Source: Brevundimonas vancanneytii
GTDB taxonomy: Bacteria; Pseudomonadota; Alphaproteobacteria; Caulobacterales; Caulobacteraceae
Reading direction: 5' to 3'
DNA length: 37,459 nucleotides
NCBI GenBank assembly: GCA_945861515.1
Contig: CAMAVA010000012.1
Coordinates: 1 to 37,459 of the forward strand
This document shows positions 1 through 37,459 of the stretch, piece after piece. The notes under the pieces were generated by a model that worked only from the letters and a program-made list of their open reading frames with translations, made no database searches and was not told the DNA's origin. Every line of letters starts with the position of its first letter. Position 1 is the stretch's first letter. The position numbers and the translations under genes were made by a program.

Positions 1-828
1 GCCTATGCCATGGCCTCGACCACCACCGGGCGGCTGTCCTCCTCCGATCCCAACCTGCAGAACATCCCGATCCGCACCGAGGAAGGCCGCAAGATCCGCA
101 AGGCCTTCATCGCCGAGCCGGGCCATGTGCTGATCAGCGCCGACTACAGCCAGATCGAGCTGCGTTTGTTGGCCCATGTCGGGGAAATCCCGCAGCTGCA
201 GGCCGCCTTCCGGCAGGGTCTGGACATCCATGCCATGACCGCCTCGGAGATGTTCAACACCCCCATCGAGGGCATGCCGTCCGACATCCGGCGCCGGGCC
301 AAGGCGATCAATTTCGGCATCGTCTATGGCATCAGCGCCTTTGGCCTGGCCAACCAGCTGTCGATCCCCCAGGCCGAGGCCGGGGCCTATATCAAGACCT
401 ATTTCGAACGGTTCCCCGGCATCGCCGCCTATATGGACCGGATGCGCGCCCAGGTGCGGGAGCATGGTTTTGTCACCACCATCTTCGGCCGCCGGATCAA
501 TATCCCCGACATCCGCGCCAAGAGCGTCGGCCAGAAGCAGTTTGCCGAACGGGCGGCCATCAATGCCCCGCTTCAGGGCGCCGCCGCCGACATCATCCGC
601 CGGGCCATGGCCCGCATGCCGGCTGCCTTGAAGGCGGCCGGCCTGAAGGGCCGCATGCTGCTGCAGGTCCATGACGAACTGGTGTTCGAGGCCCCTGCCG
701 AGGAGGCCGAGGCCACCTGCGCCCTGGCCCGGGCGGTCATGGAAGGCGCCGCCCTGCCCGTCATCGAGATGAGCGTGCCCCTGGTCGTCGAAGCCCGCGC
801 TGCAGCCAACTGGGATGAGGCGCATTGA
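1..828 (+). CDS. polA: DNA polymerase I, C-terminal polymerase domain (5' partial)
   Basis: This is the 3' end of a family A DNA polymerase, which fills gaps during Okazaki fragment processing and excision repair. The reading frame is open from base 1, so the upstream exonuclease domains lie outside the window. All three palm/fingers signatures are visible in order: motif A (DYSQIELRLLAH), the O-helix/motif B (RRAKAINFGIVYGIS) and motif C (VHDELVFE), whose aspartate binds catalytic metal. About 275 residues remain of a protein usually near 900-1000. The ATG at position 10 in the ORF track is an internal methionine, not a start. The gene ends about 3 bases before a fragment of the dispersed repeat described below. 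Identification is near certain from the motifs. Confidence 0.97.
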   Translation, partial: AYAMASTTTGRLSSSDPNLQNIPIRTEEGRKIRKAFIAEPGHVLISADYSQIELRLLAHVGEIPQLQAAFRQGLDIHAMTASEMFNTPIEGMPSDIRRRAKAINFGIVYGISAFGLANQLSIPQAEAGAYIKTYFERFPGIAAYMDRMRAQVREHGFVTTIFGRRINIPDIRAKSVGQKQFAERAAINAPLQGAAADIIRRAMARMPAALKAAGLKGRMLLQVHDELVFEAPAEEAEATCALARAVMEGAALPVIEMSVPLVVEARAAANWDEAH

Positions 829-831
829 GGG

Positions 832-843
832 TGCGTGCTTCGA
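832..843 (+). repeat. Truncated left end of the 47-bp dispersed repeat
   Basis: TGCGTGCTTCGA directly downstream of the polA stop matches the first 12 bases of the two full repeats at 898-944 and 1314-1360, then diverges. It may be a remnant third copy. Twelve bases is short, so chance cannot be excluded. Confidence 0.4.
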
Positions 844-897
844 TTCCGGTCTTTAGAACGCCCGTTTGAAAGGAAGATACTTCAGCCAAATCAGATA

Positions 898-944
898 TTT
901 CGTCATGCTGAGTAGCCAGTGCAGCGGGCGTGTCGAAGCACGCA
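898..944 (-). repeat. 47-bp dispersed repeat, copy 1 (inverted)
   Basis: Read on the minus strand it begins TGCGTGCTTCGACACGC and ends CTACTCAGCATGACGAAA. Both end blocks (17 and 18 bases) are identical in the copy at 1314-1360, while the central 12 bases differ. This pattern of conserved ends and a variable centre resembles REP/MITE-type intergenic repeats. I recall near-identical sequences dispersed in Caulobacterales genomes, but this was not searched. Confidence 0.75.
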
Positions 945-1012
945 GGCTCGAATCCGTCCGAATTGCAGCTGATGACCGCTGAACTGGACGCCTGTATTGA
1001 AGCGGCGGAGGA

Positions 1013-1279
1013 TCACTCGTAGCCAAAGTCTGGAAGCGACCGAAGTCTATAGGCTTTGCGATCTGGTAAAGGGATGTCAAATCTGGGTGTGGCCGCAAGC
1101 AGCACCGCTCTGGGGTCCAGCCTGCGCCGTCCGGGGTTCGACCCTTCCCACTCAACTGCGCTCACCAGAACAGCACAATTCCGGCCTTGAACGGTGACCA
1201 TCTGGGGGCCGTCCTTGAGTACCGCCCGCAACAACTCATTGAAGCGCCCCTCGATCTGTTCTGCAGGCCATGGCTTCAT
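1013..1279 (-). CDS. Phd/YefM-type antitoxin, no visible toxin partner
   Basis: This 88-residue protein resembles the Phd/YefM antitoxin family, which binds operator DNA through its N-terminus and neutralises a partner toxin (often a PIN-domain nuclease) through its C-terminal tail. The N-terminus (MKPWPAEQIEGRFNELL, then GPQMVTVQGRNCAVLVSAVEW) follows the family pattern. The tail (LLAATPRFDIPLPDR) matches the toxin-binding segment seen in VapB/Phd-type proteins. The ATG is preceded by AGGAG at 6 bases, a good ribosome binding site. The toxin normally overlaps or follows the antitoxin stop, yet the 170 bases downstream carry no PIN-like frame and instead hold a dispersed repeat. It is therefore either a solitary antitoxin or the remnant of a deleted pair. 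Its short length and repeat-rich setting suggest accessory DNA. Confidence 0.75.
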   Translation of the reverse strand: MKPWPAEQIEGRFNELLRAVLKDGPQMVTVQGRNCAVLVSAVEWEGSNPGRRRLDPRAVLLAATPRFDIPLPDRKAYRLRSLPDFGYE

Positions 1280-1313
1280 CGCGGGCTCCTGAAGGTCCTG
1301 GTCGGAATGGGCG

Positions 1314-1360
1314 TGCGTGCTTCGACACGCGGTCTGCGACCGCTACTCAGCATGACGAAA
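1314..1360 (+). repeat. 47-bp dispersed repeat, copy 2 (direct)
   Basis: This is the second full copy, in opposite orientation to copy 1, so the pair brackets the antitoxin gene as an inverted repeat about 370 bases apart. The variable centre forms a small hairpin (CGGTC-TGC-GACCG). It lies just upstream of the antitoxin on the transcribed strand and could affect its promoter or mRNA leader. Confidence 0.75.
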
Positions 1361-1430
1361 AACCTAAACATTACCGCATACGGGCGATTTCTCGCCACGT
1401 GATGGGTCGGCAGGACGATGCACGCAAGCG

Positions 1431-2732
1431 CTACCCCAGGGCCGCCGCCTGAGCTGCGATCCGCTGGATCAGGGTCGGGGTCAGGTAGCCGTCGGCGGGC
1501 AGGCCATTGGCCTTTTGCCAGGCCCGGACGGCCACCCGGCTCTTCGGTCCGATCGCCCCGTCCACACCGCCGGTGTCAAAGCCCAGCTTGATCAGGGACT
1601 GCTGGGCCAGGATCCGGTCTGACAGGGACAGGGGAATTTCCACCGGCCAGGGGGTCGCCAGGGGCCCGTCGCCGGAAAACCTCAGGCCCAGCAGTCCGAC
1701 GCCGAGCGCATAGGCCGTGGAATTGTTGTAGCGCATGATCACCCCGTGGTTGGGGAAGATCAGGAAGGCCGGGCCATTGCCGCCGGAGGGCAGGATCAGG
1801 CTGGCGCCGGAGGCCTGGTCCGCCGCCGACCAGGGCAGGCCGTCGGCCCGCACCACCCCGCGCTGGATCCAGACGGACAGGGGCTCCCGCGCCTGTTCGG
1901 TCAGGCCCAGGTCCAGGCCCGGCGGCAGCCGCACCTCCCGCGACCAGCTTTCGCCCCGCTTCCAGCCGGCCCTGGCCAGGTAGTTGGCCGTGGAGGCCAG
2001 GGCGTCCGGGGTCGAGCCCCAGATGTCGCGAAGGCCATCGCCATCGCCGTCCACGGCGGTGGACAGAAAGACGCCTGGCAGGAACTGGGTCTGGCCCATG
2101 GCGCCGGCCCAGCTGCCCTTCAGTCCGGCCCGGCTCTGCTGGCCGCTGCCAATGATGGTCAGGGCCGAGATCAGTTCGGACTCCGCCCAGGCCCGCCGGC
2201 GGCCGTCCGCCGCCAGACTGGCCAGGGACCGGACCACATCCATGTCACCCTGCAGCTTGCCAAAGGCCGATTCCATGGCCCAGACGGCCAGAATGATATC
2301 GCGCGGCACGCCGTAACGGGTCTCGAGCCCGGGCAGATAGTCCAGGCTCTGGCGAAACTGCCGGCCCTGGGTGATCCGCACCTCCGAGACCGTGCCTTTC
2401 ACATAGTCGCCCACCGGCTTGGAGAACTCCGGCTGCTTGCCGTCCAGGGCCGCCGCCCGGGGGTCGGGCGTCAGGCCGGCCAGTTCCCGGTCCAGCAGCT
2501 GGGGCGACAGGCCCGCAGCCAGGGCCCGGCCGCGAAAGGCATGGAGCCAGCTGTCAAAGGACAGATCGCCCGACACGACAGGCGGCGGCATTGCGGCCGG
2601 CGCCACAACGGCAGCCGACACCGGCGTGACCGCCATCGGCGGCGGCGCCGCCGGAGCCAGCCCCAGGGACGGTTCCAGATTGGGATCGGCGCAGCCGGCC
2701 AGGGTGAGCATCAGAAGGAGGCGTAGGTCCAT
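1431..2732 (-). CDS. Lytic murein transglycosylase B-type lipoprotein with peptidoglycan-binding domain
   Basis: The enzyme cleaves the MurNAc-GlcNAc bond of peptidoglycan to give 1,6-anhydro ends, acting in the periplasm. The 433-residue protein starts with a short lipoprotein signal (LTLAGC, lipidated Cys near residue 14), followed by a Pro/Ala-rich linker to about residue 55. The MltB-like lysozyme fold carries the catalytic glutamate in AVWAMESAFG (Glu154) and the conserved block SWAGAMGQTQFLPG. Residues about 370-430 form a PG_binding_1 domain (LGFDTGGVDGAIGPKSRVAVRAWQKANG). Length and architecture fit the MltB_2 (TIGR02283-like) family common in alphaproteobacteria. The ATG start puts the signal peptide at the N-terminus. 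It stands alone, with 76 bases to the next gene upstream in the map. Confidence 0.93.
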   Translation of the reverse strand: MDLRLLLMLTLAGCADPNLEPSLGLAPAAPPPMAVTPVSAAVVAPAAMPPPVVSGDLSFDSWLHAFRGRALAAGLSPQLLDRELAGLTPDPRAAALDGKQPEFSKPVGDYVKGTVSEVRITQGRQFRQSLDYLPGLETRYGVPRDIILAVWAMESAFGKLQGDMDVVRSLASLAADGRRRAWAESELISALTIIGSGQQSRAGLKGSWAGAMGQTQFLPGVFLSTAVDGDGDGLRDIWGSTPDALASTANYLARAGWKRGESWSREVRLPPGLDLGLTEQAREPLSVWIQRGVVRADGLPWSAADQASGASLILPSGGNGPAFLIFPNHGVIMRYNNSTAYALGVGLLGLRFSGDGPLATPWPVEIPLSLSDRILAQQSLIKLGFDTGGVDGAIGPKSRVAVRAWQKANGLPADGYLTPTLIQRIAAQAAALG

Positions 2733-2808
2733 GGGCTCAAACTAGCCGCAAGGCGGCTCCGGACTCAATCACAACCCTGACAACGGCCCGTATCGCCGGT
2801 CTGGCGGG

Positions 2809-3243
2809 CTATTTCTGAAGCCTGAAAACAAACTGGCCGGTGTCGCCGGGCTTGTTGATCATCCGGCCGGCCAGACTGGTCGTGCTGACCCACCGGGCGA
2901 GGTACAGGGCATAGCCGCTGTTGACGGCATACATGATGCGGTCCTCGTCCTGCAGCCAGCGGGCGTCGTCATAGGTCGCGCCGTTATAGCCATAGGTCAG
3001 GGTGCAGTCGGCCTTGAACACGATGGTCATGTCGTAGGTGTCGCCGTCCTGCCAGACCGTATTGCCGCGAAAGGTCTTGCCGGCCACGGAGGTGGCCCGG
3101 CCGGGATCGCCACATTTGGCGGCCGGTTTCGCGGCCGGGGATGCCGTCTGGGCCGGCAGAGAGAGGGCGGGGGCCGCCGCGGTTGCAGCAGGGGCCGCGA
3201 CGAAAACGAACAGGGTCGCGGTGACCAGGATCGAGGGGCGCAT
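2809..3243 (-). CDS. Small secreted protein of unknown function
   Basis: The 144-residue protein has a clear signal peptide (MRPSILVTATLFVFVAAPAATAAA) and an Ala/Pro-rich spacer to about residue 43. A compact domain of about 100 residues follows, rich in aromatic and Asp residues (GNTVWQDGDTYDMTIVF, TYGYNGATYDDARWLQDEDRIMY). The alternating pattern suggests a beta-rich, lipocalin- or META-like periplasmic fold, but I recognise no family. It contains two cysteines (in KCGD and ADCTLTYG), which could form a disulfide. It is divergent from the membrane protein/XRE pair, so the 155-base spacer with the 43-bp palindrome could also hold its promoter. Confidence 0.75.
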   Translation of the reverse strand: MRPSILVTATLFVFVAAPAATAAAPALSLPAQTASPAAKPAAKCGDPGRATSVAGKTFRGNTVWQDGDTYDMTIVFKADCTLTYGYNGATYDDARWLQDEDRIMYAVNSGYALYLARWVSTTSLAGRMINKPGDTGQFVFRLQK

Positions 3244-3328
3244 GGGACTTCGCTCCGTTGCAAGTCAGACCAGGACTCTAGTGCGGGTCCAGGCGGCCGG
3301 AACCCTCAGGAAGGGGGGCAGGCCTTGC

Positions 3329-3371
3329 GATGTTAAATATCTTTGACATCATGTCTGAAATATTGCACATC
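3329..3371. promoter_or_regulatory. 43-bp imperfect palindrome, likely operator
   Basis: The two arms GATGTTAAATATCTTTGACAT and GATGTGCAATATTTCAGACAT (second read on the complement) agree at 16 of 21 positions around the centre at 3350. The tract is strikingly AT-rich for this genome. A TTGACA hexamer (3343-3348) sits inside it, so a bound protein could block or position RNA polymerase. It lies 26 bases before the likely start of the membrane protein gene whose downstream partner encodes an XRE regulator, so autoregulation is the simplest reading. The regulator-site link is inference. Confidence 0.65.
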
Positions 3372-3397
3372 GCTTCCGCACAATGGAGCGCAACGAG

Positions 3398-3859
3398 ATG
3401 TCGTATCGGGAGAAAAGCGCCTGGGTGTCGCTGGTCAGCACCCTTCTCATCTGGGGCGGCTATTTCGTCGCCCTGTTCCGGGGCTTGCTGTCGGGCCAGG
3501 CCGGCCTGATGAGTTTCGCCGGACTGTTTGTCGGCTGCATCTTCCTGGTGGTGGTGGTCCAGGTGGTCCTGGCGATCCTGATTGCCCTGCAGTCACCGTC
3601 GGAAGCCGAGGCCGCGCCCGATGAGCGGGAACGGCGGATCGACGACCAGGCCGGCCGCCGCGCCTACTGGGTCCTCAGCAGCCTGACCCTCACCCTGGTG
3701 CTCTGCCTGCCCGTCGCCCTTCTGCTCTGGCCGGCCTTCCGGCAGGGGCCGGGCCCCCAGGGCCTGATGCTGGCGGCCAGCGGCGTTTTCCTGGCCATCA
3801 CCCTGGCCGAGGTGGTGCGGTCGGCCAGCCAGGTGCTGGACTATCGCAGGCTGGCCTGA
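3398..3859 (+). CDS. Four-helix membrane protein paired with an XRE regulator
   Basis: I do not recognise the family by name. The protein (about 153 residues) has four predicted transmembrane segments in two pairs (SLVSTLLIWGGYFVALF, SFAGLFVGCIFLVVVVQVVL, then WVLSSLTLTLVLCLPVALLL and GLMLAASGVFLAITLAEVV), separated by a charged cytoplasmic-type loop (DERERRIDDQAGRR). I prefer the second ATG (MSYREKSAW) because GGAG lies 9 bases upstream of it. The track's first ATG, 15 bases earlier, has no clear ribosome binding site. Only 3 bases separate its stop from the XRE gene, so the two are probably co-transcribed. Small XRE proteins next to short membrane proteins are a common arrangement, but the role is unknown. 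Confidence 0.8.
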   Translation: MSYREKSAWVSLVSTLLIWGGYFVALFRGLLSGQAGLMSFAGLFVGCIFLVVVVQVVLAILIALQSPSEAEAAPDERERRIDDQAGRRAYWVLSSLTLTLVLCLPVALLLWPAFRQGPGPQGLMLAASGVFLAITLAEVVRSASQVLDYRRLA

Positions 3860-3862
3860 TCC

Positions 3863-4075
3863 ATGGCCAGGGGATCATTGCAGAACCAGGTCCGCCGCCT
3901 CCGGTTCGACCATGGCGAGATGACCCAGGCAGACCTGGCCAGCCGCATCGGCGTCACCCGCCAGACCATCGCCGCCATAGAGCAGAACCGCTATGCGCCG
4001 TCGCTCGAGGCGGCTTTCCGGATTGCCCATGTCTTCGGCGTCGGGATCGACGAGGTGTTCCAGTGGACGCCGTAA
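3863..4075 (+). CDS. Small XRE-family transcriptional regulator
   Basis: This 70-residue protein is almost only a Cro/C1-type helix-turn-helix domain. The canonical helices are visible: [45 protein letters not shown]. It lacks any ligand-binding or dimerisation extension, as is typical of the YgzD-like short XRE proteins. It probably binds DNA as a dimer. Its gene follows the membrane protein after 3 bases, and the palindrome at 3329-3371 is the obvious candidate operator. That regulatory link is inferred. Confidence 0.9.
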
Positions 4076-4150
4076 CCTCGTGGTCGAGGGCCGCGCCATG
4101 GTGCAGAGAGCGGTTGGCGCACTTCGGGTTCGGCGCAGTCGGGATCAAGA

Positions 4151-6409
4151 TCAGATCGCTATGGCGACGTCTTCGGGCTCCGCGTCCACTGCGGCGCTGA
4201 TCGCGGCAAACAGCTGGCCGACCTCGATGGGCTTGGCCACGAAGCCGTTCATGCCGGCAGCGATATAGTTTTCCACCTGGTGGGTCATGGCATTGGCGGT
4301 GAGGGCGATGACCGGCGTGGCGGGCCGTCCGGTCTCGGCTTCCCGGCGTCGGATCTCGCGGGTTGCGGCGACGCCGTCCATGACCGGCATCTGGACATCC
4401 ATCAGGATCACATCCCAGTCACATTGCGCCCAGGCGGTCAGGGCCTCCTCACCATTACCGACACACACGGGATTGAGACCCGCCTGGCCCAGAAGCGTCT
4501 TCAGCACCAGCTGGTTCACCGGGTTGTCTTCCGCCGCCAGGATGCGCAGGGGTCGGTCATCGAAACCGCACTCCGGCCCCATGTCCCGGGTTGCTGCAGG
4601 GACGGCTTGGGCGGACTGCGGCAGTGGCAGGTCCACCGTGAAGCAGCTTCCAAGGCCGACCGCGCTCTCGGCCCTGATCTCGCCGCCCATGGCCAGACAA
4701 AGCTCCCGGCAGATGGACAGGCCCAATCCCGTCCCGCCAAATCGGCGAGTGGTCGAGGCGTCGGCCTGGACGAACTTGTCGAACAGGCGATCGATTCTCT
4801 CCGGGTCCATGCCGATGCCCGTGTCGGAAACCGTGATCCTCATCCGGTCCTCGACCCGGTCGACCTGGACCCGCACCGACCCGGCGCTGGTGAACTTCAG
4901 AGCGTTGGAGATCAGGTTGAACAGAATCTGGCGAACCCGGACGGGATCGCCGCGATAGGCGCCCAGGGCCAGCGGCGCGATTTCGACGCTGAAATCCAGT
5001 CCCCGGTTGCCGGCCAAGGGCTTGAAAGTGTCCCTGACTCCATGGACCAGCGGCTCCAGGTCGAAAACAACCGCTTCCAGTTCCAGTCCCCCGGCCTCGA
5101 TCTTGGAGAGGTCCAGGATATCGTTCAGAATCGTCAGCAGGGTGGCGCCAGACTGTCCGATCACCTCGAGCCGCTCGCGCTGCAGCCCGGCCGGGGTGTC
5201 GCGCTGCATGGCCTGAACCATCCCCAGCACGCCCTTCAGGGGCGTACGAATCTCATGGCTGACGGTCGCCAGAAACTCGCCCTTGGCCCGGTTGGCCGTC
5301 TCGGCCGCATCAAGCGCCTCTTGTTGGGCCTTTGCGGCGCGCTGCACTTCGGTCATGTCGACAAAGGTGGCGATACAGTTGCTCCAGGGGTTCTTGCCCT
5401 CCGGGACCGTGCGGATATGGACGCAGACCTCGACCGTTGAGCCGTCAGTGCGCAGGACCTTTGCGTAGAACGGCGGAAAGCTTCCATCGGGCCGAAGACC
5501 ATCCAGGCTTTCGCAGAAGCCGGTCAGGAAACTGGTGTCAAAATGGCGCGCAGCGACCGAGCCTTCAAAGCCGGTGACCCCGTACAGTTCCTCGGCGGTC
5601 TTGTTGGCGCCCAAGAGGAAAAGCGCCGAGATGGCGTCCTCGACCCTTTCTATCTTGCCGCGCAGGGCCTGGCCTAACGCCCTGTCCCCTGCCTCGACAT
5701 GGGGTTGAAGCAGGTCGTAGATGCCGGCGGCGCTGAAGTTGATCTGGGGCAGGGGGCTCTGGTCGAACAGCATTCTCCAGAGGGCGGCGCTCTGACGCAG
5801 CTTTTCCTGGGTTTCATTCAGGTGACGCCGGGCTGCCAGCATTCGGGTCACCCCCTCGGCCGCGAAGCCAAGAGCAATGACCAGGACCAGGCCGACTGGG
5901 ACGAGACGCAGGTTTAGGGGATTGGGCCCGAGCAGGACAATGGCCAGGACCACAAGGCCAGGAAGAGCGCCGCCGACCACGAATCCTGTCTGGGACTGAT
6001 AGGCGTTGGTCTGGGCGAAGAAGATCACCGACAACCAGACCAGGATGGCGCAAAGGGCGCCCTCGAAGGAACCGGACAGCCAGAGCATGGCGCCCATGCC
6101 CACCCAGGAGGCGCCTGCCGCAGCCAGACAGCCGACGTGCCACAGTCGTGTGGGCCAGCCCACTACCTGTCGAAGATACTGCCTGCGCGTGGCGAACCAG
6201 GCGACGATTTCGATGGCCACGCCAAGCACCGCCCAGCTCAGGCAGAGGCTCCAGGGCAACATCTGAGCGAACACCACCCCGACGCCGCTGGTCACGATCA
6301 CCCGCAGGGCAAACCCTGCGTGCGTACTTACGGCCAGTTCGTCCAGCCCTTCGTCGAGGATTTTCTGCAAAGCGCAGGCCCTTCTCTTGTCAGGGCAGTC
6401 TGGGGCCAA
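4151..6409 (-). CDS. Membrane hybrid sensor histidine kinase/response regulator
   Basis: The 752-residue protein senses a signal and phosphorylates itself on histidine, then passes phosphate to its own receiver domain. Residues about 30-195 hold roughly six hydrophobic segments, a membrane sensor. A PAS-like region spans about 205-355 (ending CIATFVDMTEVQRAAKAQ). HisKA carries FLATVSHEIRTPL (His385), HATPase_c has the N box (NLISNALKF), DTGIGM and GGTGLGLSI. The C-terminal receiver (621-740) has the acidic pair in AAEDNP, the phospho-acceptor ILMDVQMPVMDG (Asp671) and the conserved lysine in VAKPIE. The track's first codon is TTG, without an obvious Shine-Dalgarno. The first in-frame ATG is already inside a membrane segment, so the exact start is uncertain. 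No partner regulator or HPt gene is adjacent; the ligand is unknown. Confidence 0.92.
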   Translation of the reverse strand: MAPDCPDKRRACALQKILDEGLDELAVSTHAGFALRVIVTSGVGVVFAQMLPWSLCLSWAVLGVAIEIVAWFATRRQYLRQVVGWPTRLWHVGCLAAAGASWVGMGAMLWLSGSFEGALCAILVWLSVIFFAQTNAYQSQTGFVVGGALPGLVVLAIVLLGPNPLNLRLVPVGLVLVIALGFAAEGVTRMLAARRHLNETQEKLRQSAALWRMLFDQSPLPQINFSAAGIYDLLQPHVEAGDRALGQALRGKIERVEDAISALFLLGANKTAEELYGVTGFEGSVAARHFDTSFLTGFCESLDGLRPDGSFPPFYAKVLRTDGSTVEVCVHIRTVPEGKNPWSNCIATFVDMTEVQRAAKAQQEALDAAETANRAKGEFLATVSHEIRTPLKGVLGMVQAMQRDTPAGLQRERLEVIGQSGATLLTILNDILDLSKIEAGGLELEAVVFDLEPLVHGVRDTFKPLAGNRGLDFSVEIAPLALGAYRGDPVRVRQILFNLISNALKFTSAGSVRVQVDRVEDRMRITVSDTGIGMDPERIDRLFDKFVQADASTTRRFGGTGLGLSICRELCLAMGGEIRAESAVGLGSCFTVDLPLPQSAQAVPAATRDMGPECGFDDRPLRILAAEDNPVNQLVLKTLLGQAGLNPVCVGNGEEALTAWAQCDWDVILMDVQMPVMDGVAATREIRRREAETGRPATPVIALTANAMTHQVENYIAAGMNGFVAKPIEVGQLFAAISAAVDAEPEDVAIAI

Positions 6410-6478
6410 TGGCTTGACATCGCGTTACTTCCAAATTCGTTCGTGAATCCTGTCGGCAGCAGCAGGTTCGACTGGCGA

Positions 6479-6511
6479 CGAGAGGTTGTGGGGATCCCGG
6501 GGCGCCTCTCG
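6479..6511. terminator. Hairpin downstream of the APH-like gene
   Basis: CGAGAGG and CCTCTCG pair around a GC-rich loop containing GGGATCCC. It lies between the end of the APH-like gene and the start of the histidine kinase. There is no T-run on either strand, so termination activity is doubtful. Confidence 0.3.
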
Positions 6512-6567
6512 CTATGGTCGATGCGGCGATCATCGGCCGGCCTGGAGCGGCCGCAGGATGTTGCAGG

Positions 6568-7395
6568 TCAGTCTGGCGCCAGGCCGTCCCGGGCCTCCAG
6601 GGCGAATTCTATCCGCCGGATGAGCCGCGCCTGTTCTGACGGCGACACCCCCGCCAGGAGGACAAGACCGCAGCCCATGGGCAGAAACGGCGCTGCCGCC
6701 GCTGTCAACGCTTCGGGGGACAGGCCGGCCAGCCGGGCATAGTCCGACTTCAGGGCGGCAAAGACCGCCCTCGGCCGTTCCGGGTCGGCCACCCGGTCAG
6801 CAACGATCTCGGTCAGCAGGATCTCGCAGAGGCACAGGTCATAGGCGGCTGGCGCGCAGACCGCGCCAAACCAGTCAATCAGCCCGGGTCCCTGGGCCGT
6901 CATGATCACGTTGCCCGGGTGAAGATCACTATGACACAGGGCGTCTCCGGCCGGCAGGCCGTCGATCAGCGACAGGAGGCCCCTGGCGATAGGGGCCGGG
7001 ATCCGCTCTCCGGCATCTTGAAAATTGGCGGCTAGCCAGTCCCGAAGGGAAGGCAGGGCGGCGGGCGCCGGCGTCCTGTGAAGCTGCAGGGCCAGGGTTG
7101 CCAGCACCGCCCCGGTCTCGGCCGGCGTCATGGCCCCAGTCCGGGACAGATGCATCAGGGTCGGCCCGTCCAGCCGCGACAGGACGAGGCCGTTCCGCCC
7201 GTCCAGAACCACCTCGTCCAGCACTTCCGGCGCCGGCGCGCCCGCCGCAAAGACCGCCCGGGTCATCCGGGCCTCATGGCGGATCAGCCGTCCCGAAACC
7301 CCGGCCCTGAACAGCTTGACCACCTGTCCGGGCGCGAAAGCATAGACCTCGGCAAAGGCCCCCTCGCCGATTTTTGCACCCGGAAGCTCTGCCAT
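6568..7395 (-). CDS. Aminoglycoside phosphotransferase (APH)-family small-molecule kinase
   Basis: This is a protein-kinase-like fold enzyme that transfers phosphate from ATP to a small molecule; the substrate is not evident. Key motifs are the glycine-rich N-lobe (IGEGAFAEVYAF), a lysine in VVKLFR, the catalytic loop CHSDLHPGNVIM (Asp as base) and the metal site LIDWFG in place of the usual DFG/DxD. I chose the start MAELPGAK at 7395, giving 275 residues, because the kinase fold starts at once. The extra 95 residues in the track are low-complexity Arg/Ser/Pro sequence overlapping the divergent gene. It need not be a resistance gene: housekeeping APH-like kinases are common in this group. Confidence 0.87.
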   Translation of the reverse strand: MAELPGAKIGEGAFAEVYAFAPGQVVKLFRAGVSGRLIRHEARMTRAVFAAGAPAPEVLDEVVLDGRNGLVLSRLDGPTLMHLSRTGAMTPAETGAVLATLALQLHRTPAPAALPSLRDWLAANFQDAGERIPAPIARGLLSLIDGLPAGDALCHSDLHPGNVIMTAQGPGLIDWFGAVCAPAAYDLCLCEILLTEIVADRVADPERPRAVFAALKSDYARLAGLSPEALTAAAAPFLPMGCGLVLLAGVSPSEQARLIRRIEFALEARDGLAPD

Positions 7396-7562
7396 CCGAC
7401 AGTGGTATAGCCGGCTTCGTTGCCGTTCAATCGTCCGGGCGCTGTAGTCGACAGGCTGGCGACACCGACTTTCGGTCGCAAAATGAGTCTGATAGACAGA
7501 TCGCCGTCCCGGGATGGGTCGCGCAACAACGCGAACAGCAGAGCCAGCCGGACCTGACGGGG

Positions 7563-8954
7563 ATGGGTATGAAGCCTGGAAAGGCCGAGGTTCGGGTCGA
7601 GAACGCCCTCCGATTTGAGCGTGAAGGTCTGATGCAAAGGGCGGAGCGGGAGTATCGCTCGGCCCTGGAGGCGGCCCCAAGGCACTTGATTGCCCTCAAC
7701 AATCTGGGAACTCTCTATGCGTCGCGGCGACGATTTACAGAAGCCGCGCAGATGTTCCGGCGAGCCCTTGCCGCCCACCCCGAAGATCTGCCCTCGAACA
7801 TCAACCTTGCGGGCGTCTTGCGCGAGCTTGGACAGGAAGCCCAGGCTGTTCAAGCGCTCGAACGGGCCCTGGCCCTCGACCCCGGTTCGAGAATGGCCCG
7901 GATAAACCTGGCGAACCTGCTACGCTCCATGGGCAGGCTGACCGAGGCCAGGCCGCATTACCAGACCTTGCTGAAGGCCAACAGCGAGGATGGCCTGGCC
8001 CGATGGAATCTGGCCGCGCTTGAGGGATTGTCCGGTGATCTTCGGGCGGCTTTTTCGGGATTCGCAGCGCACCATGAGCGAGAACCGGTTGCGCCGCCGC
8101 CGCCTCTGCCTCGATGGCGCGGAGAACCTCTGGTGGGCCGCAGCATTCTCCTGATCAGCCACCAAGGCTTTGGTGATACGATCATGTTCGCCCGCTTTGC
8201 CGATCGGCTGACAAGACTCGGCGCCCGGGTCGTCATCTGGGCGGAGCCGCCGCTTCAGCCTCTCTTGCGTCGCCTGACCGGCGTCGATCTGTTCGAGCCG
8301 GTCAAGACGCCCCTGTCCCAGATCGACTTCTGGTATCCCCTTGAAGACCTGCCCGCCGCCCTCGAGGTCGGGTCAACCGACTTGCTCTGGCCCGGCGCCT
8401 ACCTGTCCGCATCCTCCGAAAAACAGGCGGACTGGTCGACCCGATTGGTCAGGCAGCCCGGCAAGCTCCGTGTCGGACTGGTTTGGGCCGGAAACCCCAC
8501 CCATCCGGATGACCACAACCGCTCCATTCCGCTTGCGGCTCTGGTCACCGCACTGTCGACCGTCTCCGGCATCCACCTTCTCAGCCTTCAAAAGGGGCCG
8601 CGAAGCGAGGAGGCCGGGACCGCTGGAATCGAGCGAATTGACCAGGCCCTCAAAGACTTTGACGACACCGCGGGGGCGATCGCCAACCTCGATCTCGTGA
8701 TCACTGTGGATACAAGTGTGCTGCACCTGACCGGCGCCATGGGCCGGGAGGCCTGGGGGCTTATTCCTTACGCACCAGATTGGCGCTGGATGCTGGGACG
8801 CGATGACTCCCCCTGGTATCCCACCGTCCGGCTCTTTCGACAGACGCAGCCCAGGTCCTGGGTCGAGGCGCTTGAAGCGGTTGCTTCGGCTCTGAAGAAG
8901 AAGGTGACCCGGGAAGCGGCCCTGGGCCCGGACCAGCTGGCTTCAGGGGGATAG
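7563..8954 (+). CDS. TPR protein with glycosyltransferase-like C-terminal domain
   Basis: The N-terminal half carries about four tetratricopeptide repeats (for example ALNNLGTLYASRRRFTEAAQMFRRALAAHPE and ARINLANLLRSMGRLTEARPHYQTLL). The C-terminal half has a Rossmann-like domain: ILLISHQGFGDTIMFARFADRL, LRVGLVWAGNPTHPDDHNRSIPL and LDLVITVDTSVLHLTGAMG. This resembles the GT9/GT41-like domain of TPR glycosyltransferases in alphaproteobacteria. It may modify a protein or polysaccharide, but the substrate is unknown. I prefer the ATG at 7563 (or the in-frame ATG at 7569), after GACGGGG, giving 463 residues. The track start at 7374 would overlap the divergent APH gene and adds non-conserved sequence. 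GC3 looks lower than in the neighbours, hinting at a more variable locus. Confidence 0.85.
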   Translation: MGMKPGKAEVRVENALRFEREGLMQRAEREYRSALEAAPRHLIALNNLGTLYASRRRFTEAAQMFRRALAAHPEDLPSNINLAGVLRELGQEAQAVQALERALALDPGSRMARINLANLLRSMGRLTEARPHYQTLLKANSEDGLARWNLAALEGLSGDLRAAFSGFAAHHEREPVAPPPPLPRWRGEPLVGRSILLISHQGFGDTIMFARFADRLTRLGARVVIWAEPPLQPLLRRLTGVDLFEPVKTPLSQIDFWYPLEDLPAALEVGSTDLLWPGAYLSASSEKQADWSTRLVRQPGKLRVGLVWAGNPTHPDDHNRSIPLAALVTALSTVSGIHLLSLQKGPRSEEAGTAGIERIDQALKDFDDTAGAIANLDLVITVDTSVLHLTGAMGREAWGLIPYAPDWRWMLGRDDSPWYPTVRLFRQTQPRSWVEALEAVASALKKKVTREAALGPDQLASGG

Positions 8955-9000
8955 GGGTTACCTCGGCGGACGTTCCACACGCCAATTCACCCCGCCAAGA

Positions 9001-9029
9001 TTGACTCCGCCGCCCTGCCCCCCTATAGC
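9001..9029 (+). promoter_or_regulatory. Putative sigma-70 promoter for rpmJ
   Basis: TTGACT (9001-9006) and TATAGC (9024-9029) are separated by exactly 17 bases. The site is 78 bases upstream of the rpmJ ATG, with no intervening gene. This is one of the best promoter matches in the window and fits strong housekeeping expression of a ribosomal protein. Confidence 0.6.
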
Positions 9030-9106
9030 CGCCCGCTCTGGTTCAACCGGGCCTGCGGCCGGCGTCTTTTCGCCGGGTTACGCACACCCGCTACAAGTAG
9101 ACGGTC

Positions 9107-9232
9107 ATGAAGGTCAGAAGCTCCCTCAAGTCGCTGAAGTCGCGCCACCGCGACTGCAAGCTGGTCCGCCGCAAGGGCGTGCTCTACGTGATCAACAAGA
9201 CCGATCCGCGCTTCAAGGCCAAGCAGGGCTGA
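9107..9232 (+). CDS. rpmJ: 50S ribosomal protein bL36 (L36)
   Basis: This 41-residue protein is too short for the ORF track. The sequence ([20 protein letters not shown], then [21 protein letters not shown]) is unmistakably bL36, a small subunit-bridging protein of the large ribosomal subunit. It retains only one cysteine and one nearby histidine instead of the full CCCH zinc ribbon, so it is of the zinc-independent (YkgO-like, C-minus) type common in alphaproteobacteria. The stop TGA shares its A with the ATG of the HAD gene (TGATG), so the two are likely translationally coupled. Confidence 0.96.
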
Positions 9233-9840
9233 TGACGGCCCCCGCCTGCGTCCTCTGGGATGTCGGCAACGTCATTGTCCGTTGGGACCCCCACCGGCTC
9301 TATGCAAAGATCTTTCCGGAACCGGATGCCCGCATCCGGTTCCTTTCGTCTGTCTGCACCATGGACTGGCATGGCGAGACGGACCGGGGTCTCAGCCCCG
9401 CCGAGAACACCGCCCGTCTGGTGGCCCTCCACCCGCAGTATGAGACCGAAATCCGCGCCTGGTGGGATCGCTGGGACGAGATGTTCGATGGCGCCATCCC
9501 CCAGACGGAAAGCGCCATGCAGGCCCTGGCCGCCCGGGGCGTGCCGCAGTTTGGCCTGACCAACATGTCGATAGAGGCCTGGCCCGCCGTCCAGGCCATG
9601 AGCCCGGTCTTTGGCCTGTTCCAGGATGTTGTGGTCTCCGCCCAGGAGCGGCTGATAAAACCTGACCCGGCCATCTATCGCCTGGCGGCGGCCCGCGCCG
9701 GCCACGCCCCCGGCCAGATCCTGTTTGTCGATGACAATGCCGCCAATATCGCCGCGGCCCGCGATCTGGGCTTCCATGTGCTGCATTTCACCGATCCGGA
9801 CGCCCTGGCCGGGGTGCTGACGGGCCATGGCCTCATCTAG
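9232..9840 (+). CDS. HAD-superfamily hydrolase (subfamily IA-like phosphatase)
   Basis: HAD enzymes remove phosphate through an aspartyl-phosphate intermediate. Motif I is VLWDVGNVIVRWD, motif II the threonine in FGLTNMS, motif III the lysine in RLIKPDPAIY, and motif IV LFVDDNAANIAAARDLGF. The cap insertion lies between motifs I and II, as in subfamily IA variant 3 (haloacid dehalogenase/epoxide hydrolase N-like). The substrate cannot be told. I start it at the ATG overlapping the rpmJ stop, giving 202 residues; the longer track ORF runs backwards through rpmJ in another frame. The first aspartate pair is DxG rather than the usual DxD. The second Asp, which acts as acid/base in phosphatases, is therefore missing, which raises the chance of altered chemistry or loss of phosphatase activity. 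Confidence 0.88.
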   Translation: MTAPACVLWDVGNVIVRWDPHRLYAKIFPEPDARIRFLSSVCTMDWHGETDRGLSPAENTARLVALHPQYETEIRAWWDRWDEMFDGAIPQTESAMQALAARGVPQFGLTNMSIEAWPAVQAMSPVFGLFQDVVVSAQERLIKPDPAIYRLAAARAGHAPGQILFVDDNAANIAAARDLGFHVLHFTDPDALAGVLTGHGLI

Positions 9841-9864
9841 GCCTGGCTGAACAGGACAGGGCTG

Positions 9865-9893
9865 TTGTGGCGGCGCGTCGCCGGGGCTAGATC
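9865..9893 (+). promoter_or_regulatory. Possible promoter for gapR
   Basis: TTGTGG and TAGATC are spaced 17 bases apart, 42 bases before the gapR ATG. The match is moderate; no other better pair was seen in this 95-base spacer. Confidence 0.35.
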
Positions 9894-9935
9894 AACGCCC
9901 TTTCCTCCTTCCCCTTCCCGTGAGACCTTTTGACC

Positions 9936-10199
9936 ATGGCTGACGACGCCTCCAGCGACGTTCTGAACGCAACTGCCCAGACGCAGCTCAAGACCATCAT
10001 CGAGCGCATCGAGCGGCTCGAGGAGGACAAGGCGGGCGTCATGGCGGACCTCAAGGAGGTCTATGCCGAGGCCAAGGGCAACGGATTTGACGTCAAGATT
10101 CTCCGCAAGGTCGTCCGGCTGCGCAAGCAGGACAAGGCCAAGCGCGACGAGGAAGAGGCGCTGGTCGACCTTTACCTGTCGGCCATCGGCGGTCTGTGA
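9936..10199 (+). CDS. gapR: GapR/DUF2312 nucleoid-associated DNA-topology protein
   Basis: GapR is a small alphaproteobacterial protein that binds overtwisted DNA ahead of replication and transcription complexes and supports topoisomerase action in Caulobacter. The 87-residue product matches the DUF2312 family across its length: LKTIIERIERLEEDKAGVMADLKEVYAEAKGNGFDVKILRKVVRLRKQD. A long N-terminal coiled coil for dimerisation is followed by the conserved AKGNGFD-K-LRK-V-R-RK-D block. I start at ATG 9936 rather than the track's TTG six bases upstream, as this gives the usual MADD N-terminus. The stop overlaps the GTG of the next gene by 4 bases. Confidence 0.95.
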   Translation: MADDASSDVLNATAQTQLKTIIERIERLEEDKAGVMADLKEVYAEAKGNGFDVKILRKVVRLRKQDKAKRDEEEALVDLYLSAIGGL

Positions 10200-10513
10200 A
10201 GGCAAAACCGCCAAAAGACCCCCGGGAACAGGCCCGCAAGGCGGCCCAGCGCTCGGCCCTCAACGCCCTGCGCAAGGCCCGCCGCACGGCCGACAAGGCC
10301 GGCATCGCCCTCTCGGACTGGGAGGGCGAGTTCCTGGGGTCGGTGGAAGACCGGGTAAAGACCTATGGCCGGGCCTTCGGCGACCCGGAACTGGGCGGCC
10401 CCGGCCAGGCCCTGTCGGCCATGCAGACCCGAAAGCTGAAGGAAATCGCCGCCAAGGCCCGGGGCGAAGAAAAAGGTCCGCCCGGGCGAAGGCCCTTTGG
10501 CCGCAAGACATGA
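10196..10513 (+). CDS. Small basic Lys/Arg-rich protein downstream of gapR
   Basis: I do not recognise a named family. The 105-residue protein starts with GTG overlapping the gapR stop (GTGA), which implies translational coupling. It is strongly basic at both ends (PREQARKAAQRSALNALRKARRTADKAG and RKLKEIAAKARGEEKG) with a small central acidic/aromatic patch (DWEGEFLGSVEDRVKTYGRAFGDPE). No signal peptide or membrane segment is present. Such composition suits a nucleic-acid- or ribosome-associated protein, but that is inference. Its tie to gapR is the main clue to its role. Confidence 0.75.
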   Translation: MKAKPPKDPREQARKAAQRSALNALRKARRTADKAGIALSDWEGEFLGSVEDRVKTYGRAFGDPELGGPGQALSAMQTRKLKEIAAKARGEEKGPPGRRPFGRKT

Positions 10514-10551
10514 AAAAGCTCGGCCGGAGCCGAAGGCCAGGAAAGGTGGAG

Positions 10552-10576
10552 CAGTCAGCGGCGTAGCGGCTGACTG
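10552..10576. terminator. Hairpin after the gapR-linked gene
   Basis: CAGTCAGC and GCTGACTG form a perfect 8-bp stem with a 9-base loop, about 40 bases after the stop. No T-tract follows, so it could be a weak or Rho-assisted terminator. Confidence 0.35.
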
Positions 10577-10681
10577 TGGGGGTCCGCTCCGCAAAGCATG
10601 ACCCGCCGCCCATGATCGCGGCCTAGACGCCACGGCCCTGTCGGCGTAACCGGAACCTCAAGGGCCCGGGACAATCCGGGG

Positions 10682-10698
10682 CGGGTCTTTCAGACCCG
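10682..10698. other. Small hairpin upstream of the GMC oxidoreductase
   Basis: CGGGTCT and AGACCCG form a 7-bp stem with a 3-base loop, 33 bases before the GMC oxidoreductase ATG. It would lie in the mRNA leader or end the upstream transcript. No further support. Confidence 0.3.
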
Positions 10699-10731
10699 GC
10701 GGCGTCATCAGGACCTGAGGGGAACGAAACC

Positions 10732-12411
10732 ATGAGCGACAGCATCGAGGTCGACTACATCATCGTCGGGGCCGGCAGCGCCGGCTGCGTTCTCGCCAAC
10801 CGCCTGACCGCCGATGGCAAGACCCGGGTCCTGCTTCTGGAGGCCGGCGGCGACGACCGGCCGACCAAGAACCCCTCGCAGTTCCTTTCCAACATGATGA
10901 TCCACATCCCGGTCGGCTACAGCCAGACCCTCAAGGATCCCAAGGTCAACTGGCTCTACGAGACCGAGCCGGACCCCACCACCGGCGGCCGCAGCCATGT
11001 CTGGCCGCGCGGCAAGGTCCTGGGCGGCTCCTCCTCGATCAATGGCCTGCTCTATATCCGCGGCCAGGACGCCGACTATGACAACTGGCGGCAGCTGGGT
11101 TGCGAAGGCTGGAGCTGGGACGATGTCCTGCCCTATTTCCTGCGCAGCCAGAACCAGGAACGGGACGCAGGCGCGGGCCCCGTCCTGCATGGCAAGGGCG
11201 GACCGCTGAACGTCTCCGACGTCACCACTACCCATCCGGTGTCGGACGCGGTGGTTGACGCCTGCGAACAGGCGGGAATTCCGCGCCGCGCCGACCTGAA
11301 CGGCGGCGACCAGGAAGGGGTCAGCTACTATCAGCTGACCGTCAAGAACGGCCAGCGCTGCTCGGCGGCGGTCGCCTATCTGCATCCGGTCATGGACCGG
11401 GCCAACCTGCGTGTCGAGACCAACGCCCTGGCCTCCAAAGTGCTGTTCGAAGGCAAGCGCGCCGTGGGCGTGGCCTTCGTCCAGAACGGCGTCAAGCGCA
11501 CGGCAAAAGCGGCCAGGGAAGTCATCCTGTCCGGCGGCGCCGTCAATTCACCCCAGCTCCTGCAGCTTTCAGGCGTCGGCCCGGGCGAGCTTCTGCGCAA
11601 GCACGGCGTCGAGGTGGTCGCAGACCTCCCAGGGGTCGGCGAGAACCTGCAGGACCACTATGTCATGAGCCAGCAGTACCGGCTCAAGGCGGGCGTTATC
11701 TCGGTCAATGAACTGACCCGCGGACCGCGCTTCATCGGCGAGGCCATGAAGTTCCTGTTCCAGCGCAAGGGTCTCCTGACCCTGTCGGCGGCCCATATCG
11801 CGGTCTTCTGCAAGTCGCGGCCGGACCTCGCCCACCCCGACATCCAGTACCACATCCTGCCGGCCACCATGAATGTCGAGAAGCTGACCAACGAGCAGAA
11901 GATGGAGCTGGAGGGTCAGCCCGGCCTGACCATCGCCCCCTGCCAGCTGCGGCCCGAAAGCCGCGGCCACATCCGCATCAAGTCGGCTGACCCGTCGGTC
12001 TACCCGGCCATCGTCGCCAACTACCTCTCAGACAGCCTGGACCAGGAAGTGGCCGTGGCCTCCCTGAAGATCGGCCGCCAGATTGCCGCCCAGCCGGCCC
12101 TTGCCCCTTTCATCGACCACGAGATGAGCCCGGGTCCGGACTTCCAGACCGACGAGATGCTGCTGGAATATGCCCGGGCCGCCGGTTCGACCATCTATCA
12201 CCCGGTCGGCACCTGCCAGATGGGAACCGGCCCCCGGGCCGTGGTCGACGCCCAGCTGCGGGTCCATGGCGTTGAGGGCCTGAGGGTCGTGGACGCCTCC
12301 ATCATGCCCCGGCTGGTCAGCGGCAACACCAACGCCCCGACCATCATGATCGCCGAAAAGGCCAGCGACATGATCCTCGGCAAGGCAGTCCCGTCCTCCA
12401 TGGCGGCGTGA
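10732..12411 (+). CDS. GMC-family FAD-dependent oxidoreductase (choline dehydrogenase-like)
   Basis: GMC enzymes oxidise alcohols using FAD; this one resembles choline/alcohol dehydrogenases. The FAD-binding Rossmann motif opens the protein ([18 protein letters not shown]), followed by the GMC signature 1 region ([27 protein letters not shown]) and signature 2 ([16 protein letters not shown]). The C-terminal active-site pair is His in [10 protein letters not shown] and Asn in [16 protein letters not shown]. The length of 559 residues is typical. There is no signal peptide, so it is cytoplasmic. A clear AGGGG ribosome binding site precedes the ATG. Substrate is not predictable; the lack of betaine aldehyde dehydrogenase or BetI next door argues against a choline-specific role. 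Confidence 0.93.
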
Positions 12412-12449
12412 TCGGACCGGTTGATGGTCCGGAGACGGGCAGGGCGGCG

Positions 12450-12474
12450 GCCTGGGGAGGCCCCGTCCCCAGGC
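12450..12474. terminator. Strong hairpin after the GMC oxidoreductase gene
   Basis: GCCTGGGGA and TCCCCAGGC form a perfect 9-bp stem around a 7-base loop, 39 bases downstream of the stop. No T-run follows. It lies in the gap where plus-strand transcription from the GMC gene meets minus-strand transcription from the ccm region. Confidence 0.5.
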
Positions 12475-12612
12475 TGCTGGGCCGGATGAACGAGGCGGGA
12501 AGGCTCGGCAGTGGGCGACCCTGCCATCCTGCTCGGAATTGACGTCAGTCTGGACAAACGTCGAAGACCATGTGTCCGAGACCGCAGGGCCCGCCCGGCG
12601 ACGAGCCTGAAC

Positions 12613-12966
12613 TCAGACCTTGATGTCCACCAAGGAACCCGGACGCAGGATCCGGCGCGGCGCCTCGGCGGGACTGTCCGGAGCCGGGGCCGGAGCGGGG
12701 GTGAAGGCGGCCAGGTTCCGCAGGGCTGCTTGAAGAGACGCCGTCTGGACGGCCGGACTGCGTTCCGCCGGTGGCCCGGGAGCGGTCCGAACGCTCGGGG
12801 CCTCTTGACGCACAGCAGCGGCCTGGCCCGGCGCGGCCTGAGCGGGACCGACGCCGCCTGTCGCCCTGCCGAGCGCCTGATCGAAAAACGCCCTCTGCGC
12901 CGCGCTGCGCGGCGCTGCGGGCGTCAGGGGCGCAATCGGCCGGGCCGTGGGACGGATATCGGACAG
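12613..12966 (-). CDS. Small Ala/Pro-rich protein after ccmG; no ATG start (CTG or frameshift)
   Basis: The track gives only the C-terminal 66 residues from a GTG at 12813, but the same frame stays open upstream and reads like real protein: LSDIRPTARPIAPLTPAAPR, then SAAQRAFFDQALGRATGGVG. About 40 of the 51 extra codons end in G or C, as expected for coding DNA here. An in-frame TGA stands 3 codons before the CTG at 12966, which has GGTGAG 5 bases upstream. Alternatively, a GTG at 12976 (GTG AGC) would reach this frame if one T were removed, giving MSVLSDIRPT, so a single-base insertion is possible. The end (ILRPGSLVDIKV) looks like a conserved tail. The middle is disordered. Function is unknown; it follows ccmG on the same strand after about 60 bases. 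Confidence 0.6.
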   Translation of the reverse strand: MSDIRPTARPIAPLTPAAPRSAAQRAFFDQALGRATGGVGPAQAAPGQAAAVRQEAPSVRTAPGPPAERSPAVQTASLQAALRNLAAFTPAPAPAPDSPAEAPRRILRPGSLVDIKV

Positions 12967-13026
12967 GACAGCTCACCGGGGTCTGAAGAGGTCGGTGCAG
13001 AGTCCGGTTTTATGGTTAATCCTGTC

Positions 13027-13542
13027 TTAACGGGCCTGGCCGAGCAGGTCCCGCGCGCTGTCCGGCGTCAGTTCTCCGGTGTGCTTGGCCAGGATCACGC
13101 CGTTCGCGCCGACCAGATAGGTTTCGGGAACGCCGGTGACGCCAAACTCCAGGCCCGCCCGGCCATCCCGGTCCAGCAGCCTGCGGGAAAACGGGTCCCC
13201 CAGCCGGCCCAGAAAGGCCTCGGTATTGTCCGGAGCGTCCTTGTAGGCGATGCCGACGACAGCCACACCCCGGGTCTTGAGGTCCATCAGCACCGGGTGC
13301 TCGACCTCGCAGGGCGCGCACCAGCTGGCGAAAAAATTGACCAGATAGGGGGCGGCGACCCCGGATGGATGGACCGGTTCCGGCCGTCCGGTTTCTAGCA
13401 CCGGCAGGCTGAGGGCCGGGACCGGTTTGCCGACCAGGGCCCTGGGCTGGACGTTGGGATCGCGCTTCAGGGCATAGCCGGCGAACAGCACGGCCAGCAG
13501 GACCAGCACCGCCAGGGGCAGCAGGGCGACCAGCCGCTTCAC
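13027..13542 (-). CDS. ccmG: Thiol:disulfide interchange protein CcmG/DsbE
   Basis: CcmG is a membrane-anchored periplasmic thioredoxin that reduces the CXXCH cysteines of apocytochrome c before heme attachment. An N-terminal anchor (LLPLAVLVLLAVLFAGYAL) is followed by the thioredoxin fold with the redox site NFFASWCAPCEVEHP (Cys75, Cys78), the CcmG-type acidic region GIAYKDAPDN, and the cis-proline loop GVTGVPETYLVG. At 171 residues it has the usual length. It starts with GTG overlapping the ccmD stop by 4 bases (GTGA), placing it as the last recognised ccm gene of this operon. Confidence 0.95.
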   Translation of the reverse strand: MKRLVALLPLAVLVLLAVLFAGYALKRDPNVQPRALVGKPVPALSLPVLETGRPEPVHPSGVAAPYLVNFFASWCAPCEVEHPVLMDLKTRGVAVVGIAYKDAPDNTEAFLGRLGDPFSRRLLDRDGRAGLEFGVTGVPETYLVGANGVILAKHTGELTPDSARDLLGQAR

Positions 13543-13697
13543 CCCGCGTCGTCCTCTTTGCCCAGCCGATCGAGTTCGGCCCGGGCCTGTGAGGCCTTGG
13601 CCAGACTGTCGACGACCAGCCAGATCAGCACCCCGGCGCTGATGGCGAAGGCGGGCCAGACAAAGGCGGCATAGGTTCCGGCGTCGAGATCGAGCAT
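13539..13697 (-). CDS. ccmD: Heme exporter protein CcmD
   Basis: CcmD is a tiny single-span inner-membrane protein that helps release holo-CcmE from CcmABC. The 52-residue product has one transmembrane helix (YAAFVWPAFAISAGVLIWLVVDSL) and a charged cytoplasmic tail, exactly as in the family. The ORF track hides it inside a 121-residue frame starting at 13904; the ATG at 13697 is the sensible start, 5 bases after the ccmC stop. It overlaps ccmG by 4 bases. Confidence 0.9.
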   Translation of the reverse strand: MLDLDAGTYAAFVWPAFAISAGVLIWLVVDSLAKASQARAELDRLGKEDDAG

Positions 13698-13702
13698 GGG
13701 CC

Positions 13703-14434
13703 TCACCCTTCCGCCGCGCGCAGGGTCAGGACCCGGATCCGTCGCCGGCGCACCTCGGTGCGGATCCGCACCAGCCAGAGCGCCCCGAACAGACCCATAT
13801 AGGCCAGGCTCATCAGCATCAGTGGCGTCAGATAGACGTCCGGCAGACGGTCGCCGGCCTCGGCCCGGAAGGTCGAGGAGCCCTGATGCAGGCTGTTCCA
13901 CCAATAGACCGAGAAATGGATGACCGGCAGGTTGACCAGGCCGACCAGCGCCAGGATGGCTGCGGCCCTGGCCGCCCTGGCCTCGTCATCGATGGAGGCG
14001 CGCAGGGCGATATAGGCCAGCCACAGCAGCAGCAGGATCAGGACCGAGGTCATCCGGCCGTCCCATTCCCACCAGGTGCCCCAGGTCGGGCGTCCCCAGA
14101 AGGAACCGGTGATCAGGGCCAGGGCGGTGAAGGCGGCGCCCAGGGGCGCACAGGCCCGGGCCGCGGCGTCGGCCAGGGCATGGCGAAACACCAGGCTGAG
14201 CAGGCTGGCCACGCCCAGGCAGAGATAGGAGAACATGGCGACCCAGGCGGCCGGCACATGAATGAACAGGATGCGGATCGAGTCCCCCTGCTGGTAGTCT
14301 TCAGGGGCCGTAAATCCGAGCCAGAGACCGACCAAGAGGGCGCCGGTCGTCGCGACCCCCAGCACGGGGGCGGCGATCCGGGAAAAGGCCATGAAGGCCC
14401 GGGGATTGGTCAGGAAAGAGACCATGAGCGCCAT
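13703..14434 (-). CDS. ccmC: Heme exporter/heme-handling protein CcmC
   Basis: CcmC presents heme to the chaperone CcmE on the periplasmic side. The 243-residue protein has six hydrophobic segments and the hallmark tryptophan-rich heme-handling motif GTWWEWDGRMTS, between two conserved histidines (FIHVPAAW and PVIHFSVYWWNSLHQG). I keep the first ATG; a second in-frame ATG three codons later is possible and neither has a decisive ribosome binding site. It is followed closely by ccmD, but is separated from ccmB by the LTXXQ gene, which breaks the usual ccmABC order. Confidence 0.95.
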   Translation of the reverse strand: MALMVSFLTNPRAFMAFSRIAAPVLGVATTGALLVGLWLGFTAPEDYQQGDSIRILFIHVPAAWVAMFSYLCLGVASLLSLVFRHALADAAARACAPLGAAFTALALITGSFWGRPTWGTWWEWDGRMTSVLILLLLWLAYIALRASIDDEARAARAAAILALVGLVNLPVIHFSVYWWNSLHQGSSTFRAEAGDRLPDVYLTPLMLMSLAYMGLFGALWLVRIRTEVRRRRIRVLTLRAAEG

Positions 14435-14498
14435 CTAGAGGGACCGGCGACCGCGGGCAAGGCGGTGTTTCGTCCGGCCCCTCTCTGGCCTGGCCTCG

Positions 14499-15188
14499 TC
14501 AGGGCAGCAGATCGTCGTCCATATCGTCCAGACCGGACAGCATGATCTCGATTTCCTCGTCGCCGTCCATCATGGCCATGCCGCCATGGCCGGCATGGGG
14601 ATCAGCCGCTCCGGAGGGCGGCGGTCCGCCCGGTCCGCCCATGGGGCCCCCCATGGGACCCCTGTGGATCATCCGCATCCGGCGCATGCCGGGTCCGGGG
14701 CCGGGATGCAGGGCGTCAAAGGCCTTCTTCTGGGTCGGGCTCAGCACGGCGTAGAAGGCCTTCACGGCCTCGGCGCGTTTCTTGAACATCATCTGGTGGT
14801 GCGCCATCATCTCGATCCGCCGATCGAGGCGTTCGGGGGTGGTCAGCGGCCTGGGCATGGCTTCGGAGTCTTGTCCGGGTTCACCCTTTGCGCCGTGCGC
14901 CATGGGGCCGTGATGTCCAGCGTCCATCAGGGCCTTGAGCGCCGGCTCCTGGTCGGGGCGAAGCTGCAGAATGGTCCGCAGGCGCGCCGCCCTGGCGGCG
15001 GGATCGCCCATCCGGCCCATCATCCCGTGACCCATGGGGCCACCTTCGCCGGGGCCCATCCGCATGACGATGCGGCGTTCGACCTTCTGCTCCGGCTTGA
15101 CGGGCTCGGCGGCCAGGGCGCTGCCGGTGGCGGTGAGGGCAAAGGCGGCGCAGGCCATCAGGCCCGCGTGACGTTGAAACAGCGTCAT
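14499..15188 (-). CDS. Met/His-rich LTXXQ (Spy/CpxP-like) periplasmic protein within the ccm cluster
   Basis: A signal peptide (FALTATGSALAAEP) leads into a 229-residue periplasmic protein with two LTXXQ-type helices (LRPDQEPALKALM and LSPTQKKAFDAL), the signature of the Spy/CpxP chaperone-sensor family. It is exceptionally rich in Met, His and Gly (MRMGPGEGGPMGHGMMGRMG, MAHHQMMFKKR, MRRMRMIHRGPMGGPMGG) and ends in an acidic stretch (DGDEEIEIMLSGLDDMDDD). That composition suggests binding of copper or other soft metals, which is inference. The start is the ATG at 15188 with GGGAG upstream; the 498-residue track ORF extends through ccmB in another frame. The 98-base leader has its own promoter-like elements, so it may be expressed apart from ccmAB. 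Confidence 0.85.
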   Translation of the reverse strand: MTLFQRHAGLMACAAFALTATGSALAAEPVKPEQKVERRIVMRMGPGEGGPMGHGMMGRMGDPAARAARLRTILQLRPDQEPALKALMDAGHHGPMAHGAKGEPGQDSEAMPRPLTTPERLDRRIEMMAHHQMMFKKRAEAVKAFYAVLSPTQKKAFDALHPGPGPGMRRMRMIHRGPMGGPMGGPGGPPPSGAADPHAGHGGMAMMDGDEEIEIMLSGLDDMDDDLLP

Positions 15189-15244
15189 GATGTGGTGTCT
15201 CCCTATTGGTGACCGCACCATGAGCCCCCTCTGTGGCCGGTCAA

Positions 15245-15280
15245 TGTCAAAAGACTGCCGAATTGTTGCGGACCTGTTGC
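15245..15280 (-). promoter_or_regulatory. Promoter with tandem TGTTGC sites for the LTXXQ gene
   Basis: On the minus strand two GCAACA copies (complements of 15264-15269 and 15275-15280) repeat with an 11-base period, followed 13 bases later by TTGACA (complement of 15245-15250). Helically phased direct repeats just upstream of a -35 box are typical of OmpR-family response regulators. Spy/CpxP genes are often under such control. No clean -10 could be fixed. Confidence 0.45.
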
Positions 15281-15286
15281 GATCCT

Positions 15287-15952
15287 TCAGGCCACCGCGT
15301 TGCGACAGGCGGCCGCCATGGCCAGGGGCGACAGGGCCACAGCCGCCAGGGTCCAGCCACTGAGCAGCAACAGGCCAGCCGACCCCCCCGACCCCAGTTC
15401 CGCTGCATAGAGCGCCGCGCCGCCAAAGATCACCGGCGGACAGAAGAGGGGCAGGACGATGGCCGCGACCAGCAGACCGCCCCGCCGCGCGCCCAGGGCC
15501 AGGGCTGCGCCGATCCCGCCGACAAAGGCGAAGGCCAGGGCCCCGATCACCGCACAGGCCAGAATCAGGGGCGTCAGCGCGATGTCCGCTCCCAGCAACA
15601 CCGCCGCCACCGGCGCGGCCAGGGCCAGGGGCGCTCCGCCGGCCAGCCATTGGGCCAGGCACTTGATGGCGCAGACCAGTTCCAGCGGCAGGGGTCCGGT
15701 CATCAGCAGGTCCAGGCCGCCATCCTCGAAATCCCGCTCGAACAGACGGTCGAGGGACAGCAGGCAGGCCAGGGCCAGGACCATCCAGGCGAGGCCCACG
15801 GAAACCGGGGCCAGCCGGTCCGTGTCCGACCCCGCCGCCAGGGGCAGCAGCAGGGTGATGGCGGCATAGAAGGCCAGGGCCGGCAGGGGCCCGCCGCCCC
15901 GCCCCCAGGCCAGGCCCAGTTCCCGCCTCAACAGGATGATGGCGGCGCTCAT
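15287..15952 (-). CDS. ccmB: Heme exporter permease CcmB
   Basis: CcmB is the membrane subunit of the CcmAB ABC module, whose ATP hydrolysis releases holo-CcmE from CcmC. The 221-residue protein has six hydrophobic helices and the family blocks [14 protein letters not shown] near the N-terminus, [17 protein letters not shown] and the central [23 protein letters not shown]. The ATG overlaps the ccmA stop by 4 bases (ATGA), so the two subunits are coupled. Confidence 0.95.
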
Positions 15953-16554
15953 GCCCCGATCTCCAGGCCCAGGGCCGGGATCGGCAGGGGATCATGGACC
16001 GCTGCCATGATCAGGCCGCCAGCCGCCAGGTGGTCCTGCATGAGGCTGGCCAGCAGGGCGCGCCGGGCCGTGTCCAGGGGCGCCATGGGCTCATCCAGCA
16101 GCCACAGGGGACGGGGCGCCGTGATCAGCCGGGCCAGGGCCAGACGCCGCCTCTGGCCGGCCGACAGGCGTCGCACCTCCAGGGACAACAAGGGTTCCAG
16201 CGCCAGCCTGTCGATGGCCTCGGGCAATCGGCTCGCGCCGCCGCCCAGCCAGGCGGCCTGAAAGGAAAGCTCCTCCAGCGCCGTCCGCGCGCCCTTGAGG
16301 CCATCGGCATGACCCAGCAGATGCAGTTCTTCCGACCGCGCCGTTTCGGAGTCCGGGGCGCCCTCGAACCGGACCTCCCCGGCCTCGGGCCGAATCAGGC
16401 CCGCAATGGTCCGCAGCAGGCTGGTCTTTCCAGAGCCATTGGCCCCCGTCAGGGCCAGGGCGGAGCCGGCCTCCAGCCGGAAGTCCAGGCCCGAAAACAG
16501 CTGTCGTTCACCCCGGCGGATCGCCAGTCCCCGGCCCTGGACGGCATGGATCAT
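15949..16554 (-). CDS. ccmA: Cytochrome c maturation ATP-binding protein CcmA
   Basis: CcmA is the ATPase partner of CcmB. The 201-residue protein carries Walker A ([11 protein letters not shown]), the ABC signature ([14 protein letters not shown]) and Walker B ([12 protein letters not shown]), followed by the H-loop histidine (MAAVHDPL). I start at the ATG at 16554 ([15 protein letters not shown]), which gives the usual ~200 residues. The 1084-residue track ORF is an artefact: its first 880 residues are antisense to aconitase. It is the first gene of the minus-strand ccm operon and is divergent from acnA across a 228-base spacer. Confidence 0.95.
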
Positions 16555-16782
16555 GGCGCCGGCCGGAAACACTGTCCGACCCGCGGTTCCAGGCCCAAAC
16601 GATTCCCCACGGCCGGCGCATGGACGTTTGCTGCGACCCGGAGTATGCAGCGGCCAGCCGACCTCCCGTGCCTGCACGGGGGCGTACGCGGCGCCGGTTG
16701 GGACCCTGTGTGTCCCATGCCGCTGGCGCGCGATCCCGGAAGTGGTTTTCGGGCGGCTCTGAACAGGAAAGGTACTCCCAAA

Positions 16783-19482
<2,700 letters not shown>

Positions 19483-19582
19483 TGATCACCGGGGCTCCTC
19501 TCCTGACCTGTGGGAGACGGGGCCCCGCTTTTCACGGCCTCGTGATCCCCGCGACCCTGCCCTATCCGCTTAATAGCGTCCC

Positions 19583-20296
19583 ATGAGGCGCGCGCTCCTT
19601 TCCCTGTTCCTGATGGCGGTGGTTCCGGCCATGGCCGCGTCCGCTGAGGCGGCGCCCACGGCCCGTCAACCCGTCGTGATTGAACTCTACACCGCCCAGG
19701 GCTGCTCTTCCTGTCGCAAGGCCAATGAACATCTGGCCGAACTGGCCGAGAAGCCCGGTGTCCTGGCCCTGACCTTTGCCGTCGACTACTGGGACTATCT
19801 GGGCTGGCCTGACAGTTTCGCCCAGCCTGCCTTTGCCGACCGCCAGAAGGCCTATGCCCGCAAGCTCAATGTCCGGGAAGTCTATACCCCCCAGGTGATC
19901 GTCGATGGCCGGTCCCAGACCGGCGGTGTGAAGATCGAGAAGATCGAGGCCCTGGTCGCCGAGGCGACCCGCACGCCGGTCAATCCGCCGGACATGCTGT
20001 TGCTGCGCAACGGCCGGATCGCCGTCGGGTCCGGCCCCGTGCCGCGGGGCGGCGCCGAGGTCTGGATGGTCCGCTATGACCCTCGGGAACTGACCGTCAC
20101 CCCCAGGCGCGGCGACAATCGCGGCCTGCCGGTCGTGCATCGCAACGTTGTCCGGCAGCTGGCGAAACTGGGCGCCTGGAGCGGCAGCCCCACCGCCTAT
20201 CGCACGCCCAGGCCCACTGAGGATGGCCTGAAGACGGTCATCCTGGTCCAGGCCGCCAGGGGCGGAAAGATCATCGGCGTCCTGGTCGAAAGCTGA
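19583..20296 (+). CDS. DUF1223 thioredoxin-fold periplasmic protein
   Basis: The 237-residue protein has a signal peptide (ALLSLFLMAVVPAMAASAEA) and a thioredoxin-like domain with the redox motif TAQGCSSCRKAN (Cys41, Cys44). It continues with FAVDYWDYLGWPDSFAQPAFADRQKAYA and YTPQVIVDGRSQTGG, the standard DUF1223 pattern. The family is secreted and presumed to be a disulfide-active oxidoreductase, but no substrate is established. It lies 100 bases after acnA on the same strand, probably with its own promoter. Confidence 0.92.
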   Translation: MRRALLSLFLMAVVPAMAASAEAAPTARQPVVIELYTAQGCSSCRKANEHLAELAEKPGVLALTFAVDYWDYLGWPDSFAQPAFADRQKAYARKLNVREVYTPQVIVDGRSQTGGVKIEKIEALVAEATRTPVNPPDMLLLRNGRIAVGSGPVPRGGAEVWMVRYDPRELTVTPRRGDNRGLPVVHRNVVRQLAKLGAWSGSPTAYRTPRPTEDGLKTVILVQAARGGKIIGVLVES

Positions 20297-20333
20297 CCAG
20301 CCGGCCCGAGCGGTTCGAGACTCTCCACCAACA

Positions 20334-20505
20334 ACCCCGTCATCCCGGCCGAAGCGCGTCAGCGCGAAGAGCCGGGACCCAGAGCAACTTCCGATAAGTG
20401 TGAAGCGGTTATCGGAAAAGGCTCTAGCGGCTGCAAGGACGCAGTCGGGCAGCTCCGCTGTCTGAATCCTGTCTCTTCTGGCTCCCGGATCGTCCCGGTT
20501 GGCCG
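20334..20505. repeat. Composite inverted-repeat element (REP/MITE-like)
   Basis: The 238-base gap between DUF1223 and the SDR gene holds a nested repeat. GAGCCGGGACCCAGA (20369-20383) pairs at 13 of 15 positions with TCTGGCTCCCGGATC (20477-20491). Inside lies a perfect 9-bp inverted repeat, TTCCGATAA/TTATCGGAA (20389-20417). The left end forms its own hairpin, TCCCGGC/GCCGGGA (20343-20377), around GCGC-rich sequence. The parts GTCATCCCGGCCGAAGCG and GTGTGAAGCGGTTATCGG recall dispersed intergenic repeats I have seen in alphaproteobacteria. No ORF of its own; probably non-coding mobile debris or a bidirectional transcription end. The outer limits are approximate. Confidence 0.6.
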
Positions 20506-20534
20506 TCCAGGTTGACGGAAGGTTATCCGCAAGC

Positions 20535-21269
20535 CTACACCCGCAGCATCAGCCCGCCATCAACCCCCAGGGCCTGGCCGGTGACAAAGCCGCCATCTTC
20601 GCTGGCCAGGAACAGAGCCGCCCGGGCGATATCGATGGGCTGGCCCAGGCGTTTGAGGGCCGCCTTCTTGGCCCAGAGCGCAGCCACATCCTCGCGGACA
20701 AAGCTGCCGGCGGTCATGCCCGTCGCGATGGCGCCGGGCAGGATGGCGTTGGAGGTCACCGCATGGCGGCCCAGCTCCAGGGCGAAGGTGCGCATCATGC
20801 CCACGACTCCGGCCTTGGAGGCCGAATAGGCCACCAGGCCGTTATCCGTATGGCGGGCCATGATCGAGGCGGTGAAGATCAGCCGGCCGCGGCCGCTGGC
20901 CACCACATGGGGCGTGGCGGCGCGGGACAGGCGAAAGGCGGCCCGCAGATTGACCGAGACCAGCCGGTCGAAGGCCTCGTCGGAGGTGTCGCCCACCGGC
21001 GCCGAATGGGAGACCCCGGCATTGTTGTAGAGGATGTCCAGGCCGCCAAAGGCCTCGGTCGCGGCGCCGATGATGGTCGCGGGGGCCTCGTCAGTGCTGA
21101 TGTCCTGGCCCATCGCCTGGATGGCGGCATGGTCGAACTCGAGGGCGGTTCCGGGACGATCCACCGCCAGGACCTGCGCCCCCTCGGCGGCGAACAGTTC
21201 GGCGGTCGCCCGGCCGATGCCGCTGGCGGCGCCTGTGACGATGGCCCGGCGGCCGGTCAGTCTTCCCAT
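20535..21269 (-). CDS. Short-chain dehydrogenase/reductase (SDR)
   Basis: SDR enzymes oxidise or reduce carbonyl/hydroxyl groups with NAD(P). The 244-residue classical SDR has the cofactor motif TGAASGIGRA, the NNAG motif (ILYNNAGVS), the catalytic serine region FTASIMARHTDNG and the catalytic YSASK (Tyr-x-x-x-Lys). The end GFVTGQALGVDGGLML is typical of FabG-like members. An acidic residue after the second beta strand (LAVDRPG) suggests NAD preference. The start at 21269 follows GGAGG at 8 bases; the track start 22 codons upstream is not supported. A strong minus-strand terminator sits about 100 bases upstream of this start. Substrate unknown. Confidence 0.92.
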   Translation of the reverse strand: MGRLTGRRAIVTGAASGIGRATAELFAAEGAQVLAVDRPGTALEFDHAAIQAMGQDISTDEAPATIIGAATEAFGGLDILYNNAGVSHSAPVGDTSDEAFDRLVSVNLRAAFRLSRAATPHVVASGRGRLIFTASIMARHTDNGLVAYSASKAGVVGMMRTFALELGRHAVTSNAILPGAIATGMTAGSFVREDVAALWAKKAALKRLGQPIDIARAALFLASEDGGFVTGQALGVDGGLMLRV

Positions 21270-21369
21270 GGGTCGTTCCTCCGATGTTTTGCCGCATCGA
21301 AGCAGTACTGCAGGCCCTTGGAAATGGCGCCCCAAGGGAAGGGTGAGTGCGGAAGGGCGTCTTCAGGCC

Positions 21370-21414
21370 AAAAAAAAGGCCCGCGTCGCCAAGGGGGAGG
21401 GAGCGACGCGGGCC
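21370..21414 (-). terminator. Strong intrinsic terminator on the minus strand
   Basis: A perfect 12-bp stem (GGCCCGCGTCGC/GCGACGCGGGCC) with a 13-base loop is followed on the minus strand by eight Ts. It is the most convincing Rho-independent terminator in the window. It ends a minus-strand transcript about 100 bases before the SDR start, yet no annotated minus-strand gene lies between it and the DUF2794 gene. Confidence 0.85.
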
Positions 21415-21643
21415 GGTCTTGGAAGTGTCTGTCGTCGGCCGATCCAGAGCCCCGGGGTTTCGGGAGGCTGGGGGGGCTGTTCAGGGTCCGGAACCGCGGG
21501 GTCTCTTGATCAGCCGACCATGAGGTTATCGACCCCGATCCCGGCGGCGGAAGGTCCGAAATAAGGTCTTTGCACGGCGATCTGTGGCGGCTTGCAGACC
21601 GTCTCGCCAAACCGTCGGAATTGGTTCAGGCTGCCGTCAGATC
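21415..21643 (-). other. Gap with a possible minus-strand small RNA or leader
   Basis: The gap from 21270 to 21643 (374 bases) holds the strong terminator and, upstream of it on the minus strand, 229 bases with no standard gene. One frame reads LNQFRRFGETVCKPPQIAVQ, then RPYFGPSAAGIGVDNLMVG, and stops, but it has no ATG or ribosome binding site. It might be a tiny protein, the remnant of one, a small RNA, or an attenuator leader for the SDR gene. The DUF2794 promoter must also lie here on the plus strand. Confidence 0.35.
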
Positions 21644-21979
21644 ATGACCTTCGACCCGACATACCCCACCCCGCCCGCCGCCCAGGTCTTTTTCGAACGG
21701 CGGGAGCTGGACCAGCTGATGCGGCTCTACGGGCGGATGGTGGCGGCCGGTGAATGGCGGGACTATGCCATAGCCGGCCTGTCCGACCGGGCTGTCTTCT
21801 GCGTTTTCCGCCGGGCCCATGAACAGCCCCTCTACCGGATCGAGAAGCAGCCCGAACTGGCCCGGCGTCAGGGGGCCTGGTCCGTGACGGCCCAGGGCGG
21901 CATGATCCTGCGGCGGGGCCAGGACCTGGCGCAGGTCCTGAAGGTCTTCGACAAGGGCCGGTTCAAGGTCGTGGAATAG
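21644..21979 (+). CDS. DUF2794 family protein
   Basis: This 111-residue cytoplasmic protein matches DUF2794, a small alphaproteobacterial family of unknown function. Conserved blocks are VFFERRELDQLMRLYGRMVAAGEWRDYA, FCVFRRAHEQPLYRIEKQPELARRQGAW and GGMILRRGQDLAQVLKV. The ATG at 21644 gives the family-like N-terminus; the track's 20-residue extension is unlike it. It is followed at once by a hairpin terminator and is probably monocistronic. Confidence 0.9.
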   Translation: MTFDPTYPTPPAAQVFFERRELDQLMRLYGRMVAAGEWRDYAIAGLSDRAVFCVFRRAHEQPLYRIEKQPELARRQGAWSVTAQGGMILRRGQDLAQVLKVFDKGRFKVVE

Positions 21980-21982
21980 CAA

Positions 21983-22019
21983 AAGGCCCCGGTGTCACCA
22001 CCAGGGCCTTCGCTGTTTT
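21983..22019 (+). terminator. Intrinsic terminator after DUF2794
   Basis: AAGGCCCCGGTG and CACCAGGGCCTT pair almost fully (one mismatch), followed by CGCTGTTTT. AAAA on the other side means it could also act on minus-strand transcripts from the Bax-inhibitor gene, which converges here. Confidence 0.75.
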
Positions 22020-22047
22020 CAGGCCATCTGCCTGGCCGGCCGCAGAC

Positions 22048-22800
22048 CTAGCTGCGGCGGGCGCCGAGCAGGGACAGCAGGAACTGAAACAGGTTGATGA
22101 AGTCCAGATACAGGCTGAGGGCGCCATAGTTGGTGGCCACGGCCATGGCCCTTTGGTCGCCGCCGAGCTCGTAATAGGTCAGCTTCAGCCGCTGGGTGTC
22201 ATAGGCGGTCAGGCCGGCGAAGATCAGCACGCCCGCGGCGCTGATGATCAGGCTGATCATCGGCTGTTGCAGGAACATGTTGACCAGGCCGGCGATGAGC
22301 AGACCCCAGACGCCCATGATCAGGAAGGTGCCCATGCCCTGCAGGTCGCGCTTGGTGGTGTAGCCGAACAGGCTGAGCGCGCCGAAGGAGGTGGCGGTGA
22401 TCAGGAAGGTCGAGGCGATGGAGGCGCCGGTATAGCGCAGCACCCAGACCGCGCCGGAAGCGCCGATCAGGGCCACGATGCCCCAGTAGAGGGCGCCGGA
22501 AGCCGCCGGGCTCGGGTTCTTCATGATGAAGCCCGACACCAGGACCAGCACCAGGGGCGCGAAGGCCAGGACCATGCCCAGGATGGTGTATCCGGCCAGG
22601 GCGCCGTTGGCGTTGACCACATACAGGAGGTCGCGCACCGGCGCGATATTGGCCACGCTATAGGCCAGGACGGCCGAGACCAGCAGGCCCAGAGCCATCT
22701 TGTTGTAGACGCCCAGCATGAAGGCGCGCAGTCCAGCGTCGACCGACATGTCGGCGGTCTGCGGGATCGAGCGCGCGTAGCCGCGTTCGAAGTCGCTCAT
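22048..22800 (-). CDS. Bax inhibitor-1/YccA family membrane protein
   Basis: The 250-residue protein has seven hydrophobic segments and the UPF0005/BI-1 pattern, including the N-terminal cytoplasmic start (VDAGLRAFMLGVYNKMALGLLVSAVLAY), FALSLFG-like SFGALSLFGYTTKRDL, and the family-signature region LIFAGLTAYDTQRLK followed by ALSLYLDFINLFQFLLSLLG. Bacterial members are pH-sensitive calcium leak channels or protease (FtsH) modulators; which applies here is unknown. It stands alone, convergent with DUF2794. Confidence 0.93.
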   Translation of the reverse strand: MSDFERGYARSIPQTADMSVDAGLRAFMLGVYNKMALGLLVSAVLAYSVANIAPVRDLLYVVNANGALAGYTILGMVLAFAPLVLVLVSGFIMKNPSPAASGALYWGIVALIGASGAVWVLRYTGASIASTFLITATSFGALSLFGYTTKRDLQGMGTFLIMGVWGLLIAGLVNMFLQQPMISLIISAAGVLIFAGLTAYDTQRLKLTYYELGGDQRAMAVATNYGALSLYLDFINLFQFLLSLLGARRS

Positions 22801-22895
22801 TGGAAAAAGACCCTTTTCATTCGAGCCCCGGGATCGGAACTCAGACGCTCAATATTGGGGCTGCGGCGGTTTGGCGCAAGAGGTTGCTTGAGCAA

Positions 22896-25430
22896 CTATT
22901 CCGTTCGCAGGACAGGGGCCGGCCGCCGCGACAGGGCCTGGGCCGCCGCCAGAAGGCCGCCCAGGGTGGCCAGGCCGCCCGCGCCGCCGATCAGGGCGCC
23001 CACCCCGCCCCAGTCGACCGACCATTTCGCCTCGAACACCATCACCACAACCGGCCAGGCGGCGGCATAGCCCAGTCCCACTCCGAACACCCCGGCAATC
23101 AGGCCCACGGCGCCATACTCGACCCCGTAGGCGGTCAGGATCTGGCTGCGCGACCCGCCCAGCACCTTGAGGGTCGCCGCTTCCCGCGCCCGGGCCCGGG
23201 CGCCGGCGGCAATCGCCCCCGCCAGAACCAGAAGGCCGGCCAGGGCCGCAACCCCGGCTGCGCCCCGCACCGCCAGGGACAGGCGATCAAACATTTCCAC
23301 GGCCTGGGTCAGGCCTTCCCGCACGCTGATGACATTGACCTCGGCAAAGTCCTTGCCAAGCGCCCGGGTCGCGGCCTTTTCCTGGGCCTCGCTGGCCTTG
23401 GCGATGGCAATATAGCGAAGGCCGGCCCCTTCCAGGGCGGCCGGATTGAGGATGACCGTGAAGGCGGGGCTGAAGCCGCCCCATTCGACCTTGCGCAGCA
23501 CCGCGACTTTTGCGTCGATATCGCGCCCCAGAACCGACAGGGTGATGCTGTCGCCAACCTTCAGCCCGCCGCCTTTCGCCGCATCGATCTCCATGGCCAC
23601 CAGGGGCGGGCCGCGATAGCCGGCCGGCCACCAGCGGCCTTCCTGGACCCCGGCATTGGCCGGTTCGCCATCAAAGACCGACATCTGCAGGTCATTGTCA
23701 TAGGCCCAGCGCTCGCTGTCCTTGATGGACTTGACGTCGAACACCTCGCCCTTGATCCGGGTGATCCGTCCGGAAACAAAGGGAAACCGCAGATAGGTGG
23801 CCGGCGTCAGGGCCTGGCCGAAGGCCGCCGCAAGGGCGGCATCGAACTGGCTCGCTCGGTCGCCAGGCACATCCAGGAACACCATGGAGGGCGCCGTCCG
23901 GGGGGCCACCTGGCTGACCTGGGACAGCAGGCTGGACTGGATCAGCACCACGGCGGACAGCAGGGCGACGCCCAGGCCGATGGCCGGAGAGGCCGTCCTG
24001 GCGGCAGACCGGGGCCCGGACAGGTTGGCCAGGCCGATCCGCAGGGCGCCGCGGGTGAACCGCCGCAGCCGACCCGCCAGCCAGGCGGCTCCCTGACCCA
24101 GCAGGGCCAGCAGCCCGAAGGCCAGAGCGACCCCGACGATCATGATCCCCGCGGCGGCCGGAGTCGGGGCGGTAATCACCGCCAGGGCGGCCAGCCCCAG
24201 GCCGGCGATCACCGTGACGACGGTCTCCAGTCCGAATCCAACCCGACCCGACAGGTCCCGGCGAAACAGGGCCGATGGCGGGGTGGACCTCGCCCGGGCC
24301 AGGGGAACCAGGGAAAAGGCGGCGGCGGCCAGCAGGCCAAAGGCCGCCGCCTTGATCAGCGGCATGGGATAGACGGCGAACAGGGCCGGGATCGGCAACC
24401 TGTCCCGGGCCAGCTGGCCGAGGATCAAGGGAGCGCAGGCGCCCACCGCCAGACCGATCCCCACGCCCAGCAGGGCCAGCAGGGCGATCTGGATCAGATA
24501 GGTATTGCGGATCAGCACCCCTTCGGCGCCGAGCGCCTTCAGGGTGGCGATGGAGGGTTTGCGGGATTCCAGATAGGCGCCCACCGCCCCGGCCACGCCC
24601 AGGCCCCCGGCCACCAGGGAGGCCAGGCCGATGAAGCCCAGGAAATACTCCAGCTGGTCGATCAGGCGCTTGACGCCGTTGGCCGCCTCGTTGCGGGTGC
24701 GGATCTCCAGGCCCTGTCCGGGCACGGCCTGGCGCAAGGCTTTTGATGCGGAATCGACATTGGCGCTGGCCGGCAGGACGATGCGGGCGGTCTCTCCCCG
24801 GTCCGGCAGGCCCTCGGCCAGGAACCCGCCGGCCTCCAGGGCCGTCAGGCTGGTCAGGACCCGCCCGGCCAGCGCAAAGCCCCGGCCCAGGCGATCGGGT
24901 TCGGACACCAGAACCGCCCGGGCGATGAAGGGGGTCTCGCCGATCAGGAACCGGTCGCCGAGCTTCAGCCCCAGCCGCTGCATCAGGGGCTGCTCGACGG
25001 CGGCGCCGGCGACGCCGTCCCGCACGACAAAGGCGGCGTCCAGACTGGCGGCCCCGGTCAGCACCACCTTGCCGACCAGCGGATAGCCGCTGCTGACGCC
25101 GCGCAGTTCCACCAGCCGCCGCTCGCCGCTGGCCGCCTCGGCCATGGCCGACTGGGCGGCGGAAAAGGTGGCCGGCCCAAGCTTGCGGAAGGCGTCGCGC
25201 TCCGCCGACGTGAATCGCCGGTCCTCGACATTGACCCTCAGGTCGCCGCCGAGGATTTCCCGTCCTTGCGAGGCCAGGCCCTGGCGAAAGGCCTCGGCAG
25301 TGGACCCGGCGGCGGCGATGGCGGCCACCCCCAGGGCCAGACAGGCCAGAAAGATGCGAAACCCGGCCACCCCGGACCGCAGTTCGCGGCCGGCGAACCG
25401 AAAGGACAGCGGCAGCGCAGAGAGGCTCAC
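22896..25430 (-). CDS. ABC transporter permease, FtsX-like (YbbP type)
   Basis: This 844-residue membrane protein is the permease partner of the adjacent ATPase. It has an N-terminal helix (FRIFLACLALGVAAIAAAGS), a large periplasmic domain, and two FtsX-like blocks of three to four helices (around LGFIGLASLVAGGLGVAGAVGAYLESRKPSIATLKALGAEG and, near the C-terminus, GAAGVAALAGLLVLAGAIAAGARARAREAATLKVLGG). About ten helices in total match YbbP, a putative envelope exporter component of unknown substrate. The GTG start overlaps the ATPase stop by 4 bases. Confidence 0.92.
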   Translation of the reverse strand: MSLSALPLSFRFAGRELRSGVAGFRIFLACLALGVAAIAAAGSTAEAFRQGLASQGREILGGDLRVNVEDRRFTSAERDAFRKLGPATFSAAQSAMAEAASGERRLVELRGVSSGYPLVGKVVLTGAASLDAAFVVRDGVAGAAVEQPLMQRLGLKLGDRFLIGETPFIARAVLVSEPDRLGRGFALAGRVLTSLTALEAGGFLAEGLPDRGETARIVLPASANVDSASKALRQAVPGQGLEIRTRNEAANGVKRLIDQLEYFLGFIGLASLVAGGLGVAGAVGAYLESRKPSIATLKALGAEGVLIRNTYLIQIALLALLGVGIGLAVGACAPLILGQLARDRLPIPALFAVYPMPLIKAAAFGLLAAAAFSLVPLARARSTPPSALFRRDLSGRVGFGLETVVTVIAGLGLAALAVITAPTPAAAGIMIVGVALAFGLLALLGQGAAWLAGRLRRFTRGALRIGLANLSGPRSAARTASPAIGLGVALLSAVVLIQSSLLSQVSQVAPRTAPSMVFLDVPGDRASQFDAALAAAFGQALTPATYLRFPFVSGRITRIKGEVFDVKSIKDSERWAYDNDLQMSVFDGEPANAGVQEGRWWPAGYRGPPLVAMEIDAAKGGGLKVGDSITLSVLGRDIDAKVAVLRKVEWGGFSPAFTVILNPAALEGAGLRYIAIAKASEAQEKAATRALGKDFAEVNVISVREGLTQAVEMFDRLSLAVRGAAGVAALAGLLVLAGAIAAGARARAREAATLKVLGGSRSQILTAYGVEYGAVGLIAGVFGVGLGYAAAWPVVVMVFEAKWSVDWGGVGALIGGAGGLATLGGLLAAAQALSRRPAPVLRTE

Positions 25431-26122
25431 GCGGCGGTCTCCACCATCCGTCCATCGGCCATGGTCACGGTGCGATCGGCCCTGGCCGCCAGGGCCGGAT
25501 CATGGGTGACCAGCACCATGGCCGCGCCGGTCTGGGCCACCAGGTCGAACATCATGTCGGCGACGGTTGAGGCGTTGATGCCGTCCAGGTTTCCCGTCGG
25601 CTCATCGGCGAACAGCAGCTTGGGCTCGATGGCCAGGGCCCGGGCAAGGGCCACCCGTTGCTGCTCACCGCCAGACAGCTGGTGCGGATAATGGGTCAGG
25701 CGCGACGACAGACCCACCCGGTCCAGCCAGCGCCGGGCCAGGGCCGTGGCGCCATTCCGACCGGCAATTTCCAGCGGCGTGGCGACATTTTCCTCGGCCG
25801 TCATGTTGGGCAGCAGGTGAAAGCTCTGGAACACCAGGGAGACATGACCCCGCCTCAGTTTTGCCCGGCCATCCTCGGACAGTTTGCCCATGTCCTGGCC
25901 AAACAGCTTCACCTCGCCGCCGGTCGGCTGTTCCAGTCCCGCCGCCACGGCGATCAGGGAGGACTTGCCCGAACCCGACGGCCCGACCACCGCCACCCGC
26001 TCCCCGGCAGCCACGGTCAGGTCCACGCCCTTCAGGATCTCCACGGGTCCGGCGGCGGAGGGCAGGGTCAGGGTCACCCCGGTCAGGACCAGGGGCAGGG
26101 GCGCGGCGTCAGCGTCGAACAT
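25427..26122 (-). CDS. ABC transporter ATP-binding protein (YbbA type)
   Basis: The 231-residue ATPase belongs to the LolD/MacB-like group that pairs with FtsX-type permeases. Walker A is VGPSGSGKSSLI, the signature LSGGEQQRVALARALA, Walker B LLFADEPTGNLDG and the H-loop VTHDP. The start at 26122 (MFDADAAPLP) gives the usual length; the extra 45 residues in the track are low-complexity and overlap the divergent esterase start. Together with the permease and the divergent TesA-like esterase it reproduces the ybbA-ybbP/tesA arrangement known from Escherichia coli. Confidence 0.93.
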   Translation of the reverse strand: MFDADAAPLPLVLTGVTLTLPSAAGPVEILKGVDLTVAAGERVAVVGPSGSGKSSLIAVAAGLEQPTGGEVKLFGQDMGKLSEDGRAKLRRGHVSLVFQSFHLLPNMTAEENVATPLEIAGRNGATALARRWLDRVGLSSRLTHYPHQLSGGEQQRVALARALAIEPKLLFADEPTGNLDGINASTVADMMFDLVAQTGAAMVLVTHDPALAARADRTVTMADGRMVETAA

Positions 26123-26246
26123 CGGTCGGGGGCTCGTCTGGTCTGAGGTCTGGTCGGCGGGCAGGGAAAAAATCTCGTTGGCCGGGCCGGACAGACGCCC
26201 ATGGGCATTTGTGGCGGCCGCGCCGTCCCCTACATAGGGCTTCAGA

Positions 26247-26891
26247 ATGCCAAACACACCTTACATAGCCGTCACGCGTCGCACCGCCCTTGGGCTGCTT
26301 GTCGCCGCGCCCGCCCTGCCGGCTCTTGCCCGGACCGGCGGCGGAACCCGGATCGTCACCCTCCTGGGAGACTCCATTACCGCAGGGTTTGGCCTGCCCG
26401 CCCGCGACGCTCTGCCCTGGCGTCTGGAGGACGAGCTCAAGCGGCTGGGCGCCAACGCCCGGGTGCGCGGCGCCGGAGTGTCGGGCGACACCTCGGCCAA
26501 CGGCCTGGCCCGGGTGGATTTCAGTGTCCAGGCCGACAGTCGCCTCTGCCTGGTGGCGCTCGGCGGCAATGACCTGCTCCAGGGCATCGATCCCAAACGC
26601 ACCAGCGCCAACCTGGACAGGATCATCACCCGGCTGAAGGCCCGCAACATCCGGGTCGCCCTGGCCGGCATGCGGCCGCCGCCGGCCCTGGGCCGCAGCT
26701 ATGCCCGGGATTTCGCCGCCATCTTTCCGGCCCTCGCAGGCAAGCATCGGCTGATCCTCTATCCCGACCTTCTGGCCGGTGTCTCCGGTGTGCCTCGCCT
26801 GAACCAGAAGGATGGAATCCATCCCAATCCGGAAGGGGTGAAGATCATCGTCCGGGGCCTGGCGCCCGTGGTTGTCCGGGCCCTGGCCTGA
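26247..26891 (+). CDS. tesA: SGNH/GDSL hydrolase, TesA-like arylesterase
   Basis: TesA-type enzymes are periplasmic lysophospholipase/thioesterase/arylesterases. The 214-residue protein has a twin-arginine-like signal (VTRRTALGLLVAAPALPALA) and all SGNH blocks: I (TLLGDSITAGFGLP, Ser43), II (RGAGVSGDTSANGLARVDF, Gly), III (CLVALGGNDLLQG, Asn) and V (QKDGIHPNPEG, Asp/His). It is transcribed away from ybbA/ybbP, as in many proteobacteria, which supports the assignment. The spacer to the ATPase is about 124 bases and should hold both promoters. Confidence 0.92.
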   Translation: MPNTPYIAVTRRTALGLLVAAPALPALARTGGGTRIVTLLGDSITAGFGLPARDALPWRLEDELKRLGANARVRGAGVSGDTSANGLARVDFSVQADSRLCLVALGGNDLLQGIDPKRTSANLDRIITRLKARNIRVALAGMRPPPALGRSYARDFAAIFPALAGKHRLILYPDLLAGVSGVPRLNQKDGIHPNPEGVKIIVRGLAPVVVRALA

Positions 26892-26910
26892 TCGAGGCTC
26901 GACCCTTTCC

Positions 26911-27447
26911 ATGATCCGCCTGTTCGCCGCCATCGCCCTGCCGCCGGAGATCGGGACGCCGCTCCAGGCCCGCCAAACCGGCCTGGACGGCGCCCGCTGG
27001 CGACCGCTGGAAGCGCTGCACATCACCTTGCGGTTCTTCGGCGACCTGCAGGAGACCATGGCCGAAGACCTGGCGGCGGAACTTTCGGCCATCCGCGCCC
27101 CGGCCTTCGCCCTCGAGCTGGCCGGGGTCGGGCATTTCGGAGAAGCCCAGGATATCCACGCGGTCTGGGCCGGCCTGGCGGAAAGCCCGCCCCTGCGCCG
27201 CCTGGCCCGGGCCTGCGAGACCGCGGCGCGCCGGGCGGGGCTGGCCCCCGATTCCCGCGCCTACCGCCCCCATGTCACCCTGGCCTATCTCAAGCGGCCG
27301 GATCCGTTCAGCGTGGCGGACTGGGAGGCGGCCAACAATCTGCTGCACAGTCCGGCCTTCGATGTGACCCGGTTCGGGCTCTATTCCAGCCACCAGACCC
27401 GGCACGGCTCGGCCTATCGGCTGGAACAGCTCTACCGTCTGGACTGA
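26911..27447 (+). CDS. thpR: RNA 2',3'-cyclic phosphodiesterase (2'-5' RNA ligase family)
   Basis: ThpR/LigT is a 2H phosphoesterase that opens 2',3'-cyclic phosphates on RNA and can join 2'-5' ends. Both catalytic HxT motifs are present (HITLRFFGDL and HVTLAYLKR), separated by about 90 residues, in a 178-residue protein of normal length starting MIRLFAAIALPPEI. The ATG is 19 bases after the esterase stop, so the two may be co-transcribed. The track's 13-residue N-terminal extension overlaps the esterase and is unlikely. Confidence 0.94.
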   Translation: MIRLFAAIALPPEIGTPLQARQTGLDGARWRPLEALHITLRFFGDLQETMAEDLAAELSAIRAPAFALELAGVGHFGEAQDIHAVWAGLAESPPLRRLARACETAARRAGLAPDSRAYRPHVTLAYLKRPDPFSVADWEAANNLLHSPAFDVTRFGLYSSHQTRHGSAYRLEQLYRLD

Positions 27448-27453
27448 AGCTCT

Positions 27454-27834
27454 TCAGGCCAGGACCGCGTGGTCCTTCAGGACACCGAGCGGCACGATGG
27501 CAAGCGTCTCCTCATGGGTGGATTCCAGCACCAGCTGCGGCGCACAACCATCATCCAGCGCCTCCTTCCAGCGGGGCGCGCACAGGCACCAGCGGTCACC
27601 CGGTTTCAGGCCCGGAAAGGCGTAGTCCGGCCGCGGCGTCGACAGGTCGTTGCCCCGAGCGGCGCTGTAGCGCAGGAACTCCGCCGTCATCACGGCGCAG
27701 ACCGTATGCAGCCCCAGGTCCTGGGGCCCGGTCTCGCAACAGCCATTGCGAAAGAAGCCGGTCACCGGATCGAGGGAACAGGGAATCAGCTCGCCGCCCA
27801 GCACATTTCGGGCCGAAGGATCATATCGGGTCAT
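27454..27834 (-). CDS. DUF2237 family protein
   Basis: The 126-residue protein fits DUF2237 along its length: ARNVLGGELIPCSLDPVTGFFRNGCCETGPQDLGLHTVCAVMT, FLRYSAARGNDLSTPRPDYAFPGLKPGDRWCLCAPRWKEAL and VLESTHEETL. The conserved Cys, His and Asp residues hint at metal binding or an enzymatic site, but no activity is established for the family as far as I know. It converges on thpR with a 6-base gap and no evident terminator. Confidence 0.93.
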   Translation of the reverse strand: MTRYDPSARNVLGGELIPCSLDPVTGFFRNGCCETGPQDLGLHTVCAVMTAEFLRYSAARGNDLSTPRPDYAFPGLKPGDRWCLCAPRWKEALDDGCAPQLVLESTHEETLAIVPLGVLKDHAVLA

Positions 27835-28055
27835 GTCCCCATCCTGACCTGAATGGCCAGGGTCCGCCAGAGGGCTGATGCACTGGCCCCCGGGCCCGCC
27901 CCGTCGGTCGGACAGCCTCAGATAGCCCGTTCGGCTGCCACCCTGTTAGCCCGAATGGCTGATCCCTTCGGACGATGCGGCCCCGGACCGGGCTGTCATG
28001 ATCGCTCGACAACGCCGCTTCCGGCGTTCCGACCACCGAGAGGGTCTGTTTCAGA

Positions 28056-28769
28056 ATGACCGTATCCGGCGCCGGCTTGCGCGTCAGGGGCGGCGACGCC
28101 TCCAGCGTGACCTTTTTCGTCACGGGCCAGGGCTCCAATACGATCAATTTTGCCGAAGGCGGCCAGGCCAGAACCACCGGCGTCAGTGCGCCGCGCGGTG
28201 TCCGCACGACCCTGATGACGGCCCCCGGAGTGGGCACGATTACCGTCCAGCAGACCAATTCCTTCGGGGTTGGACTTATCGGCAGCACTGTCAGGACACT
28301 CCAGGTCCAGGTCGGCGCAACGCCTGCTCCCATCCTCACCATCACGCGTCCGGCGCTGCTGGTCGGGCAGGTGGGGGTGGGCACGATCTCCTTGCCGTTC
28401 ACGCCTGCGGAAGACCTGGTCTTTGAGACGCGCCTTATCGGGACGGGCTTCAATCTGAACTTTCGCCCCGTTTCCGGAGGCGCCTATTCGTCGGTCTACA
28501 CCTATCGGGTTGCCAACGCCGTCCCCAACAGCGCTCAATTTTACTACAAGGCGCCGTCAACCGTGACCCAGAGCCAGCTGGTCTCGTTTGCTTCCCAGTA
28601 CGTGCTCACCACGGCCACCCCCCAGGTCGTCCTCGCCTCTCCCAGGGTGACGGTCAGTCCTGTCCCCAACTGTGGAACCCGGACTCAGATCTTCCAGCTT
28701 CAACCGGACGGGACCCGGGTGGCCGACTGTTTCAAGGCCCAGATCCAGCCCCTGCCGTTCAAGAACTGA
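28056..28769 (+). CDS. Beta-rich protein of unknown function, apparently missing its N-terminus
   Basis: I recognise no family. The 237-residue product is rich in Thr, Val, Ser and Gly with alternating hydrophobics (SSVTFFVTGQGSNTINFAEGG, GVGTITVQQTNSFGVGLIGSTVRTLQVQVG), as in secreted or surface beta-sandwich proteins, yet it has no signal peptide. The same frame continues upstream as LDNAASGVPTTERVCFRM until a TGA at 27999, and this upstream part also reads like protein. The only ATG is weakly served (AGAGGG 11 bases upstream). The true start may have been lost, or the gene may be a decayed exported protein. It has a cysteine pair near the C-terminus (NCGTRTQ, ADCFKAQ). GC3 looks lower than in the neighbours. 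Confidence 0.6.
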   Translation: MTVSGAGLRVRGGDASSVTFFVTGQGSNTINFAEGGQARTTGVSAPRGVRTTLMTAPGVGTITVQQTNSFGVGLIGSTVRTLQVQVGATPAPILTITRPALLVGQVGVGTISLPFTPAEDLVFETRLIGTGFNLNFRPVSGGAYSSVYTYRVANAVPNSAQFYYKAPSTVTQSQLVSFASQYVLTTATPQVVLASPRVTVSPVPNCGTRTQIFQLQPDGTRVADCFKAQIQPLPFKN

Positions 28770-28785
28770 GGCCGGTCAGCAGGCC

Positions 28786-29373
28786 TCACCGGGTCTCGGG
28801 CCGAACAATCCCGGGACCCAGATTGGCGATCACCTCACGGGCATTGAAGGATTTTTCAGGCCCGGAAGGCGAGGCGCCCCGATAGAGGACGATCTCTGCC
28901 GCAGCCTCGAAACGGGTCACGGTCCGGGTATCGAAATCATCGGCCCAGAAGCGGTTGCTGTACCAGGGGTCCCAGCTGCGCCAGCCGTAGCGGGGACCGA
29001 AATACCGCCAGGACGGCCGCCAGTAGCCATAGCCGACCCCGGGGCCGAACCGTCCGGGACCGGGCTCGTAAACCGTGCGGCTGTCCTTGCTGACCTCGCG
29101 ATCAGCCATGATGAAGCCGTCATGGCCCTCCGCCAGGGCCAGTTCGGCCGCCCGATAGAGCAGATAGCGTTCCACCGTGTCCCGGGAGGTCAGGCTGTTG
29201 CCGGAGAAAGTCACCTTGAACCGCTCGGCAGTGATCTTCTGGTCGCTGTAGCCGCCGGAGACGGCCTGGCCCTTGATGTTGGGCTGATAGGGCGTGGCCG
29301 TGGCGCAGGCGGAAAGGCCGGCTCCGGCCAGGATCACGGCGCCCAGCAGGGCTGCGGCTTTGATCGGCTTCAT
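28786..29373 (-). CDS. CC0125/CC1285-type lipoprotein
   Basis: The 195-residue protein has a lipoprotein signal (LLGAVILAGAGLSAC, lipidated Cys in LSAC) followed by the family-like segment ATPYQPNIKGQAVSGGYSDQKITAERFKVTFSGNSLTSRDTVERYLLYRAAELAL. The conserved first half is the mark of the CC0125/CC1285 family found in Caulobacterales. The second half holds an unusual Trp/Arg/Tyr-rich stretch (WRPSWRYFGPRYGWRSWDPW). The start is the ATG at 29373, since the track's extra 22 residues precede the signal peptide. Function unknown; probably an outer- or inner-membrane lipoprotein. Confidence 0.85.
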   Translation of the reverse strand: MKPIKAAALLGAVILAGAGLSACATATPYQPNIKGQAVSGGYSDQKITAERFKVTFSGNSLTSRDTVERYLLYRAAELALAEGHDGFIMADREVSKDSRTVYEPGPGRFGPGVGYGYWRPSWRYFGPRYGWRSWDPWYSNRFWADDFDTRTVTRFEAAAEIVLYRGASPSGPEKSFNAREVIANLGPGIVRPETR

Positions 29374-29442
29374 CTGTTGACTCTCAATCCCTCGATCCCG
29401 GCCCCGAATGAAGGTGGTCTCTCGGCGCGCCGAGGGCAAGGC

Positions 29443-30072
29443 TCAACCGCGCTGGGCCACCAGGCCAGCCGCCAGAATCAGCAAGCAGCCGACCGCATAG
29501 CGAAACCCCTTGCGGAAGGCCGGCCGGGTCATCCGGTTGGCCAGCGCCGCGCCGCCCAGCCCGTAGCTGGTCATGGTGATGACATCCATGCCGATGGTGG
29601 CCAGGGCACAGAAGGCCAGTTGGGGCGGCAGGGCCAGTTTCGGGTCCAGGAAGGGCGGAAGCACGGCGGTGAAGAACAGCAACGCCTTGGGATTGGCCAG
29701 TTGCACCGCGAACCCGTCCCGAAAGGCCGAGGTCTGGATGTGGGTCTCCGGCGCTTCCGCATCGGGAGCATTGGTCCAGCCCGCCCGGATCGAGCTGAAG
29801 CCCAGCCAGGCCAGATAGAGGGCGCCGCCGATGGCCAGCAGGTGGAAGATCTGCGGAAAGGCTGTGACCAGGGCCCCAAGGCCCAGGGCCGCCCCGCCAA
29901 ACCACACCAGGGTCGCGCAGTTCATCCCCAGCACCGCCAGAAGCACGGCACGCCTGCCCCGGCGCATGCCGGTGGCGATGGCGAACAGGTTGGCCGGTCC
30001 CGGCGTCATGGCCATGACGGTCATGGTCGCCAGGAAGGTCCCGTAGAGGGCCGGATTGACGGGCAGGGTCAC
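29443..30072 (-). CDS. LysE/RhtB family amino-acid exporter
   Basis: The 209-residue inner-membrane protein fits the LysE/RhtB exporters of amino acids and related small molecules. It has six hydrophobic segments, the N-terminal signature AMTPGPANLFAIATGMRRGRRAVLLAVLGM, and the mid-protein FRDGFAVQLANPKALLFFTAVLPPFLDP. The start is GTG, 7 bases after the holA stop, so it is likely expressed from the holA transcript. The substrate is not predictable. Confidence 0.92.
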   Translation of the reverse strand: MTLPVNPALYGTFLATMTVMAMTPGPANLFAIATGMRRGRRAVLLAVLGMNCATLVWFGGAALGLGALVTAFPQIFHLLAIGGALYLAWLGFSSIRAGWTNAPDAEAPETHIQTSAFRDGFAVQLANPKALLFFTAVLPPFLDPKLALPPQLAFCALATIGMDVITMTSYGLGGAALANRMTRPAFRKGFRYAVGCLLILAAGLVAQRG

Positions 30073-30079
30073 GATGCCG

Positions 30080-31129
30080 CTACAGCCCCAGCCGCCGGGC
30101 GCGGCCGGCGATGGTCAGGGCCAGCCGCTCGGCGATCAGCCGGTCGGGCGATCCGGTCTGCTTGCAGGCCCGGTCGGCGGCCAGAATCTCTGGCTGCAAG
30201 GCGTCGATCTGGTCCAGAGACCAGGCCCGGGCCTGCCGCAGGAACTCCCGCTCGTTCTTCCAGAAGACGCCGGAGGCCTTGGCAGCCTCCGCCAGACCAG
30301 CCCCGCTGGCCTGTAGGGTCAGGGCCTTGCGCAGCCTGGCCAGATGCATCCCCATGGCCCGCACCGCCGGAGGGCCAGCCTCGCCTTCGGCCGCCGCCCG
30401 GGCCAGGCCCGCCTGGGCGGCGGCAAGCCGGCCGCCAAAGGCGTCATTGGCCGCGTCGGACAGGGAGGCTTCGGGTTCCACCCCCAGAAAATCCTGCAGG
30501 TCTGCGGCGGTGGCCACCCGGCCGCTGCCCGGGCCGATCCACAGAATCAGCCGCTCGATCTCCTGCCGCGCCACCCCGCGCTCCTTGGGCAGCCGGGCCG
30601 TGAAGACATCCAGGCCGGCGGCGTCCAGCCCGACCTTGTCGGCGGCCAGGGCTTCCCGGGTCATCCTGGCGATATCGCCCTGTTCGTCCTCGTAGCAGGG
30701 CACCACGGCGCAGCCGGCAGCCTTTTCTCCGGCCTTGCGCAGGGCCGAGTCCCGGCCAAGCGCCCCGGCCTCGATCAGGAAGAAGGCATCGGGATTGAGC
30801 CTGCCCTCGGCATGCTGGACCAGGGCTTCCGCAGCCGTCCTGTCCGGCGCCGCCCGCTCGCCGGTCAGCCGCAGCCGCACCAGCCGCCGGCCGCCCATCA
30901 TGGACAGGGCGGTCAGTTCCTCTTCGAGACGGCCCGGCTGGTCCAGATCGGTCTCGGTCAGCATGGCGACATTGAAGGGATCATTCAGGTCCGGGGTAAT
31001 GACCCGGGCCAGGGCGTCTGCCCGCTCCCGCACCCCGCCCCGGTCCTTGCCATGCAGCAGCACCGCCCGCACGCCGGCCGGCGGACTCTTGAGCAGGCGT
31101 TCGACCTCGGGGCGCTTGGAGACAATCAT
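30080..31129 (-). CDS. holA: DNA polymerase III subunit delta
   Basis: Delta opens the sliding clamp as part of the clamp-loader complex. The 349-residue protein matches bacterial HolA: N-terminal AVLLHGKDRGGVRERADALARVI, the clamp-interacting region RLVRLRLTGER, LIEAGALGRDSALRKAGEKAAGCAVVPCYEDEQGDI and the C-terminal collar helices (LDQIDALQPEILAADRACKQTGSPDRLIAERLALTIAGRA). In relatives it commonly follows leuS and lptE; here a TetR gene and a plus-strand thioesterase lie between. It starts 12 bases after the TetR stop, so it may now depend on that promoter. Confidence 0.95.
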   Translation of the reverse strand: MIVSKRPEVERLLKSPPAGVRAVLLHGKDRGGVRERADALARVITPDLNDPFNVAMLTETDLDQPGRLEEELTALSMMGGRRLVRLRLTGERAAPDRTAAEALVQHAEGRLNPDAFFLIEAGALGRDSALRKAGEKAAGCAVVPCYEDEQGDIARMTREALAADKVGLDAAGLDVFTARLPKERGVARQEIERLILWIGPGSGRVATAADLQDFLGVEPEASLSDAANDAFGGRLAAAQAGLARAAAEGEAGPPAVRAMGMHLARLRKALTLQASGAGLAEAAKASGVFWKNEREFLRQARAWSLDQIDALQPEILAADRACKQTGSPDRLIAERLALTIAGRARRLGL

Positions 31130-31141
31130 CGGACAGCCAGT

Positions 31142-31789
31142 CTAGGGTGCGTCGGACGGGCTGGCCACGGCGCCGGCATCGCGGCCGGGCGTGAACGGCG
31201 AACTGTATCCCAGATAGGCGCGTCCCAGCCGCACCAGTTCGTCCTCGAAGGCCTGGCTGGCCAGAAAGGGCGCAGTCTCCATGACCGCCGCCCGCATGGC
31301 GCCATGCACGGCCCGTGACAGGACAAAGGCCTGGATTTCCGTCAAACGCGCTCCGGAGGCCGTGACGGGCCAGGCGAGGGGTTCGAAACCGGTCGTCAGG
31401 GCCTCGGGATCGCTTTCCTCCAGCAGGACCCTGACCGCTGCCCGACGGGCCCGCCCACGTCCGTCGAAGGCCGCTAGAAAGGCCCGGATCGCCGCCCGGT
31501 CCCGCGCCAGGCCGGCTGTGGGGTTCCTCAGGGCCCCGGCGACTTCTGCGTCGACCCGGGCCTTTTCCCGTTGCGCCAGGGCCAGAAGGATCGCCCGCTT
31601 GTCCGGGAAATAGCGGTACAGGGCGCCGATACTGACCCCGGCCCTCGCCGCTACGGCATTGGTGTTGAATCCGGCCTCACCGTGAAGCTCCAGAATCTGA
31701 GTTGCCGCCTCCAGAATCGCCTCGACGGAAAAGCGCGAGCGATCCTGTCTGGGCGCAGACCGCAGGCCGGCCGGGGAATTTCGGGTCAT
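31142..31789 (-). CDS. TetR-family transcriptional regulator
   Basis: The 215-residue repressor-type protein has an N-terminal TetR helix-turn-helix (ILEAATQILELHGEAGFNTNAVAARAGVSIGALYRYFPDKRAILLALAQREK), followed by an all-helical ligand and dimer domain. I start at the ATG at 31789 (MTRNSPAGL); the 47 additional residues in the track overlap the divergent thioesterase and its promoter. The 91-base divergent spacer presumably holds its operator, and the PaaI-like thioesterase is the obvious target. The ligand is unknown. Confidence 0.93.
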   Translation of the reverse strand: MTRNSPAGLRSAPRQDRSRFSVEAILEAATQILELHGEAGFNTNAVAARAGVSIGALYRYFPDKRAILLALAQREKARVDAEVAGALRNPTAGLARDRAAIRAFLAAFDGRGRARRAAVRVLLEESDPEALTTGFEPLAWPVTASGARLTEIQAFVLSRAVHGAMRAAVMETAPFLASQAFEDELVRLGRAYLGYSSPFTPGRDAGAVASPSDAP

Positions 31790-31880
31790 GTGCGCCTTCT
31801 TGCCTGCGGGGGTCGAAACCCGAGTACCAGAAAACGAGCTTTCCTCACATTCTGTCAGCCTGTTTTCGCCGGAGCCGCTG

Positions 31881-32309
31881 ATGACCTGGGCCACGCAACG
31901 CCTCGACGCCCTGATCGCCGGCGCCGCCACCCCGCCGCCGGTGGTCAGTCAACTGAAACTGGGACTGCTGGACAGCTGGAGACCGGGCTGGATCCGCAAG
32001 ACCTGGACCCCGTCCCCCGGCCTGGAAAATGGCGATGGAACCCTGTTTGGCGGCTATCTGGCCGCCCTGGCGGACCAGAGCCTGGCCTTTGCCGCCATGA
32101 CGGTCATTGACGGCGCCTCAGGGTTTCGAACCCTGAACCTGCAGGTCAACTACATCCGGGTCACAGGGGTCGTCGCCCTGACCATAGAGGCGCGGGTCAT
32201 CGCCCAGACCCGGCAGGTCATCACGGTGCGGGCCAGCTTCCACGGACCGGAAGACCGGTTGGTCGCCGAGGCGACCGCCCAGCAGTTCATTCTGCCCCTG
32301 GCGGGCTGA
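31881..32309 (+). CDS. PaaI-family hotdog-fold acyl-CoA thioesterase
   Basis: The 142-residue protein is a single hotdog domain: NGDGTLFGGYLAALADQSLAFAAMT (active-site loop, with Phe-Gly-Gly and Asp in the usual places), then FRTLNLQVNYIRVTGVVALTIEARVIAQTRQVITVRASF. Such enzymes hydrolyse acyl- or aryl-CoA thioesters. The start at 31881 lies 91 bases from the divergent TetR start. Its stop touches the stop of lptE on the other strand, tail to tail, with no room for a terminator. Confidence 0.87.
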   Translation: MTWATQRLDALIAGAATPPPVVSQLKLGLLDSWRPGWIRKTWTPSPGLENGDGTLFGGYLAALADQSLAFAAMTVIDGASGFRTLNLQVNYIRVTGVVALTIEARVIAQTRQVITVRASFHGPEDRLVAEATAQQFILPLAG

Positions 32310-32816
32310 TCAGCCCTGCTTGAGCATCCAGACCGCCAGATCGATCTGGATCTTGCGGGCCAGTTCGTCCGCCACCTTCTGTTCGGCGTCCTGCTGGGCG
32401 GCAATGGCGGCATAGGGCTGGTCTGCCCGGTCGAAGGTCACCTCGGAGCGGCTGACGCCCTTCAGCGCCACGGTCCCGTCGGCTTTTGAGGTCAGGCTCC
32501 ATTCGGCGGTCACGACATACTCGTATCGGCTGGCCACGCCGTCCGATCGCCGGCCCCGGGCTATGCGGCTTTCCTTGAGCCCCACTTCCAGTCGCCACCG
32601 GGGGGCAATGGTCGGGTCATGGGCCAGGGCGTCATCCAGGGCCTCCCGCAACAGGGCCCCGGAGCGGCCCTCCGGCGACAGGGTCTCGATGGCCGAAAGG
32701 CCCGGCGCGACGCCTGGAGCCGCATAGAGCGGGGTAAAGCCGCAGCCGCCCAGCATCAGCAGGCCAAGCCCGGCGAGAAGGCCAAGCAGGGAAAGGCGGC
32801 CGGCAGGTCTGGACAT
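32310..32816 (-). CDS. lptE: LPS-assembly lipoprotein LptE
   Basis: LptE plugs the LptD barrel that inserts lipopolysaccharide into the outer membrane. The 168-residue protein has a lipoprotein signal (LAGLGLLMLGGC) and the family hallmark CGFTPLYA directly after the lipidated Cys. The LptE fold follows (ALLREALDDALAHDP, RWRLEVGLKESRIARGRRSDGVASRYEYVVTAEWSL, and EVTFDRADQPYAAIAAQQDAEQKVADELARKIQIDLAVWML). The start is 2 bases after the leuS stop, so the two form a tight operon as in other alphaproteobacteria. Confidence 0.94.
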   Translation of the reverse strand: MSRPAGRLSLLGLLAGLGLLMLGGCGFTPLYAAPGVAPGLSAIETLSPEGRSGALLREALDDALAHDPTIAPRWRLEVGLKESRIARGRRSDGVASRYEYVVTAEWSLTSKADGTVALKGVSRSEVTFDRADQPYAAIAAQQDAEQKVADELARKIQIDLAVWMLKQG

Positions 32817-32818
32817 GA

Positions 32819-35410
32819 TCAGTTGGCCACGATGTTGATGATGCGGTCCTGGACCACGATCACCTTGCGAACGACAAGGCCGGCAAGGTGGACCGAAACG
32901 CCCGGGTCCGCCAGAGCCAGGGCGCGGACAGACGCCTCGTCGGCGCCCTTGGCGGTCGTCACCTCGCCCCGCCGCTTGCCATTGATCTGCACCGGCAGCA
33001 CCGCCGTGCTGTCAGTCGCCAGGGCCGGATCGGCCTTGGGCCAGGGGGCATTGACCACCATGCCGTCCGCCCCCAGCCTCTGCCAGCAGGCCTCGGCCAG
33101 ATGCGGCGTAAAGGGCGCGATCAGCCGGGCCAGGACGTCCAGGGCCTCGGCCCGGGCGGCAAGGACGGCGTCGGAAGCCCCCGACGCCGGAGCTGCCCTC
33201 AGAATGTTCAGGAACTCGTAGAGCCGCGCCACCCCGCTGTTGAAGCGGAAGTTCTCGATGGAGTCGGACACCCAGCCGATCAGCTTGTGGGTCGCCCGGC
33301 GCAGGTCCAGGGCCGGGCCGCTGTCGGCCATGGCCAGGGCCGGCGCAGGCCCTTCCGGCTGGCTGTCGAACTCGGCCCAGACCCGGTGGACGAACCGGTT
33401 GGCGCCCTCGACACCCCCGGTGGTCCACTGCACGTCCCGCTCGGGCGGGCTGTCGGACATGACAAACAGCCGGGCGGCATCCACGCCATAGGCCTCGAAG
33501 ATATCCTCCGGGGCCACGACGTTCTTCTTGGATTTCGACATCTTCTCGATATCGCCCAGGGTCAGGGCCTCGCCGGTCTCCTTCAGCCGGGCGATCCGCA
33601 CCCCGGCCTCGGTCTCGAACTGCACGCCGGACGGTTCGACCCAGTCGCCATTCTGGCGGCGATAGGTCTCGTGGGTGACCATGCCTTGCGTGAACAGCCC
33701 GGCAAAGGGCTCCTCGACGGACAGCATGCCCTCGTCCTTCAGGGCCCTTGTGATGAACCGGGCATAAAGCAGATGCAGGATCGCGTGCTCGATGCCGCCG
33801 ATATACTGGTCCACCGGCAGCCAGCGGTCGGCGGCGGCCTTGTTGATGGGCTCGGACGAGGTCGGATCCGCGAACCGGGCAAAATACCAGCTGGAATCCA
33901 TGAAGGTGTCCAGGGTGTCCGTCTCCCGCTCGGCCTCGCCGCCACAGGTCGGACAGGCGACAAACCGCCAGGTCGGATGATGCAACAGGGGACTGCCCGG
34001 CCGGTCAAAGGTCACATCATCGGGCAGGACCACGGGCAGACTGTCATCCGGCGCCGGGACCAGGCCGCAGGTCTTGCAATGGATCACCGGGATCGGACAG
34101 CCCCAATAGCGCTGCCGCGATATGCCCCAGTCGCGAAGGCGATAGACCACCGCCCCCTCGCCCTGGTCCTGGGCCTCGATCTTCTCGATGGCCGCAGCCT
34201 TGGCCGCCTCCACCGTCAGTCCGTCCAGGAAGCCGGAATTGAAGATCCGGCCAGGGCCGACATAGGCCTCTGCCCCGACCGTGAAACTGGCTGGATCGGC
34301 GTCAGCGGGCAGGACCACCGGCCTGACCGGCAGGCCATACTTGCGGGCAAAGTCCAGATCCCGCTGGTCATGGGCCGGACAGCCGAAGATCGCGCCGGTC
34401 CCGTAGTCCATCAGCACGAAGTTGCCGATCCAGACCGGCAGCCGCCAGTCGGGGTCAAAGGGGTGGGTCACCTCGATGCCCGTATCCAGGCCCAGCTTCT
34501 CCGCACCCTCGATCTCGGCCTCGCTGGTCCCGCCACGCCGGCATTCGGCGATGAAGGCCGCGACCTTCGGGTCGGCGGCGGCCAGCCGCTCGGCCAGGGG
34601 ATGGTCCGGCGCAATGGCCAGGAAACTGGCGCCGAACAGGGTGTCCGGCCGGGTCGTATAGACTTCCAGCCCTTCGCCCAGGCCGGCAGGCGCGGCGCCG
34701 GCATAGCGGAAGGTCAGTCGCAGGCCCCTGGACCGGCCGATCCAGTTTTCCTGCATCAGCCGCACCTTGTCCGGCCAGCGATCCAAGGTGGTCAGGCCCT
34801 CCAGCAGGGCGTCGGCATAGTCGGTGATTCGTAGGAACCACTGGGTCAGCTTGCGCTTCTCGACGGTCGCGCCGGACCGCCAGCCCTTGCCGTCGATCAC
34901 CTGTTCATTGGCCAGGACCGTCATGTCGACCGGGTCCCAGTTGACCGTGGCCTCCTTGCGATAGACCAGCCCGCGCTGCAGCAGCTTGAGGAACCAGCGC
35001 TGCTGCTGGCCGTAGTATTCGGGATCGCATGTGGCGAATTCCCGGGACCAGTCGATCCCCAGGCCCAGGGCCTTCAGCTGCTCGCGCATGGCGGCGATAT
35101 TGTCATAGGTCCAGGCCCGCGGGCTGACGCCCCGCTCCATGGCGGCATTTTCGGCCGGCAGACCAAAGGCGTCCCAGCCCATGGGGTGCAGGACGGCAAA
35201 TCCCTGCGCCCGCTTGTAGCGACCCACCACATCGCCCATGGCGTAGTTGCGGACGTGACCCATGTGGATGCGCCCCGACGGGTACGGGAACATTTCCAGC
35301 ATGTAGTATTTCGGCCGGCCGTCGTCGTCATTCGACGTCCGGAATACATCTGCCTCAGCCCAGGCCTTGCGCCAGTGGGGTTCGACATCCTTGGGATTAT
35401 AGCGAGCCAT
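32819..35410 (-). CDS. leuS: Leucyl-tRNA synthetase
   Basis: LeuRS charges tRNA-Leu and edits mischarged species. The 863-residue class I synthetase has the HIGH motif ([21 protein letters not shown]), the CP1 editing domain ([22 protein letters not shown] and [19 protein letters not shown]), a zinc-binding CxxC pair (HCKTCGLV and CPTCGGEAE), KMSKS ([11 protein letters not shown]) and the C-terminal anticodon-binding helices. I start at [13 protein letters not shown] (35410), which matches the family N-terminus; the track adds 12 residues of arginine-rich sequence. It is the first gene of a leuS-lptE operon. Confidence 0.98.
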
Positions 35411-35517
35411 GCACCGGGTCATAAGGCCGGCCCGTCGCCGCCGCAATCGGCCGATGGCCGATCAGGCCCCGGGCGCAGTCGGGAAATTCGGGATCAGATG
35501 CGGCCGGAACCGCCGAT

Positions 35518-35542
35518 CGGGACCGGGGATCGCCCGGTCCCG
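35518..35542. terminator. Hairpin after the DUF3576 gene
   Basis: CGGGACCGG and CCGGTCCCG form a perfect 9-bp stem with a 7-base loop, starting about 9 bases after the DUF3576 stop on the minus strand. There is no U-tract, so termination would be partial at best and leuS might receive read-through. Confidence 0.45.
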
Positions 35543-35550
35543 TCTAGAGG

Positions 35551-36021
35551 CTATTCCGTGACATTGGCCAGGCGCAGCTTGCGCGCCCGGTCGAGGATGG
35601 TGTTTTCCATGTCGATCTCGGTCTGGGCCGAGGCCGGGGCGTCAACCCAGACGCCGCCGCTGGCAATCTGCTTGAACACCGAGACATTCAGGCCATCGGC
35701 CCGCAAGCGGGTGTCCAGGATATAGACCGTCACCTTGAACCGCTCGTCCGGCTTGGCCGGGTCGGCATACCAGTCCGTGATCACCACGCCGCCGTAAGGG
35801 TCCGCCGAAGCCAGCGGCATGAACTTCACCACATCCAGGGCAGCGCGCCAGAGATAGCTGTTGACGCCGATCTCGCTGGCCGTCGCGACCGGGGGGCTGC
35901 CGCTGCCGAACAGTTTCAGTCCGCCGCCGTCCGACGTGGCCGATGTCGTGCCACAGGCCGAAAGACTGGCCGCCATGGCGGCTGCCAGACCCAGATAAAT
36001 TGCCCCGCGCGCAATCCGCAT
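35551..36021 (-). CDS. DUF3576 lipoprotein
   Basis: The 156-residue protein has a lipoprotein signal (AIYLGLAAAMAASLSAC) and matches DUF3576: ASEIGVNSYLWRAALDVVKFMPLASADPYGGVVITDWY, then FKVTVYILDTRLRADGLNVSVFKQ and ILDRARKLRLANV. It commonly sits just upstream of leuS in this group, as here, and is presumed to be an envelope lipoprotein linked to LPS or outer-membrane biogenesis (inference). The start is the ATG at 36021; the track's longer frame adds arginine-rich non-conserved sequence. Confidence 0.93.
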   Translation of the reverse strand: MRIARGAIYLGLAAAMAASLSACGTTSATSDGGGLKLFGSGSPPVATASEIGVNSYLWRAALDVVKFMPLASADPYGGVVITDWYADPAKPDERFKVTVYILDTRLRADGLNVSVFKQIASGGVWVDAPASAQTEIDMENTILDRARKLRLANVTE

Positions 36022-36158
36022 GCTGTATCGCTCCAACGCTGCTCCGCCCCCGGGCCGCACCGTCCGTCTACAGCATGAGGATCGTGGCTCCAATGAGGAA
36101 TCTCGTGGCCTTCTCGCCACAGGCGAGCCGTGAATCGACTCCTGTAAGATCAGGCTGA

Positions 36159-36188
36159 TTGACCCTGGGCGGGTGGCGTCGCTTATAT
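36159..36188 (+). promoter_or_regulatory. Putative sigma-70 promoter for the NtrZ-like gene
   Basis: TTGACC (36159-36164) and TTATAT (36183-36188) are separated by 18 bases, about 75 bases upstream of the ATG. A small hairpin, CCCCC-TTTTC-GGGGG (36212-36226), lies in the leader between promoter and gene. Confidence 0.5.
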
Positions 36189-36262
36189 CGCTTGTCAGGG
36201 TTGGTTTCCTGCCCCCTTTTCGGGGGTCGGAGACGGATCCCCAGGGGGAAGGTTGGGAGCGC

Positions 36263-36664
36263 ATGTCTCGCGCGCGTGTCTTTGCAATGGTTGCCTTGCT
36301 GTCCCTGGTCGGGTCGGTGGGGGTGGCGCACGCCCAGAGTGCGCCCAAGGCCAAACCCTCGGACGCCTTCCGCGTGCGCGGCGAATTTGATATCCGCGAC
36401 CGTCTCGGCTCGGATCGGTCCGAGCGCAGCCTGCAGTTTGACGCCAAGGCCGGCAAATGGGGCGTCAAGGTCGGACTCGGCGCACCGCTGGGTCGTGAGG
36501 CCGACGCCAAGGACCTGGAAGCCGGCGCCTATTTCCGCGTGACCCCGTCCCTGAGGGTTGGCGGCGCCCTGGGTGTCGCTTCGGAACGGGACAACCCCGT
36601 TCGTCGCCCCGGCCAGAAAGACGAGGCGCCCCGCGTCCGTCTGGAAACCACCTTCAAGTTCTAG
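36263..36664 (+). CDS. NtrZ-family periplasmic protein
   Basis: The 133-residue protein has a signal peptide (FAMVALLSLVGSVGVAHAQS) and a beta-rich domain: FRVRGEFDIRDRLGSDRSERSLQFDAKAGKWGVKVGLGAPLGREADAKDLEAGAYFRVTPSLRVGGALG, ending RVRLETTFKF. This resembles the NtrZ family described in Caulobacter, a periplasmic partner that restrains the NtrY sensor kinase. I base that on memory of the family pattern, so paralogy is possible. ntrY/ntrX are not in the window. The terminal F-K-F and alternating strands recall outer-membrane beta proteins, an alternative. The start follows GGTTGGGAG with the signal peptide at once; the longer track frame is not supported. Confidence 0.7.
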   Translation: MSRARVFAMVALLSLVGSVGVAHAQSAPKAKPSDAFRVRGEFDIRDRLGSDRSERSLQFDAKAGKWGVKVGLGAPLGREADAKDLEAGAYFRVTPSLRVGGALGVASERDNPVRRPGQKDEAPRVRLETTFKF

Positions 36665-36760
36665 GCTTGATCGGCCCTGAAGCACCGGGTCAGGGTTCTC
36701 AAAGACATCTCGCTCCAGGCGGTCTTTTGATTCCGGCCACCGGTCCGGCCGGCAGGAGCC

Positions 36761-37459
36761 CTATGCCCAACCTGCCAGGACCGCCCTGATCGCCGTCACG
36801 GTGGCGAGGGGCTGGTCGATCATGACGTGATGATCGGCGTCCGGGATCGAGAACTTGAGGATGTCGTCCGGCAGTTCCTTGAGCATGTAGCCAAGGGTTT
36901 CCGGCCCCATCAGCCTCGAGCGTTCTCCCCAGACCAGGGCCAGGGGGCATTTTACATGGCTGAGCAACGCGCCCAGCGGCGGCATGGTGAAGTTGCTCCA
37001 GAGCTCAGGGTCGAACTTCCAGGTCAGGCCCTGACCGGACCCATCCTCCATCGGGGCGGGCCGCAGGGCCAGCCTGGCGATATGGTCGGCGATATAGAGG
37101 TTCTCGCAGGTCTGGGGCGGCGCCAGGCGAAACCGGGCCAGGGCGCTGGTCATGTCTGGATAGACCCGGTTGGGACGTTGCCGGCGCGGCGGACCGTTCC
37201 ATTGCCGCTCCGGCGGGTGGATGGAGGAATCCAGCATTACCACGCCCTTCATCCGTTCCGGATGATGCACCGCGCAATAGAGGGTGGGAAAACCGCCAAA
37301 GCTGTGCCCAACCACCACAGCCTTCTGGCCATCGGCCTCCAGCTGGGCCGCCGCGATGGCCGCAAAGATCTCCTCGGCGAACAGGTCGGCGTCATAGGCC
37401 GGCCGCCAGTCCGAATCGCCCATGCCTGACCAGCTGATCGCTGCAACCCGGTGATCCCC
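36761..37459 (-). CDS. Alpha/beta hydrolase (5' partial at window edge)
   Basis: The protein belongs to the alpha/beta hydrolase fold. The nucleophile elbow is VVGHSFGGFPTLY (Ser), and an acid/histidine pair is visible near the C-terminus (VWGERSRLM and PDADHHVMIDQPLATV). The track starts at an internal methionine at 37423, but the frame stays open to the edge and reads GDHRVAAISWSGMGDSDWRP, the usual N-terminal beta-strand region of such enzymes. The gene therefore begins beyond the window. The substrate is unknown. It converges with the NtrZ-like gene. Confidence 0.88.
   Translation of the reverse strand, partial: GDHRVAAISWSGMGDSDWRPAYDADLFAEEIFAAIAAAQLEADGQKAVVVGHSFGGFPTLYCAVHHPERMKGVVMLDSSIHPPERQWNGPPRRQRPNRVYPDMTSALARFRLAPPQTCENLYIADHIARLALRPAPMEDGSGQGLTWKFDPELWSNFTMPPLGALLSHVKCPLALVWGERSRLMGPETLGYMLKELPDDILKFSIPDADHHVMIDQPLATVTAIRAVLAGWA

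Follow-up and report, generated by a model that had tools for sequence, protein, structure and literature searches.

A predicted operator of paired TGT-N12-ACA palindromes upstream of a membrane protein/XRE regulator gene pair in Brevundimonas vancanneytii and its relatives

An AT-rich palindrome of 43 bp in a 37,459-nt stretch of Brevundimonas vancanneytii DNA (the whole stretch analysed, hereafter the window) raises the question of what it does and which protein reads it. The element is flanked on one side by a divergent gene (2809-3243, minus strand) and on the other by two genes that share one direction and encode a small membrane protein and an XRE-type regulator. The 43-mer, GATGTTAAATATCTTTGACAT-C-ATGTCTGAAATATTGCACATC, occupies positions 3329-3371 with 16 of 21 arm positions complementary, just as the initial annotation had described it. 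Of 5000 shuffles of the intergenic region, one yielded a palindrome of at least this grade (≥16/21), and 5000 shuffles of 3326-3380 yielded none. Two earlier remarks, that it forms an AT-rich patch in GC-rich DNA and has a TTGACA box within it, were likewise borne out, the GC content being 55% in the intergenic region against 67% in the window. Two further palindromes of that grade occur in the window, both GC-rich, with centres at 630 (within the DNA polymerase gene) and 12906.

The constant element in relatives of this locus is an 18-bp palindrome, TGT-N12-ACA, and the units were located with an 18-bp symmetric weight matrix (PWM), both having the consensus TGTnAAAnATnTTTnACA. The window carries two such units, whose centres lie 21 bp apart with a gap of 3 bp between the 18-bp forms (Table 1). 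When the matrix was built without the window locus and its closest relative, these units still ranked first and second in 37 kb. The 43-bp symmetry is a by-product, since two similar palindromes of 18-20 bp adjoin; read from the letters, the inner block GACATcATGTC is merely the junction of the two units.

Table 1. Coordinates of the predicted operator, candidate promoter elements and genes of the module in the window.
Feature	Position	Strand	Basis or remark
Operator unit 1, 18-bp palindrome TGTTAAATATCTTTGACA	3331-3348		PWM score 32.6, top site of the 37-kb window
Operator unit 1, 20-bp form ATGT...ACAT	3330-3349		Sequence
Operator unit 2, 18-bp palindrome TGTCTGAAATATTGCACA	3352-3369		PWM score 25.5, second-best window site
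Operator unit 2, 20-bp form	3351-3370		Sequence
Centre of 43-bp palindrome, spacer base between the 20-bp units	3350-3350		C here, G in L034
Candidate -35 hexamer TTGACA, right half of unit 1	3343-3348	+	Sequence; inferred
Candidate -10, CACATC (often TACATC in relatives), right half of unit 2	3366-3371	+	Sequence; weak match
GGAG ribosome-binding site for start 3398	3385-3388	+	Sequence; conserved in L034
Membrane protein, 153 aa, four predicted helices, DER-motif loop, C-terminal RR	3398-3859	+	Weakly like DUF2178
XRE regulator, 70 aa, single HTH_3 domain, CylR2-like	3863-4075	+	PF01381 E 1.2e-14

Relatives of the membrane protein are present in 94 of 299 genomes of the family Caulobacteraceae, from which 89 homologous loci were read. 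An XRE gene lies directly downstream on the same strand in 70 of these loci and is absent there in 19, and the gap between the two genes runs from -8 to +11 nt in 69 of the 70 pairs. Comparison of the paired loci establishes both the units and their spacing: 68 of the 70 carry two or three units (two in 33, three in 35, none in 2), and 91 of the 103 intervals between the centres of neighbouring units measure 21 bp, the remainder being 42, 18, 26 or 41 bp. In the upstream regions of these pairs we counted 85 instances of TGT-N12-ACA, where about 1.5 would be expected per spacing; the distribution of TGT-to-TGT distances has its peaks at 21 and 42, and a best-site score of at least 15 was reached by 68 of 70 real but only 3 of 350 shuffled upstream regions. 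The search for a conserved operator upstream of homologous pairs, suggested with the initial annotation, was thus decisively positive, and with the operator conserved there the proposal of an autoregulated two-gene module is supported.

The same comparison establishes the linkage of the units to the XRE gene, as TGT-N12-ACA was found in none of the 19 homologues without an XRE gene. As these homologues are distant, their being a different paralogue could in part account for the missing site; the group, mostly of genus g3 and without XRE neighbour or operator (L045, L057, L062, L064, L066-L072, L085, L087 and L089-L094), is possibly a separate paralogue under other control. The two paired loci that lack units, L030 and L037, seem from their sequence to stand second in an operon or tandem pair, the sequence upstream of each being the end of the preceding gene. 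Tandem copies of the membrane-protein gene precede one XRE gene in some genomes (L030, L037 and L153-L155), and in such duplicates the second copy seems to have no site in front of it.

Beyond the family, the membrane-protein profile matched 17 of 385 genomes in a class-wide sample, and units were present in all 12 XRE-paired loci of other alphaproteobacterial families. Units are likewise seen outside the class, in other classes of the same phylum (loci L157, L160, L164 and L166), the families with unit-bearing loci there being f190 and f226, for example with TGTTAAAAATATTTGACA in L160 and L164. The operator is not universal, because distant relatives in f196 and f217 (L168 and L170-L172) possess an XRE gene without a clear unit. 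This distribution points to a widespread self-controlling membrane-repressor switch across Proteobacteria. A different palindrome, TGTGAGACATGTCTTACA, is common to two f190 genomes, where it lies away from the module (G888:C1:1440650-1440667 and G979:C8:88109-88126).

The regulator encoded by the second gene is a bare XRE domain, as had been read from its translation. Its gene had also been described as overlapping that of the membrane protein, which fails for the window: the stop codon at 3857-3859 and the ATG at 3863 are separated by 3 nt, unlike in 36 of the 70 relatives, where the two genes do overlap. The best solved relatives of the XRE protein are the PbsX-type regulator 9k3w and CylR2, the structure of the latter (1utx) being matched with E 3.5e-11 by the single sequence and 6.3e-18 by the family profile. 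Across the family the T-R-Q-T of the recognition helix hardly varies, and neither does the operator. Proteins with an LRE/MRE helix 1 accompany unit spacings of 18 or 41 and those with LRF spacings of 21 or 42, with two cases of 26; this small covariation, drawn from few loci that are related to one another, fits the XRE protein as the reader of the sites. The LRE subtype was seen with abutting units (TTTTTGACATGTCAAAAA, 18-bp period) or with units 41 bp distant in L065, L077, L088, L133 and L150.

Strong sites in 23 array genomes lay almost exclusively at the promoter of the module itself, and pattern controls in Caulobacteraceae gave zero matches. Since near-perfect sites are so confined, the target would be the module itself. 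In the window's genome the two-unit pattern with two mismatches gave 75 matches against 48 for the control and was exact only at the window's site, while the single-unit pattern had one other perfect match, before bchI; a regulon elsewhere in the genome was rejected on these counts.

The gene upstream of the regulator encodes a membrane protein with four hydrophobic segments, in keeping with the four helices annotated at the outset. Translation most likely starts at the ATG at 3398 and not at 3383 as in the list of open reading frames, because most homologues start there, GGAG precedes it and the ATG at 3383 is not conserved, being ACG in L034. This relative (L034 of the Caulobacter MAG G188, locus and genome being treated as one record), placed in one genus with the window's genome in this analysis, has a membrane protein 89% identical to that of the window. 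The residues conserved in the membrane protein are R4/E5, D75-E76-R77, of which the DER motif is invariant, and R150-R151. By the positive-inside rule the segments bearing them would be placed in the cytoplasm, so the membrane protein could touch the XRE protein. The structure model of the membrane protein was poor (pLDDT 57, two sequences modelled). Profile similarity to the predicted membrane proteins of DUF2178 (PF09946) is weak and extends across helix 2, the DER loop and helix 3; the score of 16.3-16.4 bits falls short of the 22.8 bits set as curated cut-off, and 10 of 26 family members match the DUF2178 profile at E<0.1 (best 4.6e-4). Our literature search found no paper naming DUF2178, nor DUF2975 together with XRE, and nothing on this module among work on XRE/membrane-antagonist systems and CylR2-like proteins.

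A comparable gene pair is known from Enterococcus faecalis, in which CylR2, a 66-aa XRE-type repressor, binds the cytolysin promoter, which overlaps the cylR1-cylR2 promoter, and CylR1 is a small protein with three predicted helices and a presumed membrane location; together the two are responsive to a signal at the membrane, although the link between CylR1 and CylR2 is itself unproven (PMC3709268). The XRE protein of the present module is of similar size (70 aa) and matches CylR2 from the HTH as far as the '(I/V)FQW-P' at its C-terminus, and the membrane-protein gene adjoins the regulator gene in the same orientation (70 of 89 family loci). The module would be a Gram-negative, chromosomal counterpart to CylR1/CylR2. 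The two systems differ in that the partner here has four predicted helices and a DER loop, whereas CylR1 by its description has three helices, in that two to three TGT-N12-ACA units in phase make up the operator here, and in that no lantibiotic operon lies beside the window's locus and a second target operon did not come to light. Neither the neighbouring genes nor the strong sites in 23 genomes gave a sign of quorum-sensing control of an adjacent lantibiotic or toxin operon; the neighbours encode a lytic transglycosylase, a protein without an assigned Pfam family and a hybrid histidine kinase. The last, with a receiver domain (4151-6409, minus strand), is convergent with the XRE gene and shows no sign of belonging to the module. 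A short Phd/YefM-like antitoxin ORF (1016-1279, minus strand; PF02604 29.7 bits, cut-off 29.8) is flanked by the end of DNA polymerase I and the lytic transglycosylase gene.

The candidate -35 and -10 hexamers are separated by 17 bp. Among the relatives, TTGAC followed after exactly 17 bp by TAnAn[TC] occurs in 9 loci against about 0.7 expected; TTGAC is in place in only 32 of 70, and a simple consensus promoter scan found nothing. From these features we infer that an XRE dimer would bind each 18-bp TGT-N12-ACA palindrome and that, because the unit centres are 21 bp or two helical turns apart, two dimers would sit on the same face of the DNA and be able to cooperate. The right half of unit 1 would probably supply the -35 box and that of unit 2 the -10 region, so that bound dimers, by excluding RNA polymerase, would make the module repress itself. 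The co-expressed four-helix membrane protein would probably sense a membrane or outside signal and could antagonise or modulate the XRE protein via its conserved, predicted cytoplasmic DER loop, as proposed for CylR1/CylR2; we hold this signalling role to be the least certain of the steps and give it about an even chance. Overall, we consider it likely that the element is the operator-promoter of an autorepressed two-gene module, with XRE dimers on paired units and a CylR1/CylR2-like membrane partner, and within this reading the predicted operator and autoregulation are well supported by the comparative evidence. An anonymous membrane protein/XRE pair would thereby be defined as a regulatory module for which operator, regulator and a single target are predicted.

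The initial annotation had envisaged one long operator for two dimers, an inner one on GACATcATGTC (GACAT/ATGTC) and an outer one on GATGT/ACATC. Capacity for two dimers is retained in the conserved paired units, but the nested geometry gives way to side-by-side TGT-N12-ACA palindromes: genuine as the 43-bp symmetry is in the window, the unit keeps a fixed length across relatives while the inter-unit distance varies (18, 21, 26, 41 or 42 bp), it recurs also as three copies, and it is found without the ACA-N3-TGT junction in 26 loci, against a single locus with the junction and no unit. We rejected nested inner and outer dimers on these unit statistics and regard such an arrangement as highly implausible. 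Hardly credible at all is an RNA hairpin or terminator, into which the 43-bp palindrome could fold, or a chance palindrome of the AT-rich patch; no terminator-like site was found, the element is probably upstream of the transcript, the shuffle tests speak against chance, and the phylum-wide conservation together with variable unit spacing argues for DNA sites rather than a hairpin. A toxin-antitoxin-like pair, with the membrane protein as toxic effector and the XRE protein as an autorepressing antitoxin binding the operator, would suit a small two-gene operon with XRE second and typical autorepression, and the XRE domain gives weak matches to the HipB and Y4mF antitoxins. However, the antitoxin models score far below their cut-offs (Y4mF 37.4 against 71.65, HipB 27 against 79 and HigA 24.7 against 47.7 bits), the best solved relative apart from 9k3w is the regulator CylR2 and not an antitoxin, and in 19 loci (distant homologues) the membrane gene is retained with no XRE gene beside it, where a toxin would not be easily tolerated, so that we judge such a pair to be quite unlikely.

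Could the units instead be binding sites of the photosynthesis repressor PpsR/CrtJ? Its consensus is the identical TGT-N12-ACA, and at bchC and other photosynthesis promoters paired palindromes, one over the -35 and one over the -10, are bound cooperatively, the same promoter logic as proposed here (PMC5362033). Both window units fit this consensus, the window's genome encodes PpsR (416.6 bits against a TIGR02040 cut-off of 275.4) and has a bacteriochlorophyll gene cluster, and the only other perfect motif match precedes bchI. Yet in a list of 61 array genomes compiled by hand, PpsR exceeds the cut-off in 7, including that of the window, and in 54 it does not, with no association between array and PpsR (Fisher p = 0.16); the closest relative, G188/L034, keeps the operator without PpsR, and presence of the array tracks the adjacent XRE gene, whereas CrtJ/PpsR sites are bound by an unrelated multi-domain PAS protein and are not linked to an XRE gene. 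The pair at bchC has moreover an 8-bp gap (26 bp between centres) as against 3 bp (21 bp) here. Because PpsR occurs in only 7 of the 61 array genomes and the gap is 3 bp instead of the canonical 8 bp, we assign the array to the XRE protein; we rejected PpsR/CrtJ as general owner of the sites on phyletic distribution and spacing, and its ownership of the present units is very unlikely. A TGT-N12-ACA near an AT-rich proteobacterial promoter is therefore not necessarily a PpsR/CrtJ site.

With the XRE protein as the preferred reader, the XRE repressor and the unrelated PpsR may have converged on TGT-N12-ACA and on its -35/-10 placement and may, in phototrophic hosts, read each other's sites, an idea that we put forward as improbable. 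PpsR, bchI and the XRE module are all present in the window's genome, and cross-reading, if true, would link light/oxygen control with the membrane module, or a membrane signal with the pigment genes. A pair with the 8-bp gap is found on that genome's own pigment contig, C115 (L174, 8208 and 8234). On the same contig TGT-N12-ACA occurs also at L111 1501-1518 (G000:C115:2774-2791), where bchI scores 503 bits with TIGR02030.
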